Assembly: GCF_001447355.1 (NCBI RefSeq)
Contig: NZ_JXBW01000004.1
Span: 62,001 to 126,000, forward strand
Reading direction: 5' to 3'
DNA: 64,000 nt
DNA from: Alicyclobacillus tolerans
Lineage (GTDB): Bacteria; Bacillota; Bacilli; Alicyclobacillales; Alicyclobacillaceae
Shown: in pieces, positions 1 through 64,000 of the stretch
How the letters are laid out: each line of letters begins with the position of its first letter
Numbering within the stretch: position 1 is the stretch's first letter
Program-made: the position numbers and the translations under genes
Notes under the pieces: model-generated
What the model saw: only the letters and a program-made list of their open reading frames with translations
What the model was told of the DNA's origin: nothing
Database searches by the model: none

Positions 1-749
1 ACGCCGAGTGGTTGCTTGGCTGCTGCCTGCGCCTGTGCTTCTGAGATGTAGCCGTAATGAACCATGTTCTGCAACACCTGGTTGCGCCGATCGAGAGCAG
101 CCTTCGGATGTTGCAGCGGATCGTAGGCGCTTGGAGCCTGTGGCAAACCGGCGAGCAGGGCCGCGTCTGCCAACGTCAGCTTGTTAGGCTCCTTTTTTAA
201 ATCGATGCCAAAGTAGCGTAAAGCCGCTTGTTCAATGCCGACAGTACTTTCGCCCAGCGGAATGCGATTCAAGTACATCGCCAGGATTTCTTGCTTCGTG
301 AAGTTGCGCTCGATTTGCAAACCGAGCGCAATCTGCTTAAACTTGCGCGAAAACGTCTTTTGATCGGTCAAGTACGTGATTTTCGCCAACTGCTCGGGAA
401 TCGTACTGGCCCCTTGTGCCAAACTTCCCGACGAGAGATCGACGAACAACGACCGAAAGATGGAGCGAATGTCAATCCCGGAGTTCGTCCAAAACGTGTG
501 GTCTTCCGTGGCGACAATTGCATCCTGCATATCTTTCGGTATCTGGCTGTACGTCAAATCCGTGTTGGGCGAACCAAGCGACATCAAGCGGCTACCATCC
601 TCCGCATAAACAATGGAAGGCTGGTGCACTTCCTCGAGAACGCTTGGCTGAAACGGCGTCATCCGCACCGCCAAATAGAAACCAGCGCCTAGCAACACGA
701 TAATGAGGATGACAGACGCTGTGACAATCGAGATCCATCGACGGACCAA
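1..749 (-). CDS. Penicillin-binding protein 1A, N-terminal part (cut by window edge)
   Basis: Class A PBP that polymerises and crosslinks peptidoglycan at the outer face of the membrane. Only the first ~249 residues are here; the 3' end lies off the left edge. The translation begins with a short cytoplasmic tail and one membrane anchor (about residues 6-28). A glycosyltransferase family 51 domain follows, with the ATEDHTFW motif containing the catalytic glutamate near residue 83, then GASTIPEQLAK and an LNRIPLGES segment. I chose the TTG start because GGAGG lies 8 nt upstream; no better ATG is in frame. The transpeptidase domain is not visible, so PBP1A versus another class A PBP cannot be settled. 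Confidence 0.9.
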   Translation of the reverse strand, partial: MVRRWISIVTASVILIIVLLGAGFYLAVRMTPFQPSVLEEVHQPSIVYAEDGSRLMSLGSPNTDLTYSQIPKDMQDAIVATEDHTFWTNSGIDIRSIFRSLFVDLSSGSLAQGASTIPEQLAKITYLTDQKTFSRKFKQIALGLQIERNFTKQEILAMYLNRIPLGESTVGIEQAALRYFGIDLKKEPNKLTLADAALLAGLPQAPSAYDPLQHPKAALDRRNQVLQNMVHYGYISEAQAQAAAKQPLG

Positions 750-867
750 CGACGACACCTCCAATGGTTCTGTGTCCAATCTGCGTCCCGACAGCTCTCA
801 ATCTGTATGCCAAAAGATATCGTTTCTTGCCTATTCCCGAACGTGGGAGCCCGACGAGCGCCCTCGC

Positions 868-2070
868 TTATAGCCTCTTGAGTCGCCAGGTCAGCTTGGG
901 TTTGGCAATCGCCGCACTCGTTCGGACAGGGACGCTGAGCTGTTGGCTGCCGACCGTGACATTCAACGTGCCAACCACCGCATTCGCGGGAATGGCATCA
1001 GACAATGTGCGGCTCTTAAACGACTGCGAGATAGGCATACCGCCGAAGCCAATGGCTTGCACGGATTGCCCGGCCGTCAGGGAGGCCGGCTGTGTCCAGG
1101 CCGCATTCAGCGTACCTACCTGCGCACCAGCTTGCAAGAGGTTCACAGGTCGCAACGCCTTCTGCGCATCTTGCGCAATCCGCACGCTCGCCGACAGAGC
1201 CTCCTCTAGCTCCTGCGCCCCTTTTTGGCCTAACACGGCGCCGACAATTAAGACGTTCTGTCCCGCCACCGTTTTCTGTGCGGCAAAGACGAAGCAACCG
1301 CCCGCCTCAAGGGTACTGCCTGTTTTTCCGCCAATGATGGTGCCATGACCCACCTGCGAATCGACGTTGTAAACGAGTCCAGCAACCGGCAACACCGCCT
1401 GCGGTTCACCGACAATTTGCCGGAAAACTGGGTTTTCCATCGCTTTCGCAAATAGCTTCATCTGATCCACGGCATCGCTTTGGCTCGCCGGCGAATAGCC
1501 GGTCGGATCCGCGTAGTGAGTATTTTTCATGCCCATCTTTGCGGCTGTCTCGTTCATCTCTTTGACGAACGCCGCCTGTGAACCGTCACACCATTTGGCA
1601 AGCAAGGAACCGACGTTGTTACCCGACGGCAACAAAAGCCCTTCCAGCGCCTGATACTCGGTCAACTGCTCACCAGCGGCCAACTTCACCACGGATTCAC
1701 CCAAGGCTTTGTCCTGCACATATGTCTTGACATCGGCTGGCGTCACCGTGATGGACGGGCCCTGCTGGCCGAGTTGAAGAGGGTGCTTCTGCAAGACGAG
1801 GTAAGCCGTCATCACCTTGGTCACGCTGGCGATGGGTACAGATGCCTGCACACCGGAGCTGCCAAAGCTGCCAACGCCAACCGCTTCGAGAGCAGCTTGT
1901 CCCTGCGTCGGCCACTGAATCTTTGGCGCTGGTCCCGCGACCTTGGCCGGCAGCGCAGCGAGCACGTTGGCCGCAGGTTTTGGCACTGGACGCACCAGTT
2001 GCACGACAGGGATGGCAATGATGATTAGGACGATCACGACGGTTATCACAATTCCGCGGATACTACGCAC
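868..2070 (-). CDS. D-alanyl-D-alanine carboxypeptidase (DacF/PBP5-like, S11 family)
   Basis: Trims the terminal D-Ala from peptidoglycan stem peptides outside the membrane. An N-terminal hydrophobic segment (about residues 7-27) anchors or exports it. The three active-site motifs are visible: SVTK with Ser82, SGNN as the SxN motif, and KTGS as the KTG triad. The C-terminal ~100 residues form a beta-rich tail as in PBP5-like proteins. The GTG start at 2070 is 6 nt after AGGAGG; the ATG two codons upstream overlaps that site and is too close. It lies ~120 bp upstream of the PBP1A start on the same strand, which makes a peptidoglycan pair, possibly one transcript. Confidence 0.92.
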   Translation of the reverse strand: MRSIRGIVITVVIVLIIIAIPVVQLVRPVPKPAANVLAALPAKVAGPAPKIQWPTQGQAALEAVGVGSFGSSGVQASVPIASVTKVMTAYLVLQKHPLQLGQQGPSITVTPADVKTYVQDKALGESVVKLAAGEQLTEYQALEGLLLPSGNNVGSLLAKWCDGSQAAFVKEMNETAAKMGMKNTHYADPTGYSPASQSDAVDQMKLFAKAMENPVFRQIVGEPQAVLPVAGLVYNVDSQVGHGTIIGGKTGSTLEAGGCFVFAAQKTVAGQNVLIVGAVLGQKGAQELEEALSASVRIAQDAQKALRPVNLLQAGAQVGTLNAAWTQPASLTAGQSVQAIGFGGMPISQSFKSRTLSDAIPANAVVGTLNVTVGSQQLSVPVRTSAAIAKPKLTWRLKRL

Positions 2071-2109
2071 AAACATCCTCCTAATACGAAATACGCGATA
2101 TCACTCGCT

Positions 2110-2601
2110 TCACGACATGGCATGCTCAACCTGTTGGTTCACCAACCGGCGATAGCGCACATACATGGCAATCCGCCATGGCACAAGCATGCCAAAAGCT
2201 AAGCAGAAAAACAGCGAGCCTGTCTGATACACGTCCACATAGTTCTCGACAAGGCTGTGGAGCGCTATGCGTACCACCAAAAGCCCCAACAAAATATAGA
2301 TAAACGCGCGCGATCGCTTCAGATATATGCCGTCCTCTCCGACATAAAAGTGCGACGTCGCAATCAGCGGATAGCTGAACAAGCAACCGGCACACATGGC
2401 GGCTAAAGCATAGAGAACGGGTTCGCGCGTGAATGGAAACACGTACATCAAAAACCCTGTGCTCATCGCCACTGGTGGAATGAGAATTTTGCGTGCGTTG
2501 GTGGGGCGTTTCCCGGCACGTAGCCGTACGAAAATCACCGTCACTGCAAAAACCACCGCAACAGCAGTCCCAATGAGCGTCATAGCCTGGTTGTGATTCA
2601 C
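2110..2601 (-). CDS. CcdC-like integral membrane protein
   Basis: Small multi-pass membrane protein of about 163 residues. It resembles the Bacillus CcdC family, a neighbour of cytochrome c maturation genes whose exact role is unclear. The matching region is RLRAGKRPTNARKILIPP followed by MSTGFLMYVFPF, then further hydrophobic spans. I prefer the GTG start at 2601, which follows a GGGGGAGA site; a TTG at 2634 would add 11 residues but has no good ribosome binding site. It lies just upstream of the carboxypeptidase gene on the same strand, with a 39-bp gap. No cytochrome maturation gene is next to it, so the functional link is uncertain. Confidence 0.7.
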   Translation of the reverse strand: MNHNQAMTLIGTAVAVVFAVTVIFVRLRAGKRPTNARKILIPPVAMSTGFLMYVFPFTREPVLYALAAMCAGCLFSYPLIATSHFYVGEDGIYLKRSRAFIYILLGLLVVRIALHSLVENYVDVYQTGSLFFCLAFGMLVPWRIAMYVRYRRLVNQQVEHAMS

Positions 2602-2779
2602 ACTCTCCCCCTCGCCTTCTTGGAATCGCTGCAAGCTCGTTGCAGCAAATCAGAATAGAAACTACGAGAGAGTATACCATCAATTTCTCAACACGTTCTT
2701 GAACGCTGTTCTACAAAACTGCGACAAATGCTTGGCAATTCGAAGGACTGAAGTCGTCGCTTACCAACTGGGACACAGT

Positions 2780-2807
2780 TTGCAAAGTTTATTTTGCTTG
2801 CTAAACT
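2780..2807 (+). promoter_or_regulatory. Candidate sigma-A promoter for the MMPL transporter gene
   Basis: TTGCAA at 2780-2785, a 16-nt spacer and TAAACT at 2802-2807 match the consensus moderately. The site lies about 45 nt upstream of the gene start. Assigned by eye only. Confidence 0.4.
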
Positions 2808-2852
2808 ACATGGCAGAGTTCCAAAAATTCACGCCGACTAACGGAGGTCGAC

Positions 2853-5800
2853 ATGGTGTCTCAACGGTATGCACGTCTACTCCTGCGCTACCGCTACCTC
2901 GTAATCGCCATCTGGATGGCAGTTGTTGCCGCAGCTCACGTCTTGCTTCCGCAACTCAACAGCGTCGTTGCGCACCGCAACACGGAATTCCTGCCGAACT
3001 CGACGAGCGTCGTCGTCGCCAGCAACTGGCTCAAGCAGGTCAATCCGAAAGCGAGTGTCGGCAGTAGCGCCGTCGTGGCCATCTACAACCCCAAAGGTCT
3101 AACCGACGAAGACAAGTCGTGGTTTGCGCACGAATTGCAGCAAATCGTCAAACACAAGACAGAGTACGGCGTCAAGTCGGTCTCCGGCGCATACAACGCG
3201 AGCGCCTCCGTCCAAAAGCAATACTTTAGTGGCGACGGCACGGTCGAAATCGCGAGCATTGGCTTTCCCGGTACGGACGTCGCCAAGTCGACCAACGCCG
3301 CGCTTGCTCACGTCAAACAGGCGTTTTCTCGAAAGCCTGCCGACGCAAGGATTTTGTTTACCGGCGATACCCCTATTGAAAATGACAATATCAACATTTC
3401 CATGAACGGGGCGTCAAAAACCGCAGGCGTGACTGTGGCACTTGTGCTCATCATTCTTCTTGTGGTCTTCCGGTCCGTCGTCGCCCCCTTCTTAACCCTG
3501 CTTTCCATCGGCCTTTCCTATCTTTTGACGACCAACGTCGTCGCGGCATTGGCCAACGTCGGCCTACCAGTGTCGACTTTTACAGACACGTTCCTCATTG
3601 CCATCATCTTTGGCGCCGGTACAGATTACAGCATCATCGTCATGAACCGCTTCCGCGAGGAAGCAAGCCGCGGCCTTGCCCCTGTCGATGCTCTGGCGGC
3701 TGCCATGAAGGGCATCGGCAAAACGGTCGTGTTCAGCGCGCTGACCGTCTTTATGTCGTTTGCCACACTCTACTTCGCCCGTTTCGGCCTGTTCAAATCT
3801 GGCGTCGGCGTCGCCGTCGGGATCGCCATCACACTCGTCGCATGCCTGACCTTCCTGCCAGCACTGATGCTGTGCCTAGGGAGATTTGTGTTCTGGCCGC
3901 GCAAATCGATCACGGCAGCCAGTCACAAGCCGTCGCGTATTTGGAGCGCGACGGGCGGCCTGTCACTCCGTCACCCGTGGTGGACGCTTGCCGCTGTCGC
4001 GGTCGTCTTGGCGCCTATAGCAATGACGTTTACCGACCAAAGAACGTTCGATCCAACCTCGGACATTCCGAACGCTCCATCGGTCGTTGGCTTCCAAATT
4101 GTGTCCAAGGCGTTTGGTGCAGGTAAAGTCCTGCCGATGGACATCGTCGTGCACACGCCAGATAACCTGCGTTCCCCACAAGGCCTTGCGACCATCGAAA
4201 ACATTTCGTCTTCCGTCGCCAAGCTGCCATTTGTTGCGGAAGTCGACAGCGCCACACGGCCAGTCGGCAAGGTGATTTCGCAATTTCAACTGGCACAACA
4301 GAACCAACTTGCGGCGAATGGCCTCAATCAGGTTCAAGCGGGGTTGCATCACATCGCGTCCAGCGTTGGTAGCCAAAGCGCGAATCAGGCGGCGGGCGCG
4401 GCGACCAAGTTGGCCAGCGGCGCAGGAACACTCGCAACTGGTGAGAATCAGTTGCACAGTGGGTTACAACAAGCTGTGACGGCAAGCAACCAATTAGCCG
4501 AAGGAGCACAACGCTTGGCAAACGGCGCAGGATCACTCGCAACAGGTAGCAAGGCATTGGATAAAGCGGCGGCGCAACTCGCAACTGGCGGTCAACAGGT
4601 TGCCGGCGGGATCGCCCAAAGCGCAAGCGCGGCGAAACAACTGGCGAGCGGCAACGCAAAGTTGCAGCAAGGCCTCAGCCAACAAGCACAGGTGTCAAGC
4701 GAATTGGCAAACGCCCTCGCCAATTGGGCAAAAGCACATCCTGGTGATGCCGCGGATCCTTCATGGCAACAAATTGAGCAGCTTGCAGAGGCCACGGCTG
4801 CGGGGAGCAAGGCGGTGAGCGCGGCTTCGACCAAGCTTGCCGGAGGATCAAGCCAGCTTGCCACAGGTCTAGCCAAGCTGTCAGAAGGTGCTGGCAGTGT
4901 GGAAAAGGGTCTACAAGCTATTGCTGCAGGCGGCCACCGCTTGGCCGATGCAAGCGACCTTGTGACCAAAGGTTCGGGACAGTTGGCAAGCGGAACGGCT
5001 GGCCTTGCGACGGGTCTGGAGAAGCTCAGCGGCGCAAGCGTTCAGCTGCATAGCGGCTTGTCGCAGTGGGCTGCCGGGGCACAACAATTTGCAGCAGGTA
5101 TGCAAGGCGCAGGACAAGGCGAAAATCAGTTGCACAATGCTCTGGTCAAGTTGGCAAACGGAGTGGGTACCGTCAAGAACGCCTTACACCAAACGAGCCA
5201 TGCCTCACAGACGGGCAATCCAGGCTTTTATGTACCTGCGTCTGCACTGCGGTCAAGCGCGGGTTTGCAGCAGTCCATGAACAACTACATCTCGCCAAAC
5301 GGTCACACGGCCGACATTCGCGTGACCCTGAAAACAGATCCATATTCGATGACCGCGATCCAACAGATGCCACGGCTTGAGGCGCAGGCACAGGCGGCAT
5401 TTACGGCGAGCCCGATTCACACAGGGGAACTCGGCTATACCGGCACAACGCCGACGCAAGCGGCGCTCAACCAGTTATCCGGTAGCGACTTCACGCGCAT
5501 GATGGGGATGATTCTCGCAGCCATCTTCATCCTTCTTGTGCTCATGCTACGGTCGCTGCTGGCACCGTTGTACGTGATCATTTCGCTGACAGGGACGTAT
5601 TACGTGACGATGGCCGTCTTGCAATACGTGGCCATTCACATCATGGGCAAATCCGGAATCAGTTGGACCGTCCCCTTCTTTGCATTGTTGCTACTCATTG
5701 CGCTGGGCGTCGATTACTCCATCTTCCTCATGTCGCGGTTTGATGAGGAAATGCACAACCATCCTGAACTCAACGTCCGTAGCGCGATGTGGCGCGCCAT

Positions 5801-6062
5801 GCGGCAGATGGGCAATGTCGTCTTTTCAGCAGCCGCCATCATGGCAGGCACGTTCGGATCGATGTCGGTATCAGGCGTGACGACACTCGTTGAAATTGGC
5901 TTGTCGGTCATCATTGGACTCGCGATGTACGCGCTGATTGTTTTGGCCTTCTTCGTCCCGGCAGCAACGGCGATTGTAGGCAGAGCTCATTTTTGGCCAT
6001 TCATGCGAACGAGTCGCGAAGAACGCACACTCCATGGACAACCAGAGCCGATTGTCGATTAA
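2853..6062 (+). CDS. MMPL-family RND transporter with long repeat-rich external domain
   Basis: Large (1069 aa) inner-membrane transporter of the MMPL/YdfJ type. It has two copies of the membrane module. The proton-relay motifs are visible as GTDYSIIVMNRFREE in the first half and GVDYSIFLMSRFDEE in the second. Between them sits an unusually long external region. Its middle (DNA about 4380-5160) is built of A/G/Q/L-rich repeats of the type LATG/LASG...QLxxG, resembling the heptad-like stretches of YhgE/Pip-type proteins and probably helical. ATG 2853 follows GGAGG. The gene stands alone and ends in a strong terminator. Substrate unknown; lipid or hydrophobic export is typical of the family. 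Confidence 0.9.
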   Translation: MVSQRYARLLLRYRYLVIAIWMAVVAAAHVLLPQLNSVVAHRNTEFLPNSTSVVVASNWLKQVNPKASVGSSAVVAIYNPKGLTDEDKSWFAHELQQIVKHKTEYGVKSVSGAYNASASVQKQYFSGDGTVEIASIGFPGTDVAKSTNAALAHVKQAFSRKPADARILFTGDTPIENDNINISMNGASKTAGVTVALVLIILLVVFRSVVAPFLTLLSIGLSYLLTTNVVAALANVGLPVSTFTDTFLIAIIFGAGTDYSIIVMNRFREEASRGLAPVDALAAAMKGIGKTVVFSALTVFMSFATLYFARFGLFKSGVGVAVGIAITLVACLTFLPALMLCLGRFVFWPRKSITAASHKPSRIWSATGGLSLRHPWWTLAAVAVVLAPIAMTFTDQRTFDPTSDIPNAPSVVGFQIVSKAFGAGKVLPMDIVVHTPDNLRSPQGLATIENISSSVAKLPFVAEVDSATRPVGKVISQFQLAQQNQLAANGLNQVQAGLHHIASSVGSQSANQAAGAATKLASGAGTLATGENQLHSGLQQAVTASNQLAEGAQRLANGAGSLATGSKALDKAAAQLATGGQQVAGGIAQSASAAKQLASGNAKLQQGLSQQAQVSSELANALANWAKAHPGDAADPSWQQIEQLAEATAAGSKAVSAASTKLAGGSSQLATGLAKLSEGAGSVEKGLQAIAAGGHRLADASDLVTKGSGQLASGTAGLATGLEKLSGASVQLHSGLSQWAAGAQQFAAGMQGAGQGENQLHNALVKLANGVGTVKNALHQTSHASQTGNPGFYVPASALRSSAGLQQSMNNYISPNGHTADIRVTLKTDPYSMTAIQQMPRLEAQAQAAFTASPIHTGELGYTGTTPTQAALNQLSGSDFTRMMGMILAAIFILLVLMLRSLLAPLYVIISLTGTYYVTMAVLQYVAIHIMGKSGISWTVPFFALLLLIALGVDYSIFLMSRFDEEMHNHPELNVRSAMWRAMRQMGNVVFSAAAIMAGTFGSMSVSGVTTLVEIGLSVIIGLAMYALIVLAFFVPAATAIVGRAHFWPFMRTSREERTLHGQPEPIVD

Positions 6063-6065
6063 ACA

Positions 6066-6104
6066 CATAGAGGGCGGGGTTGCCACCTCGCCCTCTATGC
6101 GTTT
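6066..6104 (+). terminator. Rho-independent terminator after the MMPL gene
   Basis: Perfect 11-bp stem CATAGAGGGCG / CGCCCTCTATG (6066-6076 and 6089-6099) followed by CGTTTT, three bases after the stop codon. Confidence 0.88.
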
Positions 6105-6339
6105 TCCTATTGCATTTCGCTTTTATATAACAGGTAACAGGCCCGCCCCTAGGACTCTTACGTGCCTTCCCTCACACAAAAGCCCCATGACCGAGAAACC
6201 AACTCCCGATTGTACCGCAATCCTGTCACGTCTCTTCCCACAGGCAAGTCACGAGCCACACCGTCGCATACTTTTTTCCTCCCACACCCACTCTAGGTGG
6301 TGGATAAAAACGTTCTCTCGAACGCAAGGAGGCCATCCC

Positions 6340-7236
6340 ATGCCCACGAACACAACAACTGTCCATCCCGGTCACACCCCGACGTTCCCAACGTCGTTTC
6401 CAGCTCAACATCAAAATCAGCAACCCGGGCTCGAGTCGGAGATGAACCCACGTCCATTTTTCGACGATGCGAATTACCGAGGCAGCCAAAAGCTACAGGA
6501 CAAAGTCGCCATCATCACCGGCGGTGACAGCGGTATCGGTCGAGCGATCGCGATCGCGTTTGCCAAGGAGGGCGCCGACATCGCAATCGTGTACTACAAC
6601 GAACACGAAGATGCGGAAGAGACGTCCACCTGCATCGGTCAATATGGCCGCAAAGCCATCACGTTGCCGATCGACGTCGCTAACTCAGATTTGTGTAAAC
6701 AGGCCGTTGCTCAGGTCATCCAGAAGTTTGGAAAAATTGATATTTTGATCAACAATGCAGCCGAGCAACACCCGCAAAACAGCATCCTCGACATTACGCC
6801 AGACCAACTGCAACGGACATTCTCCACAAATGTCTTTGGGTATTTCTACATGATCCAAGCGGCACTTCCACATCTGCAACAAGGTTCGTGCATCATTAAC
6901 ACGACTTCGATCACGGCCTATGCAGGAAACGAGACGTTAATTGACTATTCTGCAACAAAAGGAGCCATTGTTACCTTGACGAGGTCATTAGCGAAGTCTC
7001 TTGCCAAGCAGGGGATACGCGTCAATGCGGTAGCTCCCGGCCCGATTTGGACGCCCTTGATTCCGTCGACTTTCGAGGCCAATCAAGTGGCGCAATTCGG
7101 GAGTGATACACCGTTAGGCCGCGCCGGGCAGCCTGCGGAACTGGCGCCGGCATACGTATATTTGGCGAGCAGTGATTCCTCATATATGAGCGGTCAGGTA
7201 CTGCATATAAACGGCGGCCAGATCGTCAACGGTTGA
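6340..7236 (+). CDS. Short-chain dehydrogenase/reductase (general-stress YdaD/YhdF type)
   Basis: NAD(P)-dependent oxidoreductase of 298 residues. It has a ~50-residue N-terminal extension ending in a segment rich in Pro and Asn, typical of the stress-induced YdaD/YhxC subgroup. The cofactor motif TGGDSGIGR is at about residues 60-68. NNAA follows, then the catalytic YxxxK (YSATK), a PGPIWTPLIP segment and the C-terminal LHINGGQIVNG. The start is ATG 6340, 7 nt after AAGGAGG; in-frame ATGs further upstream lie in non-coding sequence. It is a single gene, convergent with the glucosaminidase gene. Substrate not predictable. Confidence 0.92.
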   Translation: MPTNTTTVHPGHTPTFPTSFPAQHQNQQPGLESEMNPRPFFDDANYRGSQKLQDKVAIITGGDSGIGRAIAIAFAKEGADIAIVYYNEHEDAEETSTCIGQYGRKAITLPIDVANSDLCKQAVAQVIQKFGKIDILINNAAEQHPQNSILDITPDQLQRTFSTNVFGYFYMIQAALPHLQQGSCIINTTSITAYAGNETLIDYSATKGAIVTLTRSLAKSLAKQGIRVNAVAPGPIWTPLIPSTFEANQVAQFGSDTPLGRAGQPAELAPAYVYLASSDSSYMSGQVLHINGGQIVNG

Positions 7237-7267
7237 CTTCCGGACGCCAGCCGCCGTCAGATGTGCG

Positions 7268-9619
7268 TTACGATTGTGGTACGAGCGTCACCGTGCCGTT
7301 GGCTGGGATGACGCCGGTCAGGAGCGTGTCAGGCGCCAAGCCGTTGCTGACGGCTGGCGTCTGCGCGGCAATTTGAATGGTATAAACACCGCCTGACGGT
7401 TGTGCCGACGATGCCACAACAAAGTCACCACTGTGCAGGGTGATGAGTACTTTGCTCAAATTGCCGACCTGGTAGACGGGAATAGAAGTGGCCGTACCCG
7501 CCGGGTTCGTCACCTCGACGCGATATACATTCGTAAATTTCACATACTGCGAATCGACCCACCCGTAATTCACAATATGGTACCAAGGCATCACATACGG
7601 ACCCGCCATACCTTGTTCAATTTGATCAATCTGCACCTGGGTACCAGACGGAATCAAATTGGCGTTGGATTGATTGGGCTGGATGTATGTGGTCCACATC
7701 GCATAGCTCCAGATGCCATCGGGATTCGTCATATGCATAACCTGCGACTCAAACTTCTTGACCGCCGCCTCGGTAAGCGGGCCATATTGACCGTCGATCT
7801 GCAATCCCGCTCCAATCGTCTGATTCAGGTACTTTTGCACCTCTGCAACAGGCTGACCTGCGCTGCCGTTTTGCAACGGCCCAAAGAATTGTTGATTCAT
7901 GCCGGCAGCCATGGAAGGGAAGTACGGCACCCCACCGTTCTGGTAATAACTATCCGACTGAATGACGCCTGTGGCTCCATTCATGTAAAAGACGGGTTCC
8001 GTACTACTCTTCGGGGTCGGCGCCACATTCTGTGGCGAGTATTGTTTATACGCGCTCACACTCGAACCGACCGAACTTGCAAATTGCGTCATCAGGCTAC
8101 CAATGCCCGCAGCCCATTGCTTGTCCGTCGCGTAGTTGACATTCATACCTGTCAACGTCGGTGAGACGTACTCGCTGCCCCCGGGGTTGAGATAGTTATT
8201 GCGGACCTCCCACGCTTCAAAGCGGATTGCGTAATCGTCACTCGGGAACATACCCGCGTCATTACCGGGATTTGAATCGTACGCGCCGTATCCGAACAGA
8301 TTATTCTTTGCCAGTGCAATTTGACTTTGTCCCCAGTAACTCTCGAGAATGGCGTGAGAAACGAGATAGTTGGCGTCTACACCGTACGTGTTTTGGGCGT
8401 CCATAAATGAAGCACCCAACCCATTGAGTGGTGAATCGTTCGCAAGTAAGTATGAATTGATACTTGATGTATTGATGTTGGGGGGCGCCGGAAAGCGAAG
8501 GTCCACATTGGTAAACGACAGATTGGTTCCCGTCGAGCCGCTCGTGCCGCTTCCACTCGAATTGCCCGTGCTGTTGCCTGTCGTGTTCCCGGTACTGTTA
8601 CCCGTCATGTTGCCGGTGCTGTTACCCGTCATGTTCCCGGTGCTGTTTCCCGTCATGTTCCCGGTACTGTTACCCGTCATGTTGCCGGTGCTGTTACCCG
8701 TCATGTTCCCGGTGCTGTTTCCCGTCATGTTCCCGGTACTGTTACCTGTCGCGTTCCCCGTGCTGTTGCCCACAGGATCGGACGTCGTCACAACAACCGG
8801 AGCCGGCTTCATCGTCCACTGTGTCCCCTGCCAGGTCGATCCGACGCCAGCGCGCTTCAAAGCATTCATGACATACCAGATGGGCATGAACGTCGTCATT
8901 TTCCCGGAAGCCGGATCTGGATAGACGATGGCAATCACATTCGCCACGACGGTACCATTGATGGCAATCGCGGTGCTTCCTTTGCCATATTTAATGTTTG
9001 AGTAATCGACATTTGCTGCACTCGTCGATGGAGGGGTGATGTTCCAAACGCCATTTGCCCACACGTTGGCGTAGCCAGCCTGTTTCAGAGCCTGCATCAC
9101 ATACCAAATGGGCATGTAGGTCGTGCCGTCATATGTAAATCCAATCGGTGAAGAAACAGTGCTGCCATTAAAGACAATACGTTTGGCCTGCACATTGTTC
9201 ACAACATGGCTGCTTGCCGAAGCGACAACCGATGATACCTCATAAGCCGCGACAGCTTTCGCAATCGCTCCCCATGTGAGCGGGCCAACAACGCCGTCAA
9301 CCTGTAACTGGTTCACCTGCTGAAAAGCCTTGACCTGCGCTTCGGTGGTCGCGTCAAACGTCCCCGTTGCTTGCCCGACCGTAAAGCCAAGAGCGTTAAG
9401 ATCATTCTGAAGGACGGCGACGGATGGGCCTTGTGTCCCATATTGGAGCATCGGATAGGATTGCCAGGAAGATCCAAGGCCGAACGTCCCGCTTGAACTC
9501 GTGCTTGACGTATTCAATGCGGCATTGCTTGTGGCGGTCTGCGCCCACGCGGTGGGCGACTGAGACAGCGCAACCCAGGCAGGTAGCGCGAGCACCGCGA
9601 GTAGGCGACTAGATTTCAC
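7268..9619 (-). CDS. Secreted N-acetylglucosaminidase-type cell-wall hydrolase with stalk and peptidoglycan-binding domains
   Basis: Exported 783-residue protein. In order it has: signal peptide (about 1-26); a peptidoglycan-binding-1 domain (about 57-113); two copper-amine-oxidase-like stalk units (YMPIWYVMQALKQAGYANVW and a similar FMPIWYVMNALKRAG); a Thr/Asn/Ser/Gly repeat linker (about 285-365); a glucosaminidase domain with YLVSHAILESYWGQS and NNLFGYGA; a second peptidoglycan-binding domain; and a C-terminal SH3-like part. It probably cleaves or remodels the cell wall. GTG 9619 follows AAAAGGAGGA. It is the last gene of a three-gene leftward operon; the gene before it ends 25 bp upstream and encodes related stalk units. 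Confidence 0.88.
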   Translation of the reverse strand: MKSSRLLAVLALPAWVALSQSPTAWAQTATSNAALNTSSTSSSGTFGLGSSWQSYPMLQYGTQGPSVAVLQNDLNALGFTVGQATGTFDATTEAQVKAFQQVNQLQVDGVVGPLTWGAIAKAVAAYEVSSVVASASSHVVNNVQAKRIVFNGSTVSSPIGFTYDGTTYMPIWYVMQALKQAGYANVWANGVWNITPPSTSAANVDYSNIKYGKGSTAIAINGTVVANVIAIVYPDPASGKMTTFMPIWYVMNALKRAGVGSTWQGTQWTMKPAPVVVTTSDPVGNSTGNATGNSTGNMTGNSTGNMTGNSTGNMTGNSTGNMTGNSTGNMTGNSTGNMTGNSTGNTTGNSTGNSSGSGTSGSTGTNLSFTNVDLRFPAPPNINTSSINSYLLANDSPLNGLGASFMDAQNTYGVDANYLVSHAILESYWGQSQIALAKNNLFGYGAYDSNPGNDAGMFPSDDYAIRFEAWEVRNNYLNPGGSEYVSPTLTGMNVNYATDKQWAAGIGSLMTQFASSVGSSVSAYKQYSPQNVAPTPKSSTEPVFYMNGATGVIQSDSYYQNGGVPYFPSMAAGMNQQFFGPLQNGSAGQPVAEVQKYLNQTIGAGLQIDGQYGPLTEAAVKKFESQVMHMTNPDGIWSYAMWTTYIQPNQSNANLIPSGTQVQIDQIEQGMAGPYVMPWYHIVNYGWVDSQYVKFTNVYRVEVTNPAGTATSIPVYQVGNLSKVLITLHSGDFVVASSAQPSGGVYTIQIAAQTPAVSNGLAPDTLLTGVIPANGTVTLVPQS
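8560..8775 (-). repeat. Tandem 24-bp coding repeat (GNSTGNMT linker)
   Basis: About nine near-identical 24-bp units inside the glucosaminidase gene encode an eight-residue repeat NSTGNMTG. Units differ mainly by T/G/C third-base changes, with GNAT, GNTT and GNSS variants at the ends. The repeat forms a flexible linker and is prone to copy-number change by slippage. Confidence 0.9.
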
Positions 9620-9644
9620 AGCGACATCCTCCTTTTGGATTTCA

Positions 9645-11054
9645 TCATGAAGTGGTAGTTGGGTTGATGTTCATCCGCTGTACCTGCAGACCCTGCGCAC
9701 CGACGGACAACTGCAGTTCACCCAGCACAACGGTTCCCGAAAATTGCGGCAACATTTGATTCCATGTGATGGTTAGCCCTGACGATGGAATCTGCACGAA
9801 AAGCGTGCGACCGTTGGTCCACTGGACATCGCGCGTGTCAAGCGAAAACGCATTTGTCCACTTACTCTGCCCGGAAATCTCATAGGTGACATTGCCAAAT
9901 GTGGTGATGTAGCAAAATCCTGTACCCGTCGGCGGAGTTGGTACCACCAACACGTATTGATGGCCCTGCTTGACGACGCGCAGGGAGTCAAAAAATTGAT
10001 AGGTTTGCCCCACGGCACTTTGCACGGATGCATTCGACGGAAAAAAGGGCTGCCCATTGCGGCTGTCGCCCGCGAACGATGCGGTAGCCTCGTCTGCGAT
10101 GGGATAGCAAATCTGCCAACTGCTCTTGCCCGTTTCGACAAAACCCTTGAGGTTATTGTGGACATTCGACACCACCGTCGCCAATTCCTGCGGCGTAAGG
10201 AAATCTGTCGATTTCCAGGAGCTTGGGACCAACCCAACAGCCGACGCCCACGCCGCCGGCGAGCCCCCTGGCTGATAAGCCGCGTCGCTCGAGCTTATGC
10301 CGTACGCGTTCCAAAGGACTTGATCTGCCATCGCCACGGTAAGCGGTGCAAAGACACCCGCCTGATTCGATGAGATCGGCTGGTAAATCCCCTTCTCGAT
10401 GCTGGTATGGACATAACCCCAAGCAGGTGAGTTCGTGGACAAATCGACATACGGACTGGTACCCGACGTGTCCGGATCGACGCCAAACGCCTTGTCCACC
10501 GCAACAAGCAGATTCCATATGCCAATTTGATCTGCGGCTAAGGGAGTCGGCAGTGCACTCGTATCCAGTGACAATGTCGTACCGTCCCACGTCGCTACAA
10601 TGCCTAAGCGAGCCATCAATTGCTCGATATTTGCCACGGGAAGGAACATAGTCGATTTACCGGATGCCGGATCCGTCGCCGCAATCCCCTGTAAACGCTG
10701 AACGACTGTTCCGTTGAGGGCTATCGCGGCGTTACCTGCACTCTCGGCATCCGGACTTGTGTCGATCGGAATCGAGCTTGGCACGGTCACATTCCAAACG
10801 CCTTGCTTCCATGTGTTTGCAAATCCCAATTGTTGAAAAACGTTCATTACATACCAAAGCGGCATGTAGACAACGCCATTTTGAGAAAACGTATATGGCT
10901 TTATCGGTGTTGGCTCCCCATTTAACACGATGGCCCGTTGTTCCATCACCGGGGTTGGGCGTACAACCGACGCCTGCGTCACTGGCGCGGCGACGCTCAC
11001 CGCGCACACCGCAAAGGCCGCAGTTCGCAACATCCACGCCTTACGCTCCGCCAT
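9645..11054 (-). CDS. Secreted stalk-domain protein with SLH-like segment
   Basis: Exported protein of ~469 residues. The signal peptide (MAERKAWMLRTAAFAVCAVSVAAPVTQA) is followed by two copper-amine-oxidase-like stalk units (YMPLWYVMNVFQQLGFANTW). A segment with the pattern of an S-layer homology domain comes next (YVDLSTNSPAWGYVHTSIEKGI), then a C-terminal part I do not recognise. It is probably attached to the cell wall. The ATG start at 11054 overlaps the end of the upstream DUF4855 gene by 14 bp, follows GGGGGTGGG, and begins right at the signal peptide. A longer upstream reading lies inside the previous gene and lacks signal-peptide shape. Translational coupling is likely. Confidence 0.82.
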   Translation of the reverse strand: MAERKAWMLRTAAFAVCAVSVAAPVTQASVVRPTPVMEQRAIVLNGEPTPIKPYTFSQNGVVYMPLWYVMNVFQQLGFANTWKQGVWNVTVPSSIPIDTSPDAESAGNAAIALNGTVVQRLQGIAATDPASGKSTMFLPVANIEQLMARLGIVATWDGTTLSLDTSALPTPLAADQIGIWNLLVAVDKAFGVDPDTSGTSPYVDLSTNSPAWGYVHTSIEKGIYQPISSNQAGVFAPLTVAMADQVLWNAYGISSSDAAYQPGGSPAAWASAVGLVPSSWKSTDFLTPQELATVVSNVHNNLKGFVETGKSSWQICYPIADEATASFAGDSRNGQPFFPSNASVQSAVGQTYQFFDSLRVVKQGHQYVLVVPTPPTGTGFCYITTFGNVTYEISGQSKWTNAFSLDTRDVQWTNGRTLFVQIPSSGLTITWNQMLPQFSGTVVLGELQLSVGAQGLQVQRMNINPTTTS

Positions 11055-12717
11055 GAATACCCACCCCCGCAATGAAACTTGCCGTCGTGTCATACGCAAT
11101 GCGCTCACTGCCTTGGGACCGCTCCGACGTCAACAGCAGCTTCGAGCCATCGTAGTACGCGTGCGACGCCTGATTGGTGCCATAGCCGTCCGCGCTCAAC
11201 TGAGCAAGCGAGCTGTCGTACACGGCCTGATGAGCCGCATCGATCCCTGTCAACTCCACCTCTACGCCAAGTCCGAGCTCTGAGGCAGTCTCGGTCGCGT
11301 TTATCATGCGCGCGAGATCTGCCTGCTGGCCTTGCTCGACATAATTCGGCTGAATCCAAGCCGCCGTAAAGCCAAGTGACTGCCAATGCCATATGCCGCC
11401 AGCGCCATAGTATGGAATCCAGAACAAGGGAAGCGCATTTGCCTTGGCTAAAGACGACGCATATTGGATATACCGCGCTTCCCCAGGCATGGTTTGGCGG
11501 TACTGTTCCTCATTCCAATAGAGTCCAACCAGTTTCAGGTTTTTGAAGTCCGCCTTCTTCCAATCGGTTAACAATCGATTGACATACCATGTCTCCGCTG
11601 CTTCGCGGCTCTGTAATCCGTTCGGATCGCCAGACGTACCGCCAAATTTCACGTCCTGCCCACCGATGTCTCCGAAATCGATATTTCCGTATGCGAAATA
11701 CGGCAGTGATAGGACGACTTTTTCTTGATATCCCGGGCGATGCAACGCCTGGTTGACGATGCCAACAGCTTCGTTCAACGCACTTAATTGCTTTCCAGTT
11801 GCAAACAGATCCTGAAGGTAGTTGGACAAGCCTTGCTCTGTATCCTTGACCGATCCGTACGGAAGAAACAGCATGGTGTCAAACAGCGGCTTGGTCATCT
11901 GCCCACTCTCTGTGACATACGCAAGCATGGGTTCGAAATCTTGAACGGACCACGTGCCTTGACTGCCGTTTGCCCCTGTTTGCACGAGCAACATGTTGCG
12001 AATCCCCGCGGCATTGGCGGCCGAGGGCAGCAGTGGGCCGAGTGGTTTCCCGGATGTGGACGTTACTTTCGCCAACGTACTGGCTGCAAGCCCGCGCGCT
12101 GTCGTCGATCCTTGCACGTCAAAGCCATTGACAAACACCCATACGTCGACCGGAATAATCAGCCGGACGGCCGAAGCCTCGATTCCGGCCGCACTCGACC
12201 ACGCGAACGTCTGGGTCATCACATTTTGGTCACTTTGCGGCACCGCAGAGGGACGCTGCCCTGCCGTGTACCACTGGCCATTTTGCTCGAATTGAAACTC
12301 GACATAACTGGGGAAGTAGACACCGAGCGAGAAGTTTTGTAGAGCCTGAATTTGAACAGACTGCACGTCGACAGGAGACTTAAACGTCAGCGTGATGGTT
12401 CGACTCCCCTGGTGACTGAATCCATGCCACGCCGACGTTTGGGTCACATCGCCCTGGTACGGCTTTTCCTCCTGAGCGAATGTGGAATCCGGTACACCAC
12501 TTACTGCAATGGACAGAGCGCCCTGCGACGTCAAATCCGTCATGTTGGTACTGGCATTTGCGCTACCGAATCCCGCCGCCCCTGTCGCATTGCCTGTCCC
12601 GGCGGCTGCCAAGGCGATGTCCGGCGGATCGAGCGAGACGGCCGCTAGAGCACAGAGAGCCACGCCCGCCGCCGCCCACATCTTGCGGTTACTGAACAAC
12701 CAATACACCTTCCTCAT
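11041..12717 (-). CDS. Secreted DUF4855-domain protein
   Basis: Exported 558-residue protein. The signal peptide (about residues 1-38) precedes an N-terminal beta-sandwich-like region and then a DUF4855 domain. That domain is recognised from its FLPYGS, LSLPYFAYG, GLYWNEEQYR, LFWIPYYGA and WIQPNY segments, which look like beta strands of a TIM barrel. DUF4855 has no firmly established activity; a glycoside hydrolase-like role is a guess. The ATG at 12717 gives a proper signal peptide; the upstream in-frame start would add 23 non-hydrophobic residues. It is the first gene of the envelope operon, with its own promoter at 12758-12786. Confidence 0.82.
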   Translation of the reverse strand: MRKVYWLFSNRKMWAAAGVALCALAAVSLDPPDIALAAAGTGNATGAAGFGSANASTNMTDLTSQGALSIAVSGVPDSTFAQEEKPYQGDVTQTSAWHGFSHQGSRTITLTFKSPVDVQSVQIQALQNFSLGVYFPSYVEFQFEQNGQWYTAGQRPSAVPQSDQNVMTQTFAWSSAAGIEASAVRLIIPVDVWVFVNGFDVQGSTTARGLAASTLAKVTSTSGKPLGPLLPSAANAAGIRNMLLVQTGANGSQGTWSVQDFEPMLAYVTESGQMTKPLFDTMLFLPYGSVKDTEQGLSNYLQDLFATGKQLSALNEAVGIVNQALHRPGYQEKVVLSLPYFAYGNIDFGDIGGQDVKFGGTSGDPNGLQSREAAETWYVNRLLTDWKKADFKNLKLVGLYWNEEQYRQTMPGEARYIQYASSLAKANALPLFWIPYYGAGGIWHWQSLGFTAAWIQPNYVEQGQQADLARMINATETASELGLGVEVELTGIDAAHQAVYDSSLAQLSADGYGTNQASHAYYDGSKLLLTSERSQGSERIAYDTTASFIAGVGIHGGA

Positions 12718-12757
12718 CACGGCAAAGTTTCCAATATCGCTTCGACGCGAACGACAA

Positions 12758-12786
12758 TTTAGACAACGATACTTTTCGAAAGTCAA
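12758..12786 (-). promoter_or_regulatory. Promoter of the DUF4855-stalk-glucosaminidase operon
   Basis: Read on the minus strand: TTGACT (12786-12781), 17-nt spacer, TCTAAA (12763-12758). Spacing is ideal and the gene starts about 40 nt downstream. Confidence 0.55.
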
Positions 12787-12858
12787 GAGTGATTTCTAAG
12801 GGCATGCCGCTAAATTCCCACCACACCAGCATTGGATTCCCAATCCATCAAAAAATCC

Positions 12859-12888
12859 TTGACAACATGAACATCTCGTCCATATAAT
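12859..12888 (+). promoter_or_regulatory. Consensus sigma-A promoter in an intergenic region
   Basis: Perfect TTGACA (12859-12864) and perfect TATAAT (12883-12888), separated by 18 nt. No gene starts within 400 nt downstream, so it appears to drive a non-coding transcript. Confidence 0.85.
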
Positions 12889-12894
12889 GTGAAT

Positions 12895-13022
12895 AAGTCA
12901 TCTGCAATCATCATATACTGTGAGCGTGGACACGAAGATCCTAAGTCGGTAAAGTGGGCACATAGACTTAGGGGAGTGAGTTGTGCAACCGGCCACCCGA
13001 TATCACATCTGGGTGGTTTTTC
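12895..13022 (+). ncRNA. Candidate small RNA (~128 nt), family unknown
   Basis: The predicted transcript starts about 7 nt after the perfect TATAAT and ends at a terminator. It contains an 8-bp perfect stem, CCTAAGTC (12940-12947) with GACTTAGG (12965-12972), then a second hairpin, CCACCC (12993-12998) with GGGTGG (13011-13016), followed by TTTTT. An in-frame ATG near the 5' end gives only a protein with no recognisable pattern running through the terminator, so I treat the transcript as RNA. I do not recognise a known class: it is not SRP RNA, 6S RNA or a riboswitch I know. It could be a trans-acting sRNA or an attenuated leader. Confidence 0.6.
12993..13021 (+). terminator. Rho-independent terminator of the candidate sRNA
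   Basis: CCACCC - 12-nt loop - GGGTGG followed directly by TTTTT (13017-13021). Confidence 0.75.
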
Positions 13023-13168
13023 TGTTGTCCGCGTTACTCGTTGCACGCCTTGGTATCCGACATCAATGTTTTCTAGAGCAACGGGTGGCCAAACTGGGGT
13101 CAAAGGGTTAGACAGAAAACAGGGGACAAGATAGTCTCTGGAACAAACAGCACACAAAACCAACCGAT

Positions 13169-13204
13169 TCAGGGATGGATACTCGCAGAGAGATCCATCC
13201 CTGA
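13169..13204. terminator. 12-bp perfect hairpin between sRNA and His-rich gene
   Basis: TCAGGGATGGAT (13169-13180) and ATCCATCCCTGA (13193-13204) pair perfectly over a 12-nt loop. Only short T runs follow on either strand, so it may be a second terminator or an RNA processing element. Confidence 0.45.
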
Positions 13205-13221
13205 TGTCGTTTATACCCCAA

Positions 13222-13281
13222 TTGACTATTCGTATGCATTTGTATACGATGAGTCTGCAAGCCGAATACAATTGTATACAA
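13222..13281 (+). promoter_or_regulatory. Promoter and palindromic operators of the His-rich small protein gene
   Basis: TTGACT (13222-13227), 17-nt spacer and TACGAT (13245-13250) form a promoter. GTATAC (13242-13247) overlaps the -10 box. Downstream are two overlapping perfect palindromes, ATACAATTGTAT (13266-13277) and TTGTATACAA (13272-13281), ending at the ribosome binding site. The TTGTATAC core recurs at 13240-13247. This looks like a repressor array, possibly for a GntR-type regulator; the regulator itself is not nearby. Confidence 0.55.
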
Positions 13282-13295
13282 AGGAGTGTGTTGGT

Positions 13296-13688
13296 ATGCG
13301 ACACATTGACAGGGATGCACACGGCCATCACGGTTCACATGGCAGGCACCACAAACATGGCAAAGGCCCACACAGCCACGCTGGGCACGGCAGCGGCCCG
13401 CAAACGTTTCGCCGCGGGCGAGCACTGGCCTTCTTGGAAACGCTCAATGTGCGGCGCTCGACGCTGACGCAGCAGCTGGAACAACCTGAGCTAACATCGA
13501 TTCATCCCGTGATCGCAGGCGAACTCAAGGCAATTGACATGATGCGCGACGAGTTTATAGCTATGTTTGACCTCCACGACACACACGAAGACACCGACAG
13601 CTACGAAGCGCCACAAACCAAGCACACCCCTCCGACCCAGACACCGGAACCTGTCGAGCAAGACGACCACACTGAACCAGATGCATGA
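13296..13688 (+). CDS. Small protein with His-rich N-terminus, function unknown
   Basis: A 130-residue protein. The first ~35 residues are packed with His, Gly and Lys, suggesting metal binding. A conserved-looking helical core follows (RRGRALAFLETLNVRRSTLTQQLEQ, then a stretch containing GELKAIDMMRDEF), then an acidic/Pro/Thr tail. I recall similar RRGRALAFL proteins in other Firmicutes, also of unknown function; this is memory, not a search result. ATG 13296 is 9 nt after AAAGGAG. It stands alone, is convergent with rpoN, and has palindromic operators directly before it. Confidence 0.75.
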   Translation: MRHIDRDAHGHHGSHGRHHKHGKGPHSHAGHGSGPQTFRRGRALAFLETLNVRRSTLTQQLEQPELTSIHPVIAGELKAIDMMRDEFIAMFDLHDTHEDTDSYEAPQTKHTPPTQTPEPVEQDDHTEPDA

Positions 13689-13745
13689 AGCAACGTAAGC
13701 GGGAGTACGGCTCCACACGCTGCACGTCAACATGGTTGCTCCCGC

Positions 13746-15038
13746 CTATCGTCGCCGCTTTTGCGAACTCGGGATCCCCATCTGCTCGCGATATTTTGCA
13801 ACCGTGCGGCGCGACAGGACAATGCCCTGTTGCGCCATGCACTTTGCGATCTCGGCATCCGACAGCGGCTTTCGGGCATCTTCCCTAGCTACCAGCGAAC
13901 GGAGCACATATTGTACCGCTTCTGCAGAAAGGCCGGATGTGGCCAATTGGGCCGGGAAAAATGCGTCCATCGCCCACACCCCGTACGGCGTTTTCATGCT
14001 CTTGTTGCGAAGTGCGCGGCTCACGGTGGACTCGTGGATATCCAACTCTTGCGCCACATCGCGCAGCGTGAGTGGACGCATATGTCCCGGGCCGCGTTGG
14101 AAAAACGGCTGTTGCCGCGCAACAATGACTTCCGCCACCCGTAGCATCGTCATGCGGCGCGTTTCGATAGCTTTGGCCATCCGCTCGATGGCTCGCAGAC
14201 GTGCGCCCAGGAAAGCGCGCACCTCTGCGCCACCGGATGCAAAGAGTGATCGGTAAGATGGCGAGACCCAGAGGCGGGGCTCGGCACTTTCCTGCACGCG
14301 AACGACAAACGTTTCGCCAGCGCGTTCGACGATGACATCTGGCGGCGCCAAGGCGAACGGCTCCCTGTCCCAAGCCGCACCCGGGCGCGGGGTTAGCCGC
14401 CGAAACTGCGCTAACACTTCATAGATGTCATCCAATGACGCATTACAGTTCCGTGCAACGACGCGCAATTTCCCCTGCGCAAGTTCGGTCATATGCGGAA
14501 GGAGCTTGCGAGCCAAGGCGCGATACGGCGGATCGATGCGTTCCAATTGCAAGAGTAGGCACTCCTCGACATTGCGTGCCCCCACCCCCAAAGGCTCACA
14601 ACTCTGTAGCGCAAATAAAGCCCTCTCGACTTCCTCCGTAGAAACGTCGAGGCGAACGGCCGTGACGTCCAGTGGATCGGTGAAATATCCGCGCTCATCC
14701 AGGCTGTGCGCAAGTTGCTCGGCAACGCGCAGCGTGCTTGGCGCGAGTGACAGCGTGCGCAACTGCCGACAAATCTCGTCCGCAAGCGAGGGACGTTCCG
14801 CTATTTGCTGGATCAGATCAGCACGCCCGGGCGTCGCGGCGCCTAATCCGACAAACCCGCTTGCAGTCATGGCCCACGGCCACTCCCATTCCAAGCAGGG
14901 ATTGTCTTGCGCCATCTCTTCCAGCATGTCAACAAGTTCAGTGGACGAAGCCTGCAAGACAGCCAGCGCCTGACGCATATCGGCGGTCATGACAAGCCTC
15001 TGACTCTGCTCCATGTCACCGCGAAACGCCATATTCAT
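13746..15038 (-). CDS. rpoN: RNA polymerase sigma-54 factor
   Basis: Directs RNA polymerase to -24/-12 promoters that need an ATP-hydrolysing activator. It has 430 residues. The N-terminal region I contains SQRLVMTADMRQALAVLQ, the core-binding region follows, and the C-terminal RpoN box reads SRRTVAKYREQ. ATG 15038 is 8 nt after GGAG, which lies in the end of the permease gene; the GTG at 15047 sits on that site and cannot use it. The gap to the permease stop is 5 bp, so the two are surely co-transcribed. Their shared promoter is itself of the sigma-54 type (16534-16549), which implies self-reinforcing expression. Confidence 0.95.
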   Translation of the reverse strand: MNMAFRGDMEQSQRLVMTADMRQALAVLQASSTELVDMLEEMAQDNPCLEWEWPWAMTASGFVGLGAATPGRADLIQQIAERPSLADEICRQLRTLSLAPSTLRVAEQLAHSLDERGYFTDPLDVTAVRLDVSTEEVERALFALQSCEPLGVGARNVEECLLLQLERIDPPYRALARKLLPHMTELAQGKLRVVARNCNASLDDIYEVLAQFRRLTPRPGAAWDREPFALAPPDVIVERAGETFVVRVQESAEPRLWVSPSYRSLFASGGAEVRAFLGARLRAIERMAKAIETRRMTMLRVAEVIVARQQPFFQRGPGHMRPLTLRDVAQELDIHESTVSRALRNKSMKTPYGVWAMDAFFPAQLATSGLSAEAVQYVLRSLVAREDARKPLSDAEIAKCMAQQGIVLSRRTVAKYREQMGIPSSQKRRR

Positions 15039-15043
15039 GCCTA

Positions 15044-16456
15044 TCACTCCGTCATCGTTTGCTGATTCACCGAAACCTGGCTGCGCCGGCGATAGAACAG
15101 ATAATAACTGAGTAGAACGATGATAATGATGGGCACACCAGCGTAAATGGCCATACGCTGCCCTGGAATGAAGAGAAGGCTAACTGCAATGGCCAAATTT
15201 AACACAACACCGGCGATCGGCAGGATGGGAAAGAGTGGCGTGCGATACGCCAAGGCGCGGACATCGCCTCCCTCGCGTACATACTTGCGCCGGAACCCAA
15301 TTTGCGAAGCGCAAATAATCGCCCAAGACAAGACAGCAATCAAACCGATGCCAGAGACAATCCACAAATACAGCGTATTCGGAGAAACCTGGTAAATCCA
15401 CAAAGATAGCGTGCCAATGACAAGGGTGGCAAGCACAGACCAGACGGGAACCTGTGCTTTGCTTAAGCGCGTTAAAAAGCGTGGAGCCATCCCGTCGAGC
15501 GCCATCGACCAAAGAAGGCGCGACGAAGCATAAGTCCAGGACGATCCGGCGGAAAGCGCCGAAGTAATGACAATCATGTCCATAATCAGGCGCGCATACG
15601 GGATGCCTGCAACCTGAAAGATGGTCGCGAATGGGCTGTCATTTAAGCCCGCTTTTTGCCAAGGAATGATACCAACTAAGACAATCATGGCGATGACATA
15701 GAACAACAAGGTGCGAACGCTCGTACTGCGTACCGCGCGCGGCACAGAGCGAGCCGGATCTTTGCTTTCTCCCGCGGCAATGCCGATTAACTCAGTGCCA
15801 CTGTAGGCGAAGCTAACCGGTACAAGAGCCATGAACACCGCGCCGATGCCGTGTGGGAATAAGCCACCCTGTCCCGTGTAGTTGTGCAGGCCGATGGCGC
15901 GGTGACCGGTGAGTCCAAAAATGGCCAGAATGCCCGCAATACAAGCAGCGACGATGCCAAACACCTTAATGCTGGCGAACCAAAACTCCGACTCGCCGTA
16001 TACGCCGACCCGGGTGACATTGAGCGCCAAATATATCACCGCAAACAAGGCATACCAGACCCATAAGGGAACGCCAGGCAGGTATTGGTGAATGATGATG
16101 GTCGCGGCTATCCACTCGCCGCCAATGGTGAACGCACCGTTAAGCCAATATAACCAGGCACTCAGATAGCCAATGGCAGGACTGATAAATTCCTGCGCAT
16201 ACGTCTTGAACGATCCGGCCACCGGCATGGCAGTCGCCAATTCGCCCAAACACATCATGACAATCGAAACAATGATGCCCCCAATTACGTACGCGAGCAC
16301 AGCGCCACCTGGACCTGCTTGATTGACGGTGTAGCCCGAGCTCAAGAACAGGCCCGTGCCAATCACTCCGCCAATCGAGATCATAAACATGTGTCGGGCA
16401 TGCATGCCTCGCCGCAAATGCGACTCCTTTTCCATGATCTGATCAAGTTGCTGCAT
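15044..16456 (-). CDS. Amino acid permease (APC superfamily, probably arginine/ornithine or basic amino acids)
   Basis: Twelve-span cytoplasmic-membrane transporter of 470 residues. The family hallmark MISIGGVIGTGLFLSSG lies in the first membrane span, with PGGAVLAYVIGG and FAYSGTELIGIAAGES further on. Uptake of arginine, ornithine or a related amino acid is inferred from context: it shares its sigma-54 promoter core and activator site with the rocA operon. The ATG at 16456 follows GAGGGAG; a TTG 21 nt upstream lacks a binding site. First gene of the permease-rpoN operon. Confidence 0.9.
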   Translation of the reverse strand: MQQLDQIMEKESHLRRGMHARHMFMISIGGVIGTGLFLSSGYTVNQAGPGGAVLAYVIGGIIVSIVMMCLGELATAMPVAGSFKTYAQEFISPAIGYLSAWLYWLNGAFTIGGEWIAATIIIHQYLPGVPLWVWYALFAVIYLALNVTRVGVYGESEFWFASIKVFGIVAACIAGILAIFGLTGHRAIGLHNYTGQGGLFPHGIGAVFMALVPVSFAYSGTELIGIAAGESKDPARSVPRAVRSTSVRTLLFYVIAMIVLVGIIPWQKAGLNDSPFATIFQVAGIPYARLIMDMIVITSALSAGSSWTYASSRLLWSMALDGMAPRFLTRLSKAQVPVWSVLATLVIGTLSLWIYQVSPNTLYLWIVSGIGLIAVLSWAIICASQIGFRRKYVREGGDVRALAYRTPLFPILPIAGVVLNLAIAVSLLFIPGQRMAIYAGVPIIIIVLLSYYLFYRRRSQVSVNQQTMTE

Positions 16457-16533
16457 CGCTCCACTCTCCCTCGCCAAGACAATGATAACGCTTACAACTA
16501 TACGTGAGAAACAGCTTTGTGATCATAAATCAC

Positions 16534-16549
16534 AGCAAGAATCGTGCCA
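16534..16549 (-). promoter_or_regulatory. Sigma-54 promoter of the permease-rpoN operon
   Basis: Minus-strand reading TGGCAC-GATTC-TTGCT has GG and GC exactly 10 nt apart, the sigma-54 requirement. The 16-base core is identical to that before rocA. Expected transcript start is near 16523, giving a ~65-nt leader. Confidence 0.9.
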
Positions 16550-16651
16550 AGTACCATTACAGGATCCCTCTAACCACATACAAAGCTGGATCAGCCGTTC
16601 GAAGGCGCAGCAAAGCTATCCCGCCGTGGAAAAACACGCCGCTGCGACAAA

Positions 16652-16697
16652 GAAAAAGGTGCAAACGCGCTTTTCATCTGCAAGCACGCTTTGCACC
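16652..16697 (-). terminator. Terminator of the RocR-like regulator gene
   Basis: Minus-strand stem GGTGCAAA / TTTGCACC with extra partial pairing (GCG/CGC), then TTTTTCTTT. The right-hand part of the hairpin coincides with the activator dyad at 16678-16696. Confidence 0.75.
16678..16696. promoter_or_regulatory. Putative upstream activator site for the permease-rpoN promoter
   Basis: CTGCAAG-CACGC-TTTGCAC, a dyad of half-site TGCAA. It matches the site before rocA (CTGCAAG-TACAG-TTTGCAC) in both arms and in spacing. It lies ~130 bp upstream of the sigma-54 promoter, a normal enhancer distance. Confidence 0.7.
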
Positions 16698-16733
16698 ACC
16701 GTGGGTGGCACTAAGTGTGCATAAGCATGCACA

Positions 16734-18311
16734 CTACTTGCGGTACACGGCCGGATCGACAGCTAATTCACGAAGCCAATACTGCAAGTTCTGGCGACTG
16801 AGCCCCAATTCTCGTGCAGTGGCAGAAACGTTCCCACCGTGACGTGCCAGCACCTCCATCAAGATCTGGCGCTCCGCCTGTTGGACTCGTTCCCGCCATG
16901 TCCCGACGCGCCCCGCTACTCGCTCGTCCTGTGTACGAGACGCAAAGTCCATCCCCCGTGCACCTTCATCCGCCGCATCTCCCTCCGCGCCAGAGGTTTC
17001 ATCCCGCGCGGCGGACGTATCCTGTTTGCGATCCGCCCCCACCCCCGCCGTCGCTTCCCGCGATGCGTTTTCTTGCAGAGCGCGTTCCAATTTGCGGCGT
17101 AGATGAAGTGGCACATGAGACAGGCCGAGTTCACGCTCATCCTGTAGTAAATTCATCGCACCTTCGACGGTATGTTCCAACTCGCGTACATTGCCTGGCC
17201 AATCGTATGCCAGAAACGCCTGTCGCAACGTCGGATGCATCCGTTCCACCGCCAAGCCAAAGCGGCGATTCAGTTTTTCAATAAACACCTCGACCAGTTG
17301 TGCAATGTCTTCTTTACGCTCGCGCAGCGGCGGGATCAACAACGCCACGACGCTCAGTCGATAGTATAAATCCTCCCGCAGGCGTCCTGCCGCGATGGCC
17401 TGTAGCGGATCCTCATTGATGGTCGCGAGAATGCGAACATCGATATGTCGGTCCTTTAATTCGCCCACTCGGCGCACCGCCCGTTCCTGCAGGACGCGCA
17501 GCAGTTTGGCCTGCAGTGGCGGACTCAACGAGTTTAGCTCGTCGAGAAGAAGCGTTCCGCCATCCGCCTGTTCGAGCAACCCAGGTCGGTCCACCGCCCC
17601 CGTGAACGCGCCGCGCGCCGTGCCAAAAAGCAACCCTTCCATGAGCGAATCCGGGATCGCAGCACAATTTTGCGAAACAAATGGCCCTTGGCTTCGGCTG
17701 CTCGCCGCGTGTACACTCTGCGCAAACAGCTCCTTTCCGGTCCCCGTTTCGCCAATGATGAGGACGGACGAATCCGTGCGTGCCGCCCGCATCGCCTGCT
17801 CCACCACTTCCCGGAGCACCGGACTGCTACCGACGATTGAAGCGAACGTGTAGCGAACACCCGACTGTCCGAGAAGCTGATTTTGCAGCCGTTCGACCGG
17901 CGTCACATCGCGGGCAATCTCAACAGCGCCGAAAACGCGTCCATCGGCGATGATTGGATACGTCCGGTTCACCGTCGTGATAGCTTTACCACTTTGATTA
18001 AAATACGTTTGTTTCACATTTTCGCGAGCCAGGCGCAAGCGCACGGCCTGCAGCAATGTACTGCCTGCGGCATCCGGAAATGTGAACACGTCTTCGATCC
18101 GCTTGCCGATCACGTCCCCCGGCCGCATGCCTTCTATATCAGCCATTTTCCGGTTGTAATAAACAGTCATACCATTGGCATCAATGATGTGAACACCTTC
18201 GTCCAGTCCCTTAAGAAGCCCCTCAAGCAGTCGTAAGCGAACAGCGTCCTCCACGTCACGTTCCCCTATCCAGCAAATTGATTGCGAACTCGGTAATTGC
18301 GAACTCGACAT
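16734..18311 (-). CDS. Sigma-54-dependent activator, RocR-like (PAS-AAA+-Fis HTH)
   Basis: Enhancer-binding protein of 525 residues that activates sigma-54 RNA polymerase. The N-terminal PAS domain (about 35-140) has VHIIDANGMTVYYN. The AAA+ domain carries Walker A GETGTGKE, the sigma-54 contact loop GAFTGA, Walker B TLLLDELN, and YRLSV. A charged linker precedes the C-terminal Fis-type helix-turn-helix (GGNVSATARELGLSRQNLQYWL). The PAS domain presumably senses ornithine or arginine, as in Bacillus RocR. I chose ATG 18311 because it is the first good start next to the PAS domain; upstream in-frame sequence overlaps the divergent control region. It sits between its two likely targets, the permease-rpoN operon and the rocA operon. 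Confidence 0.93.
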   Translation of the reverse strand: MSSSQLPSSQSICWIGERDVEDAVRLRLLEGLLKGLDEGVHIIDANGMTVYYNRKMADIEGMRPGDVIGKRIEDVFTFPDAAGSTLLQAVRLRLARENVKQTYFNQSGKAITTVNRTYPIIADGRVFGAVEIARDVTPVERLQNQLLGQSGVRYTFASIVGSSPVLREVVEQAMRAARTDSSVLIIGETGTGKELFAQSVHAASSRSQGPFVSQNCAAIPDSLMEGLLFGTARGAFTGAVDRPGLLEQADGGTLLLDELNSLSPPLQAKLLRVLQERAVRRVGELKDRHIDVRILATINEDPLQAIAAGRLREDLYYRLSVVALLIPPLRERKEDIAQLVEVFIEKLNRRFGLAVERMHPTLRQAFLAYDWPGNVRELEHTVEGAMNLLQDERELGLSHVPLHLRRKLERALQENASREATAGVGADRKQDTSAARDETSGAEGDAADEGARGMDFASRTQDERVAGRVGTWRERVQQAERQILMEVLARHGGNVSATARELGLSRQNLQYWLRELAVDPAVYRK

Positions 18312-18410
18312 CCCTACACCCGCCTTCGCGTGCAGCAAAGTCGACGCCGACAGCCGTGTATCAATATACAGCGCAGCTATCCATTCATACGAAAGTTGTG
18401 TGAAACTGCC

Positions 18411-18429
18411 CTGCAAGTACAGTTTGCAC
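18411..18429. promoter_or_regulatory. Putative upstream activator site for the rocA operon
   Basis: CTGCAAG-TACAG-TTTGCAC dyad, 65 bp upstream of the -24 element and matching the permease-side dyad. Probably bound by the RocR-like protein encoded next door. Confidence 0.72.
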
Positions 18430-18494
18430 GCCCGGTACAGACTCTGCAACCGACTTCCGTTCTGCGTGCCAAACAGATCAACTCGCGCACACGT

Positions 18495-18510
18495 TGGCAC
18501 GATTCTTGCT
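18495..18510 (+). promoter_or_regulatory. Sigma-54 promoter of the rocA-rocD-gdh-rocF operon
   Basis: TGGCAC (18495-18500), GATTC, TTGCT (18506-18510). GG and GC are 10 nt apart. Transcript start expected near 18521, 53 nt before rocA. Confidence 0.92.
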
Positions 18511-18573
18511 TCCAATATGGAGTGAGCAAGCGTTTCGCACAACTGCTTTCTTCTCTATCAAGGAGGATCTGGC

Positions 18574-20124
18574 ATGATACCATACCGTCCCGAACCTTTA
18601 ACGGACTTCTCTGCACCACATCACCAGGAGGCGTTTGCAGCTGCGCTCGCGCGTGTGCAAGAGCAGGTCGGCCAAACGTATCCACTCATCATTGGCGGAC
18701 AGACTGTCGATACCGGTCGCTACCTCGAGTCGTACAATCCGTCCGCAAAAACCGAATTGGTAGGACGTGTCGCGAAAGCTGGAAAACCAGAGATTGAACG
18801 GGCCCTTCGTTGCGCACAAGAGGCTTTTGCAATTTGGTCCGAGGTGCCAGTCGTGGAACGGGCTTCGCTTCTTTTTAAGACAGCGGCCATTCTGCGCCGA
18901 CGCAAGCACGAATTCTCGGCTTGGATGCTGCTCGAAGCTGGCAAGAGCCGTGCGGAAGCCGATGCAGATACGGCAGAAGCCATCGATTTTCTCGAGTACT
19001 ATGGCCGCCAAATGCTCGCATTGGCGCAGCGTGCCGATTCCCTTTTGACGCCGTTTGCTGGAGAAGACAATCATATGGAATACATCCCGCTTGGCGTCGG
19101 CGCCATCATTCCGCCGTGGAACTTTCCCTTGGCCATTGTCACAGGAATGACCGTCTCGGCCGTCGTCGCCGGCAATACCGTGCTGCTTAAACCCGCAAGC
19201 CAAACGCCTGTCATCGCGTACAAGATGGTGGAGGCTTTGCTGGAGGCCGGTATGCCAGCCGGCGTCGTCAACTTCGTCCCTGGCGATCCGGAGGAAATTG
19301 GCGACCTGCTGGTCGAGCACGCAGACATTCGCTTCATTTCGTTCACCGGATCGAGAGATGTCGGCTTGCGCATGAATGAGCTTGCGGCAAAGCGCATCCC
19401 GGGTCAGCGCTGGATCAAGCGGTTTGTAGCAGAAATGGGTGGCAAAGACGCCATCGTGGTCGATGCAGGGTATGATATCGACCTGGCTGCGCGCACCATT
19501 GTTCAATCCGCATTCGGCTTTTCCGGCCAGAAGTGTTCGGCGTGCTCGCGCGTCATCGCACATGCTTCGCTGTACGATCCGCTCGTCGAACGGGTCGCCG
19601 CATTGACCTGCGAACTCAAGGTGGGCGACGTGCGCGAGATGGCGCATTTCACCGGCCCGGTCATCGACCAGAAGGCATTCGCGAAGGTGACGAGTTATAT
19701 CGAGATCGGCAAGCAAGAAGGGCGGCTGGTGGCTGGCGGCGGCGCATCTTCAGACACGGGCTACTTTATTGAACCGACCGTTTTCGCGGATGTTGCACCC
19801 TCTTCGCGCCTGATGCAAGAGGAGATATTCGGGCCGGTTGTCGCCTTCACCAAATCGATGAGCTTTGAAGAGGCCATTGCGATTGCCAACCAAACGGAAT
19901 TCGGGCTGACAGGATCCGTCCTGACCCATGACCGTTCGCACATTGCCTATGCACGGCGCAAATTCCACGTGGGCAACCTATACTTTAACCGCAAGTGCAC
20001 GGGCGCAATCGTGGGCGTCCATCCGTTTGGTGGCTTTAACATGTCGGGCACCGACTCCAAAGCGGGTGGCCCGGACTACTTGCTGTTGTTCACACAACCG
20101 AAGGCGAGCTCCGAATTATTGTAG
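18574..20124 (+). CDS. rocA: 1-pyrroline-5-carboxylate dehydrogenase (L-glutamate gamma-semialdehyde dehydrogenase)
   Basis: NAD-dependent cytosolic enzyme converting glutamate semialdehyde/P5C to glutamate, the step after RocD in arginine breakdown and the last step of proline breakdown. At 516 residues it has the family length. Visible motifs: IPPWNFPLAI, the EMGGKDA segment with the general-base glutamate, FSGQKCSACSR with the catalytic cysteine, and the C-terminal GVHPFGGFNMSGTDSKAGGPDYL typical of this family. ATG 18574 follows AAGGAGG. First gene of a four-gene operon behind a sigma-54 promoter. Confidence 0.96.
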   Translation: MIPYRPEPLTDFSAPHHQEAFAAALARVQEQVGQTYPLIIGGQTVDTGRYLESYNPSAKTELVGRVAKAGKPEIERALRCAQEAFAIWSEVPVVERASLLFKTAAILRRRKHEFSAWMLLEAGKSRAEADADTAEAIDFLEYYGRQMLALAQRADSLLTPFAGEDNHMEYIPLGVGAIIPPWNFPLAIVTGMTVSAVVAGNTVLLKPASQTPVIAYKMVEALLEAGMPAGVVNFVPGDPEEIGDLLVEHADIRFISFTGSRDVGLRMNELAAKRIPGQRWIKRFVAEMGGKDAIVVDAGYDIDLAARTIVQSAFGFSGQKCSACSRVIAHASLYDPLVERVAALTCELKVGDVREMAHFTGPVIDQKAFAKVTSYIEIGKQEGRLVAGGGASSDTGYFIEPTVFADVAPSSRLMQEEIFGPVVAFTKSMSFEEAIAIANQTEFGLTGSVLTHDRSHIAYARRKFHVGNLYFNRKCTGAIVGVHPFGGFNMSGTDSKAGGPDYLLLFTQPKASSELL

Positions 20125-20196
20125 TAAGGCGTTTGCCACAAAACGGGGGCCTTACCCCCTGGGCCGCAGATTCAAATGAGAGAGGATGAGCATCCC

Positions 20197-21408
20197 ATGA
20201 CGGATCAGGCACAGACTTCCAAAGCACTGCGTTTGGAGCAAACATATGGAGCGAAAAACTACAACCCACTGCCAGTGGTACTAGTCAAAGGCGAAGGTGT
20301 TTGGGTTTGGGATGAAGACGGCAACCGTTACCTGGACATGTTGAGCGCGTATTCGGCGCTCAATCAAGGCCATCGCCACCCGAAAATCATCGCCGCCCTC
20401 AAAGATCAAGCGGATCAAATCACACTGACTTCGCGCGCGTTTTACAACGACAAACTTGGGCGCATGTACGAACGATTGGCCAAACTCACCGGCAAGCCGA
20501 TGATTTTGCCAATGAATACAGGCGCAGAAGCGGTTGAAACGGCCATTAAGGCGGCGCGCCGCTGGGCGTATGACGTGAAACACGTGCCTGCAGATCAGGC
20601 TGAAATCATCGTCTGCGAAGGGAACTTTCATGGACGCACGACAACCATCATCTCGTTCTCCTCGGACGCCGAGTACCAACGCGGCTTTGGCCCGCTGACG
20701 CCTGGCTTCCGCATCGTCCCCTACGGCGACATCGCGGCGTTGCGCGCGGCCATCACGCCAAACACCGCGGCCTTTTTGGTGGAGCCGATTCAAGGGGAAG
20801 CTGGCATTGTGTTGCCGCCAGATGGGTATCTGCGCGCGGCGCATGAACTGTGTAAGCAGAACAACGTCCTCTTTGTCGCCGATGAAATTCAAACAGGTCT
20901 AGGACGCACCGGGAAAATGTTCGCTTGTGAATGGGAACAAGTGGTTCCGGATGTGTACATCATTGGCAAAGCCCTCGGTGGCGGCGTGTTTCCCGTGTCG
21001 GCTGTCGCAGCGGACGAAGAAGTCCTTGGGGTCTTTGAGCCGGGATCGCACGGTTCGACGTTCGGCGGCAATCCTCTTGGCGCCGCGGTTGCCGTGGCCG
21101 CACTTGACGTGTTGGAAGACGAGGATCTCGTCGAGCGCTCGCGCACGCTCGGAGCGGCGTTTCTTTCCCGCCTTCGCAATGTGCACAGCCCGGTGGTGAA
21201 AGAGGTGCGTGGCCGCGGTCTGTTCGTCGGGGTTGAGCTCACCACCAAAGCTCGCCCCTATTGCGAACGCTTGAAACAAGAAGGATTGCTCTGCAAGGAG
21301 ACGCACGATACAACCATCCGCTTTGCCCCGCCCCTTGTCATCCGCGAGGAAGAACTGGACTGGGCACTTGCACGAATTGAACGCGTACTCACCGAGGTGA
21401 CACCATGA
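20197..21408 (+). CDS. rocD: Ornithine aminotransferase (ornithine-oxo-acid transaminase)
   Basis: PLP enzyme that transfers the delta-amino group of ornithine to 2-oxoglutarate, giving glutamate semialdehyde for RocA. It has 403 residues. The start [24 protein letters not shown] is diagnostic for this aminotransferase. [18 protein letters not shown], the [15 protein letters not shown] region with the PLP-contacting aspartate, and the PLP lysine in [15 protein letters not shown] are visible. ATG 20197 lies behind a GAGAGGATG site; the ATG 21 nt upstream has none. It overlaps the next gene by 4 nt (ATGA). Confidence 0.96.
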
Positions 21409-22676
21409 TTGCCGACTCTTTAATCCATGACGCGAATCAAGAGATGGATGTCCTGCGCTCGGCACAGACCGTGATCCGCGCAGCCCTCGAACAACTCGGT
21501 TACGGGCCACAGTACTATGAACTGCTTAAAGAACCGCTGCGCATGCTCACCGTGCGCTTTCCCGTCCGCATGGACGATGGCAGTGTGCAGATCTTTACGG
21601 GTTACCGCGCCCAGCACTCGGACGCGGTTGGCCCGACCAAAGGCGGCGTTCGCTTTCACCCTGATGTCAATGAGTCGGAAGTCAAGGCACTCTCGCTTTG
21701 GATGACCATCAAGTGCGGCATCAACGGCTTGCCGTATGGCGGTGGCAAAGGCGGTGTCGTCTGCGATCCGCGCCAGATGTCGTTCGCCGAGCTCGAGCGC
21801 GTCAGCCGCGGATACGTTCGCGCCATTAGTCAAATTGTCGGTCCGACAAAAGATATCCCTGCGCCTGACGTGTTCACCAATTCGCAGATCATGGCGTGGA
21901 TGATGGACGAATACAGCCACCTGCGCGAATTCGATTCACCCGGCTTTATCACCGGCAAGCCGCGGGTGCTCGGCGGATCGGAAGGAAGGGAGACGGCGAC
22001 GGCGCGAGGCGTGCTCATTTGCATCGAGGAGGCGGCAAGACGGCGCGCGATGCAACTGCAAGGAGCCCGCGTGATCATCCAAGGCTTCGGCAACGCCGGC
22101 AGCTATCTGGCACAGTTTTTGCATGAGCAGGGCGCCCGCGTGGTTGGGATCAGCGACGCATACGGCGCACTGTACGACGAACGAGGTTTGCCAATTCCTG
22201 ATCTGCTCGAGCAACGCGACTCGTTTGGCACCGTGACGACGCGCTTTCAAAATACCATCAGCAATCAAGAATTGCTTGAGAAGCCGTGTGACATCTTGGT
22301 GCCCGCCGCGATCGAAAACCAAATCACGGCAGATAACGCGGATCGCATTCAGGCAGCCATCGTTGTGGAAGCGGCGAATGGGCCGACGACCCTGGAAGCG
22401 ACACGCATCCTGAGCGATCGCGGTATTTTGCTGGTGCCAGACGTACTCGCCAACTCCGGCGGCGTGACGGTATCGTACTTCGAATGGGTTCAGAATAACC
22501 AGGGGTATTACTGGACGCGCGAAGAAGAGGAACAGCGTTTGGCACAAGCCATGCGCCAGTCGTTTGAAAAGGTGTACGCCACGTCCGTGCGCCATCAAGT
22601 GGATATGCGCCTGGCTGCGTACATGACAGGCATTGAACGTACGGCACAAGCTACACAGCTGCGCGGCTGGCTCTAA
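21405..22676 (+). CDS. rocG: Glutamate dehydrogenase (Glu/Leu/Phe/Val dehydrogenase family, catabolic)
   Basis: Deaminates glutamate to 2-oxoglutarate and ammonia, feeding carbon from arginine into the TCA cycle. It has 423 residues, the hexameric NAD-type length. The substrate-binding motif [28 protein letters not shown] and the Rossmann segment [16 protein letters not shown] are visible. ATG 21405 overlaps the rocD stop codon and follows GAGGTGA, so translation is coupled. Placing GDH inside the roc operon is logical for a complete pathway; in Bacillus subtilis rocG is a separate unit. The gene name is by analogy. Confidence 0.93.
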
Positions 22677-22731
22677 GCCCAGCCGCCTGGCGAGTGGCTC
22701 ACCCATTTTGTAAGGAAAGCAGGGAACGGAC

Positions 22732-23628
22732 ATGAAGGAGATTCACATCATCGGCGTACCGTCCGACTACGGCCAAAACCGCCGCGGCGTCGACATGGGG
22801 CCAAGCGCCATCCGCTATGCCGGCCTCAAGGAGAAACTTGAGCGTCTCGGCTACCGTGTCCGCGATCTTGGCGATGTCATGGTGCCAACCCCGGAAACGC
22901 GGCACATTGAGCATCAAAAGCTGAAATATCTCAAAGAGGTCGTCTCGGTCTGCGAGGCCTTGGCTGAGCGGGTGCGCGATGCCGTCGGAAACGGATACAC
23001 CCCTGTCATTCTTGGGGGCGATCACAGTATTGCCATGGGCAGCCTGGCTGGCATGGCCGCTGCCAAAAAGCAATTCGGCGTGATCTGGTTTGACGCGCAT
23101 GGCGACATGAACACAGACGAAACCACGCCTTCCGGGAACATCCACGGCATGCCGCTAGCAGCAAGCATCGGCATCGGGCACGAGGCGCTCACGGGCCTAT
23201 TCGGCATTCGCCCGAAGGTGCAGCCGGAGAATGTCGTCCTGGTCGGGGTTCGCTCCATCGATCCGCCCGAAGCCGAGCTGATTCGTCAATCAGGCGTGCA
23301 CGTATTCACCATGGCCGACATCGATCGGATGGGCATGGACGCCGTCATGCGCAAAGCGATTGAGCTTGCGGCAACGGGGACGGACGGCATCCATCTCAGC
23401 CTGGACCTGGACGGCCTGGATCCCATGTTCGCCCCGGGCGTCGGGACACCGGTCAATGGCGGCGTGACCTATCGCGAAGGACACCTTGCCATGGAACTTT
23501 TGTCCGAGTCCGGTACGCTTTTGTCTGTCGACGTCGTCGAAGTTAACCCCATTCTCGACCACCGCAACCAAACGGGACGCATGGCCGTCGAACTGGTGGA
23601 ATCGTTGTTCGGAAAACGGGTGTTGTAA
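22732..23628 (+). CDS. rocF: Arginase
   Basis: Manganese enzyme that hydrolyses arginine to ornithine and urea, the first step of the pathway. It has 298 residues, the family length. Metal-binding motifs GGDHSIAMG, FDAHGDMNT and SLDLDGLDP are complete. ATG 22732 follows AAGGAAAGCAGGGA. It is the last gene of the operon, 55 bp after glutamate dehydrogenase. No urease is in the window. Confidence 0.97.
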   Translation: MKEIHIIGVPSDYGQNRRGVDMGPSAIRYAGLKEKLERLGYRVRDLGDVMVPTPETRHIEHQKLKYLKEVVSVCEALAERVRDAVGNGYTPVILGGDHSIAMGSLAGMAAAKKQFGVIWFDAHGDMNTDETTPSGNIHGMPLAASIGIGHEALTGLFGIRPKVQPENVVLVGVRSIDPPEAELIRQSGVHVFTMADIDRMGMDAVMRKAIELAATGTDGIHLSLDLDGLDPMFAPGVGTPVNGGVTYREGHLAMELLSESGTLLSVDVVEVNPILDHRNQTGRMAVELVESLFGKRVL

Positions 23629-23651
23629 GCGCAATCGGGTAAGGCCCTTGC

Positions 23652-23680
23652 GAGGGGACGCCGCCGCAGGCGGTCCCCTC
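23652..23680. terminator. Hairpin between convergent rocF and mscS
   Basis: GAGGGGAC / GTCCCCTC stem with an inner GCC/GGC pairing. No T run follows on either strand, so terminator function is uncertain. Confidence 0.4.
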
Positions 23681-23686
23681 AGCCCG

Positions 23687-24541
23687 TCAAGCCTGCACGG
23701 GCTTGTGCCCGCCTTGCATATAGACGACCTTTTGTGCCGGCAAGTCGATTCCATGTTCCGCAAAGGCCCGATGGATCCATTGATTCGCCAAACGCATCAC
23801 GCTCCACTGCGTGTACGGCTCACACTCGGCCGTCGCGCGGATCGTATAATTGGAGTCGTTGAGCGCGTTCATGCCAAGGACATCGATACTCCCCACGATA
23901 TTGCTTTGCGTTTTCCGAAGTTGTTCCATGACATCGCGCACGATGGAGATGGCCAGATCTGCATCCGCGTTGTATCCAACGTTCACATCGATCACGGCGA
24001 TGGAATTCTCTTTGGAACAGTTCACAACCTGCGTGATTTGCCCATTGGGTATCACCACCACCTCGCCTGTCCATATTTTGAGCACCGTGATGCGCAAACC
24101 GATGGATTTGACCTGGCCGGTCAACCCATTAATCGTCACATAATCACCGACGCCATACTGATCCTCAAACAAGATGAAGAGCCCGTTAAAAAAGTCCTTC
24201 AGCAAGTTTTGCGCGCCAAAGGCAATAGCAATGCCAGCAACGCCCGCTCCGGCGAGAAGCGCCTCAATGTGCACGCCCACAATGGGAAGGATGGTGAGCA
24301 ATAGGATAAAGTACACCGAGTAGCGAACGATGTTGGTAAAAAGCGAATTCAACGTATGTTGCCGACGCTCGTCCAACTTATTTCGCGAATAAATGATTTT
24401 GCGCAAAACCTTACAAGATACGTGGATGAAAACTTTTGCCCCAATCAGCAGGGCAACAATCCGCAAAACATCCCAGGATATGTGTTCTGCACCCATGACA
24501 TGTGTCGCCACAAAATGTTGAACTGCTTTCCACATCTGCAT
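23687..24541 (-). CDS. Small-conductance mechanosensitive channel (MscS family)
   Basis: Membrane pressure-release valve of 284 residues. Two or three N-terminal membrane helices precede the pore helix, which has the classic Gly/Ala pattern (ALLAGAGVAGIAIAFGAQNLLKDFFNG). The beta domain follows (VGDYVTINGLTGQVKSIGLRITVLK), then the C-terminal vestibule. ATG 24541 follows GGGGTGA by 7 nt; the GTG 12 nt upstream overlaps that site. It is next to the osmoprotectant importer on the same strand but beyond a hairpin terminator, so both belong to osmotic control without being one operon. Confidence 0.93.
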   Translation of the reverse strand: MQMWKAVQHFVATHVMGAEHISWDVLRIVALLIGAKVFIHVSCKVLRKIIYSRNKLDERRQHTLNSLFTNIVRYSVYFILLLTILPIVGVHIEALLAGAGVAGIAIAFGAQNLLKDFFNGLFILFEDQYGVGDYVTINGLTGQVKSIGLRITVLKIWTGEVVVIPNGQITQVVNCSKENSIAVIDVNVGYNADADLAISIVRDVMEQLRKTQSNIVGSIDVLGMNALNDSNYTIRATAECEPYTQWSVMRLANQWIHRAFAEHGIDLPAQKVVYMQGGHKPVQA

Positions 24542-24596
24542 ATAAACTGTCACCCCGCAAAAGCATCGTTTCGCAAATAGCCACTAGAGTGCGTGA

Positions 24597-24622
24597 AGAA
24601 GCCCGCGCGCAGGCGGGCTTCT
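24597..24622 (-). terminator. Terminator of the osmoprotectant ABC operon
   Basis: AGAAGCCCGC / GCGGGCTTCT, a 10-bp stem with a 6-nt loop, 22 bp past the last opuC gene. The T tract is weak. Confidence 0.6.
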
Positions 24623-24644
24623 CTTACGTTCGTGACGATGAACT

Positions 24645-25598
24645 TTAAATCAGGCCTTTCGCGGTGAGCCATTCTTTCGCCACCTCAGAAGGCGACTTTT
24701 TGTCGACATCCACTTCGGCGTTGAGCTGCTGCATCTGGCTGTCGTCTAGCGTCCCTGCCAGTTTGTTCAAGATGCCTCGCAGTTCGGGATGCGCCTTTAG
24801 CGTACTGTCTCGAATGATAGGGACCGCGTAATAAGGCGGGAAAAAGTGCCGATTGTCTTGTAACACTGTCAGATGATACTCAGGGATTTCTGGATCTGTC
24901 GAATAGCCATCGACGACATCCACCTTTTTGTCGATCAGGGCTTCGTATTTCAGCCCGACCTCCATGGTCTTCACCGATTTAAAGTGAGCGCCATACACCT
25001 TTTCCAATCCAGGCAAGCCGTCGGCGCGGCTGACGAAGTTCTGCTCCGAACCGAGCGTCAGCGACGGGGACTTGGCCGCAAGTTGGGAGAGCGTTGAAAT
25101 GCTGAGGCGCTTCGCTTCGCTTGCGCGCATCACCATCGCATAGGTGTCGTTAAAACCAAGCGGCTTTAACCAGGTGATATGATACTTCTGCTCAAACTGC
25201 TGCTTCACTTCGTCATAAGCCTTGTTTGGATCCTGGGTTACTTTGTCGTGCAGGATGTTGACCAGACCTGTTCCTGTGTATTCCACATACGCATCGACAT
25301 CGCCATTTTTCATTGCGTTCCACAGCACGTTGGTATCCAAGTCGTCTTTCATGACCACGTGCAGTTTCGGATCGTCGTGTTGGATCAACAACTTCAAGAC
25401 ATTCGCCATAATGAGCTGTTCCGTAAAGTTTTTGCCGCCAATGACAATCGTGTTGCTGTTACTGGCCCCGCCCGTTCCACAACCTGTAACGGCTGCGATC
25501 AGCGCCAGCGAAATGGCGGAATAACTGGCGGTTCGCAGCTGGCGACGCCCTGAGAAAAACCCAAGTAGCGCCCTTCCGTAACGCCCAAATCTACGCAA
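24645..25598 (-). CDS. Osmoprotectant ABC transporter, substrate-binding lipoprotein (OpuCC/OsmF type)
   Basis: Lipid-anchored binding protein of 317 residues for glycine betaine, choline or carnitine-type solutes. The N-terminus has a basic region, a hydrophobic stretch and the lipobox VTGC. The mature start IVIGGKNFTEQLIMANVLKLL is diagnostic of the family, as is the YVEYTGTG segment. The TTG start is supported by AGGGAGG 7 nt before it. Last gene of the operon ATPase-permease-binding protein. Only one permease gene is present, whereas many OpuC systems have two. Confidence 0.93.
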   Translation of the reverse strand: MRRFGRYGRALLGFFSGRRQLRTASYSAISLALIAAVTGCGTGGASNSNTIVIGGKNFTEQLIMANVLKLLIQHDDPKLHVVMKDDLDTNVLWNAMKNGDVDAYVEYTGTGLVNILHDKVTQDPNKAYDEVKQQFEQKYHITWLKPLGFNDTYAMVMRASEAKRLSISTLSQLAAKSPSLTLGSEQNFVSRADGLPGLEKVYGAHFKSVKTMEVGLKYEALIDKKVDVVDGYSTDPEIPEYHLTVLQDNRHFFPPYYAVPIIRDSTLKAHPELRGILNKLAGTLDDSQMQQLNAEVDVDKKSPSEVAKEWLTAKGLI

Positions 25599-25631
25599 AC
25601 CACTACCTCCCTAGCAGATAGATCTATCTAT

Positions 25632-26270
25632 TTATCTCAGTCCTCTTGGCGTCATTCGCCGATCAATCCAGTGCAACAGATGATCGAACACGATGGCAAG
25701 CAACGCTGCCGGAATCGCCCCAACCAGAATCAATGGCGGATCGATCATGTTGACGCCCCGCATGATTAAATCGCCGAGGCCGCCAGCGCCGATAAACGTC
25801 GCCAACGTCGCCACGCCAATCGTCAACACCGTGGCGGTGCGCAGCCCCGCCATCATGACGTTGCGCGCAAGCGGCAACTGAACGCGAAAGAGCGTTTGCC
25901 ACTTCGTCATGCCCATGCCTCTTGCCGCCTCTATCAGACTCTGATCCACTTCCATGATCCCGGTGTACGTGTTTCGAACAATCGGCAGCAGAGCATAAAG
26001 TACGAGCGCGATCACGGCCGGCACCGTACCAATGCCGAACAACGGCACCATAAAGCCGAGCAACGCAAGGCTCGGAATCGTTTGAATGATGGACACCACC
26101 GTGAGCGCCACATTCGCCAAGCGGGGATGCCCCGTGATGTAGACGCCAAGCGGAATGGCGATGGCAGAAGCAATGAGAATGGAAAGGACGCTCAAGTAAA
26201 TGTGCTGGCCAAGCGCCGTCCCCAAGGCTCCCCAATTGCTGTTAAACGCTTGCCAAAGCGGCATCCTCAT
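25632..26270 (-). CDS. Osmoprotectant ABC transporter, permease
   Basis: Integral membrane subunit of 212 residues with about six spans. The ABC-ATPase contact loop EAARGMGMTKWQTLFRVQLPLA is present. ATG 26270 follows GGGGAGG and overlaps the 3' end of the ATPase gene by 29 bp, so the genes are translationally coupled. Length and the IPSLALLGFMVPLFGIG segment match OpuCB/OpuCD-type permeases. Confidence 0.94.
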   Translation of the reverse strand: MRMPLWQAFNSNWGALGTALGQHIYLSVLSILIASAIAIPLGVYITGHPRLANVALTVVSIIQTIPSLALLGFMVPLFGIGTVPAVIALVLYALLPIVRNTYTGIMEVDQSLIEAARGMGMTKWQTLFRVQLPLARNVMMAGLRTATVLTIGVATLATFIGAGGLGDLIMRGVNMIDPPLILVGAIPAALLAIVFDHLLHWIDRRMTPRGLR

Positions 26271-27393
26271 GCACCTCCCCGCCGGTCGGTGTCATCAGCT
26301 TCAGCACGCTACCACGAGTTACGGCGCCCAATAACCGCTCCTCGCCGTCGACCACCGGCAAAAATCCGTGACCGTCCGCCTGCAACAGCGCAATCACGTG
26401 TGCGACGTCCGTCCCCGGCTGAATGACAGGCACGCTGGCGTCCATCACCGTCGCCGCCGTCGCGCTTTCGTCGGCAAACGAGCCAAGCACGCGCATCGCA
26501 TCGACGACCCCAAGATAATGGCCGCTGCGATCCGTCACAATCAACCCGTTCACTCTTCTGGTCCGCATCAGCTGAATGCACTCGGCAATGCCCCGATGCG
26601 GGCGAACTGTGACAGCCTGCACGATAGCATCTTCGATCGTCGCCCGCGTCGCCGCCTGGGCAAACCGCTTTTCGCCGACAAATTGCCGGACGAAATCGTT
26701 CTTGGGGTGCCGCAAAATCTGTTCCGGTACATCTTGTTGAATGATCTTCCCGTGCTGCATAAGAACGATTTGGTCCGCAATCTTCAACGCTTCATCCATG
26801 TCGTGTGTGACGAAGACAATCGTCTTTTGAAGCTCTGCCTGCAGCTTTGCGATCTCGTCTTGTAATTGTTCGCGACTGATGGGATCTAACGCACTAAACG
26901 GCTCATCCATCAAAATGATCTCTGGGTCGGCCGCGAGCGCCCGTGCTACGCCAACGCGCTGCTGCTGGCCGCCGCTTAGTTCCTTCGGATAGCGCGAGGC
27001 AAACACTGCCGGATCCATCCCCATTAAATCCAACAGCTCATACGCCCGCTTTACGCACACATCCTTACGCTGTCCCTTCATGCGAGGCACCAAGCTGATG
27101 TTTTCTTCAATGGTCAGGTGCGGAAAAAGCCCAATCTGTTGAATGACGTAGCCAATTTCGCGCCGCAGTTCCACGGGATCTATGCGCGAGATATCGACGC
27201 CATGGACAGAAACAGTCCCACTCGCGGGCTCAATCAAACGATTGATCATCTTTAAAGTGGTTGTTTTCCCACACCCGGACGGTCCAATCAACGTCACCAA
27301 GTTGCCTTTTTCGATGGACAGGTTCAGATCGTGAACGATAACTTTCCCATTAAAATCTTTGCAAACAGAAATAAACTCAATGGCCTTTGTCAT
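26242..27393 (-). CDS. opuCA: Osmoprotectant ABC transporter, ATP-binding protein with CBS domains (OpuCA type)
   Basis: Cytosolic ATPase of 383 residues. Walker A is GPSGCGKTT, the signature is LSGGQQQR and Walker B is IILMDEPFSALD. Two C-terminal CBS domains (from about residue 255) contain RVNGLIVTDRSGHYLGVVD and GFLPVVDGEERLLG. CBS domains of such ATPases sense ionic strength or c-di-AMP. ATG 27393 follows GAAGGAG; 33 further in-frame upstream codons lie in the leader. A c-di-AMP riboswitch precedes it, so c-di-AMP may act on both RNA and protein. Confidence 0.95.
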   Translation of the reverse strand: MTKAIEFISVCKDFNGKVIVHDLNLSIEKGNLVTLIGPSGCGKTTTLKMINRLIEPASGTVSVHGVDISRIDPVELRREIGYVIQQIGLFPHLTIEENISLVPRMKGQRKDVCVKRAYELLDLMGMDPAVFASRYPKELSGGQQQRVGVARALAADPEIILMDEPFSALDPISREQLQDEIAKLQAELQKTIVFVTHDMDEALKIADQIVLMQHGKIIQQDVPEQILRHPKNDFVRQFVGEKRFAQAATRATIEDAIVQAVTVRPHRGIAECIQLMRTRRVNGLIVTDRSGHYLGVVDAMRVLGSFADESATAATVMDASVPVIQPGTDVAHVIALLQADGHGFLPVVDGEERLLGAVTRGSVLKLMTPTGGEVHEDAALASV

Positions 27394-27501
27394 ATCCGCT
27401 CCTTCCCAAAGCTGTTGAACAATCAGGCAGGCGATCTTCGTCACACGAGTGCTGAAATTAAGAAAGATAATTGATGCGGAAGATCCAAACACACACTTAT
27501 T

Positions 27502-27625
27502 CGCCTACGAGGTTAGCTGACGGATTCGGCACCTTCGGCGCCTATGCAAACGAATTGGGCGTTCGTCTGCAATTCACCCCAATAATTGGTTCCCCCGTTC
27601 CTGCCAGCGGCAGGATTCGGCCCTT
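27502..27625 (-). promoter_or_regulatory. c-di-AMP riboswitch (ydaO-yuaA class)
   Basis: On the minus strand the 5' part reads GGCCGAATCC (27622-27613), then CAGGAACGGGGGAACC and TTGGGGTGAAT. The 3' part reads CCGAATCCGTCAGC followed by TAACCTCGTAGGCG (27529-27502). These are the conserved blocks of the ydaO motif, in the right order with a variable stem between. It lies ~110 nt upstream of opuCA. This class is known to switch off potassium and osmolyte uptake genes when c-di-AMP is high. I see no clear terminator in the 27394-27501 expression platform, so the mechanism is open. The stretch from 27629 to 27835 shows nothing else. Confidence 0.88.
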
Positions 27626-27835
27626 GATGTTATTTGGTTGGAGAAAGTGTGTATGGAGAGTAGTGTACCACAACGTAAATGAGTTGCAAGTCCCGGTAGG
27701 CCACACCCAACAACGGGAAACCCAAACAGGAAATCCAGCAAACCATGTCGAATCTGACATAGGTCACGCTGATGGGACCTCTACTTGACATCTGCATCCG
27801 GCAGCCCAGGCTGCCCTATCCGAGGAGGATTTTCT

Positions 27836-28795
27836 ATGCCACAACATCGCAAGGTCGCGATTGCCGCCTTCGCCGTTTTGGGCAGCGCCCTGGTATTGAC
27901 AGGATGTGGTGGCCAAACGGCCACCAGCCCTGCGAATACGGCCACGCCGTCACCCTCGGCAAGTGGGGCAAACAATACGGCCGGAACGGAGAACAACACG
28001 AGCTCTAACCAATCCAACGCAACGACCAACGGGACATCCAACAGCAGCAGCCAGAATCCTGCCAACAACTCGTCGTCTGGCGGCAGCAACAACGACTCGT
28101 CCAGCGGGACGGGCACCGTGAAAGTTTCCGGGAATTTCCCGTCCATCGTCACGCAGGCGATGACCTCGCTTGGAACAAATGGATTCGCAGGCGCGGATGC
28201 GCCGACGTTCGTGCCTCAGCCGACGTCAGGTGGCAACCCCTCGTACGACGCCCATGAGACGGTACCGACGACAAACGGCCCGCAATTTTTGGCCGGGTAC
28301 CATGTGAGCTTCACAGCAGGCGGACAAACCTATGCGTCTTACGAGATCGACCATTTTGCAAATACGCAGACGGCAATCCAGAACGTCAATACGTTCGCAA
28401 GCGCGCTTAAAGGCGGCAAGCCCGCGTCTGGCGGCAGTGGCATCGTTCTGCCGAACAACCAGTCGGCTGCGCTCTCATCAAGCGGTGGATCGACCGTCAT
28501 TCACTGGACAAACGGCGGCTGGACGTGCCAGGTTGTCAACGAAAACACGTCGGTACCGCCGACGCCGATTGCGGACAAACTGGTCACACAGCTGGCCGCG
28601 TCGAGTCTGCCAAAGCCCGACGGAACGGGGCGAGTCATCGTCGATAGCGCCAATCCTTCGGGAACGGACTTGACCGTCACGCTGGTCTGGAGTGCCAACG
28701 GCAACGTTTATCAGGTGCAGACAACCAGCTCTGCATCGTCACCCATTACATCGGCCTTGCAGATGGCATCATCCCTGCAGCCATATCCAGGCTGA
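27836..28795 (+). CDS. Hypothetical lipoprotein
   Basis: Secreted 319-residue lipoprotein. The signal peptide with lipobox LTGC (Cys about residue 24) is followed by a ~75-residue low-complexity Asn/Ser/Thr/Gly linker. A folded domain of ~200 residues then has no motif I recognise (TFVPQPTSGGNPSYDAHE; SYEIDHFANTQTAIQ). ATG 27836 follows GAGGAGGA. It is a single gene, divergent from the osmoprotectant operon, closed by a terminator shared with the GH95 gene. Function unknown. Confidence 0.85.
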   Translation: MPQHRKVAIAAFAVLGSALVLTGCGGQTATSPANTATPSPSASGANNTAGTENNTSSNQSNATTNGTSNSSSQNPANNSSSGGSNNDSSSGTGTVKVSGNFPSIVTQAMTSLGTNGFAGADAPTFVPQPTSGGNPSYDAHETVPTTNGPQFLAGYHVSFTAGGQTYASYEIDHFANTQTAIQNVNTFASALKGGKPASGGSGIVLPNNQSAALSSSGGSTVIHWTNGGWTCQVVNENTSVPPTPIADKLVTQLAASSLPKPDGTGRVIVDSANPSGTDLTVTLVWSANGNVYQVQTTSSASSPITSALQMASSLQPYPG

Positions 28796-28806
28796 GGCAG
28801 GTCTTG

Positions 28807-28839
28807 CGGCAGGAGCAACGTGCGACCCAGCTCCTGCCG
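28807..28839. terminator. Bidirectional terminator between lipoprotein and GH95 genes
   Basis: CGGCAGGAGC (28807-28816) and GCTCCTGCCG (28830-28839), a 10-bp perfect stem, followed by TCAGCTTTTAG. Its right arm touches the GH95 stop codon. Confidence 0.7.
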
Positions 28840-31254
28840 TCAGCTTTTAGATTTGCGTCGAATGTGGTAGCGCACCCCCGCCGTCACGGCAAAAGCAAGG
28901 GTTCCGTCGACCCTGTCCACGGCAACTTCGCCATCCCCGTCCGTGGTCACTACAGCGTCATCTGCGTCGGTAAGCCGCACGACGCAACGTGCCAACCTCT
29001 CCGCGTCTAGTGCCACCGTGTGCCACCGACCACCTTCCCATGCAATGTCGATTGTATATCCGCCCCGGCAACGCAATCCGCGCACGCGCCCGCGCGGCCA
29101 CGCATCCGGAAGCGCTGGCAGCACGTGTATCTCGCCAAGGTGCGATTGCACCAACATTTCCGCAATCCCTGCGATCACGCCAAAATTCCCATCAATCTGA
29201 AAAGGTGGGTGCGCATCAAACAAATTGCGGTACACCCCGCCGCCCTCGCCATACGCGGTATCCTCGACCAGCGTCAGCATCTTGCCAAGAAAGCGCCATG
29301 CCGCATTGCCCTCTCCCAAGCGTGCAAACAGACAGACTTTCCAGGCAAGGCTCCAGCCTGTGCCACCCTCACCGCGATCGATCAGCGATTTGCGCGCAGC
29401 GGCACGTAACTCCGCGCAATCGGGCCATGTCAACTGATATCCTGGATAGAGTGCATATAGATGCGATAGATGGCGGTGCTGAGGTTCTCCGTCCTGCCAG
29501 TCTTCCATCCACTCCTGCAGCCTGCCGTCGCGTCCGACGCGAAGGGGCCGTAATCGCTCCTGCCACGCGGCCCACTCTGTGCAGAGCTCGGCATCGACGC
29601 CAAGCGTCGACGCAGCCTCGATGCAGTGGGAAAACAGTTCCCGCATAAGCATCACGTCCATGGTCGAACTGGCGGAAACGGCACCTTTCTGCCCATCTTG
29701 TGTGACAAAATGGTGTTCCGGTGACGTCGACGGGATGGCGAGGCCTCTGCCCGACGGATCAGATGCCAACCAATCGACGCAAAATAAAGCAGCGTCCCGC
29801 ATCAACGGATAGGCGACGTCTCGTAAAAACGCGTGATCGCGCGAGAATAAATAGTGCTCCCAAAGGTGCGCACACAGCCAGGGCCCGGCCATCGGCCACA
29901 TCGACCAGGACGGATCTCCCCGCCCGTCTCCCCCGGCGGCATGCGCCATCCGCCAAATGTCCGTGTTATGATGTGCCACCCAACCGCGGCACCCATATCT
30001 TTTCGCCACTTCACGGCCCGTCTGCGCCAATTCGTCAATCATGCGCAACAGGGGTTCATGGCATTCACCGACATTGCACACTTCGACAGGCCAGTAGTTC
30101 ATCTCGGCATTGATGTTTAACGTGAGGTTGCTGCTCCACGGCGGGCGCGTCGCATCGTTCCAAATCCCCTGTAAATTCGCCGGCTGTGTGCCCGGCCGCG
30201 ACGAAGCGATGAGCAAGTAGCGCCCATAATGAAACAACAGTTCGACGAGCCTCTTTTCATGGACTCCATAGAGCGCAATCAGTTCGTCAGTAGGCAAATC
30301 GCGATAGCCTTCGTTCTCGTCAGGCAGTGGATCAGCCAAGACAAATTCGACGCGATCAAACAGCCTTTGGTGATCCGCCACGTGTCGAGACTTAAGCTCC
30401 GCAAATGGCGTCGTCCGCAAATCCGCGAGCCGTCGGCCGAGGTTAGCGCTTACATCCAGTGCCTGATCCGGCCATTGTGCAAAGCCGCGAAAGTTGGTCC
30501 CTGCTCCAAGCAGCAATGTCACTCGCGTCGCACCTTCGATCCGCAGCCCATCCCCGCACCAAGCGACCGTCCCGTCACATGCAGCGACAGTAATCCGCGC
30601 CGCAAACCGCATCGGTCGCGGATCGTCAGGTGCGGCGTACTGAATAGGATGGTCATCGACTTCGTAGCTGGGCGTGACATGTATGGGCGCCTGGCCGGTG
30701 AGCGCGAGATCGCCCGCCATTTCCGCGATGTCATGGCGCAACTTGCTGCCCATGGAAAGCGTGAATGCCAGAGGCAATGGTCCATCCGCAGTCAAGTGAA
30801 TGACCATCGCCTCATCTGGATGCGAGACAAACATCTCGCGCGTAAACTGCGTTCTGCCAATCCGATAGGAAACCGTCGCCACGGCGGTGCGCAAATCGAG
30901 GCTACGCCGGTAATCGTGTGCAAGATCTCCGTGCTCGAATACCAATTCCATCCAGCCAAGAGGCAAATACGATTCGCTATACGGGCCGGACAATCCCCTA
31001 CTCGCTTCGTGGGCCTCTTGATAGCGGCCTGCCAAGACGAGCGCTCGCACCTGACGCAAGGTCTTTTCAGCCTTTCGCGGCACCGCTACTGCACGCGGGT
31101 AGCCGGACCACAACGTGTCCTCGTTGAGATGAATCCGCTCGTGTTCAATGCCGCCAAACACCATTGCGCCCAAGCGGCCATTGCCGATAGGCAAGGCATC
31201 CGTCCATACCACAGCTGGCTTGTCATACCACAGCGCAACAGATCTGTCGCCCAT
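28840..31254 (-). CDS. Glycoside hydrolase family 95 (alpha-L-fucosidase or alpha-L-galactosidase type)
   Basis: Inverting exo-glycosidase of 804 residues. The N-terminal beta-sandwich starts with [32 protein letters not shown], split here into its known halves [16 protein letters not shown] and LNEDTLWSG. The alpha/alpha barrel carries [22 protein letters not shown] with the key Asn residues, and TSPEHHF. A C-terminal beta domain has [20 protein letters not shown]. There is no signal peptide, so it acts in the cytoplasm on imported oligosaccharides. ATG 31254 follows GGAAGGG. It lies 6 bp behind the GT39 gene and is likely co-transcribed. Confidence 0.93.
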
Positions 31255-31260
31255 GGTTCA

Positions 31261-32562
31261 TCACGCCCTTCCTGCCGCGGGCCGGCGCCGCCGTTTATGC
31301 TTTGCCATTGGCCGCAACAGCCAACGCACAAACGCCCACAGCCCGGCCGGTGCACCCATCAACATCAACCATTCAATCGGCACATTATAACGTTCAAATG
31401 CGAAGAAGACACAGAACAAGAGGGTGAAGTAAAGCAGGCTTACCCAGACGAGCAACAGTTGCAAACGCCGGCCTTTTGCAAACAGCATCGCGACAACATG
31501 CCCAATGATGGACACATAGACCAGCCACCGCTGAAGACTGAACAACTGCACACCTTTCATGCCGAAAATCGGAATTGGAAGATACGCGCGGAGCCATAAA
31601 ATCTGCGGCTTCACCCATAGATACGTATGCCAAAACGACTGCGGATTCGTCTTTAACCATTCGCGGATGCGCTGTATCGCGACCTGCTTTTCTAAGGCAA
31701 ACCACGGCAACTCATGCAATCGCTGCGGTCGAAGATTCGGGTGCTCGCGCAACAACTGATGCTCCACCGCACCTTCGTTGGCCGGCGGCGGATAGCCCTG
31801 GCCCTGAAACGTGCCAGGTAGCAGCGGGTTCCAACTGTCGTCCGTGAGCAAGACAAACTTGTGAAAGACCAACTCGTTGCGCACCCACCACGGCAACATG
31901 AAGGCAATGCCGATGGCTGCGGCAATACCCGCATGGCGAACGAGCAAACGCCGCGGATAGCGCTTGGCGGCCAGGTACAGGATGCCGATGACAGCCCACA
32001 GTGCGACGTTTGGTCGCACATACATCGCCAGCATAAAGAAGATGGAAAGCCAAACGAGATCGCGCAGAGCTTTCGTCTCCTCCAACTTCAGCAAGTAATA
32101 GAAAGCCCAGGCGAACGTGGCCGTAAACAATGGCTCTGTGAGAAACAAAGTATCGATTTCCACGCTCGGCGGGTACAGCGCAATCGCAAGCGCGACGATG
32201 GCCGCAAAGGCCGGGCTCGTGATCTTGCCGACCGTTTTGTAAATGCCGACGACGCCGGCGGTGCCAATGAGGGCAAACACGATTTTCCCTACGTACAAGC
32301 CGAGCGCCCCTTGGCCAAAAAGGGCGATGATGGCCGCGAGCAAAAACGTAATGCCCGGCATCATGTGCAAAGTAGGCTTCTCTGGCGTGTAATACGAGAG
32401 TGTGCCTGACTGCAAAAACCAGACGGCACTTCGATAATAGCCTGCATCGTCGCTGTGCAACGACATGTGTGGCCCGTATGTAAAAATGACAAGCAGCCGC
32501 GACACAAGGGCGACGGCTGCAATCCACATCCAAGCGCGCGCATGCGCCTTTGCTTTCCGCAT
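31261..32562 (-). CDS. Membrane glycosyltransferase, GT39/ArnT-like (PMT superfamily)
   Basis: Multi-spanning 433-residue protein (about 9-11 helices). The first external loop carries the acidic motif SDDAGYYRSA expected of lipid-linked sugar transferases, and LTEPLF lies in a later loop. A basic C-terminal tail (KHKRRRRP) is cytoplasmic. Family enzymes transfer sugars from polyprenyl-phosphate carriers to envelope acceptors; the acceptor is unknown. ATG 32562 follows TAGGAGA. First gene of the pair with GH95, divergent from the STAND-like gene. Confidence 0.85.
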   Translation of the reverse strand: MRKAKAHARAWMWIAAVALVSRLLVIFTYGPHMSLHSDDAGYYRSAVWFLQSGTLSYYTPEKPTLHMMPGITFLLAAIIALFGQGALGLYVGKIVFALIGTAGVVGIYKTVGKITSPAFAAIVALAIALYPPSVEIDTLFLTEPLFTATFAWAFYYLLKLEETKALRDLVWLSIFFMLAMYVRPNVALWAVIGILYLAAKRYPRRLLVRHAGIAAAIGIAFMLPWWVRNELVFHKFVLLTDDSWNPLLPGTFQGQGYPPPANEGAVEHQLLREHPNLRPQRLHELPWFALEKQVAIQRIREWLKTNPQSFWHTYLWVKPQILWLRAYLPIPIFGMKGVQLFSLQRWLVYVSIIGHVVAMLFAKGRRLQLLLVWVSLLYFTLLFCVFFAFERYNVPIEWLMLMGAPAGLWAFVRWLLRPMAKHKRRRRPAAGRA

Positions 32563-32633
32563 GTATCAAGTCTCCTAATGGCGTGATCGATTGCGGCTGA
32601 GCCTGTCCAACATCAGTGTACACGAATCGACAA

Positions 32634-32658
32634 AAAGTGCACATGGGCAACGCACTTT
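32634..32658. promoter_or_regulatory. Inverted repeat in the divergent GT39/STAND intergenic region
   Basis: AAAGTGC (32634-32640) and GCACTTT (32652-32658) are inverted arms 11 nt apart, midway between divergent genes. Possible operator; no promoter boxes are clear. Confidence 0.35.
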
Positions 32659-32814
32659 AGGATAGCCAATTGGGATGTCTCGTGCATATAAACGATGATA
32701 GGTTGCCGTGGTTGGGCTGCTTCACTTCGTGATGCAGGACTACCGTGGCTGCTCGTCGTAATCTACGAACAGGTATCGGAGCGTAAGGTACAACAAGGAG
32801 GTCCACTTGGATCC

Positions 32815-34878
32815 ATGAACACGTTCGACATGGACGCGTCGAGACTCCGCCATCCGTTGCTGATCACGCGTGAAGAAGAATTGCATCCCTTTATCGACTG
32901 GTTGTCCGAGGCGCGCCCCGGGACGGCCATCTGGTCGGTACAAGGCATTGGCGGCATTTGTAAAAAGACATTTCTCGGGCAAATACGCACCTGTGCTCGG
33001 CAATATGGAGCTGATACCGTTTACGTAGACGGAGCCACTGGTTTCACTAACGCCTCCGACCTGCTTTTTTATATCCAAACGCAGCTACAGTTTCCCGACG
33101 CTTCATCCATGACCCCTTTGGACCAATTGCTTGGCCAGTGGCACGAACGGGCGCAGTTCAAAAAAACCGTCATTCTGTTCGATCACTTTGAGGAAATGTC
33201 GTTTCTCGACTCATTTTTGCGAAGAGAATTCGCGCCTCAAGTGCCGCTGGTGAATATATTGCTCGTGTTCGCCTCGCGCCAAGGTTTATCCATTGTCTGG
33301 CGCACGGATCCAAACTGCGTTATGCGCCTGAGGAGCCTGGTTTTGCATCCCTTCACGTGGGAACAATCCATGCAATACACCTCTGAATTTGGCATTCGCG
33401 ACTTGCAGGTACAACAAAAAATCAGTCGCGCCACGGCCGGCTACCCGCTCGCACTCGCCTTTGCGGTGCAAGCGACTGAACAACAGGACGAGGCGAGATT
33501 CGGCGGCGACTGGGAAGCCGTTCTTGAAATGTCGTTTCGCATGTTTAGCGAAGTGGCTCCACATCTGAGCCCACTCGTGGAAGGACTCGCGTTTTTGCGC
33601 AGTGCCACACAGGAAATGCTCGTCGATTTGCTGCAGGTCGACATTCCTCGCGATCACTTTCGCGATCTCAGCCGCCTTTCCTTTGTCCGGACGACGGAAA
33701 TGGGACTCGTCATGCACGACGTTGCCCGAACGTTTCTTCTCAACGATCTCAAGCTGCGCAATCCGCAGCAATTTGATAGCCTCTTTCTGCAGGCCGTCAT
33801 GGTTCTCGAGAAGGCCATTCAGCGCTACCCAAAGCGATTGACCTATCAGGTCTGTCATAACATGGCTACCCTGTGTACCTTCCGCCCGTCTGCGCTCCTG
33901 TTTCCGCATCCATCCATGCAGATGATCCTTTCTGCGCGCGCCCTGCCACAATGCGAATTTCTTCTGGAAAACGATGTTGCGCTATTGCACGACATGCTGA
34001 ACCAAGGGATGGCATCCGGCCTGTTTCTCGAAGGGGAGATGGACCAGCATCAACTTCTTCATTTACTTGTACATCTGTCTCCGGAAGGCTTTCGTATCGT
34101 GCGCGATCGCCATGGCCATCCCTTGGCATTTGCCGCATTCGTGCCACTTTGCGGCGAGTGTCTGGCGCAGCTGCCCCCGCATATCGTCGGCATGGTGCGG
34201 TGTGGTCTTGGTGAGGACTTCGCACGATACGAGTTGGCACACGCGGCAGAAACCGATACCGTGCTCAACCTTATGAGCTGTGTGGCAAACGAGACGGCAG
34301 AATACACGTTTTTTGACCTCTTGCTCGCGCTCAAAGTAAGCGGCTGGGCCGAGTTGTCCCAAGGGCGCAGATGTCTGCTCTTTGGATCGCGACCAGAAGT
34401 CACCGCATTTTACATACAGCTTCACTATAACCCGCTCACTGCCAGAGATTCTGCAGCGCACGCGGGGAGTGCCATGTTTGCACTCGACTTTCGGCAAAAA
34501 TCGATGGGACGTTGGTTGGCCTCGTTACTACTAAATACCGAAATGCAAGAGGCCGACTCCGCAAGTACGCCTACCATCGACAATCTGCGCGAAGCGTTAA
34601 AAGCCTTGCGCAGACCCAAGCACATGGAACATAGCGATCTCGCCAAGGCCTTAGGCATGTCGCCAGATGCGCTCCTGACGTGGCTATCCGAGTTGCTCTT
34701 GGATAAACGGCCCACACCGCCGCTTACCGCAGAACTGCAGCGCGTTCTGGCTCTCACCTACTTGGGTCAACGGCAAGGTGTCTTTGCGATTTCGCGAGAC
34801 ATGAATATCAGCCGCTCCACGTATTATCGCTATTTGGAGCAGGCTCACGCGGCGCTCTTGCAAGTGCTTACAAAGTGA
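32815..34878 (+). CDS. STAND-like ATPase/regulator with atypical P-loop and C-terminal helix-turn-helix
   Basis: A 687-residue cytoplasmic protein. The N-terminal NTPase-like region starts with REEELHPFIDWL, as in STAND proteins. The P-loop position reads GIGGICKKTF (about residues 44-53), not the expected GxGGxGKTT. Walker B-like ILFDHFEE is at about 120-127 and a sensor-like LLVFASRQG follows. A long middle region contains GFRIVRDRHGHPLAFAAFVPL, possibly a GNAT-like fold. Near the C-terminus come HSDLAKALGMSPDALLTWL and a helix-turn-helix (FAISRDMNISRSTYYRYLE). ATG 32815 is 13 nt after AAGGAGG, rather far, but no closer in-frame start exists. Probably a signal-sensing transcription regulator; target unknown. 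Confidence 0.65.
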   Translation: MNTFDMDASRLRHPLLITREEELHPFIDWLSEARPGTAIWSVQGIGGICKKTFLGQIRTCARQYGADTVYVDGATGFTNASDLLFYIQTQLQFPDASSMTPLDQLLGQWHERAQFKKTVILFDHFEEMSFLDSFLRREFAPQVPLVNILLVFASRQGLSIVWRTDPNCVMRLRSLVLHPFTWEQSMQYTSEFGIRDLQVQQKISRATAGYPLALAFAVQATEQQDEARFGGDWEAVLEMSFRMFSEVAPHLSPLVEGLAFLRSATQEMLVDLLQVDIPRDHFRDLSRLSFVRTTEMGLVMHDVARTFLLNDLKLRNPQQFDSLFLQAVMVLEKAIQRYPKRLTYQVCHNMATLCTFRPSALLFPHPSMQMILSARALPQCEFLLENDVALLHDMLNQGMASGLFLEGEMDQHQLLHLLVHLSPEGFRIVRDRHGHPLAFAAFVPLCGECLAQLPPHIVGMVRCGLGEDFARYELAHAAETDTVLNLMSCVANETAEYTFFDLLLALKVSGWAELSQGRRCLLFGSRPEVTAFYIQLHYNPLTARDSAAHAGSAMFALDFRQKSMGRWLASLLLNTEMQEADSASTPTIDNLREALKALRRPKHMEHSDLAKALGMSPDALLTWLSELLLDKRPTPPLTAELQRVLALTYLGQRQGVFAISRDMNISRSTYYRYLEQAHAALLQVLTK

Positions 34879-35043
34879 ACCAAGCGTTGCAGGCTGGGCG
34901 CGTCAGCACGTTTGGTCTGAACGAGGTGTAGTGCTTCCCTGGAACAATTGAGACATTCGGGACGAAATCCGGGATCTCTTTCATCAGCGCCGATCGTACG
35001 CTTTATCCCGAAACCGTGATTGAACTGGATGGAGGGATTCGGA

Positions 35044-36312
35044 TTGGCGGTGGAAAGCGCGCTGACCCCTGAACAGAGGCCGCATGTCCTCAACCTGAGC
35101 CTCGTCATTTTGTTGGGAGCCTCGTTTTTGGGCTCCCTAACGACGTATATGTCGCAGCCCTTTTTTGTTCTGTACTATCACCATGCCTTGGCGTTGTCGA
35201 TGGCAAAAGCGGGTCTGCTAGTCGGACTGACTCCCCTGTCGGCGGCGTTGTTCGGCGTGATCGGCGGATATGTATCCGATTGCATTGGCATTCGCAAAGG
35301 CTATGTGCTGGCGCTTGCCGTTACCTGTGTCTGCGTTATTGGCCTTGCGAACCTGCGGCTGTACGTGCTGTTGCTGATCGTGTCCATTGTCATGGGCCTT
35401 GCCAACGCCACCATGCGCAGTGGCGTACAGGCTCTCATCAATACCAGCGTGCCAAAGTCTGAGGCTGGGCGCTATCAAACGTATCTCTACTGGCTGAACA
35501 ATCTTGGCATCGTCATTGGGCCGAGCATCGCCACGCTGCTGCTTGGCGCCGGCAAGAAACCAACTGTCTTTGATATCGCCGCTGGTATTCTCTTGTTGCT
35601 CGCCATCGTGATTTGGAGCTTCGTAAGGGATGCCATCGAGCCCGCCAAGCAAACCCCGCCGGCATCGGAGGAACCTGCAAGCAAGTCAAGGTCCAAACGC
35701 CCCACGTTTCTGGATGTGATGAGCTATTTGGGCGCGGACGTGGCGCTTTTGTGGACGTTTATCGCACTGCTTTGTTTTATCGTGGTGGAATCGCAATTGA
35801 CTTCGACGCTGGGTCTATACTTGACTGCAAAATTCCACCGTGGAACGCAGTATTACGGTTTGCTAAACACAGAGATTGCTCTTATTGTGCTGCTGTGTAC
35901 CCCCCTTGTTCAGCGCATCACGAAAAAGCTGACCATCCCCAAGGTCCTGCCTGTCGGCCTTGTCATCCTCGGCCTTGGCCTTGCGCTTTCCGGCTTTTCC
36001 CGACAGCCGATTGGCTGGTTCATCGGCATCTTTTTCTACGGCCTGGGTGAGGTTGTGGCCATCACCAAAGTCAACGAGATCATGGCGAGCGTCGCAGGGC
36101 GCGACAACCCAGCCACGCGCTTTGCCACCCTGAATTCCGCCATGTTTCTCGGCATGTTTATTGGTTACACCCTCAGCACGCCGCTTGTCTCCGTCCTGCC
36201 ATCCGAGGTCTTCTATCTGGTGACCTTCGTCGTCGTGCTTGGTTCCATGTCAGCGTTTTTGCGGGCCTATCGTCTGCTTCAGAGTGCGTCCACGTCGGAT
36301 ACCGAAAAATAA
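35044..36312 (+). CDS. MFS transporter
   Basis: Twelve-span permease of 422 residues. The loop 2-3 motif is modified (GGYVSDCIGIRKGY), and a central cytoplasmic loop contains KQTPPASEEPASKSRSKR. I use the TTG at 35044, 8 nt after GGAGG; the earlier TTG at 35020 has no binding site. It is followed 18 bp later by the M29 aminopeptidase gene, so a role in export or uptake of a peptide-like compound is possible but unproven. Confidence 0.85.
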   Translation: MAVESALTPEQRPHVLNLSLVILLGASFLGSLTTYMSQPFFVLYYHHALALSMAKAGLLVGLTPLSAALFGVIGGYVSDCIGIRKGYVLALAVTCVCVIGLANLRLYVLLLIVSIVMGLANATMRSGVQALINTSVPKSEAGRYQTYLYWLNNLGIVIGPSIATLLLGAGKKPTVFDIAAGILLLLAIVIWSFVRDAIEPAKQTPPASEEPASKSRSKRPTFLDVMSYLGADVALLWTFIALLCFIVVESQLTSTLGLYLTAKFHRGTQYYGLLNTEIALIVLLCTPLVQRITKKLTIPKVLPVGLVILGLGLALSGFSRQPIGWFIGIFFYGLGEVVAITKVNEIMASVAGRDNPATRFATLNSAMFLGMFIGYTLSTPLVSVLPSEVFYLVTFVVVLGSMSAFLRAYRLLQSASTSDTEK

Positions 36313-36330
36313 AATTGAGGAGCCAAACGA

Positions 36331-37574
36331 GTGATGAAAGATTTCGCAGCATGTCTCGAAGACTACGCCATGCTGGGCATTCGCCTAGGCGTCAACCTCC
36401 AGCCGGGTCAACCCCTCGTCATCGACGCGCCCATCTTTGCCGCTGAATTTGCGCACCTGCTTGCCGAACAAGGGTATCGATCCGGTGCCAAAGCCGTTCA
36501 TATTCTATGGTCGGATCCCGAACTGGAAAGGCTTCAACTTCTGAACGGATCGCCCCAAGCGTTGCATTCCTATCAGGCGTGGAGACAGCAAATCTATGGC
36601 GAAATGATGGCTGCCAAAGCTGCGTTCTTCACCGTTTTGGCACCGCGGCCTGGGCTGTTTGACGATGTGCCGGCAGAGAGAACCCATGCGCTACAAACCG
36701 CGTCCCTATCCGCTTTGGGCTTTCTACGCGAGGCCAAAATGAGGGGCCAAGTCAGTTGGTCTGGGCTGGCCATCCCAACGACCGAGTGGGCCAATCAAGT
36801 CTTCTCGGCCGAAGAGCCAGCCAAGCGGATCGCCGGGCTTTGGGAAGCTCTGTTTCGCGTGACGAGAGTCTATGAGTCCGATCCGCTACGCGCCTGGCAA
36901 GGCCATCTTCGCGATTTACACCACCGATGTGCCGTCATGAACACAGCCCAATACCGCGCGCTGCGCTACGATGCACCTGGGACAAACCTCATCGTGCAGT
37001 TGCCCCATCGCCACATCTGGAGCGGCGGTGGCAGATTCACGGAGGATGGCGTATTTATCGTGCCCAATCTCCCCACTGAAGAGGTCTTCACTGCCCCCTG
37101 CGCACTGGGGTCAACGGCACGGTCAAAGGCACGCGACCTTTCATCTATGCGGAACAGGTCATCGACGAGTTTACGTTGACTTTTAAGGAGGGCCGCGTGA
37201 TCGAGTGTGGTGCGGAGCGTGGGCTCGAGGCACTCAAGGCGCTGTTGGCAAGCGATGAAGGTGCCGCATTTCTGGGCGAGGTCGCGCTCGTGCCCAATCG
37301 ATCCCCCGTTTCCCAGGAAGGTTTGATATTTTACCATCCACTATTTGACGAAAATGCATCGTGTCACCTTGCGCTCGGCTCCGCGTACCCAACTTCCGTT
37401 GAAGAGGGCTCAAGCCTCACCAAAGAGCAGTTGGTCAAGCGAGGCATCAACTCGAGTATGATTCATGTCGACTTCATGATGGGATCCGAAGAGTTGAGTG
37501 TTCACGCATTAACCGAAGCTGGCGATTGGATTCCGCTGTTGGAGCATGGCGAGTGGGTCGCTCCCACGCCGTAG
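36331..37574 (+). pseudogene. M29-family aminopeptidase, interrupted by a one-base frameshift
   Basis: Metallo-aminopeptidase (AmpS/AmpT type, ~413 codons if intact). The first frame (to 37179) holds the N-terminal half through LPTEEVFTAP. The second frame resumes with RTGVNGTVKGT and holds the metal ligands in HLALGSAYP and MIHVDFMMGS. The break is at the C run near 37093-37097: one extra C restores the expected APLRTGVNG. The product of the first frame alone would lack the C-terminal metal site and be inactive. A genuine mutation, a sequencing error in the C run or slippage on C5 are all possible. The GTG/ATG start pair at 36331/36334 follows GAGGAG. Confidence 0.85.
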
Positions 37575-38031
37575 CTTCAAGGCCACTGACATTCCGCTTG
37601 CGATCACGACGACTTTAAGGCACCTGTTCACCCACCTGCACCGTTTTTTAATTCCTTGCGCATCCATGCGCAAGTCTACGAGAGCACAGCTCGATGATTC
37701 ATCTTTTTCATAATTGTATTTCACCTCTCTCTCAACGCCAGCATAGCGGTAGGCACGCACAAAGCGCAATGGTTTGGCAGTAATCTGGGATTTTTGAGAC
37801 AAAAGAGACATTGTGAAGATCCAATAAGACGATGATTACGGAAATCTCCGTACAAGACACCGGCGTTTTCCCACCTGTACCTGTTGGGGATAAGACAAAA
37901 AAGGTGCAAATGGAATGAGACATTTGAAACATACCTGGAGCCGTCCCAAAAGTGCCAAGCACTTAGGGTACTCCCCTGCCTCTGCAAACACCCGTTGTAA
38001 ATACCCAACGCCCGTCCTTGCTCGCTGAGGT
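37575..38031. other. Gene-free stretch between convergent genes
   Basis: No convincing ORF. It holds two small hairpins: CTTGCGCA/TGCGCAAG (37655-37674) and CCC-AAGTGC / GCACTT-GGG (37945-37968). Neither has a proper T tract. The second could end the RND transcript, which comes from the right. No RNA family recognised. Confidence 0.5.
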
Positions 38032-41000
38032 TCAAAGCCCCAGCGGTTGTTCCCCCATTGTGCCCGGATCTGCTCCGCGCTCCTTCGCGCGGCGGCGCTC
38101 GTCGCGCTTACCGGCAAACGACAGGTAGACGGCAGGAACAAGTAACAGCGTGACCAGCGTCGAGAAGGTGAGCCCAAAAGCAATGACCGTCGCCATCGAG
38201 GCCAATGTCGCGGCACCCTTGCCATAACCAATCACGAGTGGCAGCATCGCGAGCACCGTCGTCAACGTCGACATGAGAATGGGGCGCAGGCGGACCGGTC
38301 CCGCCTGCATCAGCGCATCGTAAAGCGAGTACCCCGCTCGGCGCAAGCGGTTGGCGTAATCGACGAGCACGATGGCGTTATTCGCGATTAACCCCATCAC
38401 CATAATCACACCAATGGCCGAGTCGATGTTCAGGGATCGGTGCGTCAAAAATAGCCCCAGCGCCGCCCCGATAAACGTCGGCGGCAAACAGAACATGATG
38501 ACAAACGGCGTCAGCAAAGCTTCAAACAGACTCGCCATCAGCATGTACAAAAGCAGGATGGAAAAGCCGAAGGCGGCCGCGAGATCGATCATCGTCGAAT
38601 GCAGGAACTGCCCGTTTTGGCCAAAGCCCACGCTGTAGCCACTTGGCACGTGGAGGGTCTTCAGCTTTTTCGCGAGTGCGGCCTGCGCGCGCCCTGAGGT
38701 CACGCCATACGGCGTCGCGGTAACCGTGACGGTGCGCTCGCCGTTGACGTGATTGATCTGCGGCGGTTCGGATGAATCGCTGACGGAACCGAGCTTGGTG
38801 ACCGGCACCTGTTGGCCGCGCTGATTCTCAACCGTCAAGTTAGAGAGATGGTTCAGGTTCTGCGCATAAGACGCTGGCAACTGGACGACGATGTCATACG
38901 CGTTGCCGCCCTGGTCAAACGTGGAGGCCACACTGCCGTTGACATCCGTTCGCAACACCGACTCCACTTCCTGCTCCGTCAGTCCATACGCGGCAAGCGC
39001 TGATTGGCTCAGCGTCAACTGCACGTCCGGCACGCCGCTCGTCGCACCATTCTGAATGTCCTCAAGCCCCTTCGTCTGCCGCATCAAATGCACGACCTGG
39101 TTGCTCAGCCGCACCAGTTCCGCCATGTTTGGCCCTTGAATCTGCACGGAAATTTGATTCGAAGCCGGCCCGCTCGATCCGTTTGCAGAACCGGCAGCCA
39201 CGTGAATCTGCGCGCCTTTCACCTTCTGCACGGCGATGCCAAACTGGTGGCTCATCGCGTCCACGTCCTTAGAGGCGACGCTCGCCGCAAACGAAACGGT
39301 GATGGTGGCCTGGTTGGTGGCCCCGAGATCGCTATACGAGTTGCCGCCAATTTGCGCGTCTATCTGCTCGATACCGCTCAACGTATGGTGCGCCATCGCC
39401 TCCACCTCTTGCGCAATCGCGTTGGTCCGTGTGAGCGAGGTTCCTGGCGGCGCCGTAATGGAGACGGTCATCTGGTTATCTCCGACATTTGGCACCAACT
39501 CAAAGCCGATTTTGGGCACCATGGCGATGCTTGCCACAAACATCAGCGTCGTCGCGGCAAACACCGTCTTGCGATGCCCAAGCGCCCAGCGCAGCGCGAC
39601 CCGATAGGCCGAAGTCAGGCCGTGCATCGTGCGCGCCGACCAGTCAAATGGAGCGTAGAAGCGAAACGGCGCATCGATGCCGGGCACGGTCTCCGGCTGC
39701 TCAAAGCGGCGGCCGCGCAAAAGGCGCGATGCGAGCATCGGCGTGAACGTCAGTGCGACAAACAGGGCCGCGACGTGGGAAAACGACACCGTAAGCGATA
39801 AGGGCTTAAAGAATTGCCCGGCTAGACCCGGCACAAAGATGGATGGCGCAAACACACAGATCTGTGCGCAGGCCGCGACGACCACCGCCATCCCGACTTC
39901 CTCGGTGCCATGCCTCGCGGCTTCGAGGGCCGACAGCCCCCGCTTGCGGGCGCGGAAGATAGACTCCAGCACGACAATCGAAAAGTCGACGAGTGATCCA
40001 AGGCCAACGGCGAGTGAGCCCAAGGTGATGGAGTTGATGGACAAACCGGCGGCGGCCATCAAGGCGAACGTCGACAGGGTGGCGATGGGAATGGCGACAG
40101 CGACGACGGCGGTCGTGCGAATGCTGCGCAGGATCAGCAACATGACGATCACGCCAAAGATAAAGCCCAACACCGTATGGTTGACAACGGTATCGATGGA
40201 GTCGCGGATTGGCTGTGCACTGTCGCTTAAAATTTGCACATGCACACCGGCTGGCAGTTGTGACGCCACGCTCGAGACCTCTTGACGCACGGCATTCGAC
40301 ACCTGCACGATGTTCGCACCGCTCGCCTGCGAAACAGCAAGTGTCACGGCCGGTTTGCCGTTGACCGTGGAGATGAGCGTCACCGTCTTATCCCCGTCGT
40401 TCACCGTAGCGATGTCCTTGAGCGGAATGTTGCCGCCAAGAGGCAAGGCGATAGGGACATTGTCCAAAGCGGCCGGACTCGCAAACTGCCCATCGATGTG
40501 CAAAGGGATCAGCAAGTTGCCCTTTTGCACCTGTCCTGCATCAGCCGACATGTTATCGGAAGCAATCGCCTGAACCACTTGCTCGATGCTCAGGTGGTAT
40601 TTGGCGAGCTTGTCCGGATCGACATTGACCGTGATCTGGCGCGTCAAGTTGCCTGCGGTCTGCACGCCGGCGACGCCGTTCAAGCGCTCAATGGCTGGTT
40701 CGACGATGTTCGTTGCCGCATCGCTGACGACTTGCTGCGAGACGTGACCGCTGCCGTATACGGACACTTTCATAATGGGTAGGCTGCTTGGATCAAATTG
40801 TTCGACCGCTGGCGCGCTCGCATCGGAAGGCAGCCCTGGTTGCACGCGCGCGATGAGGCTGCGCATCTGGTTGAGCTCCTCATCGATGTTGTTGCCATAG
40901 TTGAACTCGACAATGACCAACGAACTGCCCTGTGTCGATGTCGATTCGATGAGCTGTACGCCCGCGAGGCCTTCCAGCGTTTGCTCAATTGGGTGTGATA

Positions 41001-41187
41001 CCTGCTGCTCAACCTCCTCGGGCGAGGCGCCTGTCCACGAGGTCGCCACGGCTGCAATCGGCAGGTTCAGCTTAGGGTAAAGCTCTTCAGGCAAGTGAAA
41101 CACAGAAAAAACGCCGACTAATACGACGGCCACCATCAACATCGTGATTGTGACCGGGCGGCGAATAGAAAAGTTGGCGATCCGCAC
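38032..41187 (-). CDS. RND efflux permease (HAE1/AcrB-SwrC type)
   Basis: Large proton-driven exporter of 1051 residues. The N-terminus IANFSIRRPVTITMLMVAVV is the family signature. Two large external domains and twelve predicted helices are in place. In helix 4 the AcrB motif VDDAIVV reads VDFSIVV here, so the second proton-relay aspartate is replaced by Phe. The GTG start at 41187 follows AAGGAG and matches the family N-terminus; the longer reading upstream adds 71 residues of leader. No membrane-fusion protein or outer-membrane partner is adjacent, as in Gram-positive SwrC-like pumps. Substrate unknown (surfactant, drug or solvent). Confidence 0.93.
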   Translation of the reverse strand: MRIANFSIRRPVTITMLMVAVVLVGVFSVFHLPEELYPKLNLPIAAVATSWTGASPEEVEQQVSHPIEQTLEGLAGVQLIESTSTQGSSLVIVEFNYGNNIDEELNQMRSLIARVQPGLPSDASAPAVEQFDPSSLPIMKVSVYGSGHVSQQVVSDAATNIVEPAIERLNGVAGVQTAGNLTRQITVNVDPDKLAKYHLSIEQVVQAIASDNMSADAGQVQKGNLLIPLHIDGQFASPAALDNVPIALPLGGNIPLKDIATVNDGDKTVTLISTVNGKPAVTLAVSQASGANIVQVSNAVRQEVSSVASQLPAGVHVQILSDSAQPIRDSIDTVVNHTVLGFIFGVIVMLLILRSIRTTAVVAVAIPIATLSTFALMAAAGLSINSITLGSLAVGLGSLVDFSIVVLESIFRARKRGLSALEAARHGTEEVGMAVVVAACAQICVFAPSIFVPGLAGQFFKPLSLTVSFSHVAALFVALTFTPMLASRLLRGRRFEQPETVPGIDAPFRFYAPFDWSARTMHGLTSAYRVALRWALGHRKTVFAATTLMFVASIAMVPKIGFELVPNVGDNQMTVSITAPPGTSLTRTNAIAQEVEAMAHHTLSGIEQIDAQIGGNSYSDLGATNQATITVSFAASVASKDVDAMSHQFGIAVQKVKGAQIHVAAGSANGSSGPASNQISVQIQGPNMAELVRLSNQVVHLMRQTKGLEDIQNGATSGVPDVQLTLSQSALAAYGLTEQEVESVLRTDVNGSVASTFDQGGNAYDIVVQLPASYAQNLNHLSNLTVENQRGQQVPVTKLGSVSDSSEPPQINHVNGERTVTVTATPYGVTSGRAQAALAKKLKTLHVPSGYSVGFGQNGQFLHSTMIDLAAAFGFSILLLYMLMASLFEALLTPFVIMFCLPPTFIGAALGLFLTHRSLNIDSAIGVIMVMGLIANNAIVLVDYANRLRRAGYSLYDALMQAGPVRLRPILMSTLTTVLAMLPLVIGYGKGAATLASMATVIAFGLTFSTLVTLLLVPAVYLSFAGKRDERRRAKERGADPGTMGEQPLGL

Positions 41188-41270
41188 AGAATCGGCTCCT
41201 TTGTGTCGTGTGATGGGAAGGGCGAAAGGCACACCATCACCCTGCTGACCTTTATCCTCGCTTGGGAACA

Positions 41271-41286
41271 TTACTTTTGCAAGTAA
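41271..41286. promoter_or_regulatory. Inverted repeat upstream of the RND gene
   Basis: TTACTT-TTGC-AAGTAA, 6-bp arms, ~85 nt before the RND start and ~155 nt before the divergent prepilin peptidase gene. Possible repressor site; promoter boxes around it are unclear. Confidence 0.4.
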
Positions 41287-41441
41287 ACTTTTTATGAAAT
41301 TGTAGTGAATCAACCTGAAATGTGCCATTTGTCGACATAGACAGCAGGATTTCGACGCCGCCAGGGCGTAGATGTGAGGCATAGGTTGGCGGATGAACAA
41401 CGCGAAAGCCGCTTTGCAAAGTGGTTTTTACCCAAGGAGAG

Positions 41442-42230
41442 ATGGCTATTTCTGTGCAATATCCTGCGGTGACCTGGCTCGTTGCCGCGCTTTTGTTTGC
41501 CTACGGGCTGGTCTTCGGCTCATTCGCAAACGTCGTCGCGTACCGCGTGCCGCGCCACGAGTCGGTTGTGCGTCCGAGATCGCACTGCGTGCATTGCCAG
41601 CACACGTTGTCCTGGTGGGAGTTGCTGCCCGTCCTCTCGTGGCTCGTGTTGCGCGGCCGCTGTCGAAAGTGCAGGATGCCCATTGCCGTGCGTTACCCGC
41701 TGCTCGAACTGCTGACTGGTGTCCTTTTTGCAAGCGCCTGGTGGCAGGGGCATACCATTGCGCAAGTGGTCGTCTGGGCGGTCTTCTGGATGTACATCAT
41801 GATGGCTGTCGGGACGGACCTGGCGGCGATGATCGTCCCGAATGTGTTGTCACTGCCGGCTGCCGTCGTCTTTCTTTGCGCCTCCGTCTTGACGCACATC
41901 CAGCCTTGGCCAAATGCCGCCATCGGCCTGGTTGTCGGCTTTGCGATGGTATTTCTCGTGCATCTGCTTTCCGGTGGCCGCATGGGACTTGGCGACGCCA
42001 AGCTATATTTGGCGGTCGGCGCGATGCTCGGCCCGTGGCTGAGCTTACTCTCATTCGTCCTCGCTTGTATCTTTGGCAGCCTCATCGGCTTCGGCCTGCG
42101 TCTGTATGGACGGCTAAAGGTCGGACAGTTTGTGCCATTTGTGCCGTTCATCGCGCTTGGCGTGATGACCGCCGTCTGGTATGGACAAGCACTTCTGCAT
42201 CTCTACATGCGGCTCGTCGGGTTGGCTTAA
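41442..42230 (+). CDS. Prepilin peptidase (A24 family, PilD/ComC type)
   Basis: Membrane aspartic protease that cleaves the leader of type IV prepilins and methylates the new N-terminus. It has 262 residues. The N-terminal methylase part has two CxxC zinc pairs (CVHC and CRKC). The catalytic aspartates are in the segment AVGTDL and in GGRMGLGDAKL. ATG 41442 sits very close (2 nt) to AAGGAG; the GTG at 41421 lacks any site, so the start is not certain. First gene of a plus-strand pair with pilT, facing the pilus operon. Confidence 0.93.
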   Translation: MAISVQYPAVTWLVAALLFAYGLVFGSFANVVAYRVPRHESVVRPRSHCVHCQHTLSWWELLPVLSWLVLRGRCRKCRMPIAVRYPLLELLTGVLFASAWWQGHTIAQVVVWAVFWMYIMMAVGTDLAAMIVPNVLSLPAAVVFLCASVLTHIQPWPNAAIGLVVGFAMVFLVHLLSGGRMGLGDAKLYLAVGAMLGPWLSLLSFVLACIFGSLIGFGLRLYGRLKVGQFVPFVPFIALGVMTAVWYGQALLHLYMRLVGLA

Positions 42231-42282
42231 GCGCCGATCCCGGCAAGGCCACGACCACGTTCTGAACACAGGGGGAAGTTCC

Positions 42283-43323
42283 ATGAACATCGATACATTT
42301 CTCGTGCAAGCCAAAGAAAAAAACGCTTCAGACGTGCATCTGTCGGTCAACGCTCCCGTGATGTATCGGGTGAACGGCGAGTTGGAGCCACAAGGAGAGC
42401 CGCTTTCGCCGGACGATCTCGATGCCATGGCGAGATCGATGATGAATGCGGAACAATGGGGACGGTTTTTAGAGCGCGGCGAGATCGACTTCTCATATAG
42501 CATCCGCGGCGTCTCGCGCTATCGCGTGAACGCCTATCGGCAGCGCGGTTGCATCAGCGTGGCGGCCCGGCTCATCCCTGCGCGCATCCCGACACTGGAC
42601 GAGCTTGGCCTGCCTCGCGTCTTCCGCACGTTTATGGAAAAGCCACACGGCCTCGTCCTCGTCACAGGACCGACAGGCAGCGGCAAGTCCACTTCGCTTG
42701 CCGCACTGCTCGACGCCATCAACCAAACACAGCGCAGGCATATCATCACGCTCGAAGATCCGATTGAATATCTGCACACGCACAAAATGTCCATTGTCGA
42801 TCAGCGCGAAATCGGCCTTGACACGCTTGGCTTCGCACCTGCCTTGCGCGCTGCGCTGCGCCAAGACCCGGATATCCTGCTCGTCGGCGAAATGCGCGAT
42901 CTCGAAACCATCAGCACGGCCATCACCGCATCGGAAACGGGCCACCTCGTGTTTGCCACACTGCATACAAGTGACGCGGTACAAACCGTCGAGCGCATCA
43001 TCGACGTCTTCCCGGCTGAACAGCAGGGACAAATACGCCTGCAAATCGCCTCCGTACTGCAAGGCGTCGTCTCGCAACGCCTGCACCGTTCCGCAGATGG
43101 AACCTATCGCGTCGCCTCGTTTGAAGTGCTCGTCAATACGCCAGCAGTGGCAAACCTTATCCGCACAGGCAAGACGCATCAGATTCCATCGCTTATGCAA
43201 ACTGGCAGGCAGTTTGGGATGCAGACGATGGAGATGAGCATGCAAGAGCTCGTCCAGCAAGGCAAAATTGCAGCGAGCGTGCTCAAGCAGTGGACGTCGT
43301 CGACTCAATTGGCCGGCTGGTAA
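42283..43323 (+). CDS. pilT: Type IV pilus retraction ATPase PilT
   Basis: Hexameric cytoplasmic ATPase that depolymerises the pilus for twitching and DNA uptake. It has 346 residues, the PilT length. Motifs: N-terminal ASDVHLSVN; Walker A GPTGSGKST; Asp box region ITLEDPIEY; Walker B LVGEMRDLETI; His box ATLHTSDA; and the C-terminal LIRTGKTHQIPSLMQTG that distinguishes PilT from PilB. ATG 42283 follows AGGGGGAA. Its last 19 bp overlap the end of pilO on the opposite strand. Confidence 0.95.
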   Translation: MNIDTFLVQAKEKNASDVHLSVNAPVMYRVNGELEPQGEPLSPDDLDAMARSMMNAEQWGRFLERGEIDFSYSIRGVSRYRVNAYRQRGCISVAARLIPARIPTLDELGLPRVFRTFMEKPHGLVLVTGPTGSGKSTSLAALLDAINQTQRRHIITLEDPIEYLHTHKMSIVDQREIGLDTLGFAPALRAALRQDPDILLVGEMRDLETISTAITASETGHLVFATLHTSDAVQTVERIIDVFPAEQQGQIRLQIASVLQGVVSQRLHRSADGTYRVASFEVLVNTPAVANLIRTGKTHQIPSLMQTGRQFGMQTMEMSMQELVQQGKIAASVLKQWTSSTQLAGW

Positions 43324-43991
43324 TACGCGGCGATTTGCAAATTCGCCGTCGCTGTTGCTCCGTCAAGCCCTTTAAGGTCAGCGACATACACGTCAAGCAA
43401 CCGCTGACTATGGTAGAGATTGGCCAACAGGGCCTCGATGTCTTTGGCCGATCCGCTGACCGTGACCGCGTAATCAAGACTGGGGATGCCCGCGCTGCCG
43501 ACCTCGAGCGGGCCAGTGCTATTTGTAGTGGTGTCGCCCAGTTGACCTTCTAACGCCTGCAACGCCGCTTGCGCCTGCGCGCTGTTGGCCAAAGCGCTTT
43601 GCTCCGCCGCGGCCGCCGCTGTGGAGTTGCCGCCGTCTGATGTCGTTGCGCCACCCGCGCCTGCGCTATCCATCCGCGCCACGCTCAGCAAAGTGACGTT
43701 GTTTGCATTGGCATCCGCCGCCAACAGCTGTAGGAAGCTTGGCTCATTTTCCCCCACAGGCAGAGCCGTATGGATGTCGATGGTCGCGCCGCCCTTCGTG
43801 CCGTTCGCCTTCGTAGCGGGATGCTCTGAGAGCGAGTTCATCGTGGCGACGAGCGATTGTCGCTGCGTCTGCAACGCACTCAACCGATTCAGCATCGGCG
43901 CCAAGCCGTACACATAGACGAGCGCCACGGCGGCCAACACGCCAGCGCCGTAAAGCAACGCACGTTCGCGCCTCGAAAGCTGTCGCTTCAC
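43305..43991 (-). CDS. pilO: Type IV pilus inner-membrane alignment protein PilO-like
   Basis: A 228-residue protein with a short cytoplasmic N-terminus (MKRQLSRRERALLYG), one membrane span (about 12-32) and a coiled-coil segment. The external part contains an Ala-rich insertion and ends in a ferredoxin-like fold typical of PilO. Identity rests on size, topology and position after pilM and pilN; the sequence itself is poorly conserved. Its start overlaps the end of pilN by 4 nt. Last gene of the pilus operon. Confidence 0.8.
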   Translation of the reverse strand: MKRQLSRRERALLYGAGVLAAVALVYVYGLAPMLNRLSALQTQRQSLVATMNSLSEHPATKANGTKGGATIDIHTALPVGENEPSFLQLLAADANANNVTLLSVARMDSAGAGGATTSDGGNSTAAAAAEQSALANSAQAQAALQALEGQLGDTTTNSTGPLEVGSAGIPSLDYAVTVSGSAKDIEALLANLYHSQRLLDVYVADLKGLDGATATANLQIAAYYQPAN

Positions 43992-44575
43992 TGTGCCGTC
44001 CCTCCCGTCGCCATCGCCAACGTCACGGTATACGCGTACAGATAATGATTCGATCCGCCACCGACAAATACAGCTTGAGGCGTTTGCCCCGGCAGCTGGC
44101 TTGGCTCTTTGGCAACCTGGAACGTCACCGATGCAGCAAAAGGATCCTTCTGCAAGTTCTGTTCAAAGGCCGCCACCTCGGCGACACTCGCACTGCGCCC
44201 GCGAATCTCCATCGCGGAACCAGCCAACTTGATCTCGTCGACCGTCATGTCGGCCACCAAGGCTGCGTCGATTTCCTGCAAAACGGTTGCCCAGTCGACC
44301 CGCGCAGCCGCCGCCTGTGCAAGTTCACTCTGTAACGCGGAAGACCCTCCGCCATGTGCGGGCGCGCTACCACGCTCGGCCGTCTGCACCTGGCCGTTTA
44401 GGGTGGCGACCTGTGTGGCCACCTGGGCAACCTGTTCATGTAAAACGACCAACAAGGCCGCGCAGGCCGCGGCGGCCAGCGTCACCACGCCAAACACAAG
44501 CAGGCGCCCGCGCCCTCCGGCCGCTAACCGATTGCCGTGTGATTTTTGCGGTCGTGGCAGTAAGTTGATATCCAA
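43988..44575 (-). CDS. pilN: Type IV pilus assembly protein PilN-like
   Basis: A 195-residue bitopic protein. The N-terminus MDINLLPRPQK is the PilN hallmark (the INLLP motif docks into PilM). One membrane helix (about 28-48) is followed by a coiled coil and a small external domain. It starts 3 nt after pilM ends, so translation is coupled. Confidence 0.88.
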   Translation of the reverse strand: MDINLLPRPQKSHGNRLAAGGRGRLLVFGVVTLAAAACAALLVVLHEQVAQVATQVATLNGQVQTAERGSAPAHGGGSSALQSELAQAAAARVDWATVLQEIDAALVADMTVDEIKLAGSAMEIRGRSASVAEVAAFEQNLQKDPFAASVTFQVAKEPSQLPGQTPQAVFVGGGSNHYLYAYTVTLAMATGGTAQ

Positions 44576-44578
44576 GTC

Positions 44579-45565
44579 TCACACCTCGCGAAGCGCCAGG
44601 CCGATTGCAGCCGCATAGTCGTGAAGGAATGGGTCGTCTGGGCGGATCGTCACTTTGCGCGTAAACGAAACGTGGCTACGGATGAGCGACGACAAAGACA
44701 TAATCTCGCACGGGATGCCCAGTTGCCCCTCGAGGGCCGACCACTCACTTGTGGCACCCTCTGGTACGGCAATCAACAGCTGGGCGAACTCGACACCCCT
44801 CTGATTGAGCGTGTAGCGAAAGAAGTTCATCGTCCGCTCGACCTCGACGCCGATTTGGTTGAGATTATCGAACATGCCCGCGGATACGTCGGCAGCCGGC
44901 ACTGGCAGCGGGAACTGGCGCGTCAAATAAAGCAGCCCTTGATGGAAGACATGCATATCTGCAACATCGCCGTCGACTTCCATGAAGAGAAACGTCTGTG
45001 GCAAGCCGCCATGAAATCTGCGCAATAGGCGATACACGGCCAGCGGATGGATGTCGACGGAAACGGGACGAACACCGCTATGGCGAAGGGATTCCACAAG
45101 CGGCGCGACCAACTGTTTGTCCGCCGCGACCAGGATGAGACTCGTCTCCGCATCCGCCCCGGCCTCACCTGCCGCCTCTTCCCGTGGGCAACGCACAAAA
45201 TCAAACGTAACCTCGTCGAAGGGCAGGTGGATATTGTGTTGCAACTGGAATTCGATCACGCTTCGCAATTCCTCATCGGAGAAGTCCGGCAATCCCAACT
45301 GGCGGATGACCGTCCAGCGGTTCGGAACCGCGACGTGCAACTGCCGCTTCTTGCGCCCGCTTGGTGGGAACACGCGTTGCCAAACGCCTTGCCACGCCGC
45401 GAGATCAAGGTCGGAGGCAGTGCTGCCAGGTTCACCATCGAGTTCATAGGTCTCAAGACGGCGCAAACGAGGCCCCTTCGCCCACTCCAATTCCGCAACG
45501 CGAACGCTCGTGTCACTCACTTCGACGCCAATCGACACGCTTTTGCCACGCAAAGCCACCAACAT
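44579..45565 (-). CDS. pilM: Type IV pilus assembly ATPase-fold protein PilM
   Basis: Cytoplasmic actin-like (FtsA-fold) protein of 328 residues that binds the PilN N-terminus. The first strand SIGVEVSDTSVRVAELEWAK is the nucleotide-binding phosphate-1 motif. FSDEELRSVIEFQLQHNIHLPFDE is strongly typical of PilM. ATG 45565 directly follows AGGTGGGTG; the longer in-frame start at 45583 would overlap the preceding gene. Confidence 0.92.
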   Translation of the reverse strand: MLVALRGKSVSIGVEVSDTSVRVAELEWAKGPRLRRLETYELDGEPGSTASDLDLAAWQGVWQRVFPPSGRKKRQLHVAVPNRWTVIRQLGLPDFSDEELRSVIEFQLQHNIHLPFDEVTFDFVRCPREEAAGEAGADAETSLILVAADKQLVAPLVESLRHSGVRPVSVDIHPLAVYRLLRRFHGGLPQTFLFMEVDGDVADMHVFHQGLLYLTRQFPLPVPAADVSAGMFDNLNQIGVEVERTMNFFRYTLNQRGVEFAQLLIAVPEGATSEWSALEGQLGIPCEIMSLSSLIRSHVSFTRKVTIRPDDPFLHDYAAAIGLALREV

Positions 45566-45572
45566 CACCCAC

Positions 45573-46082
45573 CTACACCGCACGCACGGAAGAATATGTA
45601 TAAAACAAAGAGCTTGGCCCTTTCTGCGATTGCTGTTGCAACTGAATATCCAGGATCAATGAGGAACCGCTCAGCGTCGACCGCACCATCTCATGCAGCA
45701 CGCCTTGTCCATCCAAGTAAGACCCCAAATAGACGGAAGGGTATCCTTGTACCTTAAGGGCGCCGATCACGCCTGTCTGCACCGCGAGATTCGCCGCAGC
45801 CGGAGAAATGAACTTTTGTGGTTGCAATATGTTTTGAATGATAGATTCCATTTGATTGAAGCTGGATTCCACTTGATTGTCCGCTTGATATTGCGCGGCA
45901 ACCTCGCTGACCATCGTGCGTCCCCCTGTATGCAAGGCATAATCCGTCCACGCGATGGCGCCAGACACCACGGTGGCCAAAAGCACGACCAAGACGACGG
46001 ACCAAACCAACGTAAATCCTGACTCTGCGGAAATCGACACGGATTGCCTCGCCCGTATTTCATTTCGCCACACGCGCTTCAC
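45573..46082 (-). CDS. PilX-like minor pilin/pilus accessory protein
   Basis: A 169-residue protein with a class III-like leader end and membrane helix (ESGFTLVWSVVLVVLLATVVSGAIAW). The usual Gly before the cleavage point is not obvious (SAESGFTL), so processing is less certain than for its neighbours. The rest is a short globular domain rich in Gln/Ser. GTG 46082 follows GGAGGAGC. Its position between the pilW-like gene and pilM fits a PilX-type protein. Confidence 0.75.
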   Translation of the reverse strand: MKRVWRNEIRARQSVSISAESGFTLVWSVVLVVLLATVVSGAIAWTDYALHTGGRTMVSEVAAQYQADNQVESSFNQMESIIQNILQPQKFISPAAANLAVQTGVIGALKVQGYPSVYLGSYLDGQGVLHEMVRSTLSGSSLILDIQLQQQSQKGPSSLFYTYSSVRAV

Positions 46083-46091
46083 GCTCCTCCA

Positions 46092-46847
46092 TCAGCGGAC
46101 ATCCGCATCGTGGTAGCCACTCGCCAGATCATAGGTCAGCGTTTGCCCTGTGCTGCTTTGATACGGCGCTGACAATCGCATGATGAAACTGTTGACAAAA
46201 GTACCGGACGAGATGGTGGACGGATGCAAAAACCCAAGAATATAGTTCGTCCAGGAAAAGTCAGTGCCACTTCCCTGCGGGTAGAGGACCGGGAACATCC
46301 ATTCGATGTCCACTCCACTTGCGAGCGGCGTCCCATTGACCGCAGGCGGTGTTTGGTTCTGCGCTTGAGCATTGTTCGCGTTTACGCTGTACACGTCCCA
46401 TGAGGAGGCGGATCGTTGGATAAACTCGAATACCTTGAAACAAGTTGCCCCGACAATGGCCGCTTGTGCAGTTTGTCCTCCGGAGACCGTGGGAACCACG
46501 GTCGTCGTGTTGTACATCCAGGGCCTATCCGCATCGACAGCCGCGGTCGTCGGATAGCCTCCCCGGTAAAGCCAAAGGACGACGACCGCTGAGGAGGAAG
46601 CTGGATTGCCGCTAAACTGCATCTGCACGAAATCAGAACTGCGCAACATGCGATTCAGCGCGTGATTGACCGTGAGGACCTTTTCTTGTGCGGCGTTGAA
46701 GCTGGTCAGTCGCTGCGCCCGCACTGCAAGCATCCACACGAGGTTGACGAGAATTCCCGCCACCATCGCCGCGATGGCGATAGACGCCAGCAGCTCGATC
46801 AAGGTGAGCCCTGCCTCACCGCTTCTTTTATGCGTTTGCATCGTCAT
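46092..46847 (-). CDS. PilW-like minor prepilin
   Basis: A 251-residue prepilin. The leader MTMQTHKRSGEAG precedes the cleavage site G^LTLIELLAS and a hydrophobic helix (about 14-37). A large globular domain contains low-complexity turns. ATG 46847 follows AGGAG, which itself lies over the end of the previous gene. Probably part of the tip or initiation complex. Confidence 0.83.
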   Translation of the reverse strand: MTMQTHKRSGEAGLTLIELLASIAIAAMVAGILVNLVWMLAVRAQRLTSFNAAQEKVLTVNHALNRMLRSSDFVQMQFSGNPASSSAVVVLWLYRGGYPTTAAVDADRPWMYNTTTVVPTVSGGQTAQAAIVGATCFKVFEFIQRSASSWDVYSVNANNAQAQNQTPPAVNGTPLASGVDIEWMFPVLYPQGSGTDFSWTNYILGFLHPSTISSGTFVNSFIMRLSAPYQSSTGQTLTYDLASGYHDADVR

Positions 46848-46861
46848 CACCGCACATCTCC

Positions 46862-47344
46862 TCACGACGAAGGTAGTACGGGTGCAGTTACGGTGGCGGT
46901 GAGCCCCTGCGGCGTCTGCACTTGCACCTTGTAGTCCACGCTTGCAGCATTATTCGTGGCGCTCGAAGAGATAGTACACCGAAGGCCGTTGTACAGCGGA
47001 TAGGTCCAAGAGAACGTGATCCCAGGCGGCGGTACAATGAGGACGATGGACGACTGCGACTCGTTGCCAAGTGCATCACCCGGAACTTCGATGACCCAGC
47101 CAATGATGTTTTGCGGCCTGTCCTTGATTTCCTCGGCGATTGTTGTGGCCAGTCCCAAAGCCTGATCATACTGCGCCATTTTGAGCGATCCCGCCTGCGC
47201 ACCGCCAATGGCAAGCAGTGCTGCAGTCCCAGCAAGCGCGATAATCGCGACCGATGCCATGACCTCAATCAGGGTCAGGCCCGCTTGCCCATCGCGACGC
47301 CCTGCTCGCCGCAACCATACGCCGCGGATGCCATGCACGCCCAT
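46862..47344 (-). CDS. PilV-like minor prepilin
   Basis: A 160-residue prepilin with a basic leader, cleavage site GQAG^LTLIEVMASVAIIALAG and a short external domain. I use ATG 47344, which follows GGGGGGTG and gives a ~21-residue leader; the in-frame start at 47428 would give an improbably long leader. It sits between the major pilin and the PilW-like gene. Confidence 0.8.
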   Translation of the reverse strand: MGVHGIRGVWLRRAGRRDGQAGLTLIEVMASVAIIALAGTAALLAIGGAQAGSLKMAQYDQALGLATTIAEEIKDRPQNIIGWVIEVPGDALGNESQSSIVLIVPPPGITFSWTYPLYNGLRCTISSSATNNAASVDYKVQVQTPQGLTATVTAPVLPSS

Positions 47345-47442
47345 CACCCCCCAGGGACTTCGCTCAATCGTCGTCTTACCCCGAATATAGAGAAAGCCCC
47401 CTTGCGGGAGCTTTGCCCTAGTCGACATGTCAAACGTCCAAA

Positions 47443-47985
47443 TTACTGAATGGTGACGTAGTAGGTCCCAGTTGTTCCATTGGTGCTGTTGGGGTATGTG
47501 AAGGTGACATACGGTACGGTACTATTTGCCGGTGGTTGGGGGTTCACGATGGCAAAACTTCCTTTTTGCGACTGAGGAGCAGGCAGAGAGTTGATATAAC
47601 CGCCGCCCGTTGAGTTATTCAGTCCATTTGTCAGCAAATCGGAAACAAAGCTGGATCCATTGGCCGCGGAATTGGCCGGCGCCAAGGTCGCACCACCTGG
47701 CGAACTCGTCAAATTGCCTGTCGAGTTAATCGCCAACGCCCCGCCATTTGCCGAGTTGGACTGATAATCAAACTCTGCCCGCTGCAAAGCGTCGGCAATC
47801 ATTTGTTCGTTCGCTTTATCCGTTGCCACGCGCGCCTTATTGATCTGACCCATGACGACAGGTACGCCCACGGCCGCCAGAATGGCCAGAATGACGACGA
47901 CGGCAAGTAGCTCAATCAACGTGACGCCTTGCTGTTCTTTTAGTTTTTTCAATAGGTTTTGTAGCTTGTCCTTTAATGCTTGCAT
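47443..47985 (-). CDS. Probable major type IV pilin
   Basis: A 180-residue prepilin. The leader MQALKDKLQNLLKKLKEQQG is basic and amphipathic. It is followed by the N-methylated start V-TLIELLAVVVILAILAAVG with the essential Glu5. The mature domain is rich in Asn, Ser, Gly and Ala. Cleavage after Gly gives Val as residue 1 rather than Phe. ATG 47985 follows AAAGGGAGA. It has its own promoter (48064-48093), as expected for the most abundant subunit. Confidence 0.87.
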   Translation of the reverse strand: MQALKDKLQNLLKKLKEQQGVTLIELLAVVVILAILAAVGVPVVMGQINKARVATDKANEQMIADALQRAEFDYQSNSANGGALAINSTGNLTSSPGGATLAPANSAANGSSFVSDLLTNGLNNSTGGGYINSLPAPQSQKGSFAIVNPQPPANSTVPYVTFTYPNSTNGTTGTYYVTIQ

Positions 47986-48063
47986 GAACACTCTCCCTTT
48001 CACACCCTCGTTGGACGCGCTGTTTCCTCTATATCCAAGCAAATCCCGAACGTCCGTGTCTCT

Positions 48064-48093
48064 ATTATAAATTGCAAAGAAAAGAATTGTACA
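48064..48093 (-). promoter_or_regulatory. Promoter for the major pilin gene
   Basis: Minus-strand TATAAT (48069-48064) with TGTACA (48093-48088) 18 nt upstream. It gives a ~70-nt leader to the pilin start codon. Confidence 0.55.
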
Positions 48094-48135
48094 CTATGTT
48101 CGTATGCGTTTCTCCACCGAATTCAGCTCAGGGTG

Positions 48136-49385
48136 TCACATGCCCGTCGCACTGCTCATGCCTTGATATAGCGAGAACATTGGCAACAGCGCCGCCAGGA
48201 CGATGATGCCAACAACCCCAGCCAACAAAGCGGTTAAAAGCGGCTCCATGAGCTGTTTCAACCTGTCCACAAACATCGCAAGTTCCGATTCGTAAAAGTC
48301 TGCGACCTTCCCGAGCATCTCGTCGAGCTGCCCCGTTGTCTCGCCAACCCGCACCATCTGCACCATCATCGGAGAAAACGCCCCCGTTTCACGAAGCGCC
48401 CCAGAGAGCGATCCGCCATCGCCCAAAGCGTCCCGAACCTGGCGCAAGGCCCTGGCCACATAGCGGTTGCCGACTGCATCGGCAGAGAGCGCGATAGCTT
48501 GTAGAGCCGGCAGTGCCGCATGAAAGAGCATTGCCAGAGTTCGCGAGACCTGTGCCATGGCTCGCTTTTCAAACAACTGCCCAAACACGGGCACGCGCAA
48601 CAGCAGCCGATCCCGCCAGTACAAACTCGGACCATGTCGGTTGACAAACAGAACGGCGGCCACCAGCACCACAAACACGCTGAGGCCGATATACCACCTA
48701 TGCGAGACCAGACTCGAAGCACCAAGCACCACTCGCGTCGGCCAGGGCAGTTGCAGGTGTTGCGCCGCAAACACTGTGACAAACGTCGGGATGACGCGTA
48801 GCAGCAAGAAAATCGAGACGAAAACGGCCATTAAGGCTAAACCATTACGGCTACCACGATGGGGTAGATCATCGCAGAGCGGATCTTCTCCACCGTCTCC
48901 CGCTGACGTTCCTGGTACCCCGCCGTATTCTCAAGTACCTCGTCAAGCGTACCGCTTGCCTCGCCCGCCCGCACCATCTGCACAAACAAAGCCGGAAAAA
49001 CGCGTGGATACTCCGCCAGACTCTCCCAAAGGGGCCGCCCGTCGCGAACGCTTGCCCCAACCTGGGCAATGGCGCTTTTTAAGACGCCCTTTTCCGTCTG
49101 TTCGTGAAGCACCTCAAGCGCATTGACCAAGGGAACCCCTGCGCGCACCAACGTCGCAAACTGCCGGCAGAACGGGACAAACTGTTCCCGCTTCACGCCG
49201 CTAAAAAGCCCTAAATCGACGTTGATCTCGCGCGTCCAGATCGATTCGTCGACCGGCCGTAGCTCGACGACATACAAGCCCTGCTCGCTCAACTGGCGCA
49301 CAGCCGCCGCCTCGTCTTCGGCCTCGATGCGCCCCTGCGATCGCTTACCCCGAACAGCCATCGCCTCGTACTGATACACACCCAA
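48136..49385 (-). pseudogene. pilC: pilC (type II secretion F / pilus platform protein), split by a one-base frameshift
   Basis: Inner-membrane platform protein of type IV pili, ~415 residues if intact. The upstream frame (49385-48837) contains the first T2SSF domain, FCRQFATLVRAGVPLVNALE, and ends ...YPIVVAVMV then TAG. The downstream frame (48831-48136) resumes in the first membrane helix with MAVFVSIFLLLRVIP and holds the second T2SSF domain with MVRVGETTGQLDEML. One extra T in the TTT at 48838-48841 joins them as VAVMVLALMAVF, exactly the expected helix. No ribosome binding site precedes the second part. Sequencing error or a recent mutation that would abolish piliation; without pilC no pilus forms in known systems. 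Confidence 0.88.
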
Positions 49386-49414
49386 CTTCGTTCTCTCCTC
49401 AACCTACGACCGAA

Positions 49415-51097
49415 TCAAACGAATTCCAGTGCTCCCTCGGCGGCCGTCACCCGCAGCACTTCCTGCACCGTGGTCAGGCCCTGAGCCGCCTTCGCCAGCC
49501 CGTCTTCGAGCATCGTCGTCATCCCCCGCTCGCGCAAACGTTGCCTGTAATCATCGGCGGATTGTGCTGTCAAGATGAGGCCCGTCGTCTCGTCGTCCGC
49601 CTCCAACACCTCATGAATCGCCATGCGGCCGCGAAAGCCTGTATTGCCACAGGCGGGACAGCCGCGGCCTGCGACGAGTCCATCATGAGACATTCCGTAA
49701 TGCGCCAAGAGCTTTTCCTCCATCGGCGTCGGTCGGTACGGTTGCTGGCAGCGCGGACAGACGCGGCGAACCAGGCGCTGCGCGACGACCCCGGTCAACG
49801 CCGAGGCAATCATATACGGCGCAACCCCCATGTCAAGCAGCCGAGTGACGGTGCTCACCGCATCGTTGGTGTGCAAAGTCGAAAGCACGAGATGCCCGGT
49901 CACGGCCGCGCGCAGAGCAATTTCCGCGGTTTCTTCGTCGCGGATTTCGCCAATCATCACAATATCCGGATCCTGGCGCAACAAGGCGCGCAAGCCGCGC
50001 GCAAACGTCAAACCCGCCGCCATGTTGACCTGCACCTGATTGACGCCATCCAGTTGGTATTCAATCGGGTCCTCAATCGTGATCACGTTCATCTCGGGCG
50101 TGGCCAAGCCTTTAAGCGCCGCATATAGCGTCGACGTCTTGCCTGATCCGGTGGGGCCGGTGATGAAAATGGCGCCATGCGGCCGTGCGAGCATCCGTTC
50201 AAACGCTGCAAGATGCTCACGCGAGAAGTCCAACTTCTGCAATTCGAACGTTTGGCCTGAGAGATCGAAGACGCGCATGACAACCTTTTCACCATGCGCC
50301 GTCGGCATCGTCGCCACGCGCACATCGAGTTTGTAGCCGCTCTCCTCAAGCTCAAAGCGCCCGTCCTGTGGCAACCGCTGTTCCGCGATGTTCAATTGGG
50401 CCAATACCTTGACGCGCGCCGTCAAAGCGCTCTGCAGGTGCCGTGGCACCACTCGCTCCGTCCGCAAAAAGCCGTCGATCCGGTAGCGCACGCGAACGCC
50501 GTCGGCCTGTGGATCGAGATGGACGTCGCTCGCGCCCGCAGCGGCAGCCTCGACGAGGATCTGATTCAACATGCGTACGACGGGCGAATCGCTGCGCATC
50601 GGATCCGGTTCGGCTGCGGCAGGAGTCGGCTCCGGTTGCGCCCTGCGCACGGCCTCGTCAAATGTCTCTTGCAGGTGATAATACTTGCGAATCGCACCTT
50701 GGATATCGTGTCGCGTCGCAATGGAAGGCTCGATGGTGAGGTTGGTCGTCATCCGCAAATCGTCGATGGCATAGTAATCGAGCGGATCTGCCATCGCGAC
50801 ATACAGCCGATTGCCACTTTTGCGGTAGGGAATGACTTGATACGATTCGACCAGCCGTTCGGGGACCAGATGTAAAACAGCGGGATCGATCCGCATGTTG
50901 CTGAGCACGACATGGGGAATGCCGAGCTGAAATTCGAGTACCTCGACAAGTTGGCTTTCGCTGATATAGCCATTGTTGATCAGCACATCGCCAAGGCGAG
51001 ACTGCGACTCGCGCTGATCCGCCAAGGCCTTTTGCAATTGCTCTGGCGTCAACAAACCCGCCTCGACGAGAATTTCACCCATTCGTTTGCGCGCCAC
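49415..51097 (-). CDS. pilB: Type IV pilus extension ATPase PilB
   Basis: Hexameric ATPase of 560 residues that powers pilus polymerisation. The N-terminal MshEN domain has RMGEILVEAGLLTPEQLQKAL and was first linked to c-di-GMP binding in MshE. Walker A is GPTGSGKTSTLYAAL, with VITIEDPIEY, MIGEIRDEETAEIA and a four-cysteine zinc site (CPRC...CPAC). GTG 51097 follows AAGGGGTGAAGG. First gene of the minus-strand pilus operon, 29 bp before pilC. Confidence 0.95.
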   Translation of the reverse strand: MARKRMGEILVEAGLLTPEQLQKALADQRESQSRLGDVLINNGYISESQLVEVLEFQLGIPHVVLSNMRIDPAVLHLVPERLVESYQVIPYRKSGNRLYVAMADPLDYYAIDDLRMTTNLTIEPSIATRHDIQGAIRKYYHLQETFDEAVRRAQPEPTPAAAEPDPMRSDSPVVRMLNQILVEAAAAGASDVHLDPQADGVRVRYRIDGFLRTERVVPRHLQSALTARVKVLAQLNIAEQRLPQDGRFELEESGYKLDVRVATMPTAHGEKVVMRVFDLSGQTFELQKLDFSREHLAAFERMLARPHGAIFITGPTGSGKTSTLYAALKGLATPEMNVITIEDPIEYQLDGVNQVQVNMAAGLTFARGLRALLRQDPDIVMIGEIRDEETAEIALRAAVTGHLVLSTLHTNDAVSTVTRLLDMGVAPYMIASALTGVVAQRLVRRVCPRCQQPYRPTPMEEKLLAHYGMSHDGLVAGRGCPACGNTGFRGRMAIHEVLEADDETTGLILTAQSADDYRQRLRERGMTTMLEDGLAKAAQGLTTVQEVLRVTAAEGALEFV

Positions 51098-51174
51098 CGG
51101 CCTTCACCCCTTAACCGGATGCAATAGGAAGCCAATCCGGCCGCCGCGGCGGCCAGATGGCGGTTGCTTATCGA

Positions 51175-52377
51175 TCAATGAAAGATGGACAACATATTGT
51201 ATTTTTGCGAGACGAACAAGTCGTACCCGTTCGCTTGAAAGAAGCCGAATCCGAGCAGCGAGATGCCGGTATAGCTTGGATCGACAATGCAGGGAATGTC
51301 GGCGAAGTGCTGCCCGCCGATGTCGAGCGAAACCTCGCTCATATATGCCTGATCTTGGCCACCAATGCCAGACACAGCAATGCTACCGAGGTTGGGCAGG
51401 TGCAACAGTTTAGCATCGGCCGCCGTGAACAGCGGTTCATAGGCGCCGGTGTCCAGTTGCAAGGTCAGATTGTCCTTGCCACTACTAGCGTTAAAAAAGA
51501 CGCCGTTTTGGAAAGTCGTGATGGGCACCGAAGCGAGCAACGTTTCACCTGTGGCCTGCGGCGTAGCCGTTTGACTCGATGCCGCCGGTGCAAACTTCAC
51601 CGCCGCCGTCTGCTGCACCGTCTTGCCTGCGGGATCCACCCAGGATACCGTGACATACGCCGTTTCCGCCGTGTTATCTTCGACGCCGTTGAACCACATG
51701 CCCGAGTAATCGGTCGCTGTGTGCAGCGTCGTGCTGCCGCTGGAAGGCGTCAATGTGCTAAAACCGGTCGTCGTGATGGTGTTGTTCTGGTTAGGCACGG
51801 GGTTCAGCCCGTCCAAGGTCGCGATTTGCAGCGGCGCAGGGCTTCCCACCGTCGTATTCTGGGTATCGATCTCGATTTGATAATGATGGTTGACGGGCAA
51901 GCTGCTAAACGTGAACCCGCCGCCCTTCAGAGGCGTAGCCTTCACCTTCGCGGCAAGCTTTTGCCAAGGGACATACGTGGTGCCTCCGTAGACGACGCCC
52001 TGCACGTAGCCGCCGGTCACCGCAATTTTGCCACCGCCAAGGTCCTCATAGGGCGTTTTCATGGCCGCCATGCCGCTCAGCGCGACATATGTCGTATCGC
52101 CAACCGCGATGGCGTCGTACTGCTTGCCGCCAATGAGCGCGCGCACATGTCCGTGCGCGAGCGCGTTGGTCTTGACGAGAGCGGCCTTGGTCGGAGCCTT
52201 CTGCACCGCCTTGACCGCCACGCGCTTCGCTGACGGTTTCGCCGCGTGTGTACCTGCTACGCGATGTTGCACCGTGTGCGGAGACACCGTTTTGGCAGAG
52301 ACGGTCGCAGCCATGGGTGTTGCCGCAAGAAGTCCTGAAACCACCAGGGAAGTCCAAAAAGAACGAGCTGTCTTCAC
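51175..52377 (-). CDS. Secreted retropepsin-like aspartic protease with stalk-type N-terminal domain
   Basis: Exported 400-residue protein. The signal peptide (about 1-28) precedes a basic Ala/Lys/Thr linker, then a copper-amine-oxidase-like stalk domain (YDAIAVGDTTYVALSGMAAM). A middle beta domain follows, then a C-terminal clan AA protease-like domain with LQLDTGAYEPLF (the DTG-type aspartate), GSIAVSGIGGQ and ISLLGFGFF. Retropepsins act as dimers, so one DTG per chain is normal. GTG 52377 follows AAGGTAGG. It lies 77 bp upstream of pilB on the same strand but has its own promoter; a 16-bp palindrome separates them. Activity and substrate are untested. Confidence 0.75.
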   Translation of the reverse strand: MKTARSFWTSLVVSGLLAATPMAATVSAKTVSPHTVQHRVAGTHAAKPSAKRVAVKAVQKAPTKAALVKTNALAHGHVRALIGGKQYDAIAVGDTTYVALSGMAAMKTPYEDLGGGKIAVTGGYVQGVVYGGTTYVPWQKLAAKVKATPLKGGGFTFSSLPVNHHYQIEIDTQNTTVGSPAPLQIATLDGLNPVPNQNNTITTTGFSTLTPSSGSTTLHTATDYSGMWFNGVEDNTAETAYVTVSWVDPAGKTVQQTAAVKFAPAASSQTATPQATGETLLASVPITTFQNGVFFNASSGKDNLTLQLDTGAYEPLFTAADAKLLHLPNLGSIAVSGIGGQDQAYMSEVSLDIGGQHFADIPCIVDPSYTGISLLGFGFFQANGYDLFVSQKYNMLSIFH

Positions 52378-52441
52378 AAAGAATGCCTACCTTCTCGAGA
52401 TGGTCCAAAGGACATAACCTTCAGACACAATCTGCTACGTA

Positions 52442-52470
52442 ATTTGATTGGTAGGGTAATTCTGTGTCAA
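52442..52470 (-). promoter_or_regulatory. Promoter of the secreted protease-like gene
   Basis: Minus-strand TTGACA (52470-52465), 17-nt spacer, TCAAAT (52447-52442). The -35 is perfect and the -10 moderate. ~65 nt upstream of the GTG. Confidence 0.6.
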
Positions 52471-52523
52471 ACTGGTCATTTCCTGCACGACTGCCACTGG
52501 GATTTACCGACTGCTATCGCCTT

Positions 52524-53567
52524 TCAGCCGTTGTCTGCGGATTCGCGCACGATTTGCAGCACGTCTTCCAACACGGCACTCGCCGTTGGCAAGGCTCCGG
52601 CCCCAGGGCCAATCAAGGTGATGGTGCCAACCACGTCCCCAGTGATGGCAATCGCGTTGTTCACGCCATCGACGAAATAGAGCGGATCGTCCGGCTGCAG
52701 CACCTGCGGGCCAACCGTGCAATGGACGGCTCCGTCGTCTTCCCAGACCGCCGACGCAACGTGCTTGACCTTGGCACCAGCCCGTCTTGCCGCTTCGATT
52801 TGTGCCGCATCGACGCTGTCGATGCCACGCCGCGGCTCGGTCAATGTCGCCACAGGTTTGCCGCTGTTCTCCTCCCCAACGAAAGGCCGGCCATCCGCGA
52901 CGAATTCGGTTTGCAACAAATGCGTATCCACTTGCAGTGCCTGCAGAAGAATTTGCAACTTGTAGTAGGCGTCGAAGCCCTCGATGTCCGCCGCCGGGTC
53001 CGGTTCCGCATAGCCTAAGGCCTGCGCCTCCTGCAACGCCTCGGCAAACGGCGCCCCTGTCTCCCACATGCGCGTCAGGATGTAGTTACAGGTGCCGTTG
53101 ACAATCCCCCGCAAGGATTGCACGCGATTGAGTTCAAAGTATGTATGCAAAGTGTGCAAGACCGGAATGCCGCCAAGCACACTCGCCTCATGGCGCAAGA
53201 ACAGGCCTCGGCGGCCAGCGAGATCGCGCAGTTGCTCGCCATGCAGGGCCATCAGGGCCTTGTTCGCCGTCACGACCGACTTGCCATTTTCGAGCGCGTG
53301 CCGCACGACATCATGCGCCACGTCGATCCCGCCCATGACCTCGATCACGATGTCCACGTCGTCGGCCTCACACACATTCCGCCAATCGTCCGTCAACAAG
53401 TGCCGAGGCACAAACGCCGGCCGCGGGCGCTCCAGATGCCTTACGGCGATATGCGTAGCCGCCAGTTGTACGCCTTCCCACGCCCCTTGCCGATCCGCCA
53501 GCACTCGCAACACGCCGCTTCCTACGACTCCACAGCCAACAAGCCCCAATCGCACCTGATTTGCCAA
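52524..53567 (-). CDS. hom: Homoserine dehydrogenase (no ACT domain)
   Basis: Reduces aspartate semialdehyde to homoserine for threonine, methionine and isoleucine. At 347 residues it lacks the C-terminal ACT domain of the ~430-residue forms, so threonine feedback at that domain is absent. The Rossmann motif GLVGCGVVGSGVL, VTANKALMA, the catalytic segment GIVNGTCNYILT and EPDPAADIEGFDAYYK are complete. The TTG start at 53567 follows a weak GGCGAG; no ATG is better. No thrB, thrC or aspartokinase is adjacent. Confidence 0.92.
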   Translation of the reverse strand: MANQVRLGLVGCGVVGSGVLRVLADRQGAWEGVQLAATHIAVRHLERPRPAFVPRHLLTDDWRNVCEADDVDIVIEVMGGIDVAHDVVRHALENGKSVVTANKALMALHGEQLRDLAGRRGLFLRHEASVLGGIPVLHTLHTYFELNRVQSLRGIVNGTCNYILTRMWETGAPFAEALQEAQALGYAEPDPAADIEGFDAYYKLQILLQALQVDTHLLQTEFVADGRPFVGEENSGKPVATLTEPRRGIDSVDAAQIEAARRAGAKVKHVASAVWEDDGAVHCTVGPQVLQPDDPLYFVDGVNNAIAITGDVVGTITLIGPGAGALPTASAVLEDVLQIVRESADNG

Positions 53568-53621
53568 CCGTTTCTCGCCGCCTTTCCCGATGTCCGCCCA
53601 CTGTGGGGCAACTGCTTATTG

Positions 53622-53649
53622 AAAAAGGGCATCCCATCGGGATGCCCTT
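53622..53649 (-). terminator. Rho-independent terminator of panD
   Basis: Minus-strand AAGGGCATCCC-GAT-GGGATGCCCTT then TTT; 9-11 bp stem with a 3-nt loop and T tract, about 35 bp after the panD stop. Confidence 0.9.
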
Positions 53650-53683
53650 CCACTTCACCCAGTCACTGGCCTGTTTGCACCTC

Positions 53684-54085
53684 TTACGTCCGAACCTCAG
53701 CCAAGCGGCGATTCTCTTCCGCTTCGCTGTCGAGGTGCGTTTGTATGCGATTGTTTGCATCAACCAGCACTACCGTAGGTTCGTGCTGCATGGCATCCGC
53801 GTTTTCATACATCGCATAGGAAATGATGATCACCAAGTCCCCTGGCTCCGCCAGGCGCGCCGCCGCACCGTTTAGGCCAATCGTGCCAGCCCCTGGCTCG
53901 CCCGGGATGACGTATGTGTCAAAGCGCGCACCCGTGTTGATATTGACCACTTGTACACGCTCGTTTTCTAGTAAATCAGCAGCCGCCATGAGTTCGCTAT
54001 CGATGGTGATGCTGCCCACGTAGTTGAGGTTCGTCTGCGTCACCGTCGCGCGATGGATCTTCGATTTCATCATCGTGCGAAACAC
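53684..54085 (-). CDS. panD: Aspartate 1-decarboxylase
   Basis: Makes beta-alanine for pantothenate and coenzyme A. It is a self-processing pyruvoyl enzyme of 133 residues. The N-terminus [17 protein letters not shown] and the cleavage site YVGS-ITID (Ser becomes the pyruvoyl group) are canonical. GTG 54085 gives the family N-terminus and follows GGAGGGG; an in-frame ATG 24 nt upstream would add residues absent from the family. It stands alone without panB or panC. Confidence 0.96.
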
Positions 54086-54367
54086 GCCAACCCCTCCGTT
54101 TCCCTTCATGCTGTCACCACGGCTGTCAACCGCGCTGCAAGGCGTTTTCCTCAGGCCATCTTACTCTCATCTACGCCCTATGACAAGTCAGAAGAGACGG
54201 CAACAATGCCAGTGGCTAGCGAAACTAAGCATCCGTCCACGTTACAGTGCGCGATAGGATCTACAAGATCTAAAGAAATCACACAATATTGGCTGGTCAA
54301 GGAGCAAGGCATCGTCTAAGATGAGCGGCAAGCAAACGAAACGCCATTGTACAGGAAGTGAGGATCT
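54086..54367. other. Intergenic region between panD and the coiled-coil gene
   Basis: I see no further gene, RNA motif or clear promoter in these ~280 bases between divergent genes. Confidence 0.5.
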
Positions 54368-55039
54368 ATGATGGAAGAGCGCTTTGATCGAATGGAGCGC
54401 ATGATAGAGGACCTGATTCACCTTGTTGGAAATACGAAAGCAGATCTGACAGTGCAGTTTCAGCAATTGTCCAACAAGGTGGATCATTTGACGGATCGCG
54501 TCGATGATCTTACTGTTCGCGTGGATGATCTCACTGTTCGCGTGGATCGTCTCACCGTGCGCGTCGATGATCTTACTGTCCGCGTGGACCAGCTCACCGA
54601 ACGCGTCGATGATCTCACTGTCCGCGTGGACCAACTCACCGAACGCGTCGATGGTCTCACCGTTCGGATGGATCAGGTCACCGTTCGCGTCGATGATCTC
54701 ACTGTTCGGATGGATCATCTCACCGAACGCGTCGATGATCTCACCGTTCGCGTGGATCAGCTCACCTAACGTGTCGATGGTCTCACCGTTCGGATGGATC
54801 AGGTCACCGTTCGCGTCGATGATCTCACTGTTCGGATGGACGGCCTTACAAACACAGTTACCAATCTTAGTAAACAAGTCTACAACCTCGATGGTAACGT
54901 GGCCACCTTGACTCGTGACATGCAAACCGTGCAACAAACCTTGAAGCGAATGGACGGGGCATACGCCCTAACGGAAAAGCGCCTTGATTGGCACGCGGCG
55001 GAGATTGGCCGCCTGCGTGAGAAGGCGTTTCTCGCCTAA
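54368..55039 (+). pseudogene. Heptad-repeat coiled-coil protein gene with an in-frame stop
   Basis: If read through, a ~223-residue protein. The N-terminus is MMEERFDRMERMIEDLIHLVG. About 15 near-perfect seven-residue repeats of the type LTVRVDD / LTERVDQ follow, then a C-terminal coiled coil (VTNLSKQVYNLDGNVATLTRD). The pattern predicts a long, highly charged coiled coil. At 54767-54769 a TAA replaces the GAA found at the same repeat position elsewhere, and the frame continues unbroken to 55039. So it is one gene with a single nonsense change, or two fragments. ATG 54368 follows GTGAGGA. Function unknown; it ends in a strong terminator. Confidence 0.75.
54480..54840 (+). repeat. 21-bp tandem repeats encoding coiled-coil heptads
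   Basis: Repeats of roughly GATGATCTCACTGTTCGCGT, one per heptad, occur with very little divergence, including a ~60-bp block (GGTCTCACCGTTCGGATGGA...) present twice (54652 and 54778). Such homogeneity points to recent amplification or gene conversion. Confidence 0.85.
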
Positions 55040-55092
55040 TCACTCAAAGTGCCAGAACACATAGCCGCGATTTTCGCAGGCTCACACAAAAA

Positions 55093-55131
55093 GGCTACCC
55101 CGTTCCAGCGTTTTTCGGCCTTGGGGTAGCC
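55093..55131. terminator. Bidirectional terminator between coiled-coil gene and MFS gene
   Basis: GGCTACCCC (55093-55101) and GGGGTAGCC (55123-55131), preceded by AAAAA and followed by CTTT. Suits both converging transcripts. Confidence 0.75.
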
Positions 55132-55181
55132 CTTTCGCACCTTATTGTTTGCGCAATCCACCTTTTGCTAGGCAGCTCTAC

Positions 55182-56477
55182 CTATTTAGAAATCTGCTGT
55201 CCCGGCATGGTTTGCTCGATGCCCGCACCTGGTTTGCGAGCGCGAACCGCCATCGTCAACAGGACGGCAACGACCAACGACAGTGCCATGAAGATGTAGG
55301 ATGCATTCGGCCCGCCTGTTACGTTGTTCAGGTAACCAACGAAATAGGATCCCACGAACGAGCCCAAGGCCCCCATGCAGTTGATGAGCGCCATGGCGAC
55401 GCCCGCGACATTGCTCGGTAAAAGGTCGGGAACAATTGCGAAAAACGGACCGTACGGTGCGTACATGGCGCCGCCGGCGATGACAAGAAGAATGAAGGAA
55501 GTGGTGAAATGCCCAGACCCGGAAACGTAGGACAGGTAAAAGGCCACCGCGCCGACGAGCAAGGAAACCCAGACGTACGCCTTGCGGGTACTCGGCCGGC
55601 GATCCGTCAGAAATGACGTTATCATCATCAAAATGGCGGCAAGTAGAAACGGAACGGAAGATAACCAACCGGTGCTTACGATGCCCACATGCGAAGCCGC
55701 CTTAATCATCGACGGCAACCAGAGAACGAAGCCGTAGACGCCGATGCTCCAGAAGAAATATTGCAGACTGAGCAAGACAACGGGTCGGGAGGTGAACGCC
55801 TCGCGATAGTTCCGCACAGGGGTGATGCCTGCTTGTTCCGCCGCAAGCGCTGCCGCGACAGCCTGCTTCTCCGCCGCACTCAGCCACCTGGACTCTTCTG
55901 GTTTGTCTTTGACCACTGCCCACCAAATAAACGCCCATATGATGGAGGGCACGCCTTCAATCACAAACATGCCCTGCCAATGAAACCATTGAATCAGATA
56001 TCCCGAAATGACCGACATCCATAAGACCGTGATGGGATTGCCAAGGATTAAGAACGTATTTGCGCGTGATCGTTCACCATTTGTAAACCAATGACTGATG
56101 AAGATCAGCATCGCGGGCATGACAACGCTTTCAACAACGCCGAGCAAAAATCGGTCTACGTAGAGCAACGGCAGATTGGTGATCACGCCTTGCAACGAAG
56201 CGAAGATGCCCCACAAAATGAGTGCCCAAAATACCAGTCTTTTTGCGCTGTACTTCTTTGCATAGTGCGCACCTGGTACTTGAAAGAAAAAATACCCGAG
56301 AAAAAATAGGGATGCCAATAAAGATGACGATGCCGCGTTCATATGCAAGGCCTGCTTTAATCCACCCGCCGCACCCAATCCATAGTTTGACCTATCGAGG
56401 TACGCCAGGCTGTACGTGATGAAAATCACCGGAATGAGCCGGGACCACCTTGAGCCTGGCAGCGACTGTTGCTCCAT
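55182..56477 (-). CDS. MFS transporter, anion:cation symporter family (hexuronate/sugar-acid type)
   Basis: Twelve-span permease of 431 residues. The N-terminal VIFITYSLAYLDRSNYGLGAAGGL motif (YxDRxNxG) is diagnostic of the ACS family, whose members import hexuronates, glucarate, tartrate or aromatic acids. I use ATG 56477, 8 nt after AAGGAG; the ATG at 56483 is only 2 nt from it. It follows the LacI-type regulator on the same strand and is probably controlled by it. No catabolic enzyme gene is present, so the substrate is only narrowed to an organic acid. Confidence 0.9.
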   Translation of the reverse strand: MEQQSLPGSRWSRLIPVIFITYSLAYLDRSNYGLGAAGGLKQALHMNAASSSLLASLFFLGYFFFQVPGAHYAKKYSAKRLVFWALILWGIFASLQGVITNLPLLYVDRFLLGVVESVVMPAMLIFISHWFTNGERSRANTFLILGNPITVLWMSVISGYLIQWFHWQGMFVIEGVPSIIWAFIWWAVVKDKPEESRWLSAAEKQAVAAALAAEQAGITPVRNYREAFTSRPVVLLSLQYFFWSIGVYGFVLWLPSMIKAASHVGIVSTGWLSSVPFLLAAILMMITSFLTDRRPSTRKAYVWVSLLVGAVAFYLSYVSGSGHFTTSFILLVIAGGAMYAPYGPFFAIVPDLLPSNVAGVAMALINCMGALGSFVGSYFVGYLNNVTGGPNASYIFMALSLVVAVLLTMAVRARKPGAGIEQTMPGQQISK

Positions 56478-56669
56478 GTACATCTCTCCTTCTTGAAAGA
56501 TGATTCACCCCTGCACTTGGCATGCGCTGATTGCGTGACATGTTCCACATCTTCGAGCATGCGCGAATCGAATGCTGACTCACCCCCTTTAAGCGTTTCG
56601 CGTACATCCAGAAGCGGCCGTGTATAGCGAGATGGCATATGGTATCGGTTCCACACTGGCGCGAGAAAC

Positions 56670-57740
56670 TCATTCGCTATGGATTGCCTGCCTATTTGAC
56701 GAGTGCGTGCGCATGGACTGCCCCGTGGCAACCTTCGGAGTTGAAGCTCTCTCCTGTAGCGTGGCCGCTACGTAAAAGCGCCGTGGCTCCCCCGCATCTC
56801 CAGCGAGCCGCGCAATCAGGCGATCTGCGGCCGTCACGCCCATCTCGTAGGCGGACTGCGATATGGTGCTGATCCCCACAATTTGCGCCCAGTCTGGGTC
56901 ATCAAAACTGATGAGCGCGATGTCATCTGGAATGCGGTAGCCGAGACTCTGTATGGCTAATGCCGCCTTAAGCAATATCACGGCGTTGCCCGTAAAGACG
57001 GCCTTGGCAGTCGCCGTCTTACGACTGACAAATGCTTGAAGGAAATCAAGCAATGACGAGTCGTCGACAACTTGGAAGACGGCGCTCTCCTCCCCTACAT
57101 GGCGCTCTGCAATAAATGAGTGGAAGGCTTGCACTCGTTCAATGCGCGTGCTGATGTCGGCGGTGGGCGCTGTCACATAGGCAATGCTGTGATACCCTTG
57201 GCGAACGAGGTAATCTAGAGCATCATATGTCGCTTGGGTATTGTCCATGCCGACGAGATCGACATGCATTCCGTTTACTTCGCGATCCAGGAGTACGACG
57301 GGCGTTTTTTCCTTTTGCAAGGCGAGTAGCATGCTTTGGTTGTACCCCGTCGTATGAAGGATGAGACCATCGATATGGTGTGAGCGAAGCGTACGGATAT
57401 AGTTTTGCTCTTTGGTGGGATCATTGTCCGAGTTGCACACGAGCAAGCTGTAGTGGTGTTTGTGGCAGACGTCCTCGGTTCCGCGGAGGATGGCTGTCGT
57501 AAACGGATTGGCGATGTCCGCGACGATGATGCCAATGAGCCTGCTCTGCTTGGCCTTTAACCCGCGTGCCATTTGGCTTGGCTCGTAGTTTAAGCCTTGA
57601 ATGGCCTGCTCAATCTTGCGATAGGTTTCCTCAGCGATGTATTCGGCTTGATCGCTGAGAAAGCGAGACACGGTTGTCTTTGATACGCCCGCTGCTTTCG
57701 CGACATCCGCGATGGTCGGCCGCCGACGGCTATCCTTCAT
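56670..57740 (-). CDS. LacI-family transcriptional regulator
   Basis: Repressor of 356 residues. The N-terminal helix-turn-helix TIADVAKAAGVSKTTVSRFLS and hinge helix (YEPSQMARGLKAKQSRLIGII) are followed by a periplasmic-binding-protein-like sensor domain. It resembles KdgR-type regulators of uronate use. Its own promoter contains a fitting palindrome at the transcript start (57815-57832), so autorepression is likely. Upstream of the ACS-family transporter, it probably regulates that gene too, but I see no second operator in the 190-bp gap. Confidence 0.93.
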   Translation of the reverse strand: MKDSRRRPTIADVAKAAGVSKTTVSRFLSDQAEYIAEETYRKIEQAIQGLNYEPSQMARGLKAKQSRLIGIIVADIANPFTTAILRGTEDVCHKHHYSLLVCNSDNDPTKEQNYIRTLRSHHIDGLILHTTGYNQSMLLALQKEKTPVVLLDREVNGMHVDLVGMDNTQATYDALDYLVRQGYHSIAYVTAPTADISTRIERVQAFHSFIAERHVGEESAVFQVVDDSSLLDFLQAFVSRKTATAKAVFTGNAVILLKAALAIQSLGYRIPDDIALISFDDPDWAQIVGISTISQSAYEMGVTAADRLIARLAGDAGEPRRFYVAATLQERASTPKVATGQSMRTHSSNRQAIHSE

Positions 57741-57814
57741 CGGACATTCACCCTCTCGGTGTCTCTTACTCCGTTCCTCGCAAACTCATGGATATGCACA
57801 GTCTGCGGAAGTCA

Positions 57815-57867
57815 TATGAAATCGGTTTCATATAATCACTATAGGCTGGCGGCAACGAGGGTGTCAA
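57815..57867 (-). promoter_or_regulatory. Promoter and LacI-type operator of the regulator gene
   Basis: Minus-strand TTGACA (57867-57862), 18-nt spacer, TATAGT (57843-57838). Just downstream, over the expected start site, lies the palindrome TATGAAA-CCGA-TTTCATA (57832-57815) with 7-bp arms. This is a classic repressor arrangement. Confidence 0.8.
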
Positions 57868-58051
57868 TCCACCGTAAACGCTAGAAATAGGCGCAAACAC
57901 GCAACATCCCAACGTATGGGCCATTTTTCCGGCCTACACATATGCGGCTCCCACGATGTACGGCTCTTCCTCTAGCACCAAACTTCAGGAAATGCCTTAC
58001 TTGTGTATGCGGCCCTTACGTGCAGTAAACCAACCCTATAAACGTCCTAAG

Positions 58052-58177
58052 CTAAGAGCCCCAATATTCGCGGGTAACGCTGTAAATGTTATGGTGTTCC
58101 CATGTCCCATTGATGTTGAGATCATATTCCGAGAACCCCTCATCACGAAAGCCAACCTTTTCGAGGGCCTTTATGAC
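58052..58177 (-). pseudogene. C-terminal remnant of a GNAT acetyltransferase
   Basis: Minus-strand translation VIKALEKVGFRDEGFSEYDL then NINGTWEHHNIYSVTREYWGS ends in TAG. The pattern IKALEKVGFRDEG plus INGxWEHHNIYSVTREYW is the C-terminal motif of RimJ/RimL/YjcK-type N-acetyltransferases. In frame, a TGA precedes it directly, and the DinB gene ends 17 bp upstream, so the N-terminal ~130 residues are missing. It looks like a deletion relic or the result of a join that placed DinB next to it. Confidence 0.7.
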
Positions 58178-58193
58178 TCATCATTCGCGCACT

Positions 58194-58682
58194 CTATCCC
58201 AAAACCAAATCTGTATCTGGAGGGACGTAACCAAGTTGTCGAGCCATCGCCACAATTTGGCCTTTGTGATGGAACTCATGCGTTTCCGTATGCGTCAGCA
58301 GCCATAACGGCGTGGTTGTTTTCGGGGTCTCTTGCCATCGAACGTGATTTTGCACGTGTGCATCCCACTTGGAATGATAGACTTGCAAAAAATGGTCAAC
58401 CGTTTCATTCACGAGTTCGAAGCGATCACGAACCCTTTGAACGTCCGAGTTTGTCACCTCATGATCCGACGCGAAAGAAAAATCATGCTGCCGTAATGCA
58501 AATGCACCTAGCCAATACAGGTAGCAATCTGCGACATGAATATACGTTTTTATGATGCTTCCGCTCCCGAACCCGGAAACTGGAGCCTGCAAATCTCGCA
58601 ACGGAATGGATTCTAAAAAGACAAACAACGCCTCTCTTGTGGAACGAATCAGGTCATATTGTTGCTTAAGAAGATGATGCAC
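58194..58682 (-). CDS. DinB-family protein
   Basis: Four-helix-bundle protein of about 162 residues in the DinB/YfiT-like superfamily, members of which bind a metal through three His and often act as thiol transferases. Possible ligands are HVADCYLYWLG (first His) and the HTETHEFHHKGQ motif. GTG 58682 follows GGGGGG by 7 nt; an ATG at 58697 is possible but has a poor site. Single gene; physiological partner unknown. Confidence 0.82.
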   Translation of the reverse strand: MHHLLKQQYDLIRSTREALFVFLESIPLRDLQAPVSGFGSGSIIKTYIHVADCYLYWLGAFALRQHDFSFASDHEVTNSDVQRVRDRFELVNETVDHFLQVYHSKWDAHVQNHVRWQETPKTTTPLWLLTHTETHEFHHKGQIVAMARQLGYVPPDTDLVLG

Positions 58683-58915
58683 TGTAGAGCCCCCCATTCT
58701 TAACCAATTATATCACTACTAGCCCGCCGCGAAGTCACATCTACCCATATCCACGCCCGTCACATCTTTCCGTTATGCGCAGCCTGGGTAATCCAGCAAA
58801 GCCAGATACATAGGTCCTATGACCCATTGCGCTTACTGTAAACAAACGCTAACTTGGAATCTGGCGCCCATGAGACAAGACGGGGTGTCAATCCTGTAAG
58901 TGGGAGCCCACACGC

Positions 58916-60169
58916 ATGAATCGTTCACACAGCCAGACCCACGCACAGCCTCTTCCGAAAGAGTCCTATGCGTTTGTCCTTGCCAGTCTATTCAATTCGA
59001 TGGGCAGTGCCCTCATCTGGCCCCTGACAACTATTTATGTGCACAATGTTTTACACCGCAATTATGCAGATGCCGGCATTGCACTGTTCTTTCAATCGCT
59101 GGCTACCATCGTCGGCCAGGTGATGGGCGGGGCGCTTTACGCTCGCCTTGGCCCCCGCAAGCTCATCATCGGCTCGCTCGTGTTGACCGGCTGTGCGCAG
59201 TGGAGCATCATCTTCGCGCGCACCTGGCCATCCTATGTCACCGCCATGACCGTCAACGCCTTTCTCGTTGCCATCACGATGCCCGCAGTCAACGGCTTCG
59301 TCGGCCAAAGGTGGCGGGCGGTGAGCACGCGGCTTTTCAACGTCATGTACGTCAGCAACAACGTGGGTGTGGCCATCGGCACGACGCTCGCAGGGATTCT
59401 TGCGTCCATCTCCTTTTCCTTTACGTTTCTCATCAATGGCCTATCCACGCTGATGTTTGCCGGCTTTCTGGCCGTATTTATGCGCCGCTTCTCCAACGAC
59501 GAGTTGGCGGATTGGCAGGCGGGTTTTGGCGCTACACGCCAGCAAAGCCCCATCCTGCTGCTTACACGGTACCATTTGTACGCGTTTGTCGGCATCGGTT
59601 CCATGCTCGTGAACTTGGCGACGTCCGCTTGGAACTCCGGTGTCGCCCCCTACTTAAATCAGGCAGGGCAATCGCCCGCTTCGTACAGCCTGCTGTGGAC
59701 CGTGAACGGGATTGTCATCCTCGTCGGGCAGCCGGTGACCAGCTTCATCAATCGGCGGCTCACACAATCCCTCGCGTCGCGGCTCACTGCAAGCGCTATC
59801 CTCTATGGCTGTGCCTATGCGCTCATTTTGGCGACCCACGCGACCTATGCGTTGCTCATGGTGGGCATGGTGGTTGCCACGCTCGGCGAAATGCTTATCG
59901 CCCCCACCATCCCCGCGCTCGTCACCACGACCGCACGAGAGCATGCCGCCTTTTATCTCGGCGTAGCCGGAGGCATCGGCAGCGGCGGCCGCCTCATTGG
60001 CCCCATACTCTTTGGCACCTTGTTCGATCACGCTGGCCTCCCCCCGATTCTCTGGGTGGCGATGGGCGCGTGCGCGATGGCCGTCATGGTCTTCATCGTG
60101 CAGCAGCGTTTGGGACAAGCGGCGCCCCATGCGTCTTATGAGACCACAGACGAGATGGGGCGATTGTAG
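58916..60169 (+). CDS. MFS multidrug-type transporter
   Basis: Twelve-span permease of 417 residues, DHA1-like. The loop 2-3 motif GGALYARLGPRKLIIGS is present. LFNVMYVSNNVGVAIGTTLAG is typical of helix 5 in exporters. The ATG at 58916 follows GTGGGAG at ~9 nt. A long shifted frame overlaps it but encodes no recognisable pattern. Single gene, convergent with the aminopeptidase gene. Substrate unknown. Confidence 0.88.
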   Translation: MNRSHSQTHAQPLPKESYAFVLASLFNSMGSALIWPLTTIYVHNVLHRNYADAGIALFFQSLATIVGQVMGGALYARLGPRKLIIGSLVLTGCAQWSIIFARTWPSYVTAMTVNAFLVAITMPAVNGFVGQRWRAVSTRLFNVMYVSNNVGVAIGTTLAGILASISFSFTFLINGLSTLMFAGFLAVFMRRFSNDELADWQAGFGATRQQSPILLLTRYHLYAFVGIGSMLVNLATSAWNSGVAPYLNQAGQSPASYSLLWTVNGIVILVGQPVTSFINRRLTQSLASRLTASAILYGCAYALILATHATYALLMVGMVVATLGEMLIAPTIPALVTTTAREHAAFYLGVAGGIGSGGRLIGPILFGTLFDHAGLPPILWVAMGACAMAVMVFIVQQRLGQAAPHASYETTDEMGRL

Positions 60170-60225
60170 CTGGCGCACGAGGCTCGGCACCACTCGCCTC
60201 ATACCATAATCCGCAAGGTCATGTC

Positions 60226-61182
60226 TCACACAAGCAGTTTTCCGTTTTTCATCACCAGTTCGTCGTCGAGATACAGCGTCGGCGCCAGCATGACGACATC
60301 CAAGTGCACTCCCGCTTCCACAGTGCCGCCAAACGTCGCGTTGCTGCCAAAGGCCACATGCACCGTGCCTAAGGCCTTTTCATCTTCAAGAATCACACCC
60401 GTCAGCCGCGCTTTATCATTCGTGCCGATACCCAGTTCCGCGACGTTTCGGGCAGCGGGCGTGTCTCCGAGCATCGTAAGCCACTCGTCCCCGCGCTCAC
60501 CCCCCGCCGCGACAAGCAACCCCTCGCGCACGGTAAGGCGCACCGGCGTCTGCACAAGCCCGATGCCCGCCAGCGATCCGTCCACGACCAACTCCCCTGT
60601 CGCCGTCCCTTCCACCGGCGCGAGATACGCCTCGCCGGATGGTGCATTCCCTGCTTCCCCTGGATTGCGATAGACACCCGTGCTCGCAATGCCGTGCCTG
60701 CCCGCCAAAGAACAGGTGAACACCGCACCGTCTTTTTCGATCCGTGCCACCCGCGCCCTCGTCAGCCGCTCGGCCACCTTATGCGTCAATGCGGCGACCG
60801 CGGAAAAGTCTGCCGTCATCGGGCCGTGTTCAAACATATCCTCCGTCACGCCCGGCATCGTGGCCACGCGCGCCCCCGCGTCGGAGGCCCGTTTTCGCGC
60901 CTGCGTATGCGTGAGTGATTTCCATGTCGGGCAGACCACCACATCCGCCGCAGCCATGGCTGCCGCAACCGCCGCCGGCGGCTCTGCTCCGTTTTTCGCG
61001 CGCGGCTCCATCTCCACAAGGATGGATTCCGCACCGATATCCTTCCCGGCCTGCCATAAACTGCGGCAAATCGCGTCCCGTGTTCCATCTGAGACAATCA
61101 CTAACGTTTCGCCCGCCTGCAACCCCATCGCATTTACCAGCATGTTGCGCGCTGCATCAATCAATGCCATCGCCTGCACCAT
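60226..61182 (-). CDS. M29-like aminopeptidase (leucyl aminopeptidase/AmpT-related)
   Basis: A 318-residue cytosolic protein related to the M29/NicX group of metallohydrolases. Its N-terminal domain resembles that of AmpT (MGLQAGETLVIVSDGTRDAI). The C-terminal part has GELVVDGSLAGIG, ELGIGTN and HVAFGSNATFGG, followed by the VHLDVVML segment where M29 enzymes place metal-binding His and Asp. It is shorter than classical M29 (about 410 residues), so the exact activity is open. The start has AGAAGGG just before the ATG; a GTG one codon on is possible. Confidence 0.75.
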   Translation of the reverse strand: MVQAMALIDAARNMLVNAMGLQAGETLVIVSDGTRDAICRSLWQAGKDIGAESILVEMEPRAKNGAEPPAAVAAAMAAADVVVCPTWKSLTHTQARKRASDAGARVATMPGVTEDMFEHGPMTADFSAVAALTHKVAERLTRARVARIEKDGAVFTCSLAGRHGIASTGVYRNPGEAGNAPSGEAYLAPVEGTATGELVVDGSLAGIGLVQTPVRLTVREGLLVAAGGERGDEWLTMLGDTPAARNVAELGIGTNDKARLTGVILEDEKALGTVHVAFGSNATFGGTVEAGVHLDVVMLAPTLYLDDELVMKNGKLLV

Positions 61183-61235
61183 ACCCTTCTCTTTTACTTG
61201 GACGACGCTCTTTCCTCATGCGTCCTTCATCATAA

Positions 61236-61266
61236 CAAAACCCCACCCGCCTGTGCGGGTGAGGTC
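61236..61266 (-). terminator. Rho-independent terminator of the c-di-GMP-controlled gene
   Basis: Minus-strand CCTCACCCGC-ACAG-GCGGGTGGGG then TTTTGTT, ~65 bp past the stop codon of the leftward exported-protein gene. Confidence 0.82.
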
Positions 61267-61332
61267 ATGGTTGTTGTGATAGGGAAGAGTCAGTGCCAAG
61301 TCATCCACATGACATTCAGTTGTGACTATCCA

Positions 61333-62088
61333 TCAACCTGCTGAGTTGCCTGTGCCATTTGACGCGTCCGTCGCATTGGTGGCGGTGTTGCCTGTCGAGT
61401 TGGTCGTGGTCACCGTTACGCCACCTGTGCTGTTCGCCGTCGTATTGCTTGTGGTGCTCGTGTTGTTGCTCGTAGACGTGGTTGCGTTGCTCGTGCTATT
61501 TGATGTGCTGACTGTCACGCCGCCAGTTGTGTTTGTGCTGCCAGACGCCTGAGCGGTACCTTCCACCTTGCTCCAATTGGCTTCGAGTTGCGCGAGCGCT
61601 TGTTGCACCTGTGCTTCATACGTGGCAATAGCCGCCGTGATGGCTGCTTGATTGCCTTTCGCTTTGGCAATGGCACGCTCAAGCTGCCCATGCGCCTGGG
61701 CAATCTTCACATTCGTCTCCGCCGTCAGCCGGTTTGCAGCCTGCATCAGAATCACGGGTTGCTTATCGTCATCACGCTTTTTCTGCTGATCCTTTGCATC
61801 CCGCTTGTCATCTTTAGCTTGCCACTTGCCGTGGCCATGTGCGTCATCTCCACTCGTATTCGCCGTGGTGTTGGCACTCGTAGAGACGCTTGCCGTGGAA
61901 TTTCCGACGATGACATTTGATGTAGCGTTGGCATCGGTGTCCGCCGACCATGTCCAGCCTTGTCCATGTCCGGGATGCGCGCGATGTACGTCACCCCGCG
62001 TTGCGGCGTATGCGACCGATGTGGCAGAAGCAATGACAATCGCTGCAGCTCCGATAGACATCATAGATTTCTTTGTAAAGCGGCCCAT
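61333..62088 (-). CDS. Exported low-complexity protein under c-di-GMP riboswitch control
   Basis: A 251-residue protein. The signal peptide (about 1-29, cleavage after AYA) precedes a His/Gly/Asn-rich stretch and a charged Lys/Asp region (WQAKDDKRDAKDQQKKRDDDK). A predicted helical segment follows (ANRLTAETNVKIAQAHGQLERA...), then a long C-terminal Ser/Thr/Asn/Gly tail. No enzymatic motif. It looks like a surface or matrix component. ATG 62088 follows GGGAGGA. Preceded by a c-di-GMP-I riboswitch and closed by a terminator, so it forms a single-gene regulon of c-di-GMP. Confidence 0.82.
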   Translation of the reverse strand: MGRFTKKSMMSIGAAAIVIASATSVAYAATRGDVHRAHPGHGQGWTWSADTDANATSNVIVGNSTASVSTSANTTANTSGDDAHGHGKWQAKDDKRDAKDQQKKRDDDKQPVILMQAANRLTAETNVKIAQAHGQLERAIAKAKGNQAAITAAIATYEAQVQQALAQLEANWSKVEGTAQASGSTNTTGGVTVSTSNSTSNATTSTSNNTSTTSNTTANSTGGVTVTTTNSTGNTATNATDASNGTGNSAG

Positions 62089-62130
62089 GTCTGAAATCCT
62101 CCCGAAAAGGTCGATTGGCGGTCATTGGGC

Positions 62131-62222
62131 CCAAGCGGGCAACTGGCTGGCATCATCCACCTGGATGAAGCCCCTCTAGCTTTGCGTCCCATACTTTCGC
62201 ATGGTTTGCTTTTGACCGGCCT
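62131..62222 (-). promoter_or_regulatory. c-di-GMP-I riboswitch (GEMM)
   Basis: On the minus strand, in order: GCAAACC (62209-62203), GCGAAAG tetraloop stem, GGGACGCAAAGC (to 62179), AGAGGGGCTTC, a variable stem, then ATGCCAGCC (62153-62145) with AGTTGCC. These are the conserved blocks of the GEMM aptamer, including the GAAA tetraloop and the region around its receptor. It ends ~40 nt before the start codon of the exported protein. The short platform contains the ribosome binding site and no T run, so translational control is more likely than attenuation. Confidence 0.92.
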
Positions 62223-62292
62223 ACAACTAGATTTCGAGAGTAGGGAGGAGAGTACGGGGGTTCTGGTTAATCATTCCACACCGAAATATAGA

Positions 62293-62329
62293 TTGCCCTA
62301 ACCACATCGGTTACATGCAGTTAGGGCAA
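62293..62329 (-). terminator. Hairpin terminator of the TPR lipoprotein gene
   Basis: TTGCCCTAAC (62293-62302) and GTTAGGGCAA (62320-62329), 10-bp perfect stem, 20 bp past the stop codon. T tract poor (TCTATATTTC). Confidence 0.55.
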
Positions 62330-62348
62330 AGCTTCGATCACGCGAACA

Positions 62349-62990
62349 TCACTTGCTGCTATTCGCTTTACTTGCGGATTGGCCGCCTTCTAAAGTTTGT
62401 AGTTCAGATTGTAAGGTAGCATAGGCCGGATCGGACGATTTGACCTTTTTCAATCCTGTCTCAATCACCGATTTTGCGGCTGATACATCTCCTAACTTGG
62501 CTTCTGCTGCGGCCAGTTGATACCAGCCAAACGCGTAACTCGGATCAACCTTGGTGGACTGCTCGTAATATGGGATTGCAGACTTTACATCGTTCTTCAG
62601 AATGCGATACACATTCCCAATTGCCGTTAATGCCTCACCCGAGTTCGGCTGCAACGCGGCTGCCCGTTTATAATACGTAATAGCCGTACTCGCATCGCCA
62701 TTCATTAGCGCGCTTTGTGCCGCCGTCAACTGCGCTTTGTAGCTTTTAACATCCTTTTGCGCAATTTGGACCAGATGCTGTTGATTAGCCTTCCCGGCAA
62801 TGGTTTTCGATCCCGTTATAAGGTTGTTGCCGTGTGTAACAGCCGTCTCGTTTGGATTGGTCAACTTAGCCGTCACTTTCGAATTTGTGCTATTGTTCGA
62901 AGACGCAGTATTAGTTTGTCCACACCCAGACAACGCTACAATACAAGCAATCATGCATCCAACTGAAGCAAACGCTGCTCGTTTCTTCAT
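62349..62990 (-). CDS. TPR-repeat lipoprotein
   Basis: Secreted 213-residue lipoprotein. The signal peptide ends in lipobox LSGC. A ~50-residue Asn/Ser/Thr linker leads to about three tetratricopeptide repeats (ALMNGDASTAITYYKRAAALQPN; GNVYRILKNDVKSAIPYYEQSTKVDPS; GWYQLAAAEAKLGDVSAAKSVIETGL). TPRs are protein-binding scaffolds. ATG 62990 follows GGAGGAGATAGG; the longer frame upstream lacks a signal peptide. Confidence 0.88.
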   Translation of the reverse strand: MKKRAAFASVGCMIACIVALSGCGQTNTASSNNSTNSKVTAKLTNPNETAVTHGNNLITGSKTIAGKANQQHLVQIAQKDVKSYKAQLTAAQSALMNGDASTAITYYKRAAALQPNSGEALTAIGNVYRILKNDVKSAIPYYEQSTKVDPSYAFGWYQLAAAEAKLGDVSAAKSVIETGLKKVKSSDPAYATLQSELQTLEGGQSASKANSSK

Positions 62991-63050
62991 CCTATCTCCT
63001 CCGTTGGTCCGTGATGATTTGGGCCACGTAGACATTCCATACCACTACAA

Positions 63051-63083
63051 CAAAACGTGTCTGTATGAAGGACATACAGACAC
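63051..63083 (-). terminator. Rho-independent terminator after the truncated secreted-protein gene
   Basis: Minus-strand GTGTCTGTATG-TCCTT-CATACAGACAC, an 11-bp perfect stem, then GTTTTGTTG. Confidence 0.88.
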
Positions 63084-63177
63084 CAGCAATCGTTCTATCA
63101 AATTGTAGCATAGAGTGCCTAGAAGGTCATTGCTTGGTCCACATTACCGCGTGATCACTAAAGTGGTAACGGTAATA

Positions 63178-64000
63178 TCAATAATTAGGAAAAAAGTACA
63201 CGCTGCCCACGGCCGACGACTGTGACGCCGCATAACCCGGTCCTTGAGCAATAACACTGACCGTAAAGTTTCCTCCTTGCCCATTCGTCATCTGTGCAAG
63301 TTCCTTAACATCGTCAGCGCTGAATGTATAAGACGTCGATGTCGACCAAAAACCGGCCTCATACGGATTATTTGAATCCGACGGGTTTTGCGCAACAAGC
63401 TGAATGTTGTATACGCTCGCTCCCTGAACTGGGTTCCAAGACACCGTGAGGTTTCCGTCGGCGTCTTCTCTCAGAGTTCCACCAATAGGCGCATCAATCT
63501 CCTGAATGTTGGCCGCTGTCCCATACGTTTGGGCGACAACTGATCCAGATGACGAAATACCAGACACCTGAATACTGTAGTCGCCAGACTGAATCGGCGT
63601 ACCTGCAATACTCCAGCTGTACTCACCATTCTGATAAGTGACGTAATCTGTTGGAACACCACTCTCCCAACTTGATCCTCCTGATGATTGCGGGTTGCCT
63701 TGAATAAAATACATGGAAGCACCACCCATTGGAATCCAACTTACAATAAGTGAAGATGGATCGAATGTAGGTGCTTGATACGCGGAAACGTAGGTAGCCC
63801 CACTCGATCCGCCGTAGTTCGCGCCGGGCATTGAAGTCGGATTGACGCTGACCCCAGTTGCCTGGGACTGCAGACTATTTCCGTAGGGGATACCATCAAC
63901 GTTCCCCGCATACTGCGCTTGTAACTGATAATTACCAGATGGAGCGGCACCAGACAAATCTAGATATCCATCACTCGCCAACGTCTGCACGTTGTACGTC
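63178..64000 (-). CDS. Secreted or surface protein with fibronectin-III-like repeats, C-terminal part
   Basis: The last ~273 residues of a longer protein whose 5' end is off the right edge. It is rich in Ser, Gly, Tyr and Asn and contains at least two or three beta-sandwich repeats with the type III pattern (LIVSWIPMGGASMYFIQ; LTVSWNPVQGASVYNIQL). Such repeats serve as spacers or adhesive modules in extracellular proteins. No catalytic motif is visible. The gene ends at 63178 and is followed by a strong terminator ~95 bp on. Confidence 0.8.
   Translation of the reverse strand, partial: TYNVQTLASDGYLDLSGAAPSGNYQLQAQYAGNVDGIPYGNSLQSQATGVSVNPTSMPGANYGGSSGATYVSAYQAPTFDPSSLIVSWIPMGGASMYFIQGNPQSSGGSSWESGVPTDYVTYQNGEYSWSIAGTPIQSGDYSIQVSGISSSGSVVAQTYGTAANIQEIDAPIGGTLREDADGNLTVSWNPVQGASVYNIQLVAQNPSDSNNPYEAGFWSTSTSYTFSADDVKELAQMTNGQGGNFTVSVIAQGPGYAASQSSAVGSVYFFPNY

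Follow-up and report, generated by a model that had tools for sequence, protein, structure and literature searches.

Sigma factors determine which genes can be read, and the present locus raises the question of how the gene for one of them, rpoN (sigma-54), comes to be read itself. In the window (the whole 64-kb stretch of DNA that was analysed), rpoN is the distal member of a pair headed by an amino acid permease gene; both are co-directional with the gene for an enhancer-binding protein (EBP), and the three are divergent from a rocA-rocD-gdh-arginase operon (Table 1). The reading that we favour, at a probability of roughly three in four, is that permease-rpoN would be an operon that depends on sigma-54 and belongs to the roc module of arginine catabolism. 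If rpoN reached full transcription only when sigma-54 and an inducer were present and preferred carbon was absent, it would be a compact autoregulatory switch.

Table 1. Features of the roc-rpoN locus, numbered by position in the window
Feature	Position	Strand	Remarks
rpoN (sigma-54; AID, CBD, DBD, RpoN box)	13746..15038	-	distal gene of permease-rpoN pair; ATG at 15038
Amino acid permease (AA_permease family)	15044..16456	-	ATG at 16456; stop 15044-15046
cre-like box TGTAAGCGTTATCA	16483..16496	-	about +28..+41 from predicted permease-rpoN start
Predicted transcription start of permease-rpoN	16523	-	C of TTGCT taken as -12
-24/-12 promoter of permease-rpoN (predicted)	16534..16550	-	17-mer TTGGCACGATTCTTGCT; TGGCACGATTCTTGCT at 16534-16549
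Imperfect EBP-type dyad	16660..16676	-	one mismatch; second dyad on permease side
Perfect dyad TGCAA-N7-TTGCA	16679..16695	-	candidate EBP upstream activating site, permease-rpoN
RocR-like EBP (PAS, Sigma54_activat with GAFTGA, Fis-type HTH)	16734..18311	-	525 aa from ATG 18311
Perfect dyad TGCAA-N7-TTGCA	18412..18428	+	candidate EBP site of rocA promoter
-24/-12 promoter of rocA operon (predicted)	18494..18510	+	same 17-mer as permease promoter
rocA-type L-glutamate gamma-semialdehyde (P5C) dehydrogenase	18574..20124	+	above NCBIfam cut-offs
rocD, ornithine--oxo-acid transaminase	20176..21408	+	above NCBIfam cut-offs
Glutamate dehydrogenase-type protein	21405..22676	+	Pfam ELFV_dehydrog; best NCBIfam models are glutamate dehydrogenases, below cut-offs
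Arginase family protein (rocF-like)	22732..23628	+

Anatomy of the predicted permease-rpoN operon

The rpoN product carries the activator-interacting-type (AID, 50.8 bits), core-binding (CBD, 152.7 bits) and DNA-binding (DBD, 183.6 bits) Pfam domains of a sigma-54 factor, together with the string SRRTVAKYRE as the RpoN box; it scores 368 bits against TIGR02395 (cut-off 277) and is the single Sigma54_DBD match in the genome. The gene upstream belongs to the AA_permease family (391 bits, Pfam); none of the NCBIfam transporter models listed for it rises above its cut-off, so its substrate is assigned from gene context. Coordinates and scores thus bear out the initial annotation, which had rpoN following an amino acid permease gene at a distance of 5 bp.

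That annotation also described a textbook -24/-12 element before the pair, and this description holds. The element matches TTGGCACG-N4-TTGCW at exact spacing and occupies an intergenic promoter position. Perfect TGGCAYRNNNNTTGCW sites number 11 in the genome (2.81 Mb, both strands), so that about 0.0005 would be expected per strand of one 260-bp gap. Two of them are the promoters of the roc module, one falls by position within gdh and eight lie within called ORFs, not all of which need be real; clear promoter positions are confined to the permease-rpoN and rocA sites. For relatives, promoters were ranked by a weighted 17-mer score built on what we take to be the sigma-54 consensus. A comparison of the locus across related genomes, which the annotation had proposed, finds both promoters in all seven genomes with the complete cluster: the rocA-side element is at full score in each, and the permease-side element is at full score (28.5) in five and, with TTGGCAT, at 27.0 in two. 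Promoters of the same type in Bacillus thuringiensis, e.g., TTGGCACGATATTTGCT, are reported to be sigma-54-dependent (PMC4428206), and sigma-54-dependent transcription is the best reading of, and our prediction for, the permease-rpoN element.

Between the two promoters lies the EBP gene, whose product combines a sensor domain, an AAA domain with GAFTGA and a Fis-type HTH with adjoining roc genes, as expected of a RocR-like protein. Among the NCBIfam matches listed (25 of 30), no model scores above its cut-off, and the RocR label is accordingly given by domain and context only; the neighbouring genes point to arginine/ornithine as the ligand. GAFTGA has its sole genomic match in this protein, and its codon pattern occurs once each in G000, G003 and G011. 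A second PF00158 match was not counted as a sigma-54 activator, since GAFTGA is replaced by GGLLSEA; a protease assignment for it was dropped because Pfam gives a full PAS-AAA-HTH protein. Perfect TGCAA-N7-TTGCA dyads, of which the genome holds 12, occur only twice in the window, each upstream of one -24/-12 promoter, and are likely EBP binding sites. The rocA-side dyad is found with at most one mismatch in all seven cluster genomes, and the permease-side dyads are weak (mostly two mismatches, about chance density) in the four loci that we label acidocaldarius-type (L033, L037, L038, L041).

Downstream of the predicted start lies a box that resembles the cre consensus. It is present in all seven cluster genomes (perfect in three, with one mismatch in four) at a constant 51-58 bp from the first base of the promoter, and suggests that permease-rpoN may follow an 'arginine AND NOT good carbon' logic. 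The best CcpA candidate in the genome scores 380.7 bits, short of the 442 bits set as cut-off for the family. To the initial annotation the present analysis adds the cre-like box, the presence of just one GAFTGA activator, and the relocation and recurrence described below.

A proposed feedback circuit and its basal supply

Taken together, these elements would form the following circuit. The EBP would sense arginine or ornithine, bind the dyads and drive sigma-54 polymerase at both promoters; induction would raise both products at once, the permease bringing in more inducer and sigma-54 giving more polymerase, in two nested positive loops. With preferred sugar present, CcpA would block elongation on permease-rpoN, and through this proposed block the supply of sigma-54 would itself come under carbon control. 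The basal rpoN needed to start the loop would probably come from the EBP gene, which is co-directional and may be read through, or from a weak sigma-A start. Sigma-54 would in this genome be a pathway-specific factor, with a single GAFTGA activator and two clear promoters, of which one is that of rpoN itself. At the level of sequence, the locus has what defines an autoactivated rpoN superoperon, an EBP/sigma-54-type promoter upstream of an rpoN-containing operon; positive feedback is thus well supported as anatomy, and from it we infer the loop.

The initial annotation had gone further, taking the sigma-54 element as the only promoter visible for the pair. Its picture of a sigma-54-driven, arginine-linked operon stands as the best reading of the promoter, the GAFTGA EBP, the dyads and the divergent operon; the claim to a sole source of rpoN is unproven, as EBP read-through or sigma-A-like matches could provide basal rpoN. 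A scan of 13500-18700 gives eight sigma-70-like matches, where shuffles give 2.9 (sd 1.5). Five of the eight lie on the rpoN strand, from 16550 down to 15120: the best (TTGGCA-17-TATGAT, 10/12) overlaps the -24/-12 element, one overlaps the leader and three (9/12) lie inside the permease gene, the nearest (15147-15120) about 80 bp before the rpoN ATG. It is possible, with the odds leaning against it, that the sigma-54 promoter serves the permease and that rpoN is fed mainly by such constitutive transcription, whether by EBP read-through, from the match on the -24/-12 element or from within the permease, with the loop as a minor boost. The co-directional order of EBP, permease and rpoN would allow this, terminator-like matches being no more frequent than chance (seven against 6.0 in shuffles), though one (16682-16660) falls in the EBP-permease gap, and in Rhodobacter capsulatus a weak constitutive promoter is reported to be required in addition to the activated one (PMC6925177). 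Set against it, in alignments judged by eye the match overlapping the -24/-12 element is common to G003 only, and none of the three intra-permease matches still scores as one in the four acidocaldarius-type genomes. A weak test, conservation at synonymous sites of the permease, reaches 0.75 (95% null maximum, 0.775); no window exceeds shuffles, and hence no conserved internal promoter is seen. Internal permease promoters may differ between species.

Relocation, apparent loss and recurrence of the arrangement

The rocD-rocA / EBP-permease-rpoN synteny is found in seven genomes, the present one included; an eighth, G008, has permease-rpoN on a contig that begins inside the permease. In a tree of 60 of the 61 loci (the window and L032-L091, without L081, which is broken by a contig end), the roc-linked rpoN genes of these eight genomes group in a single clade (support 96/88). 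At 18 of 21 other loci in the family rpoN adjoins cggR-gapA, but it does so in none of the 13 rpoN-bearing genomes of the genus, window included; for L056, the second locus of G026, the contig starts close behind rpoN and the missing cggR-gapA is uninformative. Judged by gene order, rpoN has evidently moved away from the family's usual rpoN-cggR-gapA locus.

Another possibility is that the linkage arose passively when the genome was rearranged and persists by neighbourhood, with no selected feedback. A single clade, and so a single event, fits this account, as does the fast divergence of rpoN, which is 39-41% identical between the two subgroups (the permease, 84-88%) and could be under relaxed constraint. 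So does G013, in which rpoN is absent (an apparent natural loss) and the cluster, the EBP and the promoters, including the -24/-12 element upstream of the permease, are kept, so that one species does without the arrangement. We nevertheless consider passive linkage unlikely: the core TTGGCA[C/T]-N5-TTGCT is kept across the subgroups although, at conserved residues of the permease, only 41% of the codons are the same, and rpoN stands behind sigma-54-type sites in other lineages, which speaks against pure accident.

In about six further lineages of Bacilli, rpoN is distal in operons behind sigma-54-type promoter sites: MBL-ADH-ALDH-rpoN (G004/G007), a P5CDH-type gene-rpoN divergent from proline dehydrogenase (another family), ABC transporter-rpoN (G048/G052), M24 peptidase-rpoN (G254), aminotransferase-ALDH-rpoN (Paenibacillus montanisoli) and an EIIA-man-type operon-rpoN (G248). 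The operon survey, in which 14 of 200 loci had no usable rpoN ORF, missed the known cases L072, L073, L038 and L041 (in L072 at least, a spurious ORF breaks the chain), and its yield is therefore a lower bound. Between 200 and 5000 bp upstream of rpoN, 110 other Bacilli loci hold 15 sense (14 loci) and 13 antisense (11 loci) -24/-12 matches, against one and none for reversed-motif controls; between -200 and -30, 111 loci hold eight and six, against none in either control. The excess on both strands marks sigma-54-rich neighbourhoods and not only rpoN-directed promoters. Among 80 named loci, those listed by a scan with an rpoN alignment and used as a broad survey, there is no clear far-upstream excess (four sense and two antisense; controls two and none), which makes P. 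montanisoli the weakest of the recurrent cases. Activator-free sigma-54 at the permease-rpoN promoter might instead mainly repress, as a closed complex or decoy imposing negative autoregulation without arginine, since the holoenzyme binds promoters in an inactive state (PMC4591121) and -24/-12 matches lie 30-200 bp before rpoN in eight of the 111 loci and in eight of the 80 named ones. At the present locus this is improbable: the promoter comes with dyads and a gene for an EBP, and its copy precedes a catabolic operon, all of which favours activation.

Returning to the activated circuit, we tentatively suggest, at somewhat short of even odds, that sigma-54, which in other organisms works with many activators, has shrunk here to an arginine/carbon-gated pathway-specific factor and, moreover, that 'capture' of rpoN by sigma-54 catabolic or transport operons may recur in Bacilli; if so, such loops would make nutrient use switch-like and hysteretic. 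Recurrence across lineages makes this a question for comparative genomics and not an anecdote. The system suits tests of boot-up from a low level, of bistability and of the path by which a regulator of wide scope becomes local, and G013, in which promoters and EBP remain intact, is a natural case ready for comparison.

Comparison with known systems

To our knowledge, sigL, the sigma-54 gene of Bacillus subtilis, is not within its roc cluster, unlike rpoN here. The arginine-catabolic genes of the B. subtilis roc regulon (rocABC, rocDEF, rocG) are reported to be under RocR and SigL (PMC4348106), and rocG has a cre downstream of its start, at +43 (PMC3463425), much as the present module has a RocR-like EBP, predicted sigma-54 promoters and a cre-like box downstream of the permease-rpoN start. 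A cre-type box at the sigma-54 gene is likewise common to both, with CcpA at the B. subtilis sigL cre acting as a roadblock to elongation (Choi and Saier, 2005, cited in PMC4348106 and PMC3463425) and a similar role proposed here; the present box differs in lying in the permease-rpoN leader, behind a sigma-54 promoter.

Self-activation of rpoN, which the initial annotation presented as a departure from usual control, has precedents. Sigma-54 promoters have been computed as enriched before rpoN in Bacilli and other classes, 'implying autoregulation' (PMC12316311, published in 2025); this enrichment is statistical, and in its available part that paper links rpoN with neither a permease-rpoN operon nor an EBP or a cre box. 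In the nifU2-rpoN superoperon of R. capsulatus, rpoN is autoactivated (Cullen et al., 1994, cited in PMC6925177), and there as here rpoN is distal in an operon with an EBP/sigma-54-type promoter upstream, the present case being known from sequence. The R. capsulatus system is that of a proteobacterium and pairs NifA with nitrogen fixation, whereas ours pairs a RocR-like EBP with arginine; it has a reported constitutive rpoN promoter, where none was identified here; and its available description includes no cre box, in contrast to the cre-like box of the present leader. Titles and abstract openings, with subscription literature incompletely covered, yielded no description of an amino acid permease-rpoN operon. 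The closest known system is nifU2-rpoN.

The rpoN operon and the arginine module around it

The initial annotation placed a permease-rpoN pair behind a textbook -24/-12 element, and its coordinates for the two genes and their promoter are right, the 5 bp between the permease stop codon and the rpoN ATG is borne out by the sequence, and the element has both the consensus bases and the consensus spacing. The rpoN gene is the single Sigma54_DBD match in the whole 2.81-Mb genome. Perfect TGGCAYRNNNNTTGCW sites number only 11 in the entire genome, and an identical copy of the 17-mer lies on the opposite strand before the rocA-type gene of a divergent operon. Together, the four enzymes of that operon would convert arginine to 2-oxoglutarate. 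The P5C dehydrogenase and the transaminase score above NCBIfam cut-offs; the glutamate dehydrogenase-type protein passes none among the matches listed, and no NCBIfam model above cut-off names a substrate for the permease. An enhancer-binding protein (EBP) is encoded between the operons. The 64-kb window holds just two perfect TGCAA-N7-TTGCA dyads, one 5' of each promoter, out of 12 sites genome-wide. Among the seven genomes with the complete cluster, the rocA-side dyad has at most one mismatch in all seven; on the permease side, the three closest genomes have good dyads and the other four weak ones.

Features of the locus (positions in the window)
Feature	Position	Strand	Remarks
Exported protein, large (predicted)	7268-9619		TGNSTGNM-type tandem repeat (by eye)
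rpoN	13746-15038	minus	three sigma-54 domains (Pfam); TIGR02395 above cut-off
cre-like box TGTAAGCGTTATCA	16483-16496		about +28 to +41 from predicted start; perfect match to the cre consensus TGWAANCGNTNWCA
-24/-12 promoter TTGGCACGATTCTTGCT	16550-16534	minus	permease-rpoN
Dyads	16679; 18412		
Inverted repeat GTGTGCAT-GCTT-ATGCACAC	16715-16734		from last base of EBP stop codon; similar form in G003 and G011
EBP	16734-18311		PAS-AAA-Fis with GAFTGA
GTATCAATATACAG	18358-18371		upstream of EBP gene; similar form in 7/7 cluster genomes; possibly -10 region of EBP's own promoter
Second copy of 17-mer	18494-18510	plus	63 bp before rocA-type gene
Divergent operon	18574-23628		P5C dehydrogenase, ornithine transaminase, glutamate dehydrogenase-type protein, arginase family protein

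The promoter account of the initial annotation stands as to the -24/-12 element and missed the cre-like box of permease-rpoN. Three places in the window match the cre consensus perfectly (16483, 56120 and 57817), where 20 base shuffles gave none on average. Three of the seven cluster genomes have a perfect box and four a box with one mismatch; its distance from the first base of the promoter is 51-58 bp in every one, and the rocA promoter lacks such a box. The best CcpA candidate in the genome, at 380.7 bits, falls below the family cut-off and is likely CcpA. According to PMC3463425, the B. subtilis rocG gene has a cre at +43; for sigL, work cited by PMC4348106 and PMC3463425 reports a CcpA roadblock.

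Proposed circuit and the reach of sigma-54

In the most likely working of the locus, arginine or ornithine would activate the EBP and sigma-54 polymerase would then fire both promoters, the permease importing more inducer and RpoN providing more holoenzyme; on good carbon, CcpA would halt elongation into permease-rpoN. A loop lacking any other source could not restart from zero, so a basal rpoN supply is needed. Transcripts reading through from the EBP gene might provide it (terminator-like matches do not exceed chance, 7 vs. 6.0, although one falls in the EBP-permease gap), as might a sigma-A-like TTGGCA-17-TATGAT at the same spot as the -24/-12 element or one of the three sigma-A-like matches, weaker still, that the permease gene contains. 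Sigma-A-like matches overall exceed shuffles (8 vs. 2.9), but the ones within the permease are not conserved in the four cluster genomes that we call acidocaldarius-type, and permease codon conservation revealed no special window.

The sigma-54 regulon seems to be small. The GAFTGA codon pattern has one copy each in the window's genome, G003 and G011, and two or three in each of the five other roc-linked genomes. A second, EBP-like PAS-AAA-HTH_8 protein of the window's genome (locus L093, G000:C26, ~9.5-11.2 kb) has had its GAFTGA loop lost and replaced, and is probably a sigma-54-independent relic regulator; GAFTGA is also absent from the longest ORFs at the genome's five other Sigma54_activat matches. 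The 11 perfect sigma-54 sites comprise the two promoters, one inside gdh by position and eight within called ORFs, not all of them cleanly: that on C6 overlaps its ORF's first codons, and C11:57387 and C34:53762 lie in short, possibly spurious ORFs, the latter ~250 bp ahead of an ABC-transporter-like ORF. If one mismatch at most to the perfect pattern is allowed, the two strands together have 158 sites, vs. 91 for the reversed pattern, and additional sigma-54 promoters are possible among them.

Relocation, apparent loss and recurrence

The complete rocD-rocA / EBP-permease-rpoN cluster occurs in G000 (the window's genome), G002, G003, G009, G010, G011 and G014, all seven with both sigma-54 promoters, and permease-rpoN is seen at a contig edge in G008. 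In the rest of the family, 18 of the 21 loci examined have rpoN next to cggR-gapA or a short way off; G025, G035 and one copy of the two in G026, itself uninformative, are the exceptions. The window's genus has 13 rpoN-bearing genomes and not one shows this arrangement; in five of them (G001, G004, G006, G007, G012) rpoN is located elsewhere again. All eight roc-linked rpoN genes fall into a single clade (support 96/88), so that one move explains them all. Divergence between subgroups is far greater in rpoN (39-41% identity) than in the neighbouring permease (84-88%) or in rocA and rocD (78-80%). Two rpoN matches per genome were seen in G053 (L070, L071; identical proteins), G026 (L055, L056) and G052 (L068, L069).

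No rpoN was found in G013 (L118:11041-13974), whose cluster is otherwise intact and keeps both sigma-54 promoters. Its EBP is open to the stop codon, with GAFTGA, and the permease frame continues directly into a downstream DUF4855-type gene. Unless there is an assembly error, G013 is a natural rpoN loss.

In other lineages too, rpoN is a distal gene downstream of a sigma-54 site that fits the consensus or nearly does. It follows MBL-fold, ADH and ALDH genes, divergent from an EBP, in G004 and G007 (sites in both, genes identified in G004); a P5CDH-type gene in genus g51 of another family (6/6 sampled of 11 listed genomes; gene order from L089, L236 and L239, Pfam from L089 and L236, both with a proline dehydrogenase on the opposite strand); ABC transporter genes in G048 and G052 (Pfam in G048); an M24 peptidase in G254; an aminotransferase and ALDH in Paenibacillus montanisoli; and an EIIA-man-type operon in G248. 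Of 111 loci from other Bacilli, 8 have a close-in site (-200 to -30), as do 8 of 80 named loci from a wide range of phyla; the reversed motif gives none. Because antisense matches in Bacilli are nearly as frequent (6/111 close in; further up, 13 vs. 15 sense), part of this recurrence reflects sigma-54-rich neighbourhoods; at the named loci, far-upstream matches show no clear excess over control (4 vs. 2).

Comparison with known systems

Enrichment of sigma-54 promoters before rpoN in Bacilli was described in a 2025 report (PMC12316311). What the present locus adds is a link to arginine, one single GAFTGA activator, a cre-like gate and the move of rpoN away from cggR-gapA. The closest likeness is to R. 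capsulatus, where, as described in PMC6925177, rpoN is likewise distal in its operon and autoactivated from that position.
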